Below, piece after piece: positions 1 to 64,000 of a stretch of DNA of 64,000 nucleotides (positions are counted from its first letter, which is position 1; every line of letters begins with the position of its first letter). Where the stretch lies: NCBI RefSeq assembly GCF_004363075.1, contig NZ_SNYN01000009.1, forward strand, positions 57,010 through 121,009, read 5' to 3'. This stretch comes from Actinorugispora endophytica (GTDB taxonomy: Bacteria; Actinomycetota; Actinomycetes; Streptosporangiales; Streptosporangiaceae). Below the pieces are notes generated by a model. The model saw only the letters and a program-made list of their open reading frames with translations. It did not search any database and was not told the DNA's origin. The position numbers and the translations under genes were made by a program.

Positions 1-201
1 GGTTACGGACAGAGCGGCCAGCAGCAGGCGTACGGCGCCGAGCAGCAGGCGGGCTACGCCCAGCCCTCCGGCGGCCAGCAGGGCTACGCGCAGCCGGACC
101 AGCAGGGTTACGGACAGAGCGGCCAGCAGCAGGCGTACGGCGCCGAGCAGCAGGCGGGCTACGCCCAGCCCTCCGGCGGCCAGCAGGGCTACGCGCAGCC
201 G
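1..201 (+). repeat. 105-bp tandem repeat, two copies
   Basis: Bases 1-96 are identical to bases 106-201, giving a period of 105 bp (35 codons). Because the period is a multiple of three the frame is preserved. The upstream copy number is unknown because the window begins inside the array. Perfect identity at DNA level points to recent duplication or recombination-driven homogenisation. Confidence 0.93.
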
Positions 202-645
202 TCCGGCGCCCAGTACCAGCAGGGCTACGCGCAGCAGGACCAGCAGGCCCCCTACCCCGGCTACAACGCGGGGGACTCCGAGGCGACGATCGTGCAGAGC
301 CCGGTGACGGGGGACGACGTCCTGGCGGGGGAGCGCGCCGCCCAGGACGCGATCCAGCACGGCTGGTACCCGCAGGCGACGGCCGAGCCGGCCGCCGACC
401 AGGCGCCGCACCGCGACACGCCGTTGGACTCGTTCTTCCGTTCGGAGGACCAGAACGCCGCCGACCAGACGCAGCGCGCCGATTCCGGCCAGAGCGGGCA
501 ATACGGGACCGGGGGCTACGCGGGCCAGCCCTACGAGACGCCCGGTGGGTACGGCGACGGTTACGCCTCTGACCAGCAGCGACGCCCCGCTCCGGAGGCG
601 GACGGCTCGTGGCCGGGGCAGTACCGCGACGACGACCGGCGCTGA
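1..645 (+). CDS. Gln/Gly/Tyr-rich repeat protein, C-terminal part (5' truncated)
   Basis: The reading frame is open from base 1 and ends with TGA at 643-645; its start lies outside the window. The first 80 or so residues are low-complexity Gly-Gln-Tyr-Ala-Pro sequence made of a 35-residue unit, followed by an acidic, Gln-rich and presumably disordered tail. No catalytic domain is visible in this part. Tails like this occur on actinobacterial sensor kinases and membrane proteins, so this could be the disordered C-terminus of such a protein, but nothing in the window decides it. The gene is followed by a 215-bp gap with the whiB promoter. Confidence 0.8.
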   Translation, partial: GYGQSGQQQAYGAEQQAGYAQPSGGQQGYAQPDQQGYGQSGQQQAYGAEQQAGYAQPSGGQQGYAQPSGAQYQQGYAQQDQQAPYPGYNAGDSEATIVQSPVTGDDVLAGERAAQDAIQHGWYPQATAEPAADQAPHRDTPLDSFFRSEDQNAADQTQRADSGQSGQYGTGGYAGQPYETPGGYGDGYASDQQRRPAPEADGSWPGQYRDDDRR

Positions 646-758
646 GTCCGGAGCCCCCGAGAACCGACGAAAGGACGGGGTAATCCCCTGGATCCGTGAG
701 AACGAACAGCGAGCCGCTGTTTGTTACATGATATTCAGGGGATTACCACGCAACGCGC

Positions 759-788
759 TTGACGTATAGCAACGCCCGCGCGTGTAAT
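759..788 (+). promoter_or_regulatory. putative whiB promoter
   Basis: A -35-like TTGACG at 759-764 is followed after 18 bp by TGTAAT at 783-788. The start codon is about 70 bp further on, so a short leader is expected. The surrounding 710-810 stretch is clearly more AT-rich than its neighbourhood. This is inferred from sequence alone. Confidence 0.45.
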
Positions 789-860
789 TTCAAGGTGTGA
801 TTCCACCCTCCCGGGGGTCGTAATGGGGGGGTACATCCAGGGGGGCAATAGGAGGTGCGC

Positions 861-1148
861 ATGAGCGAGGTTATCCCGCTGGCGCACGGCTCGGATGAAG
901 ATCTGGGCTGGCAGGAGCGCGCGCTGTGCGCGCAGACCGATCCCGAGGCGTTCTTCCCCGAGAAGGGCGGCTCGACGAGGGAGGCCAAGAAGGTCTGCCA
1001 CTCGTGCGAGGTGCGGTCGGAGTGCCTGGAATACGCGCTGGAGCACGATGAGCGCTTCGGCATCTGGGGGGGACTCTCCGAACGGGAACGCCGTCGGCTC
1101 AAGAAGGCGGCCGGACAGGATTTCGATTTCCTGGCCGACATGTTGTAG
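861..1148 (+). CDS. whiB: WhiB-family transcriptional regulator (WhiB/WhmD type)
   Basis: This is a 95-residue Wbl protein. Four cysteines at 23, 46, 49 and 55 (C-x22-C-x2-C-x5-C) would hold the 4Fe-4S cluster, followed by the GIWGG turn and a basic C-terminus (ERERRRLKK) that binds DNA or sigma factor. The segment from ELGW-like through the cysteines to GIWGG closely resembles Streptomyces WhiB and mycobacterial WhmD, the sporulation/septation members, rather than WhiB1, 3 or 7. ATG 861 is preferred over the in-frame GTG at 855 because GGAGG at 851-855 sits five bases before it. In other actinomycetes this regulator acts with WhiA to switch on ftsZ, ftsW and other division genes. It has its own promoter and terminator, so it is monocistronic. 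Confidence 0.95.
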   Translation: MSEVIPLAHGSDEDLGWQERALCAQTDPEAFFPEKGGSTREAKKVCHSCEVRSECLEYALEHDERFGIWGGLSERERRRLKKAAGQDFDFLADML

Positions 1149-1166
1149 GTGAGTCGAGCATGTGGG

Positions 1167-1209
1167 GGCGTGTGTCCTGGTTTTTTTATCCGGGGCACAC
1201 GCCTTTTTT
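1167..1209 (+). terminator. rho-independent terminator after whiB
   Basis: The stem GGCGTGTG (1167-1174) pairs with CACACGCC (1196-1203) and is followed directly by six T. This is a rare textbook intrinsic terminator for such a GC-rich genome, and it lies 19 bp after the whiB stop codon. Confidence 0.88.
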
Positions 1210-1425
1210 GTAGTTTCTTTACCACCCGAAATTACGGGACCTGCGGATCCGCGCGCGGCGCGGTCGGGGCGCGGCCCGGGCACGGTTCCCGATACCGTCT
1301 GTGTTCCGGAACGGTGACGAGGCCCCGGAGCGTGCTTGACTGGCGTATCGTGATCAGCCGCGCCAGCGGTCTGACCGCAATAGCCTTTTAGTCCCCTTAA
1401 GAAACCTCCGAGGCGAACAGCAGCA

Positions 1426-4400
1426 GTGCTACCCCTGGACCCCGCCCGCCACATCGTCACGGCCGTCGTGGTGACCCACGACGGAGCCCGGTGGCTGCCC
1501 GAGACACTGGAAGCGGTCCGCTCCCAGACCCGACCCGTTCAGCGGGTCATCGGAGTGGACACCGGAAGCCGTGACCGCAGCGGCTCGATCCTCGCCGAGT
1601 ACATCTCGTCCGAGTCGATCCTCACGCTGCCGCGCGACACCAGTTACGGCGACGCCGTCCAGGCGGCGCTGGACCATCCCCGTTCGCGCACCGAGTTCCC
1701 GGCCGCGGACGACGCCGTCGAGTGGATCTGGCTGATCCACGACGACTGCACGCCCGACCCCGAGACGCTCAAACAGCTCCTCCTCGCGGCCGGGGACAAC
1801 CCCCGCGCCACGGTCCTGGGGCCGAAACTGCGCGACTGGTTCGACCGGCGGCTCCTGCTGGAGATCGGCGTCACCATCGACGGTGCGGGCCGCCGCGAGA
1901 CCGGCCTGGAGCCCCGCGAGTTCGACCACGGCCAGCACGACGGGAACCGCCAGGTCCTGGCGGTCTCCAGCGCCGGGATGCTGATCCGCCGGGACGTGTG
2001 GGAGACGCTCGGCGGGTTCGACCCGTCACTGCGGCTGTTCCGCGACGACATCGACTTCTGCTGGCGGGCCGGGGGCGCGGGCCACCGGGTCCTCATCGTC
2101 ACGGACGCCGTCGCCTACCACGCCGAGGCCGCCGCGCGCAGGAGGCGGCGGATCCACGCCACCAGCGACCACCCCCGCCGGGTGGACCGGCGCAACGCCC
2201 TGTACGTGCTGCTGGCCAACCTCCCCTTCGGCGCGATGCTGGTCGCGCTGCTGCGGAACTCCTTCGCCTCGGCGCTGCGCGTGCTGACCTACATCGCCGC
2301 CAAGCAGCCCGCCAACGCCCTCGACGAGGCGGCGGCCATCACGTCGGTGTTCTTCGTGATGCCGTTCCGCCTGATGGGGGCGCGCGTCAAGCGCCGGAAG
2401 GACCGCCGCCGCACCTACAGCGCGATCCGGCCCTTCATGGCGCACGGGGTGGCGATGCGCCAGTTCACCGACGCCGTCTCCAACCTGCTCGGCGGGGGCG
2501 CCGCTGACCTGGACTCCGCGGGGCGGCACCAGGCGGTCACCGTGGCGCCCAGCGCCGACGACGACGACCTCCTCCGCGACGACGCGGGCCTGCTGCGCCG
2601 CGCGCTCGCCAATCCCGGCGTCCTGCTGGTGATCGGCCTGACCGTCGTCGCCCTGGTCGCCGAGCGCTCCCTGCTGCTGGGCGACCGGCTCGCGGGCGGC
2701 GCGCTGCCCCCCGTGTGGGGCGGCGCATCGGACCTGTGGGCGATGTACGTGGCGAGCTGGCACGACGTCGGCATCGGCTCCGACGCGGTGGCCCCGCCGT
2801 ACATCGGCGTGCTCGCGCTGCTGTCCACGCTGGCCCTGGGCAAGCCGTGGCTGGCGGTCACCGTCATCCTGCTCGGCTGCGTGCCGCTGGCCGGGTTCAC
2901 CGCCTACCAGCTGGCGCGCAGGGTCCTGCACTACCGACCGGCGCAGCTGTGGATGGCCGCCTCCTACGCGCTGCTGCCGGTGGCCACCGGCGCGGTCGCC
3001 CAGGGGCGGATCGGCACGGCGCTGGTCCACGCCCTCTTCCCGGTGCTGGGGCTGCTGGCCACGAGCATCCTCACCCTCAACCCGCGCCGCTCCCGTCGCG
3101 CCTCGTGGGCGCTCGGCCTCGTGCTGGCGCTGGCCACGGCGTTCGTTCCACTGGTGTGGATCCTGGCGCTGCTCACCGGAGTCCTCATCGCGGTCACCTT
3201 CGGGCACCTCGGCCGCCGCCTCTACGTCAGCCTGGCCATCGGCCTGGGCGCGCCCCTGGTGCTCCTGCTGCCGTGGACACTGGAGCTGTTCGCCCACCCG
3301 TCGCTGTGGCTGCTGGAGGCGGGGCTCAACCGTCCGGAGATCTCCGAGGCACGGCTGTCCGCCGAGGCGCTGCTGCTGCTCTCCCCGGGCGGTCCGGGCC
3401 TGCCGCCGATCTGGGTCACCGGCGGCTTCGTCGCCGCGGCCCTGTGCGCGCTGCTGCTGCGCCGCCGCCGGATGCTGGTCGCGGTGGGCTGGTGCATCGC
3501 GCTGTTCGGCATCCTCATCGCGATCGTGCTGAGCCGCCTCCAGCTCACCCTCCCCTCGGGCGGGGAGAACACCACCGTGTGGCCCGGTGTGGCGCTGGCC
3601 TTCGCGGCCACGGCCATGCTGCTCTCGGCCGCCACCGCCGCGCAGTCCTTCGGCCTCCTGTGGCGCCTGGGCGGACTCCGAAGGCTGTTCGCGGCGGCGG
3701 TCGCGCTGCTGGCCCTGACCACCCCGGTGGCGGCGGCCGGCCTCTGGATGTGGAACGGGGTGCAGGGTCCGCTGACCGGCGACGCTCCGCCCTCCATCCC
3801 GCCCTTCCTGGAGTCCGTCAGCGCCGACGGCACCCAGCCCCGCACACTCGTGGTGTCCCCCGGGGACGGCGCGGTCGCCTACAGCGTGCTGCGCGGGCGC
3901 GAGCCCCGCGTCGGCGAGTCGCAGATCCCCGCGGAGGCGGCGCCCAGCGCCGCGCTGAGCGAGGTCGTGGCGGCTCTGGTCGCGGGCCGCGGCGGGGACG
4001 AGGCGGCCGCGCTGGCCGAGTTCGGCATCCGCTACGTGCTGATCCCCGCCCCCGAGATCGGCGACGACGTCGACCGCACCCTGGTGGACACCGTGGACGC
4101 GCTTCCCGGGCTGGAGCGCCTCCAGCTCACCGACGAGTTCGCGCTGTGGCGGCTGGTCGAGGACACGGGGCGGCTGCGCGTCGTGCAGGAGGACGACGAG
4201 GCCGGGGCCCCGATCGTGCTGGAGAGCGGGCCGGTGGACGCCTCGGTCGACGTCCCGGCGGGCCCTCCGGGTCGCAGTCTGGTGCTGGCCGAGCCCGCGG
4301 ACGGCGGCTGGCGCGCGACCCTGGACGGCGTCGAACTCGTCGGAACCCCCACCGAACTGGGGATGCAGGAGTTCGCGCTGCCCCCGGAGGGCGGTCGGCT

Positions 4401-4641
4401 GGAGGTCGCCCGGACGGGGATCGTCCGCCAGGTCTGGCTGGTCGTCCAGGGAGCGCTGCTCCTGCTGGTCGTGGTGCTGGCGATGCCGGGCGCCCGTACC
4501 GAGGAGGACCTGCGGGAGCAGGCCGCGCAACCGGCCCCGAGGCCCCGTCGGCCGGTCCGCCGGGGCCGGTCCGCGGAGGGGACGCGCCGCGCCAACCGCG
4601 GCCACCGCCGCGCCCGACAGCGAGGGAGCTCGTCAAGGTGA
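1426..4641 (+). CDS. giant membrane glycosyltransferase, family 2
   Basis: This 1071-residue protein has an N-terminal GT-A domain (about 1-260). It carries DTGSRD at 45-50, a DDC nucleotide-sugar/metal motif near 106 and DDIDFCWR near 206, the pattern seen in rhamnosyl/galactofuranosyl transferases such as WbbL and GlfT. The rest contains more than ten hydrophobic segments (first near 265-290, next near 395-415), then a soluble region near 780-1000, a last membrane segment near 1010-1030 and an Arg-rich tail. It probably transfers a sugar to a lipid-linked or wall polymer at the membrane. The position beside whiB is conserved in actinomycetes. Start GTG 1426 has only a weak GAGG upstream. 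The stop codon overlaps the next gene's start, so the two are translationally coupled. The sugar donor cannot be read from sequence. Confidence 0.88.
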   Translation: MLPLDPARHIVTAVVVTHDGARWLPETLEAVRSQTRPVQRVIGVDTGSRDRSGSILAEYISSESILTLPRDTSYGDAVQAALDHPRSRTEFPAADDAVEWIWLIHDDCTPDPETLKQLLLAAGDNPRATVLGPKLRDWFDRRLLLEIGVTIDGAGRRETGLEPREFDHGQHDGNRQVLAVSSAGMLIRRDVWETLGGFDPSLRLFRDDIDFCWRAGGAGHRVLIVTDAVAYHAEAAARRRRRIHATSDHPRRVDRRNALYVLLANLPFGAMLVALLRNSFASALRVLTYIAAKQPANALDEAAAITSVFFVMPFRLMGARVKRRKDRRRTYSAIRPFMAHGVAMRQFTDAVSNLLGGGAADLDSAGRHQAVTVAPSADDDDLLRDDAGLLRRALANPGVLLVIGLTVVALVAERSLLLGDRLAGGALPPVWGGASDLWAMYVASWHDVGIGSDAVAPPYIGVLALLSTLALGKPWLAVTVILLGCVPLAGFTAYQLARRVLHYRPAQLWMAASYALLPVATGAVAQGRIGTALVHALFPVLGLLATSILTLNPRRSRRASWALGLVLALATAFVPLVWILALLTGVLIAVTFGHLGRRLYVSLAIGLGAPLVLLLPWTLELFAHPSLWLLEAGLNRPEISEARLSAEALLLLSPGGPGLPPIWVTGGFVAAALCALLLRRRRMLVAVGWCIALFGILIAIVLSRLQLTLPSGGENTTVWPGVALAFAATAMLLSAATAAQSFGLLWRLGGLRRLFAAAVALLALTTPVAAAGLWMWNGVQGPLTGDAPPSIPPFLESVSADGTQPRTLVVSPGDGAVAYSVLRGREPRVGESQIPAEAAPSAALSEVVAALVAGRGGDEAAALAEFGIRYVLIPAPEIGDDVDRTLVDTVDALPGLERLQLTDEFALWRLVEDTGRLRVVQEDDEAGAPIVLESGPVDASVDVPAGPPGRSLVLAEPADGGWRATLDGVELVGTPTELGMQEFALPPEGGRLEVARTGIVRQVWLVVQGALLLLVVVLAMPGARTEEDLREQAAQPAPRPRRPVRRGRSAEGTRRANRGHRRARQRGSSSR

Positions 4642-6101
4642 AGCTGATCATCGAGAACCGCTTCGCGCTGCTGGGCCTGGTGGTCGTGGCGCTGGCCGCG
4701 CTGTTCGGGGTGGCCCAGTTGTCGCTGACGGCGCTGCCAGCCCCGGCCGAGGAAGCCGAGCCCGTGCTGACCCGGGTGGAGTCCGCGGCGCGGGTCTGCC
4801 CGCCGCCCCAGGGCGGGGACGCCGAAGCCCGGGTGGCGGCGTTCGCCCCGGAGGGGGACGACGGGGAGAACGGGGGCGCTCTGGCGGCGGCTCCCAACCT
4901 TCCCGACGCCGTGCCCTCCGAACCGCTCCAGGAGGCCGGGCGGCCGTGGCTGTACGAGCCGCCGGCCGGGGACGCGCAGGAGGACGAGGACGGCGGGGAC
5001 GGGGAGGACGGTTCGGGCAGCGCCACCGTCGTGCGCGCGGAGGGCGCGCTCGCGGCCGGCCTCGAAGCCGCCCAGACGACCGTCGGCGACTCCTCGGTGA
5101 GCGAGATCCGCTGCGCGGAACCCACGTCGAGCGTCTGGTTCGCGGCTCCCGGCGGGGACCAGCTGGAGGACCTGCGGCTGCACCTGTCCAACATCGACGA
5201 GACCCCCGCCACCGTCAACGTCGACCTGTACGCCACCGACGGGCCGTCCTTCTCCGAGGAGACCCGGGGGATCACGGTGGACCCCCGGGGGCAGGTCGAC
5301 CTCTCGCTGATCCCGCTGGTGGAGACCACCAACGCGGTGGCCGTGCACGTGCGCACCAACGCGGGCCGGGCCGCGGTGGGGCTGTTCGCCGAGCACGAAG
5401 GGGGCGGTGCCGACTGGGTGCCGTCCACAGCGGCCCCCGCGACGCGGCACGTCATCCCCGGCGTCCAGGGCGGCGGAGGGAACAAGCGCCTCGTCATCGC
5501 CACCCCCGGGGACGAGCCGACCACGGCCGACGTCCGCCTGATCACCCCGGAGGGGGAGGCCGAGGAGGAGGCGCTGGCCTCCGTGGACGTGCCCCCGGCG
5601 GCGTCCACCCGGGTGAGCCTGGAGGGGCCGCTGGACAGCAGGCCCGGGACCGTGGTCGTGGAGGCCGACCACCCGGTCGTGGTGGGCGTGGCGATGGACC
5701 GCTCCGACGGCGACGACACCGCCTACACGGCGGCCACCGCGCCCCTGGCCGTCGGCCCCGACGCCCGCGCGGTCGCCCCGCCCGCACCGCGGGACACCGG
5801 GACCGCGCTGCTCCTGGGCGCGCCCGAGGAGGCGGTCGAGGTCCGGCTGACCCCCGTCGCCTCCGACGGCGAGCGGGGCGAGGCGCTGAGCGTCACGGTC
5901 GAGGCGGGGACGACCGTCGTCCCCGAGACCGACCCCGGCGGCGGGACCACCTGGATCGTGGAGGCCGTCGGCGGCGGCCCGCTGCACGCCGCCCGCGCCC
6001 TCACCGCGGACGGGGCCCTCAGCGTCCTCCCCCTGCCCCCGGCCCCGGCCGAGGTCCCCCTTCCCGGAGTCGTGGACAGCCTGACAAGCGTGGTGCCCTA
6101 G
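4638..6101 (+). CDS. DUF5719 family membrane-anchored extracellular protein
   Basis: This is a 487-residue protein with a single N-terminal hydrophobic segment (about 8-30), so it is an anchored or secreted protein with the bulk outside the cell. A low-complexity acidic linker (about 95-135) is followed by several beta-rich segments resembling the DUF5719 family, which always travels with the glycosyltransferase upstream. GTG 4638 overlaps the previous stop (GTGA) and has GAGGGAG ten bases before it. Function is unknown. By context it is an accessory of the glycosyltransferase, perhaps an extracellular scaffold. Much longer in-frame starts upstream are shadows of the transferase and were rejected. 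Confidence 0.85.
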   Translation: MKLIIENRFALLGLVVVALAALFGVAQLSLTALPAPAEEAEPVLTRVESAARVCPPPQGGDAEARVAAFAPEGDDGENGGALAAAPNLPDAVPSEPLQEAGRPWLYEPPAGDAQEDEDGGDGEDGSGSATVVRAEGALAAGLEAAQTTVGDSSVSEIRCAEPTSSVWFAAPGGDQLEDLRLHLSNIDETPATVNVDLYATDGPSFSEETRGITVDPRGQVDLSLIPLVETTNAVAVHVRTNAGRAAVGLFAEHEGGGADWVPSTAAPATRHVIPGVQGGGGNKRLVIATPGDEPTTADVRLITPEGEAEEEALASVDVPPAASTRVSLEGPLDSRPGTVVVEADHPVVVGVAMDRSDGDDTAYTAATAPLAVGPDARAVAPPAPRDTGTALLLGAPEEAVEVRLTPVASDGERGEALSVTVEAGTTVVPETDPGGGTTWIVEAVGGGPLHAARALTADGALSVLPLPPAPAEVPLPGVVDSLTSVVP

Positions 6102-6123
6102 CGTCCGCGCTGCCGTTCCTCTC

Positions 6124-6185
6124 GTTGATCCTGACCCTTCCGGGGTCACGGATGCGGTCGAGACCCCGGAAAGGTCAAGGTCAGC
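6124..6185. terminator. bidirectional hairpin, repeat family A (copy 1)
   Basis: Two 24-nt arms (6124-6147 and 6162-6185) pair with a few G-U or mismatch positions, around a 14-nt loop. The element lies between the convergent DUF5719 and metallopeptidase genes. Nearly the same sequence recurs at 11671-11732, also between convergent genes, so it is a dispersed terminator-like repeat. Confidence 0.8.
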
Positions 6186-6252
6186 GGGGAGAGCGGGGCC
6201 CGAAAACGGAAGAGGCCACCGCTTCCGCGGTGGCCTCCTGGTCGGGAAGGGA

Positions 6253-6687
6253 TCATGCCTCGGGGTCGACCGTCTCCGGCTCCAGCCCGAGCAGGTTGGC
6301 GACCTCCTCGACCACGGTGTCGTAGACGAGCAGGGCCATCTCCTCGGGCTCCTTGGTCCGGATCTCCACAGGACGGCGGTAGACGATGATCCGGGCCTGG
6401 CCGGACCTCGCCGTCTCCAGACGGGAGAACGGGATGCCGTCCTCGGCGGTGACCCCCGGTGGGACGCGGGGAACGTCTTCGACGAGGAACTCCACGTTGG
6501 CCAGTTCGCGCGCCCAGACGCGTTCGAGGCGCTCGACCGCGTCGAGTACCAGGTCGTCGAAGACCTGTGACCTGCTACGGGTGATCGGAAGCTCGGGAGG
6601 AGTCAACGGGCCGCGAACGCCGCGTCCCCGGCGGTCCCTGCGCCGTACCCGTCCGGCCTGAGGTTGGTGAGGGTGCATTCGTCGCAC
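6253..6687 (-). CDS. metallopeptidase-family (zincin-like) protein with lost zinc motif
   Basis: The protein has 144 residues. The C-terminal 100 residues resemble the small metallopeptidase family (PF06262 type; mycobacterial Rv3259 in the same neighbourhood): an LVLDAVERL helix, VEDVP, and VYRRPIE-like VYRRPVEIR. The place where the family's HExxH zinc site should lie reads VVEEVANLLG, so both zinc histidines are missing and peptidase activity is unlikely. GTG 6687 and ATG 6678 are both possible starts and neither has a good ribosome binding site; the Arg-rich first 25 residues may be non-native. It converges on the DUF5719 gene and diverges from DUF3499. Confidence 0.75.
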   Translation of the reverse strand: MRRMHPHQPQAGRVRRRDRRGRGVRGPLTPPELPITRSRSQVFDDLVLDAVERLERVWARELANVEFLVEDVPRVPPGVTAEDGIPFSRLETARSGQARIIVYRRPVEIRTKEPEEMALLVYDTVVEEVANLLGLEPETVDPEA

Positions 6688-6813
6688 ATATCGAGACTAA
6701 GCCATGATGGCCCCGCCGCGCAGCCCCGGGGGGCTCGGACGTGTCAGAACCGCCGCCCGGCGCGGACACCGCGTGGAGAAGCTGGCGCGGGAGGCGGGAA
6801 AGGGATACCGTCT

Positions 6814-7236
6814 GTGCTCGTGAGCGTCAGTAGACGCTGCTCACGCACAGCGTGCAGGCAGCCAGCAGTCTTCACGCTCACCTATGTCTACGCGGATTCC
6901 ACAGCGGTTCTCGGACCGCTCGCCGCCTACGTCGAACCGCACTGCTACGACCTGTGCGCGATGCACGCGGACCGCCTCACCGCGCCGCGCGGCTGGGAGG
7001 TCGTTCGGCTTCCCGTCGAGACCTCCACCGGCGGCCCGGGAAGCGACGACCTCGAGGCCCTCGCCAACGCCGTGCGCGAGGCGGGCCGCCCGCCCGCCGC
7101 CCGCCCGCCGCAGCCCACCGGCCAGGGGGTGGAGACCACCCGCCGCGGCCACCTGCGCGTCGTCCGGTCCGATCCGGTCCACCCCGACGACCAGCGAGTC
7201 CAGCCCCCCGCCCGACGACCGTCCCGGGACGCCTGA
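6814..7236 (+). CDS. DUF3499 family protein, putative zinc-binding
   Basis: This is a protein of about 140 residues with an N-terminal C-x4-C pair (RRCSRTAC), then YVYADSTAVLGPL and a second pair in CYDLCAMH. The four cysteines suggest a small zinc ribbon. The core matches mycobacterial Rv3258c, which sits beside manB there too. The C-terminal 50 residues are Pro/Arg-rich and poorly conserved. GTG 6814 follows AGGGA by eight bases; GTG 6820 is the alternative. Biological role is unknown. Confidence 0.82.
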   Translation: MLVSVSRRCSRTACRQPAVFTLTYVYADSTAVLGPLAAYVEPHCYDLCAMHADRLTAPRGWEVVRLPVETSTGGPGSDDLEALANAVREAGRPPAARPPQPTGQGVETTRRGHLRVVRSDPVHPDDQRVQPPARRPSRDA

Positions 7237-7385
7237 GCCCGGGGAGCCGGAACCGGGAGGGCGGCGCCTCCGGTTCCGGAGGCGCGCGACCACGCCGGGT
7301 ACCGCGTCTTGTACGTTTGGTCCCGCGGGTCCCAGGGGCCTGCGCCGTCCTCAATCGGCCGCACAACGACACGTCCGGAGACGCT

Positions 7386-8753
7386 GTGGGTGACCTCGGT
7401 CAGATCTTCAAGGCATACGACATCCGGGGCGTCATCCCCGACACGCTCGACGCGTCCGTCGCGCGCGCGATCGGGGCGGCGTTCGCGCACGTCGTCGACG
7501 GCGGGGAGATCGTCGTCGCGCACGACATGCGCCCCTCCTCCCCCGAACTCGCCGCCGCCTTCGCCGAGGGCGCAAGCGGGCAGGGAGTGAACGTGGTCAT
7601 GGCCGGTCTCGGCTCGACCGACCTGCTCTACTTCGCCTCGGGGAAGCTCGGCGTCCCCGGTGCGATGTTCACCGCCAGCCACAACCCCGCCCAGTACAAC
7701 GGGATCAAGATGTGCCGCGCGGGCGCGGCGCCGATCAGCGCCGACACCGGGCTGTCGGAGATCCGGGCCCTCGCCGAGAAGGGCGTGCCCGCGTACGACG
7801 GCCCGCCCGGAACGGTCACCGAACGCGACCTCCTCGCCGACTACGCCGCGCACCTGCGCTCGCTGGTGGACCTCTCCGGCATCCGCAGGCTCAAGGTCGT
7901 GGTGGACGCGGGCAACGGGATGGGCGGCTACACCGTCCCCGCGGTCCTGGGGGGCGGGCTGCTCGACGCCCTTCCGCTGGAGATCGTCCCCCTCTACTTC
8001 GAGCTGGACGGCACCTTCCCGAACCACCCGGCCAACCCGATGGACGCCGAGAACATCGTGGACCTCCAGGCCAAGGTGCGCGAGACCGGAGCCGACATCG
8101 GCCTGGCCTTCGACGGCGACGCCGACCGCTGCTTCGTGGTGGACGAGCGGGGCGAACCCGTCTCGCCCTCGGCCATCACCGCGCTGGTGGCGGTGCAGGA
8201 GCTCGCCAAGGAGCCCGGGGCGACCGTCATCCACAACCTGATCACCTCCAGCGCCGTCGCCGAGATCGTGCGGGAGCGGGGCGGTGTGCCGGTGCGGACC
8301 CGCGTCGGCCACTCCTACATCAAGGCCACGATGGCCGAGACGGGCGCGATCTTCGGCGGCGAGCACTCCGCGCACTACTACTTCCGGGACTTCTGGAAGG
8401 CCGACACCGGCATGCTCGCCGCGATGTACGTCCTCCGGGTCCTGGGGAACGACGCGCGCTCGCTGTCCGGGATCACCGCCGAGTACGCTCGTTACGCGGC
8501 CTCGGGCGAGATCAACTCCGAGGTCGCCGACCAGGCGGAGCGTGCCGCCGCGGTCGAGGCCGCCTTCGCGGGGCGGGAGGGGGTGGCGAGCGTGGACCAC
8601 CTCGACGGACTCACGGTGACCTTGGCCACAGGAGGCTGGTTCAACCTCAGGGCCTCCAACACCGAGCCGCTGCTGCGGCTCAACGTGGAGGCGCCCGACG
8701 CCGAGGCCATGGCCGAGCTGCGCGACGAGGTCCTGGCGATCGTCCGGGCCTGA
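7386..8753 (+). CDS. manB: phosphomannomutase/phosphoglucomutase
   Basis: The protein has 455 residues and belongs to the alpha-D-phosphohexomutase superfamily. It interconverts mannose-6-phosphate and mannose-1-phosphate (possibly also the glucose pair) for GDP-mannose and envelope glycans. The phosphoserine loop TASHNP has its Ser at residue 98, the metal loop DGDADR begins at 243, the sugar-binding loop is GEHSAHYYF, and the phosphate-binding end is ASNTEPLLR. All catalytic features are intact. GTG 7386 has GGAG seven bases upstream; longer forms are rejected because they add unrelated sequence. It leads a short run with the Trm112-like and SIS genes. Confidence 0.94.
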   Translation: MGDLGQIFKAYDIRGVIPDTLDASVARAIGAAFAHVVDGGEIVVAHDMRPSSPELAAAFAEGASGQGVNVVMAGLGSTDLLYFASGKLGVPGAMFTASHNPAQYNGIKMCRAGAAPISADTGLSEIRALAEKGVPAYDGPPGTVTERDLLADYAAHLRSLVDLSGIRRLKVVVDAGNGMGGYTVPAVLGGGLLDALPLEIVPLYFELDGTFPNHPANPMDAENIVDLQAKVRETGADIGLAFDGDADRCFVVDERGEPVSPSAITALVAVQELAKEPGATVIHNLITSSAVAEIVRERGGVPVRTRVGHSYIKATMAETGAIFGGEHSAHYYFRDFWKADTGMLAAMYVLRVLGNDARSLSGITAEYARYAASGEINSEVADQAERAAAVEAAFAGREGVASVDHLDGLTVTLATGGWFNLRASNTEPLLRLNVEAPDAEAMAELRDEVLAIVRA

Positions 8754-8787
8754 CCCCGCCCATCCGAGACAGGAAGAACCCGACGCA

Positions 8788-8964
8788 ATGAGCACCAAGA
8801 TCGACGAGTGGCTGCTGGAAATCCTGGCCTGCCCCAAGAGCAAGGCCCCGCTGCGCCTGGACGAGGAGGCCGGTGAGCTCGTCTGCGACGAGAGCGGCCT
8901 GGCCTACCCGATCCGGGACGGAATCCCCGTGCTGCTGGTCGACGAGGCCCGAAGCATCGGCTAG
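8788..8964 (+). CDS. Trm112-like small zinc-ribbon protein
   Basis: This 58-residue protein begins MSTKIDEWLLEILACP and contains a CP motif, ELVCDESG and YPIRDGIPVLL, the signature of the Trm112/UPF0434 (YcaR) family. Only two cysteines remain, so zinc binding is doubtful. Family members partner methyltransferases in eukaryotes; in actinobacteria this small gene sits between manB and the SIS gene and its role is unknown. ATG 8788 is preceded by AGGAAG. It starts 34 bp after the manB stop, so co-transcription is likely. Confidence 0.9.
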   Translation: MSTKIDEWLLEILACPKSKAPLRLDEEAGELVCDESGLAYPIRDGIPVLLVDEARSIG

Positions 8965-9177
8965 GAAGCGCTTCCCGGATGTTCCGGGGCGAGTGAGCGC
9001 TCGTGCGGCCTCCGGCGGCCCCGGGGTCGTGCCCTCCGCACCGCGCGGACGCGTTGCCACGGGTGGAACGGCTTAATCCGGCACATCCGGGGCACACTCG
9101 CCAGGACGCGTTCAGGCCGTCGGGGCCGCGTCTCGGCCCCGGGCGGTCCAGGGCGCCCCGAACATGAGGGAACATCC

Positions 9178-10293
9178 GTGTCACTGGAATTCGAGGAGTA
9201 CCGGCTCGACGACGTGGGGACCGACCCCGCCCTCGACCCGGGCGGCCTGCTGCGGCAGGCCGCGTCGGCCGGCGCCCAGGTGCGCCAGGCCGCGTCCGCG
9301 GCTTCGGAGGCGGGGCTCTCGGCGCTCGCGGAGGAGGGGCGCCCGCGCTCCGTGGTGGTCGTGGGCACCGGTGCCGCGGCGTTCGCCGGCGAGGTCCTGG
9401 CCGTCCTGCTCGGCAACGGCTGCCCGGTCGCGGTGCACACCGTGGAGGGCTACCGGCTGCCCGGATGGGTCGGCGGCCACGACCTCGTCATCGCGGTGGC
9501 GGCCACATCCGGACAGGAGTCGGCCGGCACCGCCCGGGTGGCGGCCGAGGCGGTGCGCCGTGGCAGCCGCTTCCTGGCGGTCGGCCCGCAGGGCGGGCCG
9601 CTGGCCGGGATCGCCGAACAGGCGCGCGCCCCGTACGTGGCGCTCCCGCTGGCCGGTGAACCGCGCGCCATGCTGTGGGCGCTCGTCGTCCCGCTCCTCC
9701 TCGCCGTCGGGCGGATCGGGGTGCGCACGGTGCCGGAGGAGGACGTCGAGGCCACCGCGGTGCTCCTGGAGGACGTCGCGCACCGTTGCAGGCCCACCGC
9801 CGAGACCTTCGCCAACCCGGCCAAGAGCCTGGCCCTGTCCCTGGCCGGGACGCTGCCCATGGCCTGGGGCGCGACACCGGTGGCCGCGCTCGCGGCCCGG
9901 CGCCTGGCCTCCCAGCTCGCCGCCAACGCCCGCTACCCGGCGCTGGCCGGGAGCACCCCGGGGATCGCCTGGGACCAGACGGCGACGCTGACCGGCCCGT
10001 TGGGGGCGAGCGGCCCGCGCAGCATCTTCGACGACCCGGTCGAGGGCGGCGGCGCCCGGCTCCGGCTCGTGCTGCTCCGGGACGACCAGGCGACCTCGGA
10101 GGAGGACGCGGACCTGGCGGCGGCCGAGCGCCGCGCGGAGGAGGCGGGAGTCCCCGTGAGCGAGGTCTCCGCACAGGGTCGGGGTCCGATGGAACGGCTG
10201 GCGAGTTTGATAGCTCTAACCGATTACGCCAGTCTGTATCTCGCAGTGGCTTATGCCGCGGAACCGCTAACAAATACTCTGGTCGTGCGCTAG
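9178..10293 (+). CDS. SIS-domain protein, bifunctional phosphoglucose/phosphomannose isomerase-like
   Basis: The protein has 371 residues. The N-terminal SIS fold has the phosphosugar loop VVGTGAAAFAG near 60-70 and AATSGQESAGT near 108-118. The C-terminal half resembles the phosphoglucose/phosphomannose isomerase C-terminal domain, with the Ser-Thr-rich STPGIAWDQTAT segment. It is the syntenic counterpart of mycobacterial Rv3256c. It could supply mannose-6-phosphate to ManB, since no ordinary manA follows here. GTG 9178 has GAGGG seven bases upstream. Substrate specificity is inferred. Confidence 0.85.
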   Translation: MSLEFEEYRLDDVGTDPALDPGGLLRQAASAGAQVRQAASAASEAGLSALAEEGRPRSVVVVGTGAAAFAGEVLAVLLGNGCPVAVHTVEGYRLPGWVGGHDLVIAVAATSGQESAGTARVAAEAVRRGSRFLAVGPQGGPLAGIAEQARAPYVALPLAGEPRAMLWALVVPLLLAVGRIGVRTVPEEDVEATAVLLEDVAHRCRPTAETFANPAKSLALSLAGTLPMAWGATPVAALAARRLASQLAANARYPALAGSTPGIAWDQTATLTGPLGASGPRSIFDDPVEGGGARLRLVLLRDDQATSEEDADLAAAERRAEEAGVPVSEVSAQGRGPMERLASLIALTDYASLYLAVAYAAEPLTNTLVVR

Positions 10294-10323
10294 CGCTGCA
10301 CACGACCGTTCTGGAGGAGATCG

Positions 10324-11631
10324 ATGCCCGGTCCCGAATCGCTGCTGCCGAGCGATCCGACCTCGTTCGGCGACTACAGCGTGGTCGGACGCCTGGGGCG
10401 CGGGGGCCAGGGAATCGTCTACCTGGGTCGTGACTCCGAAGGGGACGAATACGCGGTCAAGGTGCTCAACGAGCAGTGGGCCCAAGACACCGACCTGCGT
10501 AAACGTTTCGAGAAGGAGGTCAAGGCCGCGCAGAAGGTGGCCTCCTTCTGCACCGCGGCGATCCACGAGGCCAACCTCGACGCCGAACCGCCGTACGTGG
10601 TCAGCGAGTACGTGCCGGGCCCCGACCTCCAGGAGGCGGTGTCCAAGGAGGGCCCCCGCAAGGGCGCCTCGCTGCAACGCCTGGCGGTGTCCACCGCGAC
10701 CGCGCTGGTGGCCATCCACCAGGCGGGGATCGTGCACCGCGACTTCAAGCCGGGCAACGTGCTGCTGGGCCCCGACGGCCCGAGGGTGATCGACTTCGGC
10801 ATCGCCCGGGTGACCGACAGCACGGCCACGATGACCAACTCCATCGTCGGCACCCCCTCCTACATGGCGCCCGAGCAGATCGCGGGCAAGAACATCACCG
10901 ACAAGGTGGACATCTTCGCCTGGGGCTGCGTGATCGCGTTCGCCTCCACCGGCAACGCGCCCTTCGGCGCCGACAGCGTCCCGGCGGTGGTGCACCGGGT
11001 GGTCAGCGCGCCCCCGAACATCGACGAGGTGCCCGACCAGCTGCGCGGGATCGTCGCCGACTGCCTCAACAAGGACCCCGACCAGCGGCCCAACGCGCAG
11101 CGGCTGCTGATGCGGTTGCTCGGCCACGACGAGGAGGCCGGCCGGGTCTCCACCGACCAGGTGGTCGCCGAGGGCGAGCGCATCGCCGAGCGGCCCACCG
11201 GCAGCGGCCCGCACCTGTCCCCCTACGCCCCGCCGACCCCGAGCGGCCCGCAGACCCCCTTCCCCAACAACCAGATGCGCCAGGGGATGGTCCCGCCGCC
11301 CACCGGGCCGCAGCAGGGCGGGCGCGGCGGTTACGCCCCGCCGCCTCCGCCGATGCACAACCCGAACCTCACGGGCGGCCTCCCGCCGAACATGACGAGC
11401 GGCCTGCCGCACAGCATGGGGCAGCGGCCGCCGATGACCGGCCCCAACCAGGGCTACCCGGGCAACCAGATGCGCCAGGGCCCGCCCCCGCCGGTCCAGA
11501 ACAAGCAGAACTACCCCCGCAAGCAGCCGGTGGACGACCCCGTGCTGTCGCAGGGGTGGGTGCTGCCCGCCGTGATCGTGGCCATCATCGTCCTGCTGCT
11601 GCTCCTGCTGCTGACAGCGATCTCGCAGTAG
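10324..11631 (+). CDS. tail-anchored Ser/Thr protein kinase
   Basis: The protein has 435 residues. The kinase domain (about 15-275) has an intact glycine loop GRGGQGIVYLG, catalytic Lys46, HRDFKPGN with Asp140, DFG Asp157 and GTPSYMAPEQ, and is an RD kinase predicted active. Residues 290-405 are a Pro/Gly/Gln/Asn-rich linker, and a single membrane helix (about 410-432) ends three residues before the C-terminus. There is therefore no outside sensor domain, unlike PknB. A perfect GGAGGAG lies before ATG 10324. It begins 30 bp after the SIS gene and probably shares its transcript. Targets are unknown. Confidence 0.93.
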   Translation: MPGPESLLPSDPTSFGDYSVVGRLGRGGQGIVYLGRDSEGDEYAVKVLNEQWAQDTDLRKRFEKEVKAAQKVASFCTAAIHEANLDAEPPYVVSEYVPGPDLQEAVSKEGPRKGASLQRLAVSTATALVAIHQAGIVHRDFKPGNVLLGPDGPRVIDFGIARVTDSTATMTNSIVGTPSYMAPEQIAGKNITDKVDIFAWGCVIAFASTGNAPFGADSVPAVVHRVVSAPPNIDEVPDQLRGIVADCLNKDPDQRPNAQRLLMRLLGHDEEAGRVSTDQVVAEGERIAERPTGSGPHLSPYAPPTPSGPQTPFPNNQMRQGMVPPPTGPQQGGRGGYAPPPPPMHNPNLTGGLPPNMTSGLPHSMGQRPPMTGPNQGYPGNQMRQGPPPPVQNKQNYPRKQPVDDPVLSQGWVLPAVIVAIIVLLLLLLLTAISQ

Positions 11632-11670
11632 AGCCGGGGCGGAGACCCCCGCGTTCCGACCGGCCTTCTC

Positions 11671-11732
11671 GTTGATCTTGACCTTTCCGGGGTCTCAACC
11701 GCTTCTGAGACCCCGGAAAGGTCAAGATCAAC
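11671..11732. terminator. bidirectional hairpin, repeat family A (copy 2)
   Basis: Two perfectly complementary 27-nt arms (11671-11697 and 11706-11732) flank an 8-nt loop. It lies between the convergent kinase and the 11762-13000 gene. About 40 of the arm bases are shared with the hairpin at 6124-6185, including GACCCCGGAAAGGTCAAG. Confidence 0.88.
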
Positions 11733-11761
11733 GGGGGGAGCGGCACGAAGGACGCAGGGCA

Positions 11762-13000
11762 CTAGGCCATCACCGTGGTCAACCGGCCGACGGCGCGGGA
11801 GATCACCTCGTCGGCGAGTTCCGCCACAGCGGGCCAGCGCTCGTCCGCGGTGTCGGTGGAGACGAGGGTCACGCAGTCGGTGCACCCCAGGTCCAGGACG
11901 TCCTCGGAGCCGTCGGGCGTCTCCAGGCGGGCGTCGGCGGTCACCGCGAGCACACCGGTCGACGGGGCGCCGACCTCCTGAAGGGTGAGCAGCAGCCGCA
12001 GTTCGGCGTCCGCGCTGCCGGTCTCCAGGCAGACCCACCAGGAGGCGCCGCGGACGAACAGCGCGCGTTCGGCCGCCGAGTCCATCCGGTCGCCGTGGCG
12101 TCCCTCGTCGGTGAGGTCGCCCGCCGTCACCCGCACGGTGGTGGCCGGGTCGATCTCGCGCAGCACCATCGAGAGCGTGGCGGCGCGCTGGCGCAGGCGG
12201 TCCAGCAGCCGCCGGTAGACGGCCCGGGCCAGCGCCTCGCCGCACCCGCCGGGGCCGGTCTCCCCGCCGCCCGCGGCCCAGCTCAGCTCGCCGCGCATCG
12301 CCGCGATCTCGAGTTCGACGAACAGCTCGACGATCTGGACGAGGCGCCCCTGGGGGTCGAGGCCGGGGGAGGGGGACGACAACGGCCGGTGGTCGGCGAC
12401 CAGCGGCGGGTGGTTGGCGCGCATGAGCACCAGTGAGGCCATCGCCCACGGCAGCGGGTCGTGCCGGAGCCCCGCGTCGGCACCGCCGGCCTCGCGCAGC
12501 GCGTTCTCGGAGCACAGGTAGACCAGGGCGGCCCGGATGACGGGGTGGGTCCGCGCGGCGGTGGCGGCGGCGAGGCAGTCCCCGAACCGGCCGGCGGGGA
12601 CGGTGGAGTCCACGCCGGTGAGCGAGCGTGTGAGCGTGTCCAGGTACTCGGGGGTCAGGTCCCTGCCCGCACGGCAGTCGGCGGCCATCGCCACGAGTGC
12701 GCGCTCCTCCAGGCGCAGCTCCTCGCGCAGTTCCGGGGCCAGCAGGTCGCCCGCGTCCCATCCGCGGGCCACCAGCCGGTCCGCCAGTTCGGAGGAGACC
12801 GGGGCCCGTCCGGCCAGGGCCCGCAGTTCCAGGATGTGCCGCCGGAACAGGCGCACCCGGTTGTCCGCCCACTGGTGGCCCGGACGCCGGATCTGGTGGC
12901 CTGTCCACACCTCCCGCAGCCGGTCCAGGTCGGAGAGGCGGGTCCGCACACGGGGTGGAAGGCGGTCCGGGGCGAGTTCAAGGCCACGTATCGAGTTCAC
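11762..13000 (-). CDS. hypothetical protein, possibly a degenerate Fic-like fold
   Basis: The protein has 412 residues, is mainly helical and soluble, and has no signal peptide. I do not recognise the family with confidence. The central stretch around residues 170-210 (LPWAMASLVLMRANHPPLV) is reminiscent of the helix after the Fic catalytic loop, but the HPFxxGNGR motif itself is absent, so AMPylation activity is not expected. The C-terminal 130 residues look like an alpha/beta domain. Start GTG 13000 has no clear ribosome binding site. It is divergent from nothing nearby and converges on the kinase gene. Confidence 0.7.
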   Translation of the reverse strand: MNSIRGLELAPDRLPPRVRTRLSDLDRLREVWTGHQIRRPGHQWADNRVRLFRRHILELRALAGRAPVSSELADRLVARGWDAGDLLAPELREELRLEERALVAMAADCRAGRDLTPEYLDTLTRSLTGVDSTVPAGRFGDCLAAATAARTHPVIRAALVYLCSENALREAGGADAGLRHDPLPWAMASLVLMRANHPPLVADHRPLSSPSPGLDPQGRLVQIVELFVELEIAAMRGELSWAAGGGETGPGGCGEALARAVYRRLLDRLRQRAATLSMVLREIDPATTVRVTAGDLTDEGRHGDRMDSAAERALFVRGASWWVCLETGSADAELRLLLTLQEVGAPSTGVLAVTADARLETPDGSEDVLDLGCTDCVTLVSTDTADERWPAVAELADEVISRAVGRLTTVMA

Positions 13001-13111
13001 GCAATTGACCGTAACCCGCGCGGACCCGGTGAAAACATCCCCGGGGCGATCCGATCACCCGGACCGCCGGCGGGGCCCCCTCCGCGTCCTGCCGGGCCGG
13101 GGTGAAGGGCG

Positions 13112-13486
13112 TCAGGGGGAGCGGGGGTCTCTCCTGAGAAGCCGCAGCGCCTTCTGCTGCTCGAAGTCCAGGGCGCGGGCCGGGGGAGGCGCGAGCCGGC
13201 CCAGGCGCTCGCCGTAGGCGCGCACCCGTGCCAGGGTGGCGGGCTCGGCCAGCACCCGCAGCGCGAAGGAGAGCGCCGCGGGGGTGATGTCGTAGGAGCG
13301 CTCCAGGTCGAGTCCGGCCGCCACGGTCCGCAGGTCCGCCTCGCTGAAGCGGCGGTGCCGGTGGCCGCGCCCCGTCGGCTGCTCCTTGGTCACCGGGAGA
13401 AGCCCGAGGCTCTCGCGGTAGCGCAGCATGCGCGGGGTGGTGTCGAGCCGGTCGGCCGCCGCCGAGATGGGGATGTCACGCTCCAT
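13112..13486 (-). CDS. MerR-family transcriptional regulator
   Basis: The protein has 124 residues. The N-terminal winged HTH is typical of MerR ([20 protein letters not shown], then a [11 protein letters not shown] wing), followed by a helical segment of about 50 residues. There are no cysteines for metal sensing. It is divergent from ahcY with only 107 bp between the two start codons, so it could control ahcY or itself. ATG 13486 is the first codon. The effector is unknown. Confidence 0.85.
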
Positions 13487-13593
13487 GGGAGCGAATCTAA
13501 CAAAGCACCGTCAATTTCGCACGGACAACGGTGCCCGACCGCCCTCCGCGCCAATAGACTCGGGACGCATCCACAGGACTGGAGTTAAGACGC

Positions 13594-15030
<1,437 letters not shown>

Positions 15031-15164
15031 GCCGCCGGTGCCCCCACCCGCGTCCGCGACGTCCGCGGGCGCGTGGGACCGTTCGGGGCCGCGTCGGGGT
15101 ACGCGGGCGGCGCGCCGCCCGCGTACCCCCGGGCCGGAGCCGGCTCCCGAGGAGGACGATCCGC

Positions 15165-16433
15165 TTGTCTCTGTCTCTTCCGCGCCATGACGTCGCGGAC
15201 CTCGGCCTGCACCAGGCGGGGGCCCGCCGGGTGGAGTGGGCCGCGCGCTCCATGCCGGCGCTGCGCCGGATCTTCGAGCGGTTCGAGCGGGAGCGGCCGC
15301 TGGAGGGGCTGCGGATCGCCGCCTGCATGCACGTGACGGCCGAGACCGCCAACCTGCTGCGCGCGCTGCGGGCGGGCGGCGCCGAGGTGGCGCTGGCCGC
15401 CTCCAACCCGCTGTCCACCCAGGACGACACGGCGGCCGCGCTGGTCGCCGAGTACGGCGTGATGGTGCACGCCCGCTCCGGCATGGACCCCGCCACCTAC
15501 GCCAGGAACCTCGCCACGGTGCTGGAGTGCCGCCCGCACCTGCTCCTCGACGACGGCTGCGACCTGGTCAACCTCGCCCACCTGGAGCGCCCCGAACTGC
15601 TGGCCGAGACCGTGGGCGGCTGCGAGCAGACCACGACCGGCGTGATCCGGCTGCGCCAGATGAGCGCCGAGGGCATGCTCAGGGTGCCGATGGTCGCGGT
15701 CAACGACACCGCCACCAAGCGAATGTTCGACAACCGCTACGGTACCGGGCAGTCCACCATCGACGGCATCATGCGCGCCACCAACGCGCTGCTGGCCGGG
15801 CGGACCGTGGTCGTGGCGGGCTTCGGGTACTGCGGCCGGGGTCTGGCCGAGCGGGCCCGGGGCATGGGCGCCCGCGTCGTCGTCACCGAGGTCGACCCGG
15901 TCAAGGCCCTGGACGCGGCCATGCAGGGCTACACGGTCCTGCCGATGGCCGAGGCCGCGCCGGTCGGGGACGTGTTCGTGACCGTCACCGGGAACCGGGA
16001 CGTGATCCGCGCCGAGCACCTGGCCGTGCTCAAGGACGGGGCGGTGCTGGCGAACTCCGGCCACTTCGACGTCGAGATCGACCTGCCCGCCCTGGAGTCC
16101 CTCGCGGTGGACGTGCGCCGCGAGGTGCGCCCGCAGGCGGACGAGTACGTGCTGGAGGACGGCCGGCGCCTCGTCCTGCTGGCGGAGGGCCGCCTGGTGA
16201 ACCTCGGCGCGGCGGAGGGCCACCCGGCCGCCGTCATGGACATGTCCTTCGCGGTCCAGGCCCTCACCGTCGCCTGGCTCGCCGGGAACCACGCGGACCT
16301 GGCGCCCGGCGTCGTCGAGGTCCCCGCCGAGATCGACACCGAAGTGGCCCGCCTGGAGCTGCGCGCCCTGGGCGTGCGCATCGACGACCTGACCCCGGCC
16401 CAGGAGGACTACCTGAGCTCCTGGCGGGCCTAG
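15165..16433 (+). CDS. second, archaeal-type adenosylhomocysteinase-like protein
   Basis: The protein has 422 residues and is a paralogue of the preceding gene in the short form typical of archaea and Thermotoga. It lacks the insertion of roughly 45 residues and ends in YLSSWRA instead of the K...Y tail. Key residues appear kept: [40 protein letters not shown], the NAD loop GFGYCGRG from residue 219 and GHFDVEID. It may hydrolyse SAH, S-inosylhomocysteine as described for Methanocaldococcus, or a related nucleoside thioether. TTG 15165 is chosen because AGGAGGA (15150-15156) lies eight bases before it; no better codon fits. It begins 135 bp after ahcY. Confidence 0.88.
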
Positions 16434-16461
16434 CGTCCCGCATCCGGGGTCCGGTGCCCGC

Positions 16462-16679
16462 CTTCCCGCTGGTCGTGGGGGGGGGGGGGGGGGGCCGGCC
16501 CGGGGGGCGCCGCCAAAGCACCCCCCACCCGGGGGGCCCCGCGGGGAGGGGGGGGGGGGGGGGGGGGGGCCGGGGGCCCCCCCCCGGGGGGGCGGGCGCC
16601 CCCCGGCCGGGGGGGGGGGGGGGTGGGCGCCCCCCCCCCCCCCGCCCCCCCCCCCCCCCCCCCACGACCAGCGGGAAGA
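16462..16679. other. hairpin with G/C homopolymer core, probable assembly artefact
   Basis: Outer arms CTTCCCGCTGGTCGTGGGG (from 16462) and their reverse complement (to 16679) enclose about 180 bases that are almost pure G and C runs: G18 at 16477-16494, G22 at 16548-16569, G15 at 16609-16623, C14 at 16630-16643 and C19 at 16645-16663. The element lies between convergent genes, where other hairpins in this window serve as terminators. The runs look like dark-cycle poly-G reads into a strong hairpin rather than genuine sequence. Confidence 0.75.
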
Positions 16680-16705
16680 CCGCGGGGAAACGGCGGCGGG
16701 GATGG

Positions 16706-17494
16706 TCAGGCCCGGTTCTCCCGCTGCTGGGCGAGCCTCGCCTCCTCGCGGCGGCGGCGCTCGGCCAGGACCGCGGCGAGGTACTCCGGCGGGCTGGCCT
16801 GCGGGGGCGGGGGCGGGGCCACGTACCGGGTGACGGTGTCGGCCAGGCGGACGCCCATCTCGTAGCGGGTCTGCTCGTTGAGCTCGGTGTAGCGGGTCAG
16901 GTACTGGTGGGCCATCGTCGCGGTCTCGGCGGGCAGCCGGGACAGCTCGGCGTTCCGTGCCCATCCGGCCATCGCGGGCGGCATCTCCACGAGCGTGCCC
17001 GGTCGGCGGCCGGTGCGCTCCTGCACGACCACGGTCCCCGCCAGGAAGTCGCCGACGCGGCGGCCCTCGCGGTTCAGCAGCGAACTGATCAGGGCGATCA
17101 CGCCGCTGGCCAGCCAGATCTCCACGACCCCGGTCAGCGCCCGGGCGAGGGCCTGGCGGAACCGGACCGGGGAGCCGTCGCGGCCCACCACCCGCAGCCC
17201 CATCGCGAGCTTGCCGAGGGAGCGGCCCCGGGTGAACGTCTCGAAGGCCACCGGGTAGCCCACGAGGATCAGCACGGTGAGCAGCAGCTGGATGGCGGCG
17301 GTCAGCGCCAGGTCGACGCCCTCGGACACCCGCAGGACCACGACGGTGGCCGCGATCAGGGAGACGAACTGCACCGTGACGTCGAGGAAGATCGCCACCA
17401 TGCGGCTGGCGAACCCGGCCGGGTGCAGGTCGAGGACGACCGCGTCCCCGGTCACCAGCCGGGACTGCCCGTAGTTCGCGTCGCCGTTCGACAC
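16706..17494 (-). CDS. RDD family membrane protein
   Basis: The protein has 262 residues. The N-terminal RDD domain (about 20-165) has three to four membrane segments and the signature Arg/Asp positions (GFASRMVAIFLDV, then RSLGKLAMGLRVV and RRVGDFLAGTVVV). A soluble tail of about 100 residues with a poly-Pro stretch ends in a charged helix. RDD proteins are often transporters or ancillary membrane proteins of unknown substrate. GTG 17494 has GGGGGAG upstream. It is divergent from the SpoIIM-like gene, a pairing conserved in actinomycetes. Confidence 0.87.
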   Translation of the reverse strand: MSNGDANYGQSRLVTGDAVVLDLHPAGFASRMVAIFLDVTVQFVSLIAATVVVLRVSEGVDLALTAAIQLLLTVLILVGYPVAFETFTRGRSLGKLAMGLRVVGRDGSPVRFRQALARALTGVVEIWLASGVIALISSLLNREGRRVGDFLAGTVVVQERTGRRPGTLVEMPPAMAGWARNAELSRLPAETATMAHQYLTRYTELNEQTRYEMGVRLADTVTRYVAPPPPPQASPPEYLAAVLAERRRREEARLAQQRENRA

Positions 17495-17618
17495 CGTGAT
17501 CTCCCCCGTCTCACCGCACTGCTTCCGCGCGGTCCAGTCTCTCAGTCGATCAGACGAGGAAGAGCATCCGGGAGTTCCGGGCGGGCGGAACCGTCCGGGG
17601 GGTCAGTAGAGTCGGGGC

Positions 17619-18614
17619 GTGGACCTCGACCTCTTCATCGCCGAACACCGCCCCGACTGGAAGCGACTGCAGGCGCTCGTGCGCAGGCACCGCCGCCTCA
17701 CCGGTCCGGAGGTCGACGAACTCGTCGAGCTGTACCAGCGGGTCTCCACCCACCTGTCCGTGCTGCGCTCGGCGGGGCAGGACCCCGCCCTCGCGGGATG
17801 GCTGTCCGGCCTCGTGGCCCGGGCAAGGGCGGTCGTCACCGGCGCGCAGGCGGGCTCCTGGCGCGACTTCGGCCGGTTCTTCACCCGCTCCTTCCCCGCC
17901 GCCCTGTACCGGCTGCGCTGGTGGTGGCTGGCGACCATGGCGGCGAGCCTGCTGCTGTCGGTCGGCGTGGGCGTGTGGGTCGCCACGACCCCCGAGGCGC
18001 AGTCGGTCCTGGGCACCCCCGAGGACATCCGCGTCTACGTCGAGAGCAGCTTCGCCAACTACTACGTGGAGCACCCGGGGGCGTCGTTCGCCGCCCAGGT
18101 GTGGACCAACAACGCCTGGGTCGCGGCGCAGGCGATCGTCTTCGGCGTCTTCCTGTGCCTGCCCGCGGTCTACGTCATGGGGGTCAACGCCTACGGCCTG
18201 GGAGTGGCGGGCGGGGTGATGGCCGCGCACGGCAAGGCCGACGTCTTCTTCGGCCTGATCCTGCCGCACGGCCTGCTGGAGCTGACCGCCGTGTTCGTCG
18301 CGGGCGGGGTCGGCATCAAGCTCGGCTGGACCTTCCTGGCCCCCGGCCACCGCCCCCGCGCCCAGGCGATGGGCGAGGAGGTCCGCGCCGCGATGGGCGT
18401 CGCCCTGGGCCTGGTGGTGGTCCTGTTCGTCTCGGGCCTCATCGAGGGATTCGTGACCGGCTGGGTGCACGTCACCTGGCTGCGCGTCGGCATCGGCGTG
18501 GTCGCCGAGGCCCTGTTCTTCCTCTACGTCTTCACCCTGGGCCGCAAGGCCGCCCGGGAGGGCGTGACCGGTGACATCGAGGACGCCCCGCAGACGGTGG
18601 CGGTCTCCGGCTGA
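17619..18614 (+). CDS. SpoIIM-like (DUF95) integral membrane protein
   Basis: The protein has 331 residues. A soluble N-terminus of about 95 residues (MDLDLFIAEHRPDWKRL) is followed by about five membrane helices typical of the stage II sporulation protein M family, including NNAWVAAQAIVFG, LPHGLLEL and the last helix near 300. In Bacillus SpoIIM belongs to the peptidoglycan-remodelling DMP complex; in actinobacteria the homologue is linked with RDD, MoxR and DUF58 genes. TAGAGT at 17606-17611 lies seven to eight bases before GTG 17619, so the message may be leaderless. Confidence 0.86.
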   Translation: MDLDLFIAEHRPDWKRLQALVRRHRRLTGPEVDELVELYQRVSTHLSVLRSAGQDPALAGWLSGLVARARAVVTGAQAGSWRDFGRFFTRSFPAALYRLRWWWLATMAASLLLSVGVGVWVATTPEAQSVLGTPEDIRVYVESSFANYYVEHPGASFAAQVWTNNAWVAAQAIVFGVFLCLPAVYVMGVNAYGLGVAGGVMAAHGKADVFFGLILPHGLLELTAVFVAGGVGIKLGWTFLAPGHRPRAQAMGEEVRAAMGVALGLVVVLFVSGLIEGFVTGWVHVTWLRVGIGVVAEALFFLYVFTLGRKAAREGVTGDIEDAPQTVAVSG

Positions 18615-18655
18615 AGACACCGGGGAACGCTACCCGGGGTGGCAAGACCGGTTCC

Positions 18656-19189
18656 ATGAGTGTCGATGAGAAGGCCGGGGCCGGTAAGAAGAAGCACCGT
18701 GCGGGCAGAGAACGCACCGTGAAGAAGTACAGCGTCTCCCTGCCCGAAGCCCTCGCCGAGGAGATCCGCGAGCGGGTCGGCCCGGGAGAGTTCAGCGCCT
18801 ACGTGGCGGCGGCCGTCCAGCGGCAGGCGGAACCCGTCCAGGAAGACGCGAGGGCGACCGGTTATGTGCTCTCCGCGCAGAAGAGGGGCGGCCGGAATCT
18901 CTGTAGCGCGGTGACGCTGGTCGAGGCGTACCACAAGGGGATCAAGAAGGGGGCCTTCGACTACGCGCGCTCTCGTGTGGTGGTCGTTCCCGTCACCGAG
19001 GAGATCGCCACCGCCGCGCGGAACATCCTGGAGGCGGCGGACCTGAACGGTCACCAGCACGCGATCGACGCCATGGTCGCGGCCACCGCGCCGGCGCAGC
19101 CGGGGGTGCGGCTCATGCTCACCAGTGACCCCTCGGACATGTCCAGGCTCTGCGACGGCACGGTCAAGATCGTCCCTTGCTCGGAATGA
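18656..19189 (+). pseudogene. antitoxin-PIN toxin remnant fused in frame
   Basis: The ORF is 177 codons and intact, but composed of two partial proteins. Residues 1-60 resemble a ribbon-helix-helix type antitoxin (KKYSVSLPEALAEEIRERV). From about residue 68 the sequence is the C-terminal three-quarters of a PIN-domain toxin: CSAVTLVEAYH with its conserved Glu, HAIDAMVAA with its Asp, then LTSDPSDM. The first PIN strand with the leading catalytic Asp, the antitoxin's toxin-binding tail and the intergenic junction are all missing. A single internal deletion in a bicistronic antitoxin-toxin pair explains this. RNase activity is not expected. It lies beside a second broken antitoxin. Confidence 0.75.
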
Positions 19190-19193
19190 TCAT

Positions 19194-19235
19194 GGGCTTT
19201 CCGCCCTTCCCGGCCCCGAAACGGGCGGAAAGCCC
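19194..19235. repeat. dispersed palindrome, family B (copy 1)
   Basis: GGGCTTTCCGCCC (19194-19206) and GGGCGGAAAGCCC (19223-19235) are perfect 13-nt arms around a 16-nt loop containing CGGCCCCGAAAC. With flanks of about 15 bp it is nearly identical to 41748-41789. Here it lies at the end of the toxin-antitoxin remnant and may terminate transcription from both sides. Confidence 0.85.
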
Positions 19236-19264
19236 AAGACCGCCAACGGAACCCCCACGCAACG

Positions 19265-19499
19265 GGTCGGGGTTCAGGAACCCGTCCATGCCGGCGCGGA
19301 ACTTCTCGAAGCCCATGCGAGGAAGCCGCGCCGCGCTTCAGTTCGCTTCGGGACACGAAGACCTTTTGTTCTCCAGCGGAACCGGCTTCGCGACAGGGGC
19401 CCCGTTGCGCGTGATGACGAAGCTCTCGCCGCGCTCGGCTGCCTGGAGGACGCGTCCGCTTTCGTTGCGAAGCTCTCTTTGGTTGATCTCCTCGCTCAT
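19265..19499 (-). pseudogene. Phd/YefM-type antitoxin, frameshifted
   Basis: From ATG 19499 the frame reads MSEEINQRELRNESGRVLQ, then ITRNGAPVAKPVPLEN, a typical Phd/YefM DNA-binding half, but it stops at TGA 19340-19338 after 53 residues. The neighbouring frame continues the expected family sequence KVFVSRSELKRG. The original frame then resumes with LPRMGFEKFRAGMDGF and NPDP, which resemble the toxin-binding tail. Two small compensating indels, the first at an A-rich AACAAAAGG, best explain this. No partner toxin remains next to it. Confidence 0.72.
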
Positions 19500-19551
19500 G
19501 GCGACGAGGGGATGCCGAAGAGGATCACCGTGCTGCCAGTTGCCGGATGTG

Positions 19552-20853
19552 CTACAGGCGCCCCTGCGCCTTCAGGGAGATGTAGGCGTCCGCCAGGGCC
19601 GGGGCGATGTCGTCGGGGCCCGCGTCGACGACCTCGACGCCGTGGCGGCGCAGCTCGGCGGTGATGCGGCGGCGGTCGGCGATGGTCTTCTGGGCCGCCG
19701 CGGCGTTGTAGGCGGCGCGGGCGTCGCCCCGTTCGGCGGCCATCTCCGCGACGCGGGGGTCGCCCACGGCCGCGACCAGGACCAGGTGCCGGGCGGTCAG
19801 CGCGGAGAGGCGGGGGAGCAGACCCTCCTCCATCGCGGCGGCGTTGAGGTCGGTGAGCAGGACCACCAGCTGGCGGCTGCGGCTCTGCCCGCCCAGGATC
19901 GCGGCGACGAGCCCCGCCGAGTCCGACTCCACCAGCTCCGGCTCCAGCGGGGTCATGGCCGAGACGATGGCCTGGAGCGTGCTGCCGCGCCCGTGCGCGC
20001 GCACCCGGGCGCGCACCCGGCGGTCGTAGGCGAGCAGCTCCACCCGGTCCCCGGCCTTGGCGGCCAGCGCGGTCAGCAGCAGCCCGGCGTCCATCGCGTG
20101 CTCCAGGCGCGGCACGTCGCCGACCCGGCCCGCCGACGTGCGGCTGGTGTCCAGCACCACCAGGATGCGACGGTCCCGCTCGGGCCGCCAGGTGCGCACC
20201 ACGACCGTCTCGCGGCGCGCGGTCGCCCGCCAGTCGATCGAACGGACGTCATCGCCGGGCACGTACTCGCGCAGCGAGTCGAACTCGCTGCCCTGCCCGC
20301 GGATCATCGCGCGGTGCTGCCCCTCCAGCTCGCGCAGCCGGGACAGCTTTCCCGGCAGGTGCCGCCTGCTGTTGAAGGGCGGCAGGGTCCGCACGCTCCA
20401 GGGCACCGCGTGCGAGGACTGGCGCGCGGCCAGCCCGAGCGGCCCGTAGCTGCGCACCGTGACCTGCGCGGAGTGCTGGTCGCCGCGTCGGACCGGGGTC
20501 AGCGTCGTGCCGACCCGCCGCCGCCCGCCCGCGGGGACCACCACCTCGTGGGTGCGCGGAGCGGCGGCGGCGCTGGGCCGCCACGCGTCGCGCACGGTGG
20601 CACGGAGGACGCGCGGCCCCGGGTTGGCCACGACCAGCGAGACGGCGGCGCTCTCGCCGAGCCGGATCGAGGTGTCGCCGCTCCGCTCGAAGCGCACCGC
20701 GCGGGAGTTCGCGGCCAGGGCGAGATCGACCAGGAGCACCGCCAGGATCAGGCCGAGCGTCGCCCACAGCACCCAGTTCCCCGCGGGCGCGGCGATGAAC
20801 ACGACCAGCACCCCGACGAACGCCAGGAACACCGCGCGACCGGTGACAGCCAT
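19552..20853 (-). CDS. DUF58 domain protein
   Basis: The protein has 433 residues. Two membrane helices in the first 48 residues are followed by a beta-rich region, then the DUF58 signature REYVPGDDVRSIDWRATAR near 225-243 and a vWA-like fold with the MIDAS start DTSRT. Family members always accompany MoxR ATPases and are thought to present clients to them. It is the last gene of the leftward group beginning at 25070 and follows MoxR by 53 bp. ATG 20853 is a plausible start. Confidence 0.9.
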   Translation of the reverse strand: MAVTGRAVFLAFVGVLVVFIAAPAGNWVLWATLGLILAVLLVDLALAANSRAVRFERSGDTSIRLGESAAVSLVVANPGPRVLRATVRDAWRPSAAAAPRTHEVVVPAGGRRRVGTTLTPVRRGDQHSAQVTVRSYGPLGLAARQSSHAVPWSVRTLPPFNSRRHLPGKLSRLRELEGQHRAMIRGQGSEFDSLREYVPGDDVRSIDWRATARRETVVVRTWRPERDRRILVVLDTSRTSAGRVGDVPRLEHAMDAGLLLTALAAKAGDRVELLAYDRRVRARVRAHGRGSTLQAIVSAMTPLEPELVESDSAGLVAAILGGQSRSRQLVVLLTDLNAAAMEEGLLPRLSALTARHLVLVAAVGDPRVAEMAAERGDARAAYNAAAAQKTIADRRRITAELRRHGVEVVDAGPDDIAPALADAYISLKAQGRL

Positions 20854-20906
20854 CAGTTGGGACCGACCCTCTTCTCAGTGTTTCGTTCCACCGCGGACCT
20901 TCGCCG

Positions 20907-21886
<980 letters not shown>

Positions 21887-21890
<4 letters not shown>

Positions 21891-23086
21891 GACTGCCTTA
21901 CCTCTCTTTCGAGTCCATCGAGTTCGTCGGCGAGCCGGACCAGCCCCGGGTCGTCCCGTGTGAAGGGGTCGTCGGCGGGCCGGCCGTCCTGGGGGACGCC
22001 GTAGAGCAGGGCGCGCAGTTTCTGGGGGGGATGGGCACAGCGCGCGGAGACGGCCGCCACGACCGCCTCGGGGGTGGCGTCGGGGCCGAGCCCCAGCCCC
22101 GGACGGAGCCTGCCGACCAGCCCGGAGCGCAGCGCGGCCGCCGCGCTGCCGCGGGCCCGCCGGGAGGCGTACAACCTGGCCCGCCCCTCGGTGGTCTCCG
22201 AGGCGCGCACCACGACCGGGACCTGCTCCGCCACCAGCGGGCCCAGCCGTCGGCCGCGCCACAGCGCCAGCAGCGCGAGGGCGGCCAGCAGCGCGGGAAC
22301 GGACAGGAGGAAGCCCGGTGCCAGCAGGTCCCCGGGCTCGGCGAGGCCCACCGGCGGGACGTCGGGCGCGAACCACACCACGTCGCGCCCGGCCAGCAGG
22401 TTCAGCATCAGCGCCGCGTTGCCCTCGTCGGCCAGGAACGCGTTGCGCAGTGGGGTACCGGTCCCCAGCACCGTGACCGTGCCGCCGTCGCCGGCCGCCC
22501 GGACCAGGGCGCTGCCCTCGGCCGCGGGGTAGCAGGCGGTGGAACCGCCGCTGTACAGCTCCCCCGCGGTGTCGGCGGCCCCCGCCAGTTCCGCCGCCTC
22601 GAGCGCGCACCCGGGGGCGAGCGGGTCCCGGTCGTCGAGGCGGCCGCTCACCGCCACCCCGGGCGCGAGCGCCTTGAGCAGCTGGGTGGTCGGCTGGACG
22701 AGCAGCCGGTCGCCGGGCAGGGCGGAGATCCGGTCGACCTCCTCGGGCAGCAGCCGGTGGCTCTGGACGACCAGCAGGACCGAGTCCGGCCCGGTCGCCG
22801 CGGCGGCCTCCTCCGTCGAGCGCGCGACGGTGACGTCGGTGCCGCGGTTCCGCAGGAGTTGCACCAGCGCGCGCGAGCCCTCGGGGTTGGGGCCTTCGGG
22901 GTCGAGATCACCCTCGGGGACCGGGCGGGCGCCGAGGGACAGCACCACGGCGATCACCACCCCGGCGAGGACGAAGGCGAGCGGCCCGCGCAGCATCCGC
23001 CACAGCCCGCCGACACCGACGGAGACCGCGGAGGACTCCGGCGCGGCGGGGCTGATTCCCGCCGGGGAGGGCGTGGTCGTGCTCAT
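21887..23086 (-). CDS. DUF4350 domain membrane protein
   Basis: The protein has 399 residues. A membrane helix near 35-55 is followed by the DUF4350 domain, which has a GATase-like alpha/beta outline (GSRALVQLLRNRGTDVTV, LLVVQSHRLLPEE). A second helix near 258-280 and a cytosolic tail of about 115 residues follow. Function is unknown; it is a fixed neighbour of MoxR and DUF58 in actinobacteria. ATG 23086 overlaps the previous stop (ATGA). Start and end both overlap partner genes, so the products are probably made in fixed ratio. Confidence 0.88.
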
Positions 23087-23706
23087 GGGGTCGGCTCCGT
23101 GCTCGCGGCGGGCACGGCGGAGCGCAGCGCGTCGTCGAGGTCGCGCACCAGGCCGTACCCTTCGGCGGTCGCCGTGCGGTCGCCGTACCAGACATCGTTG
23201 AACAGGGCGGCGGCGCCGTACAGGTCGGCGCGCCGCTCGGGCAGGGCGGCGGAGGTCTCCGCCGCGAGTTCGGTGGCGGTGCGGCCGGGGCGGGGGGTGA
23301 TGACGGCGCGCTCCTCCAGGTCGCGGTTGACCGCGCGCATCCGCTCCCGGATCGCCTCGGGGTACCGCCCCTCGGCCGCGTGCCGCTCGGCCAGGTCGCG
23401 GTGGTCGGCCGCGGTCAGCTCGGTGTCGGCGCCGAAGACGGTCGCGCGCCGCCGGGAGCGCCGGGCCGGGCGTGTGTAGAGGATGATCCCGAGGACCAGC
23501 AGCGCGACGACCGCCAGCAGCGGTCCGAGGACCCACCAGCCGCCCGGGACCGACCGCCCGGCCTGTGTCATCAGCTGTTCGAGCCAGTCCAGGGCCCACA
23601 TGTACAAGCGTTCGACCAGGGAGGGCTCGGCCTCGCCGTAGATCGGGTCGGCCAGTTCCTCACGGGCGACCCGGGCCGCGTCCTCGCGGCTCACCGCCTC
23701 GCTCAA
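23083..23706 (-). CDS. DUF4129 domain membrane protein
   Basis: The protein has 207 residues. One membrane helix lies near 60-80, then a cytosolic DUF4129 region (DHRDLAERHAAEGRYPEAIRERM, TATELAAE, VWYGDRTA). DUF4129 is often fused to transglutaminase or found with MoxR/DUF58; here it is stand-alone. TTG 23706 overlaps the preceding stop (TTGA); GTG 23694 is the alternative. It is the second gene of the leftward group. Confidence 0.87.
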   Translation of the reverse strand: MSEAVSREDAARVAREELADPIYGEAEPSLVERLYMWALDWLEQLMTQAGRSVPGGWWVLGPLLAVVALLVLGIILYTRPARRSRRRATVFGADTELTAADHRDLAERHAAEGRYPEAIRERMRAVNRDLEERAVITPRPGRTATELAAETSAALPERRADLYGAAALFNDVWYGDRTATAEGYGLVRDLDDALRSAVPAASTEPTP

Positions 23707-25070
23707 GCGGGGACCCCCGGACGCGGTTCGAGGAGGTAGACCTCCGGGCCGATGGCCGCGCCCGACTGGACCGCGGCCTGCAACCGCAGGTCCAGCCCTT
23801 CCCGGCGCATCCGCAGGTCCAGGTAGAGCAGCGCGGTGACGCCCGCGGTGAACGGGCTGCTGATGCAGCCGGTCAGCAGCATCCCGAGGAAGGCCAGGGC
23901 CGCGCTGGCGACGGTGGCGGCGGCCTCACCGGGGATGAGCATGCCGACGAACATGCTGCCGAAGGTGAACGGGGTGGAAAGCGTGCTCGCGACGATCTGG
24001 ACCAGGATCTGGGTGAGCAGCAGGATGCCCACCAGGCGCCAGAAGCTTCCCGAGGTCAGCCGCCACGAGCGGGCCAGCGCCCGGAACGGGCCGACCTGCT
24101 CGAGGACGGAGACGGGCATGGCCAGCGTGGTCTTGACGCCGGCCCAGACGAGCAGCACGACGAGCGGAGCGCCCACCAGGAACAGCACGGCCAGCCCCAC
24201 GAGGGGGTCCAGGGCCATGACCAGCCCGATCGAGAGCACGAACAGGAGGCTGATCAGGATGATCGCCACGACCGAGAACACGAGGTACAGGCCGGTCAGC
24301 CCCAGGAGCGCCGCGAGCCGCCCGCGCATGGCCCGGACCGCCTCGCCGAAGGTCGGCCGGCGGCCGAGTACGGCCGCGCCGACCACGCCGGTGAGCAGGC
24401 CCACCAGCAGGCTGGTGCCCAGGAGCTGCAGGAGCGAGCCGCCGTAGATGCTCAGCAGGCTGAACCCCGAGAAGGGGAAGGCGGTCTCGGGCTCGGCGTA
24501 GGGGTCGTCGATGACCGTGTCGATCATGGTCGTGTACTCGCGGGAGAAGTCCGCCAGCCCCAGCGCGGGCAGGACGCTGACGATCGCCACCACGATGAAG
24601 GTCACCCCGAGGGTGGCCTTGGGGTTGTCCCGCAGGTAGCTGAACGCGCCGTTGAAGATGTCGCCGAGGGAGAGCGGGCGCAGCGCGATGACCCCGGGAC
24701 GGGGCGCGAACGTCGGGCTCCCCCCGGCGCCGGGGGGAGGGCCCCAGCCGGGCTGCTGCCCGGGGAACTGTCCGGGGGGAGGGCCCCAGCCGGGCTGCTG
24801 TCCGGAGAGCTGTCCGGGCGGCGGTCCCCAGCCGGGGGCCGGACCGGCCGGTGCGCCGGGCTCCGCGTACCCCGGGGCCTGCCGAGGGGGGACCCCCGGC
24901 GCGGACCATGCGGCGGCCGGCGGCGCCGCGGAGCCCTCCGGGGCGCCGCCGGCCGCAGTCCGGTTCCCTGCCTCAGGGGCGTGATCTGGGGTAATGTCCT
25001 GACCAGGGGATTCGACAGGGTCCGGTTGGCCGCCGGGAGCTTGCCACGACTGACCGTCCTCCTCGGGCAT
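23703..25070 (-). CDS. Pro/Gly-rich multi-pass membrane protein
   Basis: The protein has 455 residues. The first 125 are a disordered Pro/Gly/Gln region with near-identical repeats of PGWGPPPGQ (the DNA repeat is visible at about 24735-24835). The remainder has about six membrane helices and begins with PLSLGDIFNGAF, the mark of the glycerophosphodiester-phosphodiesterase membrane-domain/DUF7847 type proteins; no phosphodiesterase domain is present. It is the first gene of the group running to DUF58 and is divergent from mtrA. Function is unknown; the disordered cytosolic arm may recruit partners. Confidence 0.83.
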   Translation of the reverse strand: MPEEDGQSWQAPGGQPDPVESPGQDITPDHAPEAGNRTAAGGAPEGSAAPPAAAWSAPGVPPRQAPGYAEPGAPAGPAPGWGPPPGQLSGQQPGWGPPPGQFPGQQPGWGPPPGAGGSPTFAPRPGVIALRPLSLGDIFNGAFSYLRDNPKATLGVTFIVVAIVSVLPALGLADFSREYTTMIDTVIDDPYAEPETAFPFSGFSLLSIYGGSLLQLLGTSLLVGLLTGVVGAAVLGRRPTFGEAVRAMRGRLAALLGLTGLYLVFSVVAIILISLLFVLSIGLVMALDPLVGLAVLFLVGAPLVVLLVWAGVKTTLAMPVSVLEQVGPFRALARSWRLTSGSFWRLVGILLLTQILVQIVASTLSTPFTFGSMFVGMLIPGEAAATVASAALAFLGMLLTGCISSPFTAGVTALLYLDLRMRREGLDLRLQAAVQSGAAIGPEVYLLEPRPGVPA

Positions 25071-25552
25071 CGATCCTCCTGTGTCGACCGGGCTGGTTGA
25101 CCGCTTCCTCGAACGGGTACGGTGCGGTCTCCCACGCTATGCGAGTTCAACCTACTGGTGGGAATCCTGTTCCGTGGGCCACAACCGTCGTGTTACCGCC
25201 CATCCGATACTGTTCATTCTTTTTGTATGATTTTGTTATCTAACGGGCCCGACCGTCCGTAAGGACGGGATCGTCCGCACTGGACGCGGCGGTGTGTCAG
25301 GCGGCAGGGTGTGCGGGAGGCCCGGATCCGGACGAACGCCGGTGAACGCGGCGGCCGCCGCCGACCTTGCGCGGCGGCCCGTCGGTTGATGGCAAGGTTG
25401 GGGGGTGTCCTGCCGACACCCCGAAAAGCCCGGCCGGTCGCTCTGTGGGATCCGGCCGGAAGATCTGAAGTTCTGCCGCTTGAGTGTCCGGAAAGGAGAA
25501 GGCGGACCGGAGCGTCGTCCCTGACGGGATGCCGACCGACGCCGGAAAATCG
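25071..25552. promoter_or_regulatory. intergenic region between the DUF7847-like gene and mtrA
   Basis: This is a 482-bp divergent control region. Its 25205-25243 stretch is strikingly AT-rich for this genome and includes TTTTTGTATGATTTTGTTAT, a likely promoter core. A GTTAC (25192-25196), the complement of a half-site reported for MtrA boxes, lies just before it. Bases 25250-25480 are GC-rich and hold no convincing gene. Exact promoter elements cannot be fixed by eye. Confidence 0.45.
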
Positions 25553-26230
25553 ATGAAGGGACGCGTACTGGTCGTCGATGACGACCTCGCTCTCGCCGAG
25601 ATGCTGGGCATCGTGCTCAGAGGCGAAGGGTTCGAGCCGTCGTTCGTGCACGACGGAGACAAGGCCCTGGAAGCCTTCCGCGAGACAAAACCGGACCTGG
25701 TGCTGCTGGACCTCATGCTGCCCGGAGCCGACGGCATCGACGTGTGCCGCCAGATCCGCGCCGAGTCCGGGGTGCCCATCGTGATGCTCACGGCCAAGAG
25801 CGACACCGTGGACATCGTGCTCGGCCTGGAGTCCGGAGCCGACGACTACATCGTCAAGCCGTTCAAGCCCAAGGAGCTGGTCGCCCGCGTCCGGGTCCGG
25901 CTGCGCCGCACCGAGGAGCCCGCTCCCGAGGTGCTCCAGATCGGCGACATCACCATCGACGTCGCCGGGCACTCCGTGCGCCGCGCGGGCCAGCCCATCA
26001 GCCTCACCCCGCTGGAGTTCGACCTGCTCGTGGCGCTCGCGCGCAAGCCGCGCCAGGTCTTCACCCGCGAGGTGCTGCTGGAGCAGGTGTGGGGCTACCG
26101 GCACGCCGCCGACACCCGCCTGGTCAACGTGCACGTGCAGCGGCTCCGGGCCAAGATCGAGAAGGACCCCGAGCACCCCGAGGTCGTCGTCACGGTGCGC
26201 GGTGTCGGCTACAAGGCCGGTACCGCCTGA
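25553..26230 (+). CDS. mtrA: MtrA response regulator
   Basis: The protein has 225 residues and is an OmpR-type regulator. The receiver has VLVVDDD, the phosphorylated Asp in LVLLDLMLPG, MLTAKSD and YIVKPFKPKEL. The C-terminal winged helix has SLTPLEFDLLVALARKPRQ and GYRHAADTRLVNVHVQRLR. It closely matches mycobacterial MtrA, which controls cell division, wall hydrolases and development. ATG 25553 (MKGRVLVVDDD) matches the family start; the in-frame codon at 25484 adds 23 unrelated residues. It is followed by mtrB and lpqB. Confidence 0.96.
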   Translation: MKGRVLVVDDDLALAEMLGIVLRGEGFEPSFVHDGDKALEAFRETKPDLVLLDLMLPGADGIDVCRQIRAESGVPIVMLTAKSDTVDIVLGLESGADDYIVKPFKPKELVARVRVRLRRTEEPAPEVLQIGDITIDVAGHSVRRAGQPISLTPLEFDLLVALARKPRQVFTREVLLEQVWGYRHAADTRLVNVHVQRLRAKIEKDPEHPEVVVTVRGVGYKAGTA

Positions 26231-26241
26231 CAGGCTCCGGG

Positions 26242-27984
26242 ATGGCAACGGTGTCGGGCGTCGACCCCAGCGCGAACGCGGCGGACCCCTCGAAGGGCGG
26301 GCTCGCCGCGCCTTCGCGCTGGCAGCGCTCCGGAAACATGCTGCGCACCGGCTACCTGGTCACCCAGCGGTCGGCGCGCTCCCTCGTCAGCGCCGTGAAC
26401 TCGCACTGGCGGAGGTCCCTGCAGCTGCGTGTGGTCACCTCCACCATGGCGGTCTCGCTGCTGGTCACCGTGGTTCTGGGGTTCTTCCTCGTGCAGCAGG
26501 TCCAGACCGGCCTCCTCGACGCCAAGGTGCAGGCCGCCTTCAGCGACCACCAGGCGGGCCTGACGACCGCGGTGAGCATCCTGCAGGACGGCGACCAGCA
26601 GGACCCCGACCGCCAGCTCGACCAGATCGCCGAGGACCTCAGCGCGCGCAGCGGCTCCACCGGCCTGTACGACGTGGTGATCATGGCCTCGGTCAGCGGG
26701 ATGACCGGGCGCGCCACCAACGGGGTCGGCGAGGCGAGCGTGCCCGCGCAGCTGCGCGAGGCCGTGCAGGAGAGCAGCGACGGCCAGCAGCACGGCCGCT
26801 ACACCGAGATCATCCGGGGCGGGGAGCGGGAGCCGGGCCTGGCCGTGGGCGCCCAGCTGTCCAGCGCCTACGAGCTCTACTACCTCTTCCCGCTGGACCA
26901 CGAGCAGCAGATGCTCGACCTGGTCCAGCGGACCCTGGCGCTGGTCGCCGCCGCGCTGATCGTGCTGCTGGCCGCCATCGCCTACGTGGTCACCCGGCAG
27001 GTGGTCACACCGGTGCGCCAGGCCGCGAGCTCGGCCGAGAAGCTCTCCTCCGGCGAGCTGTCCGAGCGGATGAAGGTGCGCGGCGAGGACGACCTCGCCC
27101 GCCTGGCGATGTCCTTCAACGACATGGCGGGCAGCCTCCAGGAGAAGATCCAGGAGCTGGAGGAGCTGTCCAAGCTTCAACGCCAGTTCGTCTCGGACGT
27201 CTCGCACGAGCTGCGCACCCCGCTCACCACCATCCGGATGGCCGGTGACCTGCTGTTCGAGGAGCGGGACGGCTTCGACCCCACGATGCGGCGCTCGGTG
27301 GAGCTCCTGCAGAGCCAGCTGGAGCGGTTCGAGGAGCTGCTCACGGACCTGCTGGAGATCAGCCGGCACGACGCGGGCGCGGCCACCCTGGCCACCGAGA
27401 GCGTGGACATCCGGGACTCGGTCCTCAAGGCCGTCGGCGAGGCCGAGCAGATCGCGGAGAAGCGGGGGATCAAGGTGGTGCTGAGGCTGCCCGCCGAGCC
27501 GTGCGCGGCCGAGTTCGACGCCCGCCGGATCAACCGGATCCTGCGCAACCTCATCGTCAACGCGATCGAGCACAGCGAGGGCAAGGACGTCGTCGTGACG
27601 GCCGCGGGGGACCGGGACGCCGTGGCGGTGGCGGTCCGCGACTTCGGGGTCGGGCTCAAGGACGGTGAGGAGCACCTGTGCTTCGACCGCTTCTGGAGGG
27701 CCGACCCGGCCCGGGCCCGAACGACCGGCGGAACAGGGCTGGGGCTCTCCATCGCCAGGGAGGACGCGCTGCTGCACGGCGGCTGGCTCCAGGCGTGGGG
27801 GATGCCGGGCAAGGGGTCGCAGTTCCGGCTGTCCCTGCCGCGACGGGCAGGCGCCGAACTGCGGGGCTCCCCGCTGCCGCTGGCGCCGCCGGAGATGGCG
27901 CTGGGCCGGACGCTCTCGGTGTTCGGCGGCCAGCAGGGAGACCTCGAAACGGTGCGCGGGGTCGGGGCGGGGGAGGAAACGTGA
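26242..27984 (+). CDS. mtrB: MtrB sensor histidine kinase
   Basis: The protein has 580 residues. A cytosolic N-terminal stretch of about 63 residues is followed by helix 1 (64-88), an extracellular domain of about 140 residues, helix 2 (232-254), HAMP, HisKA with SHELRTPLTTIR (His322) and HATPase with NLIVNAIEHSEG, DFGVGL and the G-box TGGTGLGLSI. It phosphorylates MtrA. ATG 26242 is 11 bp after the mtrA stop with weak SD; a later ATG at 26338 is possible. The stop overlaps lpqB. Confidence 0.95.
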   Translation: MATVSGVDPSANAADPSKGGLAAPSRWQRSGNMLRTGYLVTQRSARSLVSAVNSHWRRSLQLRVVTSTMAVSLLVTVVLGFFLVQQVQTGLLDAKVQAAFSDHQAGLTTAVSILQDGDQQDPDRQLDQIAEDLSARSGSTGLYDVVIMASVSGMTGRATNGVGEASVPAQLREAVQESSDGQQHGRYTEIIRGGEREPGLAVGAQLSSAYELYYLFPLDHEQQMLDLVQRTLALVAAALIVLLAAIAYVVTRQVVTPVRQAASSAEKLSSGELSERMKVRGEDDLARLAMSFNDMAGSLQEKIQELEELSKLQRQFVSDVSHELRTPLTTIRMAGDLLFEERDGFDPTMRRSVELLQSQLERFEELLTDLLEISRHDAGAATLATESVDIRDSVLKAVGEAEQIAEKRGIKVVLRLPAEPCAAEFDARRINRILRNLIVNAIEHSEGKDVVVTAAGDRDAVAVAVRDFGVGLKDGEEHLCFDRFWRADPARARTTGGTGLGLSIAREDALLHGGWLQAWGMPGKGSQFRLSLPRRAGAELRGSPLPLAPPEMALGRTLSVFGGQQGDLETVRGVGAGEET

Positions 27985-29855
27985 TCGGACACGGCGGTCG
28001 GATCGGCGCCGCGGCCTCGGCCGCCTGCCTGGTGGCGGCGCTGTCGGGGTGCGCGAGCGTTCCCACCGGCGGTCCCACCTTCCCGGGCCGGGGCGACAAC
28101 GCCGGAGGGCAGGCCGACACCTTCACCCGGCTGATCCCGGCCGGGCCGCAGCCGGGGGTGGGGGAGGGCGCGCTGGTGCGCGGCTTCCTCAAGGACATGG
28201 GCAGCTTCGAGGAGAACCACAAGGCGGCGCGGCTGTACATGACCGAGGACGAGCAGGCCGTCTGGAAGCCCAGCGACCAGGTGCTCGTCTACGGGGAGAT
28301 GGACGCCGTCCGCTTCGACGTGGAGGCGGTCGAGGAGGACCGGACGGCCAGGGTGCGCATGCGCACCCCGCTGTACGCGACCATCCGAACCGACGGCCAG
28401 TACGTGCCCGCCGACCAGGGCGAGAACATCGACATCGCCTTCGACCTGACCAAGGTCGACGGCGAGTGGCGCATCGCCGACCTTCCCGACGACCTCCTGC
28501 TGAGCAGGCGTGACGTCGACCGGGTGTACCGCCCCCTCAACCTGTACTACTTCAACCGGGACCTGAGCACGCTCGTGCCGGACCCGGTGTTCCTGCCGGT
28601 GCAGCCCACCACCGACATCACCGAGCAGCTCGCGCGGGCGCTGATCCGCATGCTGGTGGACGGCCCGACCGACTGGCTGGCGCCCGCGGTGCGCTCGTCC
28701 TTTCCCGAAGGCGTCGACACGGCCGTGTCCTACGAATCGGGCATGATCACCGTGGAGCTCGGCGCCGGGGCCGACGGCACCGGTACCGAGGAGCGCTTCG
28801 GGATGGGCGCCCAACTCGTGTGGACCCTCAAGCAGCTCCCCGAGGTCCAGGAGCTCACGCTGCGGATCGGCGGGGAGGACGTGGAGTTCGCCGGCGCCGA
28901 GGGCGGCAGCCTCCAGACCAGCAGCCAGGAGTGGAACGCGGTGAACCCGTCCGGGGTGGACGGGGGCTCGCTGCGGTCCTACTTCATGCGGGACGGCCAG
29001 TTGTGGTCGCTCGACGCGGACCAGCAGGAGTCCCTCGTGGAGGGCGCGCCGGGGGAGGGGACCACCCTGCTCGAACGGCACGCGGTCTCCCTGGACGAGG
29101 ACAGGGTGGCGGGCGTCGTGCCGGACGACGGCTCGGTCCGGGTCGCCGAACTCGTCGACGGCAGCGAGTACGCGACCGTGCTCGCGGACGGGGAGTACAC
29201 CTCGCTGTCCTGGGACGTCTACGGGAACCTCTGGGTCCTCCAGGACCTGTCGGGGGAGGCCGACGACGCGGAGGAGGACGAGGACCTCGCCGACGACACG
29301 GAGCGGGGGGACGCCGCCTCGTCCGACTCCGAACGGCAGGGGGAGCCGGGCGATCCGGCGACCCGGCTGTGGCTGCTGCCGGGCGGCTCGGACCCGGTCG
29401 AGGTGACCGCGCCGGAGCTGGCCGACGCCGCTGTCACCGAGCTGCGGGTCTCCCGGGACGGCACCCGCGTCGCGGTCCTGACCGGGACCGGGGAGACCGG
29501 CGCGGTCTCGGTCGGCCGCGTCGTGTACGGCGAGTCGGCCGTGACCCTCCAGGGGTTCCTGCCCCTGGCCGCGGATCTGACCAGCGTCGACGGCCTGTCC
29601 TGGCGGGGCGCCGACCAGCTCGCGGTCCTGGGGCAGAAGGACCGCGGCGCGCTCCAGGCGTACCTGGTCCCGCTCAACGGCAGCGGTGAGTCCACCAGTG
29701 CGGGCGCCGTCACCGGGTCCGACATGAAGACCATCGCGGCGGGTCCCGGACTGCCCCTCCTCTCGGGCACGGAGGAGGACACCATCTCCATGTCCAGCGA
29801 CCGCCTCATGTGGCGGCGCGTGGCCGACGGGACGAACCCGGTCTACCCCGGTTAG
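27981..29855 (+). CDS. lpqB: LpqB lipoprotein, MtrAB partner
   Basis: The protein has 624 residues. A signal peptide with lipobox ALSGC (Cys24) is followed by the LpqB N-terminal region, a GerMN-type domain (around 195-310; LARALIRMLVDGPTDWL) and a C-terminal beta-propeller-like half interrupted by an acidic insertion near 425-455. In mycobacteria LpqB binds the outside of MtrB and modulates it. GTG 27981 overlaps the mtrB stop (GTGA) and follows a perfect GGGAGGAAA, so the three genes are coupled. Confidence 0.95.
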   Translation: MIGHGGRIGAAASAACLVAALSGCASVPTGGPTFPGRGDNAGGQADTFTRLIPAGPQPGVGEGALVRGFLKDMGSFEENHKAARLYMTEDEQAVWKPSDQVLVYGEMDAVRFDVEAVEEDRTARVRMRTPLYATIRTDGQYVPADQGENIDIAFDLTKVDGEWRIADLPDDLLLSRRDVDRVYRPLNLYYFNRDLSTLVPDPVFLPVQPTTDITEQLARALIRMLVDGPTDWLAPAVRSSFPEGVDTAVSYESGMITVELGAGADGTGTEERFGMGAQLVWTLKQLPEVQELTLRIGGEDVEFAGAEGGSLQTSSQEWNAVNPSGVDGGSLRSYFMRDGQLWSLDADQQESLVEGAPGEGTTLLERHAVSLDEDRVAGVVPDDGSVRVAELVDGSEYATVLADGEYTSLSWDVYGNLWVLQDLSGEADDAEEDEDLADDTERGDAASSDSERQGEPGDPATRLWLLPGGSDPVEVTAPELADAAVTELRVSRDGTRVAVLTGTGETGAVSVGRVVYGESAVTLQGFLPLAADLTSVDGLSWRGADQLAVLGQKDRGALQAYLVPLNGSGESTSAGAVTGSDMKTIAAGPGLPLLSGTEEDTISMSSDRLMWRRVADGTNPVYPG

Positions 29856-29955
29856 GCCGCCGGAGGGGCCTTCGCGTCCCGCGGTCCGGGGCGGGTTCTC
29901 CACAGGGGCCGGATCCGGGTGGCGCCGCCCTGTGCGGGGGTTCCAGGCTCGGGGT

Positions 29956-30627
29956 ATGGCGATTCTTCCGGAGTGGACGGCGGCCCTGCTCGACCTGGTG
30001 CTGGCGCAGCGGTGCGCCGGGTGTGGCGGGGCCGGGGCGGCGGTGTGCGCGGAGTGCTCGGACGTTCTCGACCGGCGGCCGCGGCGGTGCGCCCCGCGGC
30101 GGGGGTGCCCGCCGGTCTGGGCGGCCTGGCCGTACGCCGGACGCGGCCGTGAGGTCCTGCTGGCGTTCAAGGACGGCGGCCGCAGGGCGCTGGCGGAGCG
30201 GTTGTCGCACGCGCTGGCCGGGGCGGTGCGCGCGGCGGCGCGAGGCTCCGGCGGCGTACTGCTCGTCCCGGTGCCCGCGCGGCCCTCATCGGCGCGCAGA
30301 CGCGGTTACGACCCCGTCCTGTCCCTGGCGGTGGCGGCGGCGGTCCGGTTGCGGGAGCAGGCGGTTGAGGCGCGCGTGGAGCCGGTGCTGCGCTACGCGC
30401 GCGGAACCCGCGACCAGGTGGGGCTCGACGCCGCCGCGCGCCGGGCGAACCTGGAGGGGGCCATGCGGGCGCGCCCCCGGGCCGGACCGCCGCGTCGCGA
30501 CGGCCGGGGGGTCGTCGTCGTGGACGACGTGCTCACCACCGGATCCACCCTTGCCGAGGCCGTCCGGGCGCTCGGCGAGGCGGGGGTTCGGGCGGCCGGC
30601 GCGGCCGTGCTCGCCGAACGCGAGTAG
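29956..30627 (+). CDS. ComF-family phosphoribosyltransferase-like protein
   Basis: The protein has 223 residues. An N-terminal C-x2-C...C-x2-C zinc ribbon (CAGCGG, CAEC) precedes a type I PRTase fold with the PRPP loop VVVVDDVLTTGSTLAEA near 190-206. Also typical are RRRGYDPVL (ComF RGFNQ-equivalent) and RDQVGLDAAAR. ComF is required for DNA uptake in competent bacteria; in actinobacteria the gene sits between lpqB and hpf and its task is unproven. ATG 29956 is preferred over GTG 29932 because the ComF domain begins soon after it. Confidence 0.9.
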   Translation: MAILPEWTAALLDLVLAQRCAGCGGAGAAVCAECSDVLDRRPRRCAPRRGCPPVWAAWPYAGRGREVLLAFKDGGRRALAERLSHALAGAVRAAARGSGGVLLVPVPARPSSARRRGYDPVLSLAVAAAVRLREQAVEARVEPVLRYARGTRDQVGLDAAARRANLEGAMRARPRAGPPRRDGRGVVVVDDVLTTGSTLAEAVRALGEAGVRAAGAAVLAERE

Positions 30628-31480
30628 GCTCAGTAGGCCGAGATGAAGCCCCGGACGAGGGCGGAGCGCCGAAAAGCTGTTGTCGGGGCCCGTTTCCCGT
30701 CCTCAGCGGTGGATTCTCGGGGCTCGGGAGCGTATTCCGGGTGAAGCCGCCGGAATCAACACCTGACAAGCGGCCGATCTCGGGCTAGCGTTCCAGACAT
30801 GGCACCCGTCCGGGTCCGTGGTTGCGCCGAACGCGGCGTCCCCTCCGACGAGGGGGCACCGGGTCGGCAAGCCGATGCCAGCCGCAGGCGAAACGGCCCA
30901 CGTAAGGCGACTTTTCGTCGACCGATCACGGTGCGGCTTAGAGGTAAGTCCTGCCCCTTCGGAGGTCCAGATGTCCTCCGGACGAGGGAGAAGAGCAGTA
31001 GTGGCGCACGAGTGCCGCGAGACTCTCAGCAGGCGGATGTGGGGACGAAGACCAGGTCGGACGGACGGGTGGCATCCTCTTCGCGGGGGGCGCGTCGTGA
31101 GACGTGTCCCCGCCGCGGAGCCGACGCGCTCCACGCGCGCACCGCGCGTTTCCGCCCCGTCGCGTCGACGGCGCGCCGCCTGTTCCCGCGGGCGTCTCCC
31201 CTTCCCGGAGAGCGCGGACGCGAGTCTTCCATCCATGCCGGTCAACCGCCGGTTCCGGGCCCTTCGTCACGGTGTGACGCCTCACGTCCGGCCTCCCCGA
31301 ACGCGGGTCCAACGGCGAGTGATGACCGGAGAGCTTGTGGGTATACGCCCACCAACGTGAGCCACCGCCACTGTGGCGGGAGAAGGAGGACGAGACGACG
31401 AGCCCGACGCTCACAGCGGACGGGGCGCACACCACACAGCTGGCCGTCGAGACGGGCGGTCACGCGATGAAGGGGGTCTT
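30628..31480 (+). promoter_or_regulatory. long intergenic leader upstream of hpf
   Basis: These 850 bp contain no convincing gene; the several overlapping reading frames are Arg/Pro/Ser-rich shadows on both strands. A possible promoter is CTGACA (30763-30768), 17 bp, TAGCGT (30786-30791). Near the gene two small hairpins occur: GTGGG-TATACG-CCCAC (31337-31352) and CCGCCAC-T-GTGGCGG (31365-31379). The latter is followed at once by a ribosome-site-like AGAAGGAGG that precedes no start codon. A leader RNA controlling hpf, or a separate small RNA, is possible. Confidence 0.5.
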
Positions 31481-32158
31481 GTGGACATCATCGTCAAGGG
31501 TCGGCGCACGGGGGTCAGCGACAAGTTCCGACAGCACGTCGAAACCAAGCTGGCCAGGCTCCACAAGTGGGAGCAGAAGGGCATCATGAGCGTCGATGTG
31601 GAGGTGTCCAAAGAGCGAAACCCGAAGCTCGCCGAGCACCGCGAGCGGGTTGAACTGACCATCCACTCCAGCGGCCCGGTGATCCGGGGCGAAGCGGCCG
31701 CCGACGACCGCTACACCGCCCTCGACCTGGCACTCGACCGCACCGAGTCCAGGCTGCGAAAGGTCGCCGACCGCCGCAAGGTGCACAGGGGGAGCCGCGC
31801 GCCCGTCTCGGTGGCCGCCGCCACCGCGGCTCTGGCCAACAACGACGCCCCCCTCGGCGCGGTGGCCGAGCCGCCGCGCGAGCCCGAGCGGCAGGAACCC
31901 GGGGACGATTTCGACGGCGCGGCGGTGGACAGCGCGTTCACCGACGACTTCGTCGAGCTCGAGACCAAGGGCGACGTCCCCGTCATCGTCCGCGAGAAAT
32001 TCCACTACGCCAAACCCATGACCATTGACCAGGCTCTAATGGAAATGGAACTCGTGGGCCACGATTTCTACCTCTTCCGCGACGAGGAGCGGGACGCGCC
32101 CAGCGTGGTCTACCGCCGCAAGGGCTTCAACTACGGCGTTCTGCGCCTCATGGAATAA
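31481..32158 (+). CDS. hpf: long ribosome hibernation-promoting factor
   Basis: The protein has 225 residues. The N-terminal YfiA/HPF domain (1-105; VDIIVKGRRTGVSDKF, RVELTIHSSGPVIRGE) binds the 30S decoding site. A charged linker is followed by the C-terminal dimerisation domain (about 165-225; IVREKFHYAKPMTIDQALMEM, FRDEERDAPSVVYRRKGFNYG) that forms 100S ribosomes in the long form. GTG 31481 lies after AAGGGGG. A strong hairpin terminator follows. Confidence 0.95.
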   Translation: MDIIVKGRRTGVSDKFRQHVETKLARLHKWEQKGIMSVDVEVSKERNPKLAEHRERVELTIHSSGPVIRGEAAADDRYTALDLALDRTESRLRKVADRRKVHRGSRAPVSVAAATAALANNDAPLGAVAEPPREPERQEPGDDFDGAAVDSAFTDDFVELETKGDVPVIVREKFHYAKPMTIDQALMEMELVGHDFYLFRDEERDAPSVVYRRKGFNYGVLRLME

Positions 32159-32187
32159 AGTTCCGAACATCTGAATAGGCGTTCCGC

Positions 32188-32222
32188 TGCGCCGCACCCG
32201 GATCAGGACCGGGTGCGGCGCA
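32188..32222 (+). terminator. terminator after hpf
   Basis: TGCGCCGCACCCGG (32188-32201) pairs perfectly with its complement at 32209-32222 around a 7-base loop. There is no T-tract, as is common for actinobacterial terminators. It lies 30 bp after the hpf stop codon. Confidence 0.82.
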
Positions 32223-32388
32223 CCGTGGGGTACGGTGCTTCGGGCGGGTTCTCCCGGGAAATTCCCCGGTTCGCCGGAAAACGGACGTAATCGTGCTGTC
32301 CTGCGGAAAAGCGGACGCCGTGAACGTGACAACCAGATATTGTCCGTATCCGCGTGACGCCGCCGCGCGGGAGGAAGGAACACAGGCC

Positions 32389-33084
32389 GTGAGCGGGATC
32401 CCCCCCACCCGACTTGACCCCATCAAGGTGCTGGTCGTCGACGACCACGCCTTCTTCCGGAGGGGGCTGGTCTCCGTTCTCGCGGAGGAGCCGGACATCG
32501 ATGTCGTGGGAGAGGCGGGGGACGGCGAGGAGGCGGTCTCCCGGGCGAGCGCCCTGCGCCCCGACGTCGTGCTCATGGACGTGCGCATGCCCAAGGCCGG
32601 CGGGATCGCCGCCTGCACCGGGATCAGGGACGCCGTTCCCGACGCCAAGATCGTGATGCTCACGATGAGCGACGAGGAGGAGGACCTCTTCGAGGCGATC
32701 AAGGCCGGCGCGACGGGCTACCTGCTCAAGGAGATCTCGGTGGTCGAGCTCCCCGCGGCGGTGCGCGCGGTCTCGGGCGGGCAGTCCTTCATCAACCCCT
32801 CCATGGCCACCAAGCTCATCGGCGAGTTCGCGACGCTGGCCAGGAAGGAGAAGGGGCGCCCCCAGCCGGTGGCGGTCCCCCGCCTGACCGGACGCGAGAC
32901 GGAGGTCCTGCGCCTGGTCGCGAGAGGACTGAACAACCGGGACATCGCGGACCGGCTGTACATCTCCGACAACACCGTGAAGAACCACGTCCGCAACATC
33001 CTGGAGAAACTCCAGTTGCACTCGCGGACAGAGGCCGCGGTCTACGCGATACGGGAGAAGTTCCTCGACACCGACGGGGACTGA
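32389..33084 (+). CDS. orphan NarL/LuxR-type response regulator
   Basis: The protein has 231 residues. The receiver domain (KVLVVDDHAFFRRGL, VLMDVRMPKAGG with the phosphorylated Asp, MLTMSDEEEDL, GYLLKE) is complete. The LuxR HTH (LTGRETEVLRLVARGLNNR, SDNTVKNHVRNILEKL) lies near 163-225. No sensor kinase is adjacent. The same type of regulator lies between hpf and secA in Streptomyces. GTG 32389 follows GGAGGAAGGA by nine bases and is preferred over the upstream in-frame start at 32293. Confidence 0.9.
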   Translation: MSGIPPTRLDPIKVLVVDDHAFFRRGLVSVLAEEPDIDVVGEAGDGEEAVSRASALRPDVVLMDVRMPKAGGIAACTGIRDAVPDAKIVMLTMSDEEEDLFEAIKAGATGYLLKEISVVELPAAVRAVSGGQSFINPSMATKLIGEFATLARKEKGRPQPVAVPRLTGRETEVLRLVARGLNNRDIADRLYISDNTVKNHVRNILEKLQLHSRTEAAVYAIREKFLDTDGD

Positions 33085-33169
33085 GAAACTCCGGGTGCCT
33101 CTCCGGGGCCCGCGCCCATGCGCCTCCGCGGAGTTACGCTTCGTGTTCCGGCCTTCGCGATACGCAGAT

Positions 33170-33201
33170 TTGACCGCGGAGGCAATAGGCTCTCCTACGA
33201 T
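33170..33201 (+). promoter_or_regulatory. putative secA promoter
   Basis: TTGACC (33170-33175) and TACGAT (33196-33201) are separated by 20 bp, slightly longer than ideal. They lie 70-100 bp upstream of the secA start in an otherwise empty gap. Confidence 0.35.
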
Positions 33202-33269
33202 GGAAAGCCACTGGGGATGGATGCGTCCCGTCCCGGATGCGGGCCACGATCGCGAGGAGCGCATTAGAA

Positions 33270-36131
<2,862 letters not shown>

Positions 36132-36148
36132 CCGGTCACCGGTGACGG

Positions 36149-36184
36149 GGCGGCCCGGGACCCCGTACGGGGTCCCGGGCCGCC
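36149..36184. terminator. 36-bp perfect palindrome between secA and nagE
   Basis: The sequence is its own reverse complement over all 36 bases, centred on CCCCGTACGGGG. It lies 18 bp after secA and 21 bp from the end of the convergent PTS gene, so it serves both as terminator. Confidence 0.88.
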
Positions 36185-36204
36185 GCCGGCGGCGGCCGGT
36201 CCGG

Positions 36205-37557
36205 TCAGGACGTGCCGCCGCCCTTGGACCCGTCGGGAGTCTTCGTACCGCTCTCGCCCGGGGTGTCCGGGTTGGCGGCGACCGTCACGCCCTCCTCGAC
36301 GGGCTCGCGTCCCGGGGTGGGGAGGTTCAGCTTCGTGATCGCGAAGTAGAAGACCACGTAGTAGAGCGCGAAGTAGACCACGCCCAGGCCGAGGATCCAG
36401 ACCAGACCGGTCGTGTTGTCCTTCGTGGCGTTCAGCAGCAGGTCGATCAGGCCGGCGGAGAACCCGAAGCCCAGATGCGCGTCGAGCGCGTTCAGGATCG
36501 CCATCGAGACGCCGGTCAGCACGATGTGCACCGCGAACAGCACCGGCGCGATGAAGATGAACGCGTACTCGATCGGCTCGGTGATACCGGTGACGAACGC
36601 GGTCAGCGCGGCGGAGACCATGATGCCGCCGACGGCCGCGCGCTGGCTGGGGTGCGCGGCGCGCCAGATCGCCAGGGCGGCGGCGGGGAGGCCGAACATC
36701 AGCACCGGGAAGTAGCCGGACAGGAAGCCGCCGGCGGTCGGGTCGCCCGCCAGGTAGCGGTTGATCTCGCCGTGCACGACGCCGTCGGGGCCCTCGTAGC
36801 TGCCGAAGACGAACCAGACGACGGAGTTGACGATGTGGTGCAGGCCGAAGGGCAGCAGCAGCCGGTTGACCACGCCGTAGACGCCCGCGCCGACCGCGCC
36901 GGAGCCGATGATCCACTCGCCCAGGCCATTGATCCAGCCGCCGACGGTCGGCCAGACGAAACCGAAGACGACGGCGAGGATCAGCGCGGCGAACGCGGTG
37001 ACGATCGGCACGAAGCGGCGGCCGCCGAAGAAGCCCAGCCAGGTCGGCAGCTTGATCCGGTAGTAGCGCTGCCACAGGAGGGCCGCGGTGAGGCCGATGA
37101 CGATGCCGCCGAGGACGTCGGTCGGGTTCTTCGCGCCCCAGTTGATCGCCGGGCCGTCGACGAGTTCCAGCGTGATGCGGGCGGCGACCTCACCGCCCTG
37201 CTCGAAGAACAGGTACTTGGAGACCCGGTCGAAGACCACGTAGCCGACGACGGCCGCCAGCGCGGTGGATCCGTCGGCCTTCTTCGCGAAGCCGATGGCC
37301 ACGCCGACGGCGAAGAGCAGCGGCAGGGCGTTGAAGACGGCGTCGCCGGCGTTGCCGATGACGGTGGAGACCTGCTCCAGGCCGCTGAAGCGTCCCAGCA
37401 TGTCCGGCTGTCCCAGGCGCAGCAGGATCGCCGCGGCGGGCAGCACCGCGATGGGCATCATCAGGCTGCGCCCGATGCGTTGCAGGACGGCCAGTGCCTT
37501 CGAGGACTGCTTCGGCGCGGCTGGGAGGCCGCTGTCGGTCGCTGATGAGGAACTCAC
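36205..37557 (-). CDS. nagE: PTS N-acetylglucosamine-type EIIC permease
   Basis: The protein has 450 residues. It is a glucose/GlcNAc-family EIIC with about ten membrane helices: MMPIAVLPAAAILLRLG, the substrate region FGLHHIVNSVVWFVFG, and the phosphate-transfer GITEPIEYAFIF. It lacks fused EIIB and EIIA, which are encoded separately at 39833 and 40158, as with Streptomyces NagE2/NagF. It should bring in GlcNAc with phosphorylation. GTG 37557 has AGAAGGG upstream; the ORF before it is a shadow. It is transcribed leftward after the DasR-like gene. Confidence 0.9.
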   Translation of the reverse strand: MSSSSATDSGLPAAPKQSSKALAVLQRIGRSLMMPIAVLPAAAILLRLGQPDMLGRFSGLEQVSTVIGNAGDAVFNALPLLFAVGVAIGFAKKADGSTALAAVVGYVVFDRVSKYLFFEQGGEVAARITLELVDGPAINWGAKNPTDVLGGIVIGLTAALLWQRYYRIKLPTWLGFFGGRRFVPIVTAFAALILAVVFGFVWPTVGGWINGLGEWIIGSGAVGAGVYGVVNRLLLPFGLHHIVNSVVWFVFGSYEGPDGVVHGEINRYLAGDPTAGGFLSGYFPVLMFGLPAAALAIWRAAHPSQRAAVGGIMVSAALTAFVTGITEPIEYAFIFIAPVLFAVHIVLTGVSMAILNALDAHLGFGFSAGLIDLLLNATKDNTTGLVWILGLGVVYFALYYVVFYFAITKLNLPTPGREPVEEGVTVAANPDTPGESGTKTPDGSKGGGTS

Positions 37558-37652
37558 GGTTGGCCCTTCTGAACTGGTGTGGCGGTGAGCTCGTGGCTCT
37601 GGGGGAGGCGGGTGTCCCGTGGACGCGGACACCCGTGCGGGGCGGGCCCCGG

Positions 37653-38390
37653 CTACCCCCGCTGGCGCGGGTCCAGCGTGGAGTGCAGTTGGTAGCGGTC
37701 CGCCCGGTAGGTGGATATCGCCAGTTCGACGCATTTGCCGTTGACGAAGCTGCGCCGCTGCAGCAGCAGGACGGCGCTCCCGGGGGGCAGCCCGAGGAGC
37801 CTCGCGTCCGTGGGGTCGCACAGGCCGGCCTCGATGGTCTGCTCGCCGGAGTCCAGGATGAGTCCGTACTCGTCCTCGAGGAGCTGGTAGAGGGAACGCC
37901 CGGAGAGGGAGCGCTCCGCCAGGCCGGGAGCGACGGAGAGGGGGATGTTGGAGCGCTCGATCGCCATCGGCTCGCCGTCGGCGGTGCGCAGGCGCTCGAT
38001 GTGGTGGACCGGGGCCCCCGTGTCGATGTCCAGCATGCGGGCGACGTGCCCGCGCGCGGCCTCGACCCGGCGGGCCAGGTCCTGGGCGCCGGGGGCGAAG
38101 CCCCGGGACCGCATGTCCTCGGTGAACGAGGCCATGCGCAGCGACATCTCGATCTTGGGCCGGGCCAGGAAGGTCCCCTTGCCCGGGACCCGGTACAGCT
38201 TTCCCTCGCTCACCAGGTGGTCGATGGTCTGGCGGACGGTCATCCGGGAGAGCCCGTACCGCACGCCGAGTTCGCGTTCGGAGGGGATCGCGCCGTCCAC
38301 CGAGAGCTGGGTCTCCTCGATCCAGTCGAGCAGGAGGTCGCGAAGCTGGGCGTACTTCGGGACGGGGCTCGCGGGGTCGATTCTCATCAC
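37653..38390 (-). CDS. DasR-like GntR/HutC-family regulator
   Basis: The protein has 245 residues. The winged HTH (about 10-75; IPSERELGVRYGLSRMTVRQ, GKLYRVPGKGTFLARPK) is followed by a UTRA effector domain (ERLRTADGEPMAIERSNIPL). It resembles DasR, which senses glucosamine-6-phosphate or GlcNAc-6-phosphate and represses PTS and chitin genes, though it is clearly diverged from the Streptomyces protein. GTG 38390 is immediately followed by ATG 38387, which may be the true start. The dre-like sites at 38432-38457 lie in the divergent gap to the SIS gene. Confidence 0.85.
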   Translation of the reverse strand: MMRIDPASPVPKYAQLRDLLLDWIEETQLSVDGAIPSERELGVRYGLSRMTVRQTIDHLVSEGKLYRVPGKGTFLARPKIEMSLRMASFTEDMRSRGFAPGAQDLARRVEAARGHVARMLDIDTGAPVHHIERLRTADGEPMAIERSNIPLSVAPGLAERSLSGRSLYQLLEDEYGLILDSGEQTIEAGLCDPTDARLLGLPPGSAVLLLQRRSFVNGKCVELAISTYRADRYQLHSTLDPRQRG

Positions 38391-38431
38391 GGGTGCCTGT
38401 TCGCTCGCGTCAGGGTCGGATATGGTGCGTA

Positions 38432-38457
38432 CTGGTATAGGCCGGACTAGACCACAG
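38432..38457. promoter_or_regulatory. overlapping dre-like operator sites
   Basis: ACTGGTATAG (from 38432) and CTAGACCACA (to 38457) each match one side of the DasR consensus ACTGGTCTAGACCACT. The two candidate 16-mers match it at 11 and 12 positions. They lie between the divergent regulator and SIS genes, so binding would control both directions. Confidence 0.6.
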
Positions 38458-38591
38458 GGGCTCCTGGTGTGTCAACAGTTCGACGTGCGGACACCCGCGG
38501 CACGCGCCGCGTCCCGTGGACGCCGTCGACCGGAGCCGTGTCCGGCGCCGTCGGGGGCCGACCGAACGGGACTAAGGGGAAGAGAATCCAG

Positions 38592-39635
38592 ATGACCACT
38601 GAGACCAGCGTCATGCGTTCCGAGATCGGGGAGCAGCCCGCGGCGCTGCGCAGGACGCTGGAAGCGCTCCTGCCGCAGACGGCGGAGGTCGCGGCGCTGG
38701 CCGGGAAGACCCGCCAGGTGCTGTTCGTCGCGCGCGGCTCCTCCGACAACGCCGCCGTCTACGGCAGCTACCTGCTCCAGGCCCACTCCGGGCGGCTGGC
38801 CACGCTGGCCTCGCCCTCCATCGCCACCGTGTACGGCGCCGAGGTGGACCTGTCGGGCGTGCTCGCCGTGGCGATCTCCCAGTCGGGGCGGACCGAGGAG
38901 ATCGTCGACACGATGAACTGGGCGGCCCGGTGCGGCGCCCGCACGATCTCCGTCACCAACGGGGACGACTCGCCGCTGGCCCGGGGCGCCGACGTGGCGC
39001 TGCTGACCCGGGCCGGGGACGAGCTCGCCGTCCCCGCCACGAAGACCTACACCGCCCAGCTCGCCGCACTCGCCGTTCTGGCCCTGGGGCTCGGCGCCGA
39101 CCTCGACGAGGCCGAGCTCCGCGCGGTCCCCGACGCCATCGAGGAGACGCTGGCAGCCCCGACCGACGCGCTGGACGAGATCGTGGCGCGCCTGGCGGGC
39201 GTCTCCGGCGCCGTGGTCTCGGGCCGCGGAATGGCCTTCTCCACCGCCCTGGAGACCGCCCTCAAGCTCAAGGAGGCCTGCTACCTGCACGCGATGGGCC
39301 TGTCCTACGCGGACCTGCTGCACGGGCCGCTCGCGGTCGTGGACGCCCAGACCCCGGCGCTGCTCGTGGCCGCGAACTCCGGCCCCACCCTGCCCGGCAC
39401 GGTGGCCCTGGCCGAGCGGGTGCGCGCCGCGGACGCCCCCGTCTACGCCATCGGCGGCGGATCGGCCCTGGCCAAGTCCTCCGACCTGGCCGTCGACGTC
39501 CCGGACCTTCCCGAGTGGCTCGCCCCGATCAGCCTGATCGTCCCCGCCCAGCTCATCACCGAGCGGCTGGCCCGCGCCAAGGGCTTCGACCCCGACGCGC
39601 CCCGCAGCCTCAACAAGGTGACCCAGACCTCCTAG
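38592..39635 (+). CDS. double-SIS aminosugar isomerase/deaminase (NagB-II-like)
   Basis: The protein has 347 residues. Two SIS domains are present as in the isomerase half of GlmS, without the glutaminase domain: FVARGSSDNAAVYG, AISQSGRTEEI and VPATKTYTAQLAAL; the second with SGRGMAFSTALETALKLKE and the C-terminal SLNKVTQT. Such stand-alone proteins include NagB-II glucosamine-6-phosphate deaminases and the Streptomyces Das-type SIS proteins. It would convert glucosamine-6-P to fructose-6-P after uptake. ATG 38592 follows AAGGGGAAGAG. Confidence 0.85.
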   Translation: MTTETSVMRSEIGEQPAALRRTLEALLPQTAEVAALAGKTRQVLFVARGSSDNAAVYGSYLLQAHSGRLATLASPSIATVYGAEVDLSGVLAVAISQSGRTEEIVDTMNWAARCGARTISVTNGDDSPLARGADVALLTRAGDELAVPATKTYTAQLAALAVLALGLGADLDEAELRAVPDAIEETLAAPTDALDEIVARLAGVSGAVVSGRGMAFSTALETALKLKEACYLHAMGLSYADLLHGPLAVVDAQTPALLVAANSGPTLPGTVALAERVRAADAPVYAIGGGSALAKSSDLAVDVPDLPEWLAPISLIVPAQLITERLARAKGFDPDAPRSLNKVTQTS

Positions 39636-39832
39636 ACCCACGGAGGCCCCGCCGCGCGCCCGACCTCGCGCCCGCCCGGGCGCGCGGCGGGGACCGCGAC
39701 TTGTGGCCGCGGGATGGAGGGGGTTCGATGAGCACACCGCGGGTTTCCGCAGGAGCCCCGGCCCCCGCCGTGGTCCACGGCACTTCGCACGTGCGGGAGA
39801 TCCGAGCCCGCCGCACCATGATGGAGGAACAG

Positions 39833-40069
39833 ATGGCAGACAAGGCAGCCGCGATCGTCGCCGGGCTGGGGGGCGCCGACAACATCGAGGACATCGAGGC
39901 GTGTATCACCCGCCTGCGCACCGAGGTCGCCGACGCGGGCAAGGTGGACCAGGCCGCGCTCAAGGCAGCGGGGGCGCACGGTGTGCTGGTCTCCGGAAAC
40001 GTCGTCCAGGTGGTCGTCGGTCCCGAGGCCGACTCGCTCACCGACGACATCAACGACCTGCTCGACTGA
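39833..40069 (+). CDS. nagF: PTS EIIB, GlcNAc/glucose family
   Basis: The protein has 78 residues (MADKAAAIVAGLGG) and the phosphocysteine is Cys24 in ACITRLR. It relays phosphate from EIIA to sugar. GGAGG (39823-39827) precedes ATG 39833 by five bases. An in-frame ATG 39728, with an equally good GGAGGGGG seven bases before it, would add 35 residues of uncertain role. The canonical length favours 39833. Confidence 0.88.
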   Translation: MADKAAAIVAGLGGADNIEDIEACITRLRTEVADAGKVDQAALKAAGAHGVLVSGNVVQVVVGPEADSLTDDINDLLD

Positions 40070-40157
40070 TCCGCGTACGCAGCGATGGACGGAGGGCGGC
40101 GGGACCGCGGCGGCCCGCACGCCGCCCGGCGCCCCCGTCCGCTAGGGAGGTAGGACC

Positions 40158-40604
40158 GTGCTTTCCGTACTCGCGCCCGTAGCGGGCGCCACGGTGGGAC
40201 TGGAGGAAGTCCCCGATCCTGTGTTCGCGCAGGGGATGGTCGGTCCGGGAACCGCCATCGAGCCCCGGCACGAGGCACAGGAGGCGGTCGCGCCGATCGC
40301 CGGGAAGGTCGTCAAGCTCCACCACCACGCCTTCGTGGTGCAGGGGGAGAACGGCAGGGGCGTCCTGGTGCACCTGGGCATCGACACCGTCAAGCTCGAC
40401 GGCGCGGGCTTCGAGTCCCTGGTCGCCGAGGGCGACGAGGTCGAGGCGGGGCAGCCGCTGATCCGGTGGAACCCCGCCGAGGTCGTCAGGGCCGGGCTCT
40501 CCCCGATCGTCCCGGTCGTGGCCCTGGACGCCGGCGGGGACGTGGTCTCCCGGACCGGCACGGGGGAAGTCGAACGCGGCGGGCGGTTGTTCCAGTGGAC
40601 GTGA
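40158..40604 (+). CDS. crr: PTS EIIA, glucose family
   Basis: The protein has 148 residues. The active histidine is His72 in VHLGIDT, with helper His57 in HHHAFVV. The start differs from enteric Crr by lacking the N-terminal amphipathic extension. It receives phosphate from HPr and gives it to EIIB. AGGGAGG lies before GTG 40158, and the gene begins 88 bp after the EIIB gene. The stop overlaps the next gene's start. Confidence 0.92.
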   Translation: MLSVLAPVAGATVGLEEVPDPVFAQGMVGPGTAIEPRHEAQEAVAPIAGKVVKLHHHAFVVQGENGRGVLVHLGIDTVKLDGAGFESLVAEGDEVEAGQPLIRWNPAEVVRAGLSPIVPVVALDAGGDVVSRTGTGEVERGGRLFQWT

Positions 40605-41281
40605 GCGGAATCGGCGCCGGTGCCGCCCCGCCGCGCGCGGCACTGTTCGACCTCGACGGGACCCTGATCAACAGCGAGCCCCGCAGCGTGGCCGTGTGGT
40701 CGAAGCTGCTGAGCGCGCGCGGGGTACCCCACGACGGCACGCTCCTGCGCGCCTTCATGGGGCGGCGCGGGCCGGACGTGCTCGCCGAGCGCCCCGACCT
40801 GTTCCCCGGGGTGAGCTTCGACCAGCTCGTCGCCGAGATGCGGGTCCACATGATGGATCCCGACATCCCCCCGGTGGAGCAGCTTCCCGAGTCGGTGGCG
40901 TTCCTGCACCGGCTGCACGCGCGGGGAGTGCCGTTCGCCCTGGTCACATCTGCGGGGCGGGACTGGGCCGAGATCGCCCTGGACCAGCTGGGCGTGCTCG
41001 GGATGTTCGCGGGGCTGGTCACGGCCGGCGACGTCACCGTCGGCAAACCCGACCCCGAGGGCTACCTGAGCGGAGCCGGGATCCTCGGCCACGATCCCGA
41101 GCACATCGTGGTCTTCGAGGACACCCCCGCCGGGGTCAGGGCGGGCAAGAGCGCGGGCATGCGCGTCGTCGGGATCACGACGACGCACCCGGCCGACGAG
41201 CTGACCAGGGCCGACCTCGTCGTGGACCACCTGACCGAGGTGGACTGGCCCCACGTCCCCCGGAGGCATCGGTCCGGCTGA
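40601..41281 (+). CDS. HAD-superfamily phosphatase/phosphoglucomutase-like
   Basis: The protein has 226 residues and is a HAD-IA protein with DLDGTLINSEP (motif I), VTSAGRDWAE (motif II), KPDPEGYL (motif III) and FEDTPAGVRAGKSAG (motif IV), a complete set with a helical cap. GTG 40601 overlaps the EIIA stop (GTGA), so it belongs to the PTS operon and may dephosphorylate sugar phosphates to relieve phosphosugar stress. GTG 40595 is an alternative start. Confidence 0.88.
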   Translation: MSGIGAGAAPPRAALFDLDGTLINSEPRSVAVWSKLLSARGVPHDGTLLRAFMGRRGPDVLAERPDLFPGVSFDQLVAEMRVHMMDPDIPPVEQLPESVAFLHRLHARGVPFALVTSAGRDWAEIALDQLGVLGMFAGLVTAGDVTVGKPDPEGYLSGAGILGHDPEHIVVFEDTPAGVRAGKSAGMRVVGITTTHPADELTRADLVVDHLTEVDWPHVPRRHRSG

Positions 41282-41333
41282 CCCCGGAGTGCGCCCCCCG
41301 ATCCCCTTCACAACCCCTGAAAGAGGTGGAACC

Positions 41334-41591
41334 GTGGCCGAACGCCGCGTCAGGATCGAGTCCCGGGTCGGGCTGCACGCCCGCCCGGCGGCGATGTTCG
41401 TCTCCGCCGCCGCCGCGTTCGACGGCGACGTGCGGGTCGCCAAGGCCGGAGGCGAGAGCGTGTCCGCCAAGAGCATCCTGGCGGTGATGAGTCTGGGCGC
41501 GCGCAACGGAGACGAGATCGTCGTCACCGCCGAGGGCGAGGGCGCCGAGGCGCTGCTGGACCGACTCGCCGAGATCGCGAACACCGACTAG
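41334..41591 (+). CDS. ptsH: phosphocarrier protein HPr
   Basis: The protein has 85 residues. Phosphorylated His15 lies in GLHARPA and regulatory Ser47 in AKSILAVM. It carries phosphate from Enzyme I to EIIA. GAGGTGG precedes GTG 41334. The upstream in-frame start at 41289 adds a Pro-rich stretch outside the family. No ptsI is found in the window. Confidence 0.95.
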   Translation: MAERRVRIESRVGLHARPAAMFVSAAAAFDGDVRVAKAGGESVSAKSILAVMSLGARNGDEIVVTAEGEGAEALLDRLAEIANTD

Positions 41592-41747
41592 GGAAGCTCC
41601 GGCGCGGGGTGATTCGCGCACCGGTGCCTCGGTGGCCTTTCGGCCTCCTGTCGTGCGGATCGCGGGGTCACGGCGGGCGGCGACGGCGGGTGGGGGTCGG
41701 GGCCGCGCCCATGATGTCCGTCGCGTGAGGGTTCCGTTGACGGTCGT

Positions 41748-41789
41748 GGGCTTTCTGCCCTTTCCGGCCCCGAAACGGGCGGAAAGCCC
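41748..41789. repeat. dispersed palindrome, family B (copy 2)
   Basis: GGGCTTTCTGCCC (41748-41760) and GGGCGGAAAGCCC (41777-41789) pair with one G-U. The loop CCGGCCCCGAAAC and the trailing AAGACCG match the copy at 19194-19235. It lies in the 282-bp gap between ptsH and the glycosidase gene and may terminate the PTS operon. The rest of the gap shows no gene. Confidence 0.85.
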
Positions 41790-41873
41790 AAGACCGGCAA
41801 TGAAACCCTCGTGGACCGGGAAGCTCAGTAGGGTGGCCATCCGGCCCCATCCCTCTCGACGGAAACCGAGCCC

Positions 41874-43538
<1,665 letters not shown>

Positions 43539-43623
43539 CCCGAGCGCGGGTACCGGAGGCCGGGTCTGGTACGGCACCGGGAACTGGTCGGTGCGGGTCA
43601 CCGCGATGCCCGGGAATGGGAAA

Positions 43624-43659
43624 GCGCCCCCGGACCTGGAATTCCAGGTCCGGGGGCGC
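43624..43659. terminator. 36-bp perfect palindrome between convergent genes
   Basis: The palindrome is perfect across 36 bp, centred on the EcoRI site GGAATTCC, with arms rich in GGCGCCCCC-like sequence. It lies between the GH3 gene and the His-rich lipoprotein gene, which point toward each other. Confidence 0.9.
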
Positions 43660-43715
43660 CGTGCCGGTGATGGGCGCCGCGGGAGGGGGAGGGAGCGGCA
43701 CCCGGAAGCCGGCGG

Positions 43716-45065
43716 TCAGTGGTCGTGCCCGTCCTCCTCGTGGCCGTGCCCGTCCTCTTCGCCCTCGTGGTCCGCGTGGCCTTCCTCGTCTTCGTGGTCG
43801 TGTCCGGCCTCCTCGTCCTCGTGCCCGCTGTCCAGGGCGGCCAGGCCGACCACGGCGAGGTCGTGCGGGGAGAGGTCCAGGAGCTGGTTCCGCTCGACCG
43901 CCAGACCGTCGCCGGAGACGGAGACCTCGACGAGCTCCCCGGTGGCCGGGTTGGTCAGGTAGACGTGGTTCTCGCCGACCGCGATCGCGGCGCGGCCGTC
44001 CTCCGGGGCGAACCCGCCGGTGGCCTCGACGCTGTGCGCGATCTCGCCGGTCTCGGGGTCGACGGAGTGCAGGACGCCGTCGGCAGTCAGCACCAGGCCC
44101 CGAATCCAGTACGGGTCCCAGGCGATCGCGGCGACGGTGCCCGGCACGGCGACCTCGGTCGCGGTGTCGTCGTGGGTGTCGATCAGCACGACGGACTCGT
44201 CGGAGTAGTCGCCGAGCACGACCTCCTGGTCCGGGGCCCCGGCGATCGAGGTGACGCGCCCGCCGTCCGCGCCGGCGGGGGAGGCGATCTTGACGGCCTC
44301 CCACTCGCCGTCGTGCCCGGTGACCTCCAGCACGCCGTCGGCGCAGCCGAACAGCGCGGTCGCCTCGGCGGTCGCCGCCGCTCCCGCCGCGTCCGGGCAG
44401 TCGGCGAACTCGTGCTCCACCGCGCCGTCCTCGGCGAGGACCCGCACGCCGTTGTCGTCACCGAGTCCCACGACCAGGTCGTGCCCGACCGGAACGGCGG
44501 AGCCCGCGCCGTCGGCGCCGGTCTCCACGGTCGCCTCCGCGGCGAATTCGGCGGGGGCCTCCGAGCCGTCGAGGGCGAACACGGAGACGGCTCCGTCGCC
44601 GTGGGAGAGGACCGCCGCGTGGCCGTCGTGCACGACGACGCCTCCGGGGGCCGCGATGGTCTGAGCCCCGTCCACCAGCGCCGGTTCGACCGGCTTGGGG
44701 TCCGCGTGGCCGCCGTGCGCCTCGTACCGGATCCCGGCGTCCAGGAGCTGGACGGTGTCGTCGCCCTCCTGGGCCAGCAGGACCAGCGTCCCGTCGGCGG
44801 TCACGGGGGTGAGCCGGGCCGGCCCCGCGCCCTCCACGGTGCCGACCGTCTCACCGGTGGCGACGTCGATGACGGTGGCGGTCCCGCTGTCCGCGTCGGA
44901 CACCACGAGCCGCGGCAGGACGGCGCCGTGGGAAGCCTCCCGCTCGGGCCAGGAGGTCTCGGCCTCCGGGGCGGCCTCGTCCTCCGGGGTGTCCCGCGCG
45001 TCGCCGCAGGCGCTCGCCAGCAGGGCGACGGAGAGCAGAGACGCGGCAAGCGCAGTCCCGCGCAT
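43716..45065 (-). CDS. His-rich beta-propeller lipoprotein, putative zinc chaperone (AztD-like)
   Basis: The protein has 449 residues. The signal peptide has lipobox LASAC (Cys20). Residues about 50-400 are repeated beta-strand units like a propeller. The C-terminal 40 residues are Asp/Glu/His-rich (HDHEDEEGHADHEG and more), a metal-binding tail. It resembles AztD-type periplasmic zinc chaperones, but no AztABC transporter is adjacent. ATG 45065 has AGAGGAAG upstream; the earlier TTG 45080 would include it. A Zur-like site sits 16 bp before the start. Confidence 0.82.
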   Translation of the reverse strand: MRGTALAASLLSVALLASACGDARDTPEDEAAPEAETSWPEREASHGAVLPRLVVSDADSGTATVIDVATGETVGTVEGAGPARLTPVTADGTLVLLAQEGDDTVQLLDAGIRYEAHGGHADPKPVEPALVDGAQTIAAPGGVVVHDGHAAVLSHGDGAVSVFALDGSEAPAEFAAEATVETGADGAGSAVPVGHDLVVGLGDDNGVRVLAEDGAVEHEFADCPDAAGAAATAEATALFGCADGVLEVTGHDGEWEAVKIASPAGADGGRVTSIAGAPDQEVVLGDYSDESVVLIDTHDDTATEVAVPGTVAAIAWDPYWIRGLVLTADGVLHSVDPETGEIAHSVEATGGFAPEDGRAAIAVGENHVYLTNPATGELVEVSVSGDGLAVERNQLLDLSPHDLAVVGLAALDSGHEDEEAGHDHEDEEGHADHEGEEDGHGHEEDGHDH

Positions 45066-45080
45066 GGCACTTCCTCTCAA

Positions 45081-45097
45081 ATGAAAACCGTTTTCAT
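45081..45097 (-). promoter_or_regulatory. Zur-type operator
   Basis: ATGAAAACCGTTTTCAT is a 7-3-7 inverted repeat close to the actinobacterial Zur box (TGAAAATCATTTTCA). On the minus strand TATGAT at about 45106-45111 and ATGACA at about 45131-45136 form a promoter with 19 bp spacing, so the operator would overlap the transcription start and repress when zinc is plentiful. Confidence 0.85.
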
Positions 45098-45235
45098 TCT
45101 TATATCATATGTCCCCTTATCTGCTGTTTGTCATTGATCTCGGCGCACGGCGCTCGGTGCCCGCCGAGGTGGGTTGCCAGGGAAGCGCGGACGCCTGCGG
45201 CCGCCGGCCGCGGGCGTCCGCCCGGTCGAACGGGG

Positions 45236-46432
45236 TCAGGAGAAGCGCTTGATCTCCCGGCGGGCCAGCGAGCGCAGGTGCACCTCGTCGGGGCCGTCGA
45301 AGATCCGCATCGCGCGGGCGCCCGCGTACATCTCCGCGAGGGGGAAGTCGTCGCTCACCCCGGCGCCGCCGTGCACCTGGATGGCGCGGTCGATGACCGC
45401 CTCCGCGGCCCGGGGCGCCGCCACCTTGATCGCGGCGATCTCGTTGCGCGCGGCCTTGGCGCCGTACTCGTCGATCATCCAGGCGGTTTTGAGCACCAGG
45501 AGGCGGGCCTGGTCGAGGGCCAGCCGCGACTCGGCGATCTGCTGCTGGACCACCCCCTGCTCCGCCAGCGGCCTGCCGAAGGCGATCCGGCCGGTGGCGC
45601 GGCGGACCATCAGCTCCAGCGCCCTCTCGGCCTTGCCGAGGACCCGCATGCAGTGGTGGACGCGCCCCGGGCCGAGGCGGGCCTGGGAGATCATGAAGCC
45701 GTCGCCCTCCCCGGCGACCAGGTTCGTCGCGGGTACCCGGACGTCGGTGAACGTGACCTCGCAGTGGCCCTCCTGGTCCTGGTAGCCGAAGACCGGAAGC
45801 GCGCGCACGACCTCCACCCCCGGGGTGTCGCGCGGGACCAGGACCATCGACTGCTGCCGGTGGGGCGGGCCGTCCGGATCGGTCTTCCCCATCACGATGA
45901 GGATCTCGCAGCGGGGGTCCGAGAGGCCGCTGATCCACCACTTGCGGCCGTTGACCACGTACTCGTCGCCGTCGCGGACGATCGAGGTGGCGATGTTGGT
46001 GGCGTCGGAGGAGGCGACGCCGGGCTCGGTCATCGCGAAGGCCGACCGGATCCGTCCCTCCAGAAGCGGCTCCAGCCACCGTTCGCGCTGCTCGGGGGTG
46101 CCGAACATGTGCAGCACCTCCATGTTCCCGGTGTCCGGAGCCGAGCAGTTCAGCGCCTGCGGGGCCAGGTCGGAGCGGCCGGTGAGCTCGGCGAGCGGGG
46201 CGTAGTCGCTCACGCTGAGGCCGCCCGCCTCGGGCAGGAACAGATTCCACAGGCCGCGTCTGCGCGCCTCGGCCTTGAGGTCCTCCATCATCGGGGGAAG
46301 GTCGTGGTTGTCCGGACCGGCGTCGCGGCGCCAGGCGTGGTAGACGGGTTCGGCCGGGTAGACGTGCTCGTCCATGAACTCTTGGAGGTTGGCCAGGTAC
46401 TCCTGGGCCGTGGGGCTGAGAGCGAAGTCCAT
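45236..46432 (-). CDS. acyl-CoA dehydrogenase
   Basis: The protein has 398 residues. It is a flavoprotein of the ACAD10/11-like bacterial group: FAMTEPGVASSDATN (FAD/substrate), KWWISG, VQVHGGAG-like IQVHGGAGVSDDF and RIFDGPDEVH. It oxidises a CoA thioester whose chain is not determinable. ATG 46432 is well placed; the ORF extending to 46696 is a shadow. It is divergent from a HAD gene with a 14-bp palindrome between them. Confidence 0.92.
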   Translation of the reverse strand: MDFALSPTAQEYLANLQEFMDEHVYPAEPVYHAWRRDAGPDNHDLPPMMEDLKAEARRRGLWNLFLPEAGGLSVSDYAPLAELTGRSDLAPQALNCSAPDTGNMEVLHMFGTPEQRERWLEPLLEGRIRSAFAMTEPGVASSDATNIATSIVRDGDEYVVNGRKWWISGLSDPRCEILIVMGKTDPDGPPHRQQSMVLVPRDTPGVEVVRALPVFGYQDQEGHCEVTFTDVRVPATNLVAGEGDGFMISQARLGPGRVHHCMRVLGKAERALELMVRRATGRIAFGRPLAEQGVVQQQIAESRLALDQARLLVLKTAWMIDEYGAKAARNEIAAIKVAAPRAAEAVIDRAIQVHGGAGVSDDFPLAEMYAGARAMRIFDGPDEVHLRSLARREIKRFS

Positions 46433-46451
46433 GAGCCGAGTATGACACCTG

Positions 46452-46465
46452 ACCGACCGGTCGGT
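46452..46465. promoter_or_regulatory. TetR-type operator candidate
   Basis: ACCGACCGGTCGGT is a perfect 14-bp palindrome, 20 bp upstream of the acyl-CoA dehydrogenase start. Similar sites serve TetR/AcrR repressors of acyl-CoA catabolism. No TetR gene is in the window. Confidence 0.6.
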
Positions 46466-46598
46466 ACCTTTGGGGGCGGATCGGGCGGACACGGCGCGGA
46501 CCCCGCGAACAGGATGCGCGCGAGGGGGTTCGCGACACGCTCCGCAGGGAAAAACCACCGCCCCGGTCAAAGGGGACGGGACGCTTGGAGGCGATCGA

Positions 46599-47255
46599 AT
46601 GGTTCGGAGCTGCAGCGGGATCATCACCGACTGGGGCGGCGTGCTGACCACGCCGCTGCCCGAGACGATCACCGCCTGGCTGGAGGCGGACGGCATCGAC
46701 CACGGCGTCTACCGCGACGTCATGCGCACCTGGGTGCGGGCCGCCTACGACGGGGGCGCGCTCAACCCGATCCACGCGTTGGAGCGGGGAGAAGTGGAGA
46801 CGCGCGAGTTCGAGCGGCTGCTCGCCGCCGAACTGCGCCTGGCCGACGGCGGGCCGGTTCCCGCAGAAGGGCTCATCACCCGGATGTTCTCCGGGTTCCT
46901 GCCGATCGAGGAGATGTACGCGGCGCTGCGCGAGGCGCGCGGACAGGGCGTCCGCACCTGCCTGCTCTCCAACTCCTGGGGCAACGGCTACCCCCGGGAC
47001 AGGTTCTCCGAGACCTTCGACGGGGTGGTGATCTCCGGGGAGGTGGGGATGCGCAAGCCCGAGCCGGAGATCTTCCTGCACGCCCTGGAGCTGGTCGGCC
47101 TGGAGGCGCGGGACTGCGTCTTCGTCGACGACATCGAGCACAACGTCGCGGCGGCCACCGAGCTCGGCATGGTCGGCATCCTGCACCGCGACCCGACCGA
47201 GACCCGGATCCGGTTGGAGGAGGCCTGTGGGATCCGGCTGACCGCGCTGCTCTGA
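46599..47255 (+). CDS. HAD-IA family hydrolase
   Basis: The protein has 218 residues. Motif I is TDWGGVLTTPL, with the nucleophile Asp kept but Gly in place of the second Asp, as in epoxide-hydrolase-type N-terminal phosphatases. LLSNSWGN (motif II), RKPEPEIFL and FVDDIEHNV follow. GGAGG precedes ATG 46599. In animals ACAD10 fuses a HAD of this type with an acyl-CoA dehydrogenase; here the two are divergent neighbours, which hints at a shared pathway. Confidence 0.87.
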   Translation: MVRSCSGIITDWGGVLTTPLPETITAWLEADGIDHGVYRDVMRTWVRAAYDGGALNPIHALERGEVETREFERLLAAELRLADGGPVPAEGLITRMFSGFLPIEEMYAALREARGQGVRTCLLSNSWGNGYPRDRFSETFDGVVISGEVGMRKPEPEIFLHALELVGLEARDCVFVDDIEHNVAAATELGMVGILHRDPTETRIRLEEACGIRLTALL

Positions 47256-47363
47256 CCGGTCGTGGCGCGTCCTCACGGCGGTGCGGTGTGCGCGGGCGCC
47301 GCGGTCCTTTGGCAGACTCTGACTCGCTGTTCCACGTCCGACCGCCGAATTGACGAGTGACCG

Positions 47364-47798
47364 ATGCGCATCTACCTGCCGAGCACCCTCACCGCAGTCG
47401 CCCTTGCCCTGACCGAGGGGGAGTTCCGGGGCGGCCCGCGCGCCGCCTACGCGGTGACGCCCGCCCTGCGCGCGCGGTACGGCGACGACGAGGAGGAGCT
47501 GGAGTACGCCGCGCTGAGCGCGGCGGCGGACGCCTCGGCGCTCCTGCTGGCCGCCGCGCCCGACGAGCCGGCCCGCCGCGTGGTGATCGCCGCGGAGCTG
47601 CCCGACGCGGTGGTCCGCCCCGCCGCCGACCCCGGTTCCCCCGCGGAGGTCGTGGTCGAGGCGGCGGTCCCGCTCAAGCGCGTCGCCTCCGCGCACGTCG
47701 ACGACGAGGCCGCGGCCGCCGACGTCGCCGCGGGCCGCGGCGAGGACCACGAGCTCCTGTGGTACGCCACCCAGGAGCTGAGGTACCTGGTGGGCTAG
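47364..47798 (+). CDS. DUF6912 family protein
   Basis: The protein has 144 residues, starting MRIYLPSTL and containing AAYAVTPALRARYGDD and EELEYAALSAAA, the signature of an actinobacterial family without assigned function. It is soluble with no metal motif. The start is ATG 47364; no strong Shine-Dalgarno is present. It lies between two HAD genes. Confidence 0.85.
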   Translation: MRIYLPSTLTAVALALTEGEFRGGPRAAYAVTPALRARYGDDEEELEYAALSAAADASALLLAAAPDEPARRVVIAAELPDAVVRPAADPGSPAEVVVEAAVPLKRVASAHVDDEAAAADVAAGRGEDHELLWYATQELRYLVG

Positions 47799-47897
47799 GG
47801 AGTCCGGGCGCGGGGACGGGGCCCGCCGGCGCCGCCGTGCCCGATCCGCGGCCGCTTTGATGGGGAGGCGGGGCCGTGCGGCAATATAGGCGTATAC

Positions 47898-48653
47898 ATG
47901 TCTGTGACGGTTTCCTCCCGTCCCTCCCGCGACAAGGAGCCCCCCATCAGCCGGTTGGTGTTGTGGAATATCGACCTCACCCTCGTCGACGTCGCCCAGG
48001 TGACGCGCGCGGCCTACGCCGACGCCTTCGAGGAGGTGACCGGTGTTCCGCTGGTCTATCTGGCCCCCGCCGCGGGGCGGACGGACTCCGAGCTCTTCTT
48101 CGACTTCGCCGCGCGCAACGACGTGGACGACGCGGACGAGACGCTGCTGCCGCACTTCATCGAGGCCCTCGGCGCGGCGTTCGGCAGGCGCCGCGACCTG
48201 CTCACCACCAAGGGGCGGATGATGCCCGGCGCGGCCGACGCCCTCGACGCGCTCGTGCGCCTTCCCGACACCGTGCAGACGGTCGTGACCGGCACGATCA
48301 TGCCGAACGCGACCGCAAAGCTCGCGGCGTTCGGGTTGGACGGCCGCCTCGACCTGAGCATCGGCGGGTTCGGCTCCGAGCACTACCCCAAGGCCAGCCT
48401 CATCCAGTTCACCCGGATGCGGGCCGAGGAGGCGTACGCGCGCGCGTTCGCCGAGGACCGGACGGTGTACGTCACCGATTCCGCGCGCGACGTCGAGGCC
48501 GCCCGGATCGGCAGGGTGCGGCCGGTCGCCGTGGTCAGCGGCTCCTCCACGGAGTCCCAGCTACGCGCGGCGGGTGCCCGCCACGTCCTCTCCGACCTCA
48601 CCGACCCGGCCGCGGTGGTCGCGGCGGTGCGCGCGGCCACCGATGGGGGCTGA
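47898..48653 (+). CDS. HAD-family protein with Asn in place of the nucleophile
   Basis: The protein has 251 residues. Motif I reads LVLWNIDLTLVD, where the usual DxD is NxD, so the phosphorylated Asp is missing. Motif II TVVTGTI, a Lys in YPKASLIQ and an acidic VTDSARDVEAA motif are kept. Such a protein may be a non-catalytic binder or a weak enzyme. ATG 47898 lacks an evident ribosome site and may be leaderless. Confidence 0.83.
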   Translation: MSVTVSSRPSRDKEPPISRLVLWNIDLTLVDVAQVTRAAYADAFEEVTGVPLVYLAPAAGRTDSELFFDFAARNDVDDADETLLPHFIEALGAAFGRRRDLLTTKGRMMPGAADALDALVRLPDTVQTVVTGTIMPNATAKLAAFGLDGRLDLSIGGFGSEHYPKASLIQFTRMRAEEAYARAFAEDRTVYVTDSARDVEAARIGRVRPVAVVSGSSTESQLRAAGARHVLSDLTDPAAVVAAVRAATDGG

Positions 48654-49025
48654 ACATCCGCGGGTCAACCCCGGACCGGCGGTTGTCCGGATATGGTCTG
48701 AGCCGTGGCCCCGCCGCGGTTCGCGGCCTATGGTCGTGAATTGCGGCCGCACAGCCGGAAACGCACTCTTAACGGGTGAAACACACTGTTGACCAAGTCG
48801 CTCGCTGTTGCCCTCTGTGAACCACAGTAGCCTTGGAGCGGGACGCGGACCGGACGACGGAGTCCTGTCCACGCGCCCCGACCTGTGCGCACGGGCCGCA
48901 GGTCGTCAGATCCGCCCAGGGCCGATCCGACCCCCCTTGACAAATCTTCACGACCCGCATCATTCGGTGTCACCGGGTAGGTGCGGACCCAACCCCCGAC
49001 GACTCACAAAGGAGTGAGATCGCGA
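48654..49025 (+). promoter_or_regulatory. promoter region of the NAD-glutamate dehydrogenase gene
   Basis: This 372-bp gap holds an exact TTGACA at 48937-48942, followed after 17 bp by a weak TCATTC (48960-48965), about 60 bp upstream of the start codon. A CTGTG-AAC-CACAG inverted repeat lies at 48815-48827. No gene is visible. Confidence 0.5.
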
Positions 49026-52000
49026 ATGTCAGGGCAACTTGACGCGGCCAAGGACCAACTGCTGATCGACGCCGTCCAGTACTGGTCGGACTCGGCGGAG
49101 CCGCCGACCGACCGGGACAGGTTCGAGCGCTTCCTGCGGTTGTACTACCGGCACGTCGCTCCCGAGGAGCTCAAGGAACGCACCCCCGCGCAGATCGTGA
49201 TGCCCGCCCTCTCCCACTGGGACCTCGGCGAGCACCGGCCGCAGGGGCGCGCCAAGGTGCGCGCGCACACGCCCGGCGACGGCTGGGACACCGCGCACAG
49301 CGTCGTGGAGATCGTCACCGACGACGCGCCCTTCCTGGTCAGCTCGGTCACCATGCGCCTGGCCGACCGGGGAATCGGCGTCCGGCTGATCGTCCACCCC
49401 CAGTTGCGGGTGGAGCGCGACGTCACGGGCGGCATCGTCGAGATCGACCCGGACGAGTACACGCTGGAACCGCTGGCCGAGTCGTGGATGCACCTGGAGG
49501 TCGACCGCCAGGCCGACCCCGCGGTGCTCGAGGAGCTGGCGCGCGAGCTGGAGGACATCCTGGCGGACGTGCGCTACGTCGACGAGGACGCGGCCCGGAT
49601 GCGCCACAGCGCCCTCCTCCTGGCGGCCGAGGTCGACGCAGCCGCCGACACCCTCGTCTCCGGCGGCCTCGAGGCCGCCGAGGTCGGCGAGAGCGCGGAG
49701 TTCCTGCGCTGGGCGGCCGACCGGCACTTCACCTTCATGGGCTACCGGGAGTACGAGCTCGTCACCGACGAGCAGGGCGGCGAAGGGCTGCGCGCCAAGG
49801 CCGGCACCGGCCTGGGCCTGCTGCGCCTCGACGCGACCGACCCCCACTCGTTCCGGCCGCTGCCCGGCGAAGCGCGCCGCAAGGCCCGCGAGCCGCACGT
49901 GCTGGTGCTCACCAAGGCCAACTCCAAGGCCACCGTGTACCGGCCCAAGTACCTGGACTACATCGGCGTCAAGAAGTTCGACGCGCGGGGGCGGGTCATC
50001 GGGGAGCGCCGCTTCCTCGGGCTGTTCACGCACGAGGCGACGACCGCCGCGATCGACCAGATCCCCATCCTCAAGCGCAAGCAGGCCGACGTTCTGGAGC
50101 TGTCCGGGTTCGAACCGGACAGCTACGACGGCAGGGAGGTCGCCGAGGTCCTGGCGGGCTTCCCCCGCGAGGAGCTCTTCCAGATGCCGGTGCCCGAGCT
50201 CCACGAGATCGTGCTGGGCGTGCTGCGCCTGCGCGAGCGCCGCGGCACCAAGCTCTTCCTGCGCCGCGACGCCTACAGCCGGTACATGTCGTGCCTGGTC
50301 TACATGCCGCGCGACCGCTACACCACCAAGGTGCGCCTGGCCGTCCAGGAGGTGCTGTCCAGGGCGTTCAAGGGCGCCACGATGGACCACAACGTCATGG
50401 TCGGCTCGGCCCCGCTGGCCCGGCTCTACATCGTGGTGCGCGCCGAGAAGGGCACCGCGCTCGCGGGCTACGACCACGCCTCGCTCGAGGCCGAGGTCGC
50501 CAGGGCCACCCGCTCGTGGAACGACGACTTCGCCGCGGAGCTGGCCGCCCGCTTCGGGTCGGTGCGCGCCAGCGAACTGCTGAGCGCCTACGGGGACGCC
50601 TTCCCCGAGAGCTACAAGGTGGACGTCCCGGCCTCCCTCGCCGTGGACGACGTCGCGGGGATCGACCGGCTCGGCCCCGACGACCTCGCGATCCGGCTCT
50701 ACCGCCCCGAGGGCCTGCTGCCGGGCGAGTGGCGCTGCAAGGTGTACCGCACCGGCGCGCCCGTCTCGCTGTCCCAGGCGCTGCCGCTGCTGGAGCACAT
50801 GGGCCTGGAGATCGTCGACGAGTGGCCGTACGGCCTGGAGCGCGCGGACGACGACGGCGAGCGGCGCGAATGGGCCTGGATCTACGACTTCGGCCTCGCC
50901 GACCTGCCGGTGGACGAGACGGCGATGAGCAGGATCAGGCCCCTGTTCGAGGAGGCCTTCGTCGCGCTGTGGCGGGGGCGGGTCGAGTCCGACCGGTTCA
51001 ACGCCCTCGTCGTGCGCGGCGGGCTCGACTGGCGCCAGGTCACCATCCTGCGCGCCTACGCCAAGTACCTGCGCCAGACCGGCAGCACCTTCAGCCCCGA
51101 CTACGTCGCCGACGTGCTGGTCTCCCACACGCACATCGCCGGGCTGCTGGTCCGGCTGTTCGAGTCGCGGTTCGACCCGCGGCTGGAGACCGGCCGCTTC
51201 GAGCGCTCCGAGGGGATCACCGAGGAGATCCGCGGCGAACTCGACCTCGTGGACAGCCTCGACTCGGACCGCATCCTGCGCTCCTTCCTCGCGGCGGTCG
51301 AGGCGACCCTGCGCACCAACTACTTCCAGGAGGGGGGCGGCAAGCCCTACCTGGTCTACAAGCTGGACCCGCGGCGGATCCCGGGGCTGCCCGCGCCGCT
51401 GCCCAAGCTGGAGATGTTCGTCTACTCGCCCCGGGTCGAGGGCGTGCACCTGCGCTTCGGCACGGTCGCGCGCGGCGGTCTGCGCTGGTCGGACCGGCCC
51501 GAGGACTTCCGCACCGAGGTCCTGGGCCTGGTCAAGGCGCAGACGGTGAAGAACGCCGTCATCGTGCCCAGCGGCGCCAAGGGCGGGTTCGTGTGCAAGC
51601 GGCTGCCCTCCGGCGGCGACCGCGACGCCGTCATGGCCGAGGTGGTGTCCTGCTACCGGCAGTTCATCAGCGGCCTGCTGGACGTCACCGACAACATGGT
51701 CGAGGGCCGGATCAGCCACCCCCGCGACGTGGTCCGCTACGACGGGGACGACTCCTACCTGGTGGTCGCCGCGGACAAGGGGACGGCCACCTTCTCCGAC
51801 ATCGCCAACTCCATCGCGGCCGAGCGGGGCTTCTGGCTCGGCGACGCCTTCGCCTCCGGCGGCTCGGTCGGCTACGACCACAAGGCCATGGGCATCACCG
51901 CGCGGGGCGCCTGGGAGTCGGTCCGGTACCACTTCCGCGAGATGGGCGTGGACGTCCAGAACCAGGACTTCACGGCCGTGGGCATCGGCGACATGTCCGG

Positions 52001-53879
52001 TGACGTCTTCGGCAACGGCATGCTGCTGTCCGAGCACGTCCGCCTCGTCGCGGCCTTCGACCACCGGCACGTCTTCCTCGACCCCGACCCCGACCCGGCC
52101 ACGGGCTTCGCCGAGCGCCGCCGTCTGTTCGAGCTGCCGCGCAGCACCTGGGCGGACTACGACGAGACGCTGATCTCCGAAGGCGGCGGCGTGCACCCGC
52201 GCAGCGCCAAGTCCGTGCCGATCACCCCGCAGGTCCGCGAGGCGCTCGGCATCGACCCCTCGGTCACCTCGCTCGCCCCGTACGAGCTGATCCAGTGCGT
52301 GCTGCGGGCCCCGGTGGACCTGCTCTGGAACGGGGGGATCGGGACCTACGTCAAGGCCTCCACCGAGACGCACGCCGCGGTCGGGGACAAGGCCAACGAC
52401 CCCGTCCGCGTCGACGCGCCCGAGCTGCGCTGCAAGGTGGTCGGCGAGGGCGGGAACCTGGGCCTGACCCAGATGGCCCGGATCGAGTTCGCGCTCGCGG
52501 GCGGCAGGGTCAACACCGACTTCATCGACAACTCCGCCGGTGTGGACACCTCCGACCACGAGGTGAACATCAAGATCATGCTGGACCGCGAGGTCCGGGC
52601 CGGGCGGCTGACCAGGGCCGAGCGCGACGAGCTGTTCGTCGGCATGACCGACGAGGTCGCCCGGCTGGTCCTGCGGACCAACTACCACCAGAACGCGGTG
52701 CTGGCCGCGGCGCGCAAGCAGAGCTCCAGCATGCTGCACGTCCACACCCGCTACCTGCGCAGGCTCGAGCGCGGCGGCAAGCTCAAGCGCCGACTGGAGT
52801 TCCTGCCCGACGACAAGTCCATCGCGGCGCGGCGCTCCGCGGGCCAGGGCCTGACGGGGCCGGAGTTCAGCACGCTGGTCGCCTACTCCAAGATCACGCT
52901 GGCCGAGGAGGTCCTCGCCTCCGAGCTGCCCGACGACCCCTACCTGCGCGGCGCGCTCACCGAGTACTTCCCGACGCCGCTGCGCGAGCGCTTCGCCGAC
53001 GCGATGCCCGAGCACCCGCTGAGCCGGGAGATCGTCACCACCCAGGTGGTCAACGACATGGTCAACCGGTTGGGCTCGACCTTCGCCTTCCGGTTCAACG
53101 AGGAGACCGGGGCGGGCGCGGCCGACACCGCGCGCGCGTACCTGCTGGTCAGGGAGGTCTTCGGGCTGCGGGAGTTCTGGCGCGCGGTGGAGGGCCTCGA
53201 CTACCGGGTCGACGTCGACACCCAGCTGGCGATGCTGCTGGAGTCGCGCAAGCTGGTCGAGCGCGCGGCCCGCTGGCTGATGCGGCACCGGACGTCCCTG
53301 CCGGACCTCGGCGCCGAGATCGCCCGCTTCGGCGAGGGGGTCGGACTCATCGTCCCGCAGCTCCCGTCGATGTTGCAGGGCCGCGACCTGGACACCTTCG
53401 TCGAACGGCGGGACTCCTTCATCGCCCGAGGGGTGCCCGAGGAGCTGGCCGAGCAGGTCGCGGGCATGGTCCCCGCCTACTCGACCTTCGACCTGGTCCG
53501 GGTCGCCGAGGAGACCGGGCGGCCGCTGCGCGAGGTCGCCGAGGTCTACTTCGACCTCGCCGACCAGCTGCAGCTCAGCCGGCTGCGGGAGCGCGTCATC
53601 GCACTGCCCCGCGACGACCGCTGGAACACGATGGCGCGGGGCGCCGTGCGCGACGACCTCTACGCCGCGCAGGCCGACATGTCCAGCATCATCCTCAGGT
53701 CCGGCCACTCCGGCGAGAGCCCGGACGAACTGCGCGCCCACTGGACCGAGCAGAACCGCGGCGCGGTCGGGCGCGCGGCCGAGATCCTGTCCGAGATCTG
53801 GGAGGCCGAGCGCTTCGACCTGGCCACCCTCTCGGTGGCGGTGCGTTCGATCCGCTCGCTGGTCGCGTCCAGCGGCTGA
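49026..53879 (+). CDS. gdh: large NAD-dependent glutamate dehydrogenase
   Basis: The protein has 1617 residues, the normal size for the 180-kDa GDH class described in Streptomyces clavuligerus. It oxidatively deaminates glutamate to 2-oxoglutarate. N-terminal ACT-like regulatory domains (1-about 700) precede the catalytic core: RGGLRWSDRPEDFRTEVLG, catalytic Lys852 in VPSGAKGGFV, and GVDTSDHEVNIKIML. A long helical C-terminus follows. ATG 49026 has AAGGAG ten bases upstream. Large antisense ORFs here are shadows. Confidence 0.96.
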   Translation: MSGQLDAAKDQLLIDAVQYWSDSAEPPTDRDRFERFLRLYYRHVAPEELKERTPAQIVMPALSHWDLGEHRPQGRAKVRAHTPGDGWDTAHSVVEIVTDDAPFLVSSVTMRLADRGIGVRLIVHPQLRVERDVTGGIVEIDPDEYTLEPLAESWMHLEVDRQADPAVLEELARELEDILADVRYVDEDAARMRHSALLLAAEVDAAADTLVSGGLEAAEVGESAEFLRWAADRHFTFMGYREYELVTDEQGGEGLRAKAGTGLGLLRLDATDPHSFRPLPGEARRKAREPHVLVLTKANSKATVYRPKYLDYIGVKKFDARGRVIGERRFLGLFTHEATTAAIDQIPILKRKQADVLELSGFEPDSYDGREVAEVLAGFPREELFQMPVPELHEIVLGVLRLRERRGTKLFLRRDAYSRYMSCLVYMPRDRYTTKVRLAVQEVLSRAFKGATMDHNVMVGSAPLARLYIVVRAEKGTALAGYDHASLEAEVARATRSWNDDFAAELAARFGSVRASELLSAYGDAFPESYKVDVPASLAVDDVAGIDRLGPDDLAIRLYRPEGLLPGEWRCKVYRTGAPVSLSQALPLLEHMGLEIVDEWPYGLERADDDGERREWAWIYDFGLADLPVDETAMSRIRPLFEEAFVALWRGRVESDRFNALVVRGGLDWRQVTILRAYAKYLRQTGSTFSPDYVADVLVSHTHIAGLLVRLFESRFDPRLETGRFERSEGITEEIRGELDLVDSLDSDRILRSFLAAVEATLRTNYFQEGGGKPYLVYKLDPRRIPGLPAPLPKLEMFVYSPRVEGVHLRFGTVARGGLRWSDRPEDFRTEVLGLVKAQTVKNAVIVPSGAKGGFVCKRLPSGGDRDAVMAEVVSCYRQFISGLLDVTDNMVEGRISHPRDVVRYDGDDSYLVVAADKGTATFSDIANSIAAERGFWLGDAFASGGSVGYDHKAMGITARGAWESVRYHFREMGVDVQNQDFTAVGIGDMSGDVFGNGMLLSEHVRLVAAFDHRHVFLDPDPDPATGFAERRRLFELPRSTWADYDETLISEGGGVHPRSAKSVPITPQVREALGIDPSVTSLAPYELIQCVLRAPVDLLWNGGIGTYVKASTETHAAVGDKANDPVRVDAPELRCKVVGEGGNLGLTQMARIEFALAGGRVNTDFIDNSAGVDTSDHEVNIKIMLDREVRAGRLTRAERDELFVGMTDEVARLVLRTNYHQNAVLAAARKQSSSMLHVHTRYLRRLERGGKLKRRLEFLPDDKSIAARRSAGQGLTGPEFSTLVAYSKITLAEEVLASELPDDPYLRGALTEYFPTPLRERFADAMPEHPLSREIVTTQVVNDMVNRLGSTFAFRFNEETGAGAADTARAYLLVREVFGLREFWRAVEGLDYRVDVDTQLAMLLESRKLVERAARWLMRHRTSLPDLGAEIARFGEGVGLIVPQLPSMLQGRDLDTFVERRDSFIARGVPEELAEQVAGMVPAYSTFDLVRVAEETGRPLREVAEVYFDLADQLQLSRLRERVIALPRDDRWNTMARGAVRDDLYAAQADMSSIILRSGHSGESPDELRAHWTEQNRGAVGRAAEILSEIWEAERFDLATLSVAVRSIRSLVASSG

Positions 53880-54017
53880 CCGGAGAGGCGGAACGGCGGA
53901 GGACCGCGTCCGAGGGGGCGCGGTCCTCCGCCGTTCAGGGGAACCGCCCCCGCGCGGCGAAGCGGGTTGGCGTCCGGGGCCCGGAGTTGGTGTCATGGCG
54001 GTGTGGAGTCGAGAGCA

Positions 54018-54869
54018 GTGAACGGGGCAGGCACGACGGACACCGGGCGCCCGAGCGTCGACGAGCTGCTGGGGCGGGTGGACGACGCCTGGCGCGACGC
54101 CGACCGGCTGCGCGGGCTCGTCGTGGACGCGCTCGACGAGGGCTTCGGCAGCGAGATCCTGCCCGCCGCCGAGCGCGTGTACGCCATCGACCCCGACCCC
54201 GAACGGGGCGTCGTGCTGTACGCGCTGGCGCTGCGCGGCTGCGCCCGGCACGAGCAGGCCGAGAAGGTGCTGATGGCGCACATCAGGGCCCGCGGCGGGC
54301 GCGCCGACACCTGGTTCGCGCTGGCGCCGCTGGCCTCGTGGCGGGACAGCGCCAACGACGTCGCGACCGCGCTGGACAACGCGCTGCGACATGACCCCGA
54401 CCACGCCGACGCGCTGGTGTGGGGCTGGAAGTACCACGCCCGGCACGACGGGCCTGACGGGGCCGACCGGTGGCTCGCCGACCACGCGCGGGGCAGCTGG
54501 CGGGCCGCGGTCATGCTGGGGGAGAGGGCGCTGCACGGCGGAGACCTGGACCGGGCGCTGACGCTGTTCGGCACCGCGTGCGACCTCGGGCCGCGCCGCC
54601 CCGAACCGCTGCTGCGGGCGGCCCGCGCCCTGGCGGGGGCCGGGTACGACGTCGAGTGCGTCGAACTGGTGACCTCCCGCTGGAGCGGTTCACGCGGGGC
54701 CCTCCCGCTGGTGGAGGCCGTGGAGGCGCAGCTGCGCCTGGGCAGGGTCTCCGGCGCGGTCTTCGCCCTGGCCCGGCTGCGCGGCGTGCGGGACGTCGAG
54801 GAGGACCACCCGGAGGTGCTCGACCTGTACCGCCGGGTGGAGCGGGCCAGGGCGGCGGCGGGGCTCTGA
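54018..54869 (+). CDS. TPR-like helical repeat protein
   Basis: The protein has 283 residues, is soluble and all-helical. Repeated helix pairs ([48 protein letters not shown]) suggest tetratricopeptide-like units without a strict 34-residue period. Function is unknown, perhaps a scaffold. GTG 54018 has GGAG ten bases before; upstream codons to 53967 are less likely. It lies between gdh and prfB. Confidence 0.78.
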
Positions 54870-54905
54870 GCGGTGTTCCGGGGGAGTCGTGCGCCGGGTA
54901 CGCCC

Positions 54906-54918
54906 TAGACTGGTCGGT

Positions 54919-54921
<3 letters not shown>
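54906..54921 (+). promoter_or_regulatory. leaderless promoter for prfB
   Basis: TAGACT (54906-54911) lies seven bases before the GTG start, with no ribosome site, the pattern of leaderless actinobacterial messages. The nine bases TAGACTGGTC recur before the start at 62058. Confidence 0.6.
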
Positions 54922-56034
<1,113 letters not shown>

Positions 56035-56355
56035 GCCGGACCGGGACGACCGGGGGCCGGCGGTGCGGTGGACACGGCCGGGCAGGTATATGTGAACGTT
56101 ATCACCGCTTGACTCTTCCGATATACTCTTGGCTGTTGATTGATGTGACCACCGGGTCCGAAGAGCGGCGTGGGCAGGGAAGACCATCGGTGACAGGGGT
56201 CGACCAGGGGTGTTTCACGTTCCGTGACCGACGGTGGATCTGGACATACCGGGTTGCTTTCCCCCCTACACTGTCGATTGGCCCTATGGCCGGTACTGCC
56301 TTGAGCGGATCCACCGCTTGCGGGCCCCAACCTTCGAGATCCTTGTGATGCGCCT
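56035..56355. other. intergenic region upstream of ftsE
   Basis: These 321 bp are relatively AT-rich (56090-56150). TTGACT occurs at 56109-56114 and a possible -10 TACACT at 56267-56272, about 80 bp before ftsE. Short antisense frames here lack coding character. I see no RNA gene. Confidence 0.4.
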
Positions 56356-57045
56356 GTGATCCACTTTGAAAACGTCACCAAGGTCTACCCGACCCAGAAA
56401 CGACCGGCTCTGAACGGCGTTTCCATCGACGTGGACAAGGGAGAGTTCGTCTTCCTCGTCGGACCGTCCGGTTCGGGTAAGTCAACGTTCCTCCGGCTGG
56501 TCCTCAAAGAGGAGAAGCCGACCAAGGGCAGGGTCCACGTCGCGGGCAAGGACCTCGCGCGACTGTCCAACTGGAAGGTGCCGCACCTGCGTCGCCGCAT
56601 CGGCTGCGTCTTCCAGGACTTCCGGCTGCTGCCGAACAAGAACGTCTTCGAGAACGTCGCGTTCGCGCTCGAGGTCATCGGCAAACCCCGCCGGTTCATC
56701 CGCAAGGTCGTCCCCGAGGTCGTCGAACTGGTCGGTCTCGAGGGCAAGGCGACCCGCATGCCCGACGAGCTCTCGGGTGGCGAGCAGCAGCGCGTGGCGA
56801 TCGCCCGGGCGTTCGTGAACCGGCCGCAGATCCTGCTGGCCGACGAGCCCACCGGAAACATCGACCCGGCCACCTCGATCGGCATCATGAAGGTGCTCGA
56901 CCGAATCAACCGCACCGGCACGACCGTCGTCATGGCGACGCACGACGCCGCCATCGTCGACTCGATGCGCAAGCGCGTCATCGAGCTCGAGGACGGCGAG
57001 GTCGTCCGCGACCAGTCGCGCGGCGTCTACGGCCAGGCGTACTAG
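56356..57045 (+). CDS. ftsE: cell-division ABC ATPase FtsE
   Basis: The protein has 229 residues. Walker [10 protein letters not shown] starts at 36, the signature [14 protein letters not shown] and Walker [14 protein letters not shown] are present, and the switch His lies in MATHDAA. With FtsX it activates wall hydrolases at the septum. GTG 56356 has no strong ribosome site. Unusually ftsX does not follow immediately. Confidence 0.96.
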
Positions 57046-57525
57046 GGTGTGTCCGGACGCTTCGGAACCGGCGGGCGGTCGTCCAGGACGGTGCTCGCGG
57101 AACGGTTCGCGAAGCCGCCACGACCGTGCGGCCTCGCGATGACCGACATGGAAGCCTTCCTGGTCGGCCGTGTGAGCGGTGCCGGAGCCGCGGGCCGCTC
57201 CGCGGTCTCGCGTGGCGGGTCCCAGTCCCGGAGGAGGGTCGAGCCCGGAGTGATTCGGGGAACGCGCCCCAAATCCTGTCTTTTCGTGAATCCCGGGCTC
57301 GCAGAGCCTGTGCAGCAGAACACTGCCTAGAGAGTGTCTTCCGGATGCTTTCGGGTCAGCGGACGCCCTACCGCGCCGCTTCGCGACTCCCGCGCGGCGG
57401 AGGCCCTGCCCCGGGGGCAGGGCGAACCCGGAACGCCCCGGACAACACGATCCAGCGGCTCTCCAGTCACCGGCGCCGGTCGAGCGGCGCGGTGAAGCCC
57501 CACAAGGATGGACCTTTAACACATC
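57046..57525. other. 480-bp insert between ftsE and ftsX
   Basis: No convincing gene. Its edges carry a diverged direct repeat: TAGGGTGTGTCCGGACGCTTC just after ftsE (57044-57064) and TAGAGAGTGTCTTCCGGATG-like sequence at 57328-57353. CGAGCCCGG (57240-57248) can pair with CCGGGCTCG (57293-57301). A degraded mobile element or a regulatory leader for ftsX are the alternatives. Confidence 0.5.
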
Positions 57526-58434
57526 ATGCGAGCACAGTTCGTACTCTCTGAGATCTGGATCGGCCTGCGGCGAAATCTGACGATGACCATCGCGGTCATC
57601 ACCACGGTCGCCATCTCGCTGGCCCTCTTCGGCGCCGGCATGCTGATCAACCAGCAGGTCAGCGCGATGCGCGGGTTCTGGGACGAGCGGATCTCGATCA
57701 CGATCTACCTGTGCACCGAGAGCTCCCCCAGCGACCACTGCATCGAGAACGGCCCGGCGACCGACGAGGACCGCACCTCCCTGCAGTCGGACCTGGAGTC
57801 CATGTCCGAGGTCGCGGGCGTCGAGTACGTGTCCCAGGCCGAGGCGTGGCAGGACTTCCAGGACCGCTTCTCCAACCGGGAGGCCCTCGTCGAGGCCACC
57901 CAGGAGGGCGACATCCCGGACAACTTCCGGGTCCAGCTGGCCGACCCCTCGCAGTACGAGACGGTCCAGGAGAGCGTCCAGAACCGCGCGGGCGTCGACA
58001 TGGTCTCCAACGACAAGAACGTGCTCGACCAGTTCTTCGAACTGCTCGACGGCCTCAAGTGGGCCGCGCTGACGGTCGCCATCGTCCAGTTGGCCGCGGC
58101 GGCGCTGCTGATCGCCAACACGATCCGGCTGTCGGCCTACAGCCGCCGCCGCGAGACGGGTATCATGCGGCTGGTCGGGGCCTCCAACTTCTACATCCAG
58201 CTGCCGTTCCTGCTGGAGGGGGCGATCTCCGGCCTCATCGGCGGTATCTTCGCGGCGGGCTTCATCATCGCGACGAAGTTCTTCCTTCTGGACAAGATCC
58301 AGAACTGGTTCCAGTTCAACGTCCAGCTCGGCATGGGAGCGGTCATGTCGGTGGTCGGGATGTCCATGATCCTGGGCGTGCTGCTCTGTACGATCGCCTC
58401 CTTCCTCACGCTCCGGCGCTACCTGCGGGTCTGA
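57526..58434 (+). CDS. ftsX: cell-division membrane protein FtsX
   Basis: The protein has 302 residues. Four membrane helices: one near 21-45, an extracellular loop of about 130 residues containing two Cys ([10 protein letters not shown]), then three helices from about 180. [19 protein letters not shown] is the FtsX signature for coupling to FtsE. ATG 57526 follows AAGGATGG at a longer distance. smpB starts 28 bp later. Confidence 0.95.
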
Positions 58435-58462
58435 GGCGGCGGCGGAAAGGAAGCGGACCCAA

Positions 58463-58927
58463 GTGACACGGGAAAAAGGGCGCAAGACCATCGCGCAGAA
58501 CCGGCGCGCCCGGCACGACTACCACATCGAGGACACCTACGAGGCGGGCCTGGTGCTCACGGGCACCGAGGTCAAGTCCCTGCGCGCCGGCCGCGCCTCG
58601 CTGGTGGACGGCTTCGCCCTGATCAAGGACGGCGAGGTCTGGTTGCAGAACGTGCACATCCCCGAGTACACGATGGGGACGTGGACGAACCACATGACGC
58701 GTCGGCCTCGCAAACTCCTGCTGCACCGCGAGGAGATCGCGAAGCTGATCGCCAAGACCCGCGAGTCGGGTCGGACCTTGGTGCCGCTGTCGCTCTACTT
58801 CAGCGACGGTCGCGCCAAGGTCGAGATCGCTCTGGCGCGGGGCAAGCGCGAGTACGACAAACGCCACGATCTCGCAGACCGAGAGGCCCAGCGCGACATC
58901 GAACGCGCCCTGCGCCGTCGGCGCTGA
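58463..58927 (+). CDS. smpB: SsrA-binding protein SmpB
   Basis: The protein has 154 residues. It contains [34 protein letters not shown], and a basic C-terminal tail [11 protein letters not shown] that mimics the codon in trans-translation. It acts with the tmRNA at 61328. GTG 58463 follows AAAGGAAG. Confidence 0.96.
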
Positions 58928-58939
58928 AAGGAAGACTAG

Positions 58940-60886
58940 GTGTCCCCCCGACACGTCCGCCGATCCCTCGCCGCGGCCATGAGTCTCGCCGCGGTCGTCG
59001 TCGCCACAGGTTGCGCGGCGGAACCGAGCCCGGAGGTGGCGGTCCGCCACTTCCTCCTGAACTGGCAGTCCGGTGAGTACGAGGCGGCGGCCGGCCAGAC
59101 CGACGGTGACGTCGCGGAGGTCGCCGAGACGCTCCGGCAGGCGCACGACCAGCTCGACCTGGCGGCGCTGCGGCTGAGTCTCGGCCACATCGACAAGGAC
59201 GGCGACACCGCCTCGGCCAGCTTCGGAGTCCAGGCCGACCTCGGTATCGGGGACCCGGTGTGGCGCTACGAGGGCTCCATGCCGCTCACCCGCACCTCCA
59301 GCGGCTGGGCCGTCAACTGGTCGTCCGCGGTCATCCACCCCGACCTGGGCGACGGCGAGCGCCTCGCCGTCACCTACGCCGTGCCGGACCGCGGCCAGAT
59401 CCTCGACCGCGAGGGCGAGCCGCTCGTCGGCGAGACCGAGGTCACCGCGTTCGGCGTCCGCCCGGCCGAGATGGCGGACATGACCCAGGGCGTCAACAGC
59501 CTCGCCGAACTGCTCGGCGAGGACCCCGAGCCGCTGCTCAACCGGGTCCGCTCGGCCCCGCCCGACGAGTTCCAGCCGCTGGTGCTCAAGCGCACCCAGG
59601 ACGTCCCGGGCTCGCTGAGGACCAACGCCACCAAGATCCCCGGGGTCGAGACCGCGCAGCTGAACATGCCGCTCACCCCCACCAGCGCCTCGGCGGTCGT
59701 CGGCGAGGTCGCGGGCACGGCCGAGCACAAGGTCTCCACCCGCGTCTCGGGCCCGTACCAGGCCGGCGACACCGTGGGCCTGAGCGGCCTGCAGAGCAGC
59801 TACCAGCAGCAGCTCGCGGGGACGGCCACCACCAGGATCGTCACGCTCGACACCGCGGGCCAGGAGACCGGAGTCCTGGAGACCTGGTCCGGAGTCGAGA
59901 GCGGCTCGCTGGGAACCACCATCGACAGCACCGTGCAGGGGGCCGCCGAGGAGTCCCTCGCCACGATCACCACCAGCGCCTACCTGGTGGCGGTCGACGC
60001 GCGGTCCGGCGAGGTCCTGGCCTCGGCCGCGCGGCCCGAGGGGACGGCCAACGACGGCGCGTTCACCAAGGAGTACCTGCCGGGGGAGACGTTCACGATC
60101 GTCTCGGCCGCGGCGCTGCTGGGATCGGGCATGGGGGCGGACACGCCGGTGCCGTGCGAGCAGAGCACGCAGGTCGGCGACACGACCTTCACCAACCCCA
60201 GCGGCGGGATGCTGTACGGGGCGCCGGACCTGATCCGGGACTTCGCCTTCAGCTGCACCACGGCCTTCGCCGGACTGGCGGGCGAGGTGAACGACGGCGC
60301 CCTGGCCGACACCGCCGCCGCCTTCGGGATCGGACAGCCCTGGCAGCTGTCGGTGCCGACCTTCAGCGGTGAGTTCACCGCCCCGACCGACGAGGAGTCC
60401 GCCGCCGCCGCGATGGTGGGAGCCGGCGGGGTCACGGTCAGCCCGCTCACCATGGCCCTGGCGGCCGGGACCGTGGCGGACGGCCGGTGGCACGCGCCGC
60501 GGCTCGTCCAGGACGACTCCCGGGAGCAGGCCGAGCCCGGTCCCGACCTGGCCTCCGAGGTCGTCGAACCGCTGCGCGAGATGATGCTGACCTCGGTCCA
60601 GGAGGGCTCCGCGGCCGCGGCCAACATCAGCGCGACCGTCCCGGTGCACGCCCAGACCGGTCTGGCCCGGCAGGACATCGACGGCGAGGAGACGTCGGTC
60701 CAGTGGTTCGTCGGCTACCAGGGGCACGTGGCCTTCGCCGTGGTCGTGGAGACGCCACCCGAGCACACCTACCAGTTCGCGGTGAACTCGGGCGTCTCGT
60801 TCCTGCAGCTGCTGGCCGACTACGTCCAGCCGATCGACGCCGGCGCGGCCGAGGACACCGGGGCGGAGACAGCCTCCGGCGCCTGA
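58940..60886 (+). CDS. PBP-like lipoprotein lacking catalytic motifs
   Basis: The protein has 648 residues. Signal peptide and lipobox VATGC; an NTF2-like MecA-N-type domain (about 27-135); a PBP dimerisation region; then a transpeptidase-like domain (about 320-635). The expected SxxK reads PGETFT (Glu383, Thr386), SxN reads SCT (438-440) and KTG reads QTG (572-574), so no acyl-enzyme can form. The fold-forming surrounding residues are well kept, implying a structural or regulatory role. GTG 58940 has AAAGGAAG upstream, 12 bp after smpB. Confidence 0.9.
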   Translation: MSPRHVRRSLAAAMSLAAVVVATGCAAEPSPEVAVRHFLLNWQSGEYEAAAGQTDGDVAEVAETLRQAHDQLDLAALRLSLGHIDKDGDTASASFGVQADLGIGDPVWRYEGSMPLTRTSSGWAVNWSSAVIHPDLGDGERLAVTYAVPDRGQILDREGEPLVGETEVTAFGVRPAEMADMTQGVNSLAELLGEDPEPLLNRVRSAPPDEFQPLVLKRTQDVPGSLRTNATKIPGVETAQLNMPLTPTSASAVVGEVAGTAEHKVSTRVSGPYQAGDTVGLSGLQSSYQQQLAGTATTRIVTLDTAGQETGVLETWSGVESGSLGTTIDSTVQGAAEESLATITTSAYLVAVDARSGEVLASAARPEGTANDGAFTKEYLPGETFTIVSAAALLGSGMGADTPVPCEQSTQVGDTTFTNPSGGMLYGAPDLIRDFAFSCTTAFAGLAGEVNDGALADTAAAFGIGQPWQLSVPTFSGEFTAPTDEESAAAAMVGAGGVTVSPLTMALAAGTVADGRWHAPRLVQDDSREQAEPGPDLASEVVEPLREMMLTSVQEGSAAAANISATVPVHAQTGLARQDIDGEETSVQWFVGYQGHVAFAVVVETPPEHTYQFAVNSGVSFLQLLADYVQPIDAGAAEDTGAETASGA

Positions 60887-61327
60887 CCGGCGGGACGCGG
60901 GACCGCCCGGTTTTCTTACCCGGGACGGGGCAACCATCCGGGCCGCGCCCGGCGTCTTCACGTATGACTGGACCCGTGATGGGGGTCGCGGAATCCAGTT
61001 CAGGAGACAGGACCTCGTCTCGGGGGAGGCCCTGTTGTTTCGAGGCCGGCCCGACCCTGCCGGCCGCCCTCGCGGGCAGCGTTGATGGATCCCGTCCGCG
61101 CCCGCGGGGGTTTCTCGTGTCCGGCACGCCTTCCGTGGAAGCGGGGGCGTGCCGGGTCCGGGAGGCCCCGCCGGGAGCGGGAGCCGTGAAGGACCGGTGG
61201 AAGCAGGTCGCCGGGGACGGGAATCATGTTGGCCCCCGGGCCGTTGTACCGGTAGCGTAGGACCGAGCGGAGCCACTCCGGTGGTCCCGCCTGCCGGGCC
61301 CTTCGGGGCCCGTTGAAAAGTGAACAT
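60887..61327. other. intergenic region upstream of ssrA
   Basis: No gene is visible in these 441 bp. A perfect 10-bp stem CCGGCACGCC (61121-61130)/GGCGTGCCGG (61146-61155) may end the PBP-like transcript. TTGGCC (61229-61234), 18 bp, TAGCGT (61253-61258) is a possible ssrA promoter 70 bp before the mature 5' end. Confidence 0.45.
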
Positions 61328-61697
61328 GGGGGTGATCGGTTTCGACTTCGGTGGTTGTTGTAGGGGAAGCGGGCCGAGGACCGCGAACGCAACCTCGTTA
61401 ACACTGCGATCGCAAACCAACAAGTGCCAATTCCAAGCGCACTGAGTTCGCTCTCGCTGCCTAAGCGATAGCGACTCTGTCGGCCTGAGGGCGTCTCCGC
61501 CTCAGGGTCCGGCATCGTTAGGAGACTCACCGGTCAGATCAGGCCACGGGGCCTGACCGGGAAAATCACGTGGCTGGGCCTGTCGGCGACTCGTCTGCGA
61601 GAGTGCCGGGGCCGAGTAGAACGCAAAGCAGACTGCGCCCGGAGAAGCCCTATTGCAGCACTGAAGGACGCGGGTTCGATTCCCGCCACCTCCACGA
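61328..61697 (+). ncRNA. ssrA: transfer-messenger RNA
   Basis: The 5' end GGGGGTG (61328-61334) pairs with CACCTCC (61687-61693) as acceptor stem with one G-U, and the T-arm is GGTTCGATTCC. The resume codon GCC at 61426 opens a 12-codon tag ending TAA 61462-61464, encoding ANSKRTEFALAA, whose LAA end is recognised by Clp proteases. The encoded 3' end is CGA rather than CCA, so CCA must be added enzymatically. It works with SmpB. Confidence 0.96.
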
Positions 61698-61710
61698 GAC
61701 CCAGACGAGA

Positions 61711-61745
61711 CGGCCTGCGCGCTTACGCGCCAGGCCGTTCTTCGT
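61711..61745 (+). terminator. ssrA terminator
   Basis: CGGCCTG (61711-61717) pairs with CAGGCCG (61731-61737); the inner CGCG also pairs, giving a compact hairpin followed by TTCTTCGTGTT. It lies 14-17 bp after the tmRNA. Confidence 0.75.
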
Positions 61746-61833
61746 GTTCTCCAGGAGATTCCCCGCCCCGAGGCCCCCTGCGGCCGAGGCCGCGCGGAGC
61801 GACCCGGTTCGCGCTCCCCCAGGGACCCTGTCC

Positions 61834-61894
61834 GATGACCTTGCTGTTGTCCCCCCGAAAACCTTGATTTCAGGGGGACAACAACAAGATCATC
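61834..61894. terminator. long hairpin downstream of ssrA
   Basis: The arms 61834-61855 and 61873-61894 are 22 nt long and pair with two G-U or mismatches. Its GTTGTCCCCC core differs from families A and B. The rest of the 61698-62057 gap shows no gene. Confidence 0.75.
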
Positions 61895-62045
61895 AACAGA
61901 GACCACGCGAAACGGTCATCGTGGGCGCGACCTCGCCCCGCACCCGCCGTCGCCGCCCGCCGTGACCCCGTGCTCCGCGTGGCACGAGGCCGGACGGCCC
62001 ACCCGGAGTACCGGTGCGCGGATCGCCTCCGCGCTGGACGCTTCA

Positions 62046-62060
62046 TAGACTGGTCGCATG
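62046..62060 (+). promoter_or_regulatory. leaderless promoter for the thiamine-binding-like gene
   Basis: TAGACT (62046-62051) lies six bases before ATG 62058, and no ribosome site is present, as at prfB. Confidence 0.6.
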
Positions 62061-62354
62061 ATCGTCGCATTCTCAGTGAGTCCGATGGGCGTCGGGGAGT
62101 CGGTGGCGCCTGCTGTCGCCCGTGCCGTCAGGGTGGTCCGGGACAGCGGCCTGCCCAACCGCACCGACGCGATGTTCACCAGTGTCGAGGGTGAGTGGGA
62201 CGAGGTCATGGACGTCGTCAAACGTGCCGTCGAGGCCGCGGGGGAGGGCGCCCCGCGGGTCAGCCTGGTCCTCAAGGCCGACATCCGCGAGGGTGTCACC
62301 GACGGCCTCACCAGCAAGGTCGAGGCGGTCGAGGCCGAACTGCGCGGGGACTGA
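62058..62354 (+). CDS. MTH1187-family thiamine-binding-like protein
   Basis: The protein has 98 residues with a ferredoxin-like fold (DUF77/YqgV family): [36 protein letters not shown] and [13 protein letters not shown]. Family members bind thiamine or its pyrimidine and form tetramers. It is isolated from thiamine biosynthesis genes here. Confidence 0.9.
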
Positions 62355-62366
62355 GCGCGGTCCCGG

Positions 62367-62681
62367 TCAGGGGGCGGTGACCCCCAGCAGCAGAGCGATC
62401 CGCCGGGCACTCCGGGGAGGGTGGTCGCTGCCGCCCACCCGCAGTCCGAACGAGGTCACGAAGGCGTAGCCGTACGCGCTCCGCTCGCAGGCGATGTCCT
62501 CGGTGGCGAACTCGGACGCCGGGTTGCTGGCGCGCAGGAACGGAACGCCATCCTCGATCACCCTGGCCCAGATTCCGTACGGGGCCAGGGCGGAGGCCAG
62601 CCGCGCCAGGTGCTGCCGCTCGTTCGACCTCGTCAACACCACCGACGGGGACGTGGGGCGGGTGTGCTCGGGGTAGACCAT
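62367..62681 (-). CDS. hypothetical protein
   Basis: The protein has about 104 residues and is not recognised. VVLTRSNERQHLARLASAL and YGIWARVIEDGVPFLRASN suggest a small alpha/beta protein, and AYGYAFVTSFGLRVG is also regular. ATG 62681 has AAGGA nine bases before; the longer frame to 62774 is less likely. It converges on the thiamine-binding-like gene and is in line with the PLP gene. Confidence 0.65.
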   Translation of the reverse strand: MVYPEHTRPTSPSVVLTRSNERQHLARLASALAPYGIWARVIEDGVPFLRASNPASEFATEDIACERSAYGYAFVTSFGLRVGGSDHPPRSARRIALLLGVTAP

Positions 62682-62804
62682 GGCGGCGTCCTTACCGGTG
62701 GAGTGGAAAAGGCCCTGGGACGGGGCCGCGGTCTCGGAACGGTTCGCCGGACGGGCCCCGCCCCGTATTCTCACCCCTCGCGGCCGGATGGACGCGAACC
62801 GTGC

Positions 62805-63860
62805 TCAAGACACGCCGGTGCCGGATCGGCGCAGTGCCGCGACCGCGCGGTCCACGTGCTCGGTGGTGGTGTAGACGTGGAAGGCCAGGCGGGCCTGGCC
62901 CGCGCGCTCGGACACCCACACCCCCGCGGCGCGCAGCCGTTCCCCCGCGTCCGGGAGGCCCACCGAGACGATCGCGGAGTCGCCGGGCGGCAGGCCGAGG
63001 CCCTCCCGGAAGCGGTTGGCCATGGCCACGTCGTGGTCGTGGATCCGCTCCACCCCGATGTCCAGGACCGTCCCCAGCGAGGCGGCCCCGCCCACGGCGG
63101 CGAACCAGTTGGGGGAGATGTCGAAGCGGGAGGCGGTCTCGGACAGCCGCATCTCGTCGGAGTAGAAGGAGGCCGCGATGTCGGCGGTGGCGTTGGGGCC
63201 GGCCGAGACGGGGCGCATCCGGTCGCGCAGCCGGGGCGAGAAGTAGCCGAACGACAGACCGCGCGGCGCCATCAGCCACTTGTAGCAGGCGCACACGAGG
63301 GCGTCGAAGCGGTCGGCCTCCACCGGGAGCCAGCCGACCGCCTGGGTGGCGTCCACGCACACCAGCGCCCCGTGCCGCCGTGCCGCGGCGAGGATCTCCT
63401 CGACCGGCGCGATCTCGCCGGTCGCCGACTGCACCAGGCTGAACGTGACCAGCCAGGTCGACGAGTCGATCGAGGCGGCCAGCTCGCCCAGCGGCACGGT
63501 CGACACCTTCACGCCCCGGTCCGCGTGCACCGACCAGGGGTACAGGTTCGAGGTGAACTCGCCCTCGGGGGCCAGTACCCGGGCGCCGTCCGGTACGGCC
63601 AGCCCGGCCGGTCCGAGCAGCTGCGACACCGACGCCCCCTGCGTGACCTCGGAGCCGGCGACCCCCACCAGGCGTCCGAACCGCTCCTTGGCCAGCACGG
63701 ACGCGGCCCCCCACGCCTCGGGGCCGCCGCGCCCGTGCCGCCAGACCGCCACGGCGTCGGTGAGCGCCCGCGCGCTCGCCCGCGGGGCGAGCCCGTACTG
63801 GGCGGTGTTCAACCACGCGGTCTCTACGTCCCACAGCGCCTGCGCGGAGTGAAGATCCAT
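62805..63860 (-). CDS. class-V aminotransferase-fold PLP enzyme
   Basis: The protein has 351 residues. The cofactor region CVDATQAVGW (Asp contacting the pyridine nitrogen) and the Schiff-base lysine in CYKWLMAPRG place it in the cysteine desulfurase/kynureninase/isopenicillin-epimerase group. No conserved active-site Cys loop of NifS type is evident, so it is probably not a desulfurase. The reaction is unknown. ATG 63860 is chosen; the 18-bp longer GTG/ATG at 63878 has no better signal. Confidence 0.88.
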   Translation of the reverse strand: MDLHSAQALWDVETAWLNTAQYGLAPRASARALTDAVAVWRHGRGGPEAWGAASVLAKERFGRLVGVAGSEVTQGASVSQLLGPAGLAVPDGARVLAPEGEFTSNLYPWSVHADRGVKVSTVPLGELAASIDSSTWLVTFSLVQSATGEIAPVEEILAAARRHGALVCVDATQAVGWLPVEADRFDALVCACYKWLMAPRGLSFGYFSPRLRDRMRPVSAGPNATADIAASFYSDEMRLSETASRFDISPNWFAAVGGAASLGTVLDIGVERIHDHDVAMANRFREGLGLPPGDSAIVSVGLPDAGERLRAAGVWVSERAGQARLAFHVYTTTEHVDRAVAALRRSGTGVS

Positions 63861-63919
63861 GTCCGAAGAATGGCACACCCGGCGACCGGACGTCAGTCGC
63901 CGGGTGCGCGGGACCGGTG

Positions 63920-64000
63920 TCAGCCGGAGCCCTTCAGCATCCGGTCCACGACCCGGGTGGTGGCCAGACCGTCGGAGGGGTCGCAGAAGTCCCTGACGAA
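63920..64000 (-). CDS. C-terminal end of a glycerophosphotransferase-like protein (partial)
   Basis: The minus strand frame is open from the window edge to TGA 63922-63920. Its last 26 codons read FVRDFCDPSDGLATTRVV and so on, like the C-terminal end of CDP-glycerol/teichoic-acid glycerophosphotransferases. Only this tail is available, so the assignment is tentative. Confidence 0.45.
   Translation of the reverse strand, partial: FVRDFCDPSDGLATTRVVDRMLKGSG

Follow-up and report, generated by a model that had tools for sequence, protein, structure and literature searches.

The window, which is the whole 64,000-nucleotide stretch of Actinorugispora endophytica DNA that was analysed, encodes a natural, clade-wide pseudoenzyme of the class B penicillin-binding proteins (PBPs), in which all three catalytic motifs of the transpeptidase domain have been replaced. 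We give a probability of about 0.55 to the reading that this ancient pseudo-transpeptidase acts non-catalytically, likeliest through its MecA_N and pedestal domains on partners in peptidoglycan synthesis. The gene, the parts of its product and its neighbours are as follows.

56356..57045, + strand: ftsE, upstream neighbour (Pfam ABC_tran; named by its place before ftsX)
57526..58434, + strand: ftsX, upstream neighbour (Pfam FtsX_ECD and FtsX)
58463..58927, + strand: smpB, immediately upstream, a conserved neighbour (Pfam SmpB, 8.8e-63)
58940..60886, + strand: gene of the 648-aa pseudo-transpeptidase lipoprotein (GTG start preceded by AGGAAG; open frame with three Pfam domains)
59012..59014, + strand: lipobox cysteine Cys25 (lipobox TGC; Cys in 84 of 109 orthologues)
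59030..59356, + strand: MecA_N (NTF2-like) domain, residues 31-139 (Pfam, 1.6e-11)
59384..59872, + strand: PBP dimerisation (pedestal) domain PBP_dimer, residues 149-311 (Pfam, 1.3e-18)
59981..60769, + strand: transpeptidase domain without catalytic residues, residues 348-610 (Pfam, 9.6e-29)
60086..60097, + strand: former SxxK motif, now ETFT, residues 383-386 (sequence, alignment)
60251..60259, + strand: former SxN motif, now SCT, residues 438-440 (Cys439 in 109 of 109 orthologues)
60653..60661, + strand: former KTG motif, now QTG, residues 572-574 (sequence, alignment)
61328..61697, + strand: ssrA (tmRNA), downstream neighbour (ARAGORN)

The frame at 58940-60886 is uninterrupted and starts 12 nt past the smpB stop. 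MecA_N, PBP_dimer and Transpeptidase each scored above their own Pfam cut-offs, and with Cys25 in place the earlier note's description of a full-length lipoprotein frame with intact domain order is borne out. Both PF00905 and PF03717 lay above their gathering scores, and the only Pfam matches at E<=1 were these three domains, with no glycosyltransferase domain, as is the case in the class B PBP sequence family. The position of MecA_N ahead of the dimer domain, together with a lipobox export signal, would place the protein among the MecA_N lipoprotein PBPs. The sequences predict a folded protein that is exported and, for the most part, anchored by a lipid, the lipobox being observed and the lipidation presumed. 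None of SxxK, SxN and K[T/S]G, the motifs of a functional DD-transpeptidase or penicillin-binder, is found in it; ETFT, SCT and QTG stand at the SxxK, SxN and KTG positions, just as the earlier note had read them. The seven other PF00905 matches in the same genome all keep S..K, SxN and K[T/S]G, as a pattern match showed for six and an alignment for the seventh (L001).

The same losses run through the orthologues. Searches with tblastn gave 15 orthologue loci, including Nocardiopsis, Thermobifida, Streptomonospora, Marinactinospora and Murinocardiopsis, and the motifs were absent in all 15. These loci overlap with a set of 109 orthologues taken from 107 of 200 genomes of the family, from G216 of the same family, and from G200, the one family-f2 genome in the order sample. 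The set spans 67 genera (66 of the family's 68, plus g69) in two families of one order; its G040 row is represented by a Thermobifida fusca contig (L022), judged from matching coordinates to be that genome and read in part, whose copy is likewise degenerate. Lysine was found at neither catalytic lysine column in any of the 109: the Lys386 column holds S in 49, T in 41, G in 18 and Q in 1, and the Lys572 column Q in 56, V in 39, I in 13 and L in 1. Serine occurs at the Ser383 column in 10 orthologues and asparagine at the Asn440 column in one. Cys406 and Trp589, like Cys439, are present in every orthologue, and the frames are open across the three motif sites in 109/109. Local decay or sequencing error was ruled out by the recurrence of the losses in all 15 loci and all 109 orthologues.

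A profile built from 25 orthologues and searched in 200 genomes of the same family matched, at E<=1e-120, in 198 genomes and in 67 of 68 genera; a match at this threshold reports the presence of the gene and not the state of its motifs, intact copies outside the clade reaching 1e-159 to 1e-182. The profile missed G055, where the gene is cut at a contig end and 56 N-terminal residues, 70% identical, are present, and G104 (93% complete, 460 contigs), where the best match is another, intact PBP (L165). The lipobox cysteine is lost mostly in one subgroup of orthologues (L130-L143, L154, L155 and L159-L164), which tends to longer N-terminal open frames and in which a membrane anchor perhaps replaces the lipid. 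Separately, a second, short and long-branched PBP paralogue (L175, at G028 C14:296935-297888) was seen, also without SxxK, SxN and KTG.

Outside the clade, all five smpB-adjacent homologues found were intact at all three motifs. These are L152, L153 and L158, from three family-f3 genomes of the same order, and the copies in G297 (f9) and G373 (f37) of the class; L158 carries the same three Pfam domains as the window protein. Another 16 class homologues, in none of which smpB was on the fetched piece, were intact in 15 cases and partly changed in one, L090. In a tree of 52 rows, 19 of them pseudo, rooted at the midpoint, a branch supported at 100/100 set the 19 pseudo rows apart from all others, and beside them the intact copies from f3 and the class formed a group (91/78). 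The end branches measured 0.19-1.16 for pseudo rows versus 0.03-0.99 for intact rows. The simplest reading of these sequences is that catalysis was lost once, at the clade's base and before the f1/f2 split, and that the gene was kept afterwards. It had been proposed beforehand that orthologues with intact motifs would mark the case as local decay; such orthologues exist, but they were found only outside the clade, and they therefore serve to date the loss and are no sign of local decay. As for L090, it is a second PBP copy in G303 that reads TAFK, SCN and TTG, with an intact homologue (L089) elsewhere in the same genome, and it may represent a similar loss that arose independently and has gone less far.

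An AlphaFold2 model of the window protein was of middling quality (pLDDT 74.7, pTM 0.56). Its best Foldseek matches were 7bn9, 6mka and 4bl2, at 16-20% identity. The model aligned nearly full length with Bacillus subtilis PBP3, Enterococcus faecium PBP5 and Staphylococcus aureus PBP2a (TM ~0.6, rmsd 7-9), and over residues ~139-633 it matched numerous chains of class B PBPs and their relatives (Z ~40). The window protein shares with those three MecA_N class B PBPs the order MecA_N, PBP_dimer, transpeptidase, and differs from them in lacking all three catalytic motifs and in its 16-20% identity. The resemblance of the model to solved class B PBPs supports the fold only, and the groove was left uninterpreted because of the middling quality of the model.

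Columns were compared between 66 pseudo sequences, one per genus, and 30 intact homologues; the pseudo set passed over L022 and L157 and leaves g29 unrepresented, and the intact set is without the degenerate L090 and L175. In the intact homologues six of the seven motif columns are invariant and the seventh nearly so. Of the 63 columns at least 90% conserved in the intact homologues, 40 stay at least 90% conserved in the pseudo sequences, the retained columns including glycines, prolines and tryptophans of the core and a pair of cysteines that may form a disulphide. The losses took all seven catalytic-motif columns versus 16 of 56 others (Fisher P=4e-4). Nearly invariant columns numbered 20/109 in MecA_N of the pseudo sequences versus 7/107 in the intact ones, and 38/250 versus 50/246 in the transpeptidase domain, a shift between the two domains with P=0.008 that may in part be due to the intact set covering a broader span of lineages. 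This relative richness of MecA_N in nearly invariant columns speaks for the idea that the protein is a wall-status receptor and not a scaffold, its MecA_N/pedestal region or its empty groove binding a muropeptide or nascent strand non-covalently and signalling to a partner. In PBP2a the allosteric site sits in the MecA_N/pedestal region. The domain order of the window protein is that of PBP2a, whose solved structures, by the titles of 3zg5 and 3zfz, include a peptidoglycan analogue and ceftaroline bound at an allosteric site. Against a receptor, Pfam matched no signalling domain in the protein, and we regard this reading as unlikely.

The source genome encodes one other MecA_N protein (L004), with motifs intact, and a homologue of this paralogue was found in 24/24 genomes searched, with intact motifs in all 24 (K[T/S]G by alignment). 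So regular a companion would suit a decoy or brake that fills the site where an active class B PBP, for example this paralogue, would otherwise bind, and that lowers crosslinking. However, the pseudo protein persists where the paralogue was not found at E<=1e-40: in the one-contig genome G139 only the smpB-linked gene matched at this threshold, and in the incomplete, many-contig genomes G052, G115, G054 and G002 there was no match. A decoy or brake seems to us distinctly improbable. The intact paralogue was also considered as a necessary partner or as the reason for the loss, and is not supported as a necessity, several pseudo genomes showing no match to it at that threshold. In the three f3 genomes and in G297 and G373, only the intact smpB-linked copy matched at E<=1e-40, which would agree with the idea.

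The columns of the former active site vary about as much as other columns of the domain (entropy ranks 37-79%) and so give no hint of a new active site. Catalysis by relocated residues was considered; in general, pseudoenzymes whose residues have migrated are known (PMC10211241, in the part of that paper available). Among K, S, C, H, D, E, R, Y and T, only C406, C439, T441 and S501 are at least 90% conserved in the pseudo transpeptidase domain, which has no conserved lysine, and these four are also common in the intact homologues (30, 30, 29 and 26 of 30). Cryptic catalysis is thus very improbable.

Selection on the gene was gauged by dN/dS (Nei-Gojobori). In 11 sister pairs the medians, whose absolute values are rough in G+C-rich DNA, were 0.35 for the transpeptidase domain, 0.22 for the dimer domain and 0.30 for MecA_N, and in the same genomes 0.22 for the transpeptidase domain of the intact paralogue, 0.14 for ftsX and 0.15 for smpB. 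A second run had 5,564 pairs in the dS range; the 60 lowest-dS pairs, which are not mutually independent, gave medians of 0.34, 0.24 and 0.25 for the transpeptidase, dimer and MecA_N domains, with single maxima of 1.10, 1.07 and 0.61, the single high pairs being G037/G130 (1.1, transpeptidase) and G057/G086 (1.07, dimer). Among the window gene and its three closest g41 relatives, the transpeptidase domain ran at 0.60-0.78; the intact paralogue is also loose in two window-group pairs (0.47 and 0.55). By this measure the pseudo transpeptidase domain is looser than that of the active enzyme, and far from neutral on average. That the gene is decaying and retained for no reason but its position between smpB and ssrA, as the values in the window's group and the single pairs near 1 elsewhere might suggest, is scarcely credible given frames open at the motif sites in all 109 orthologues, the gene's presence in 198 of 200 genomes, median dN/dS of 0.22-0.35 and one ancient clade. 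Neither mark of a pseudogene, a disrupted frame or neutral evolution, was found, though single pairs near dN/dS 1 exist. In sum, the loss of catalytic residues throughout the clade, the near-universal presence of the gene and selection that is on average purifying strongly support the proposal, made when the sequence was first read, of a maintained pseudo-enzyme.

The gene order in the window is prfB, ftsE, ftsX, smpB, the pseudo-transpeptidase gene and ssrA. In 107 of the 109 orthologues smpB is found upstream in the same orientation; in the other two (L022, L142) it was off the piece read. The estimated distance from smpB to the pseudo gene runs from -3 to 1134 nt, and the seven distances over 350 nt all belong to sequences without the lipobox cysteine, which tend to longer stop-to-stop frames. 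A tmRNA gene was found in 31/38 loci tested and not in L070, L071, L072, L083, L152, L153 and L158, the last three of which have only a short downstream flank. An odd tag that ARAGORN gave for the window's tmRNA (61328-61697) was rejected, the usual ANSKRTEFALAA* being encoded at gene position 99, as in the nearest relatives. An extra gene, absent from the window, lies between ftsX and smpB in L055, L056, L070, L071 and L073; it is an S41 peptidase with a PDZ domain by Pfam in L055 and similar by eye in the other four. The earlier note had pointed to a cluster with ftsEX and smpB. These neighbours are confirmed, but nearness to ftsEX is weak evidence for a role, because ftsX and smpB likewise precede the intact outgroup copies L083 and L084, and because the adjoining smpB and ssrA are translation genes. 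The locus is as much one of trans-translation as of division, and the setting alone does not assign the protein to the divisome.

The preferred reading, that of a non-catalytic partner, would run as follows. The ancestor would have been a catalytically active MecA_N-type class B PBP encoded downstream of smpB, whose acylation machinery was probably lost in the common ancestor of families f1 and f2. The gene would since have been kept as that of a folded, exported, mostly lipid-anchored pseudo-transpeptidase. Its MecA_N and pedestal domains may bind and position partners in peptidoglycan synthesis, or tune them allosterically, while the transpeptidase fold may serve as a rigid body or as a non-covalent surface for stem peptides, crosslinking being left to the cell's intact PBPs. 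The looser transpeptidase domain, former active-site columns that are no more constrained than their surroundings, and the missing cysteine anchor in one subgroup speak against this reading. Most likely the protein is tethered to the membrane and partners or regulates peptidoglycan synthases, and the divisome scaffold offered at the outset is plausible. The beta-lactam sensor offered along with it is unlikely in any form that works by acylation, because the serine-lysine pair is gone. The beta-lactam receptors BlaR1 and MecR1 do use the penicillin-recognising fold for sensing, and depend for it on a serine that can be acylated and on a membrane protease domain. The window protein differs from them in having no SxxK and no further Pfam domain.

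Laboratory precedents for such a protein are known. In the available parts of the two papers concerned, catalytically inactive B. subtilis PBP2B (S309A) still supports division, with PBP3 supplying the activity (PMC5656894), and Clostridioides difficile PBP3 does not need its own catalysis to promote asymmetric division (PMC12713402). B. subtilis PBP2B S309A and C. difficile SpoVD S311A and PBP3 S299A are like the window protein as class B PBPs that aid division without catalysis of their own, and they differ from it in being engineered mutants of active enzymes and not a natural inactive clade. Mycobacterium abscessus PBP-lipo, an active PBP, is likewise a predicted actinobacterial lipoprotein, tied to septal wall synthesis; it is likened here as a lipoprotein PBP, and it differs in that its catalytic-dead S364A allele did not rescue growth, which counts against a non-catalytic role (PMC9170245, available part). 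Streptomyces beta-lactamase candidates without active-site motifs have been reported, and the available part of that report contains no such class B PBP (PMC6273383). Among the matches listed, the open-access literature gave no description of a natural clade-wide inactive class B PBP; subscription papers, or papers beyond those listed, may contain one.

The structural versus the crosslinking role of class B PBPs is an open question that has been approached with engineered serine mutants. Tentatively, at somewhat below even odds, a single event turned an ancient class B PBP into an enduring part of the wall-building machinery that works without catalysis, kept by nearly all sampled members of the family, its fold being indispensable without acylation, whether it activates a peptidoglycan polymerase allosterically or serves as a wall receptor, and the protein being insensitive to beta-lactam acylation. 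Annotation by domain only would count one penicillin target too many in these organisms. The clade amounts to a natural experiment, with intact homologues and dead ones at the same locus, and comparison of the two separates the role of the transpeptidase reaction from that of the protein.
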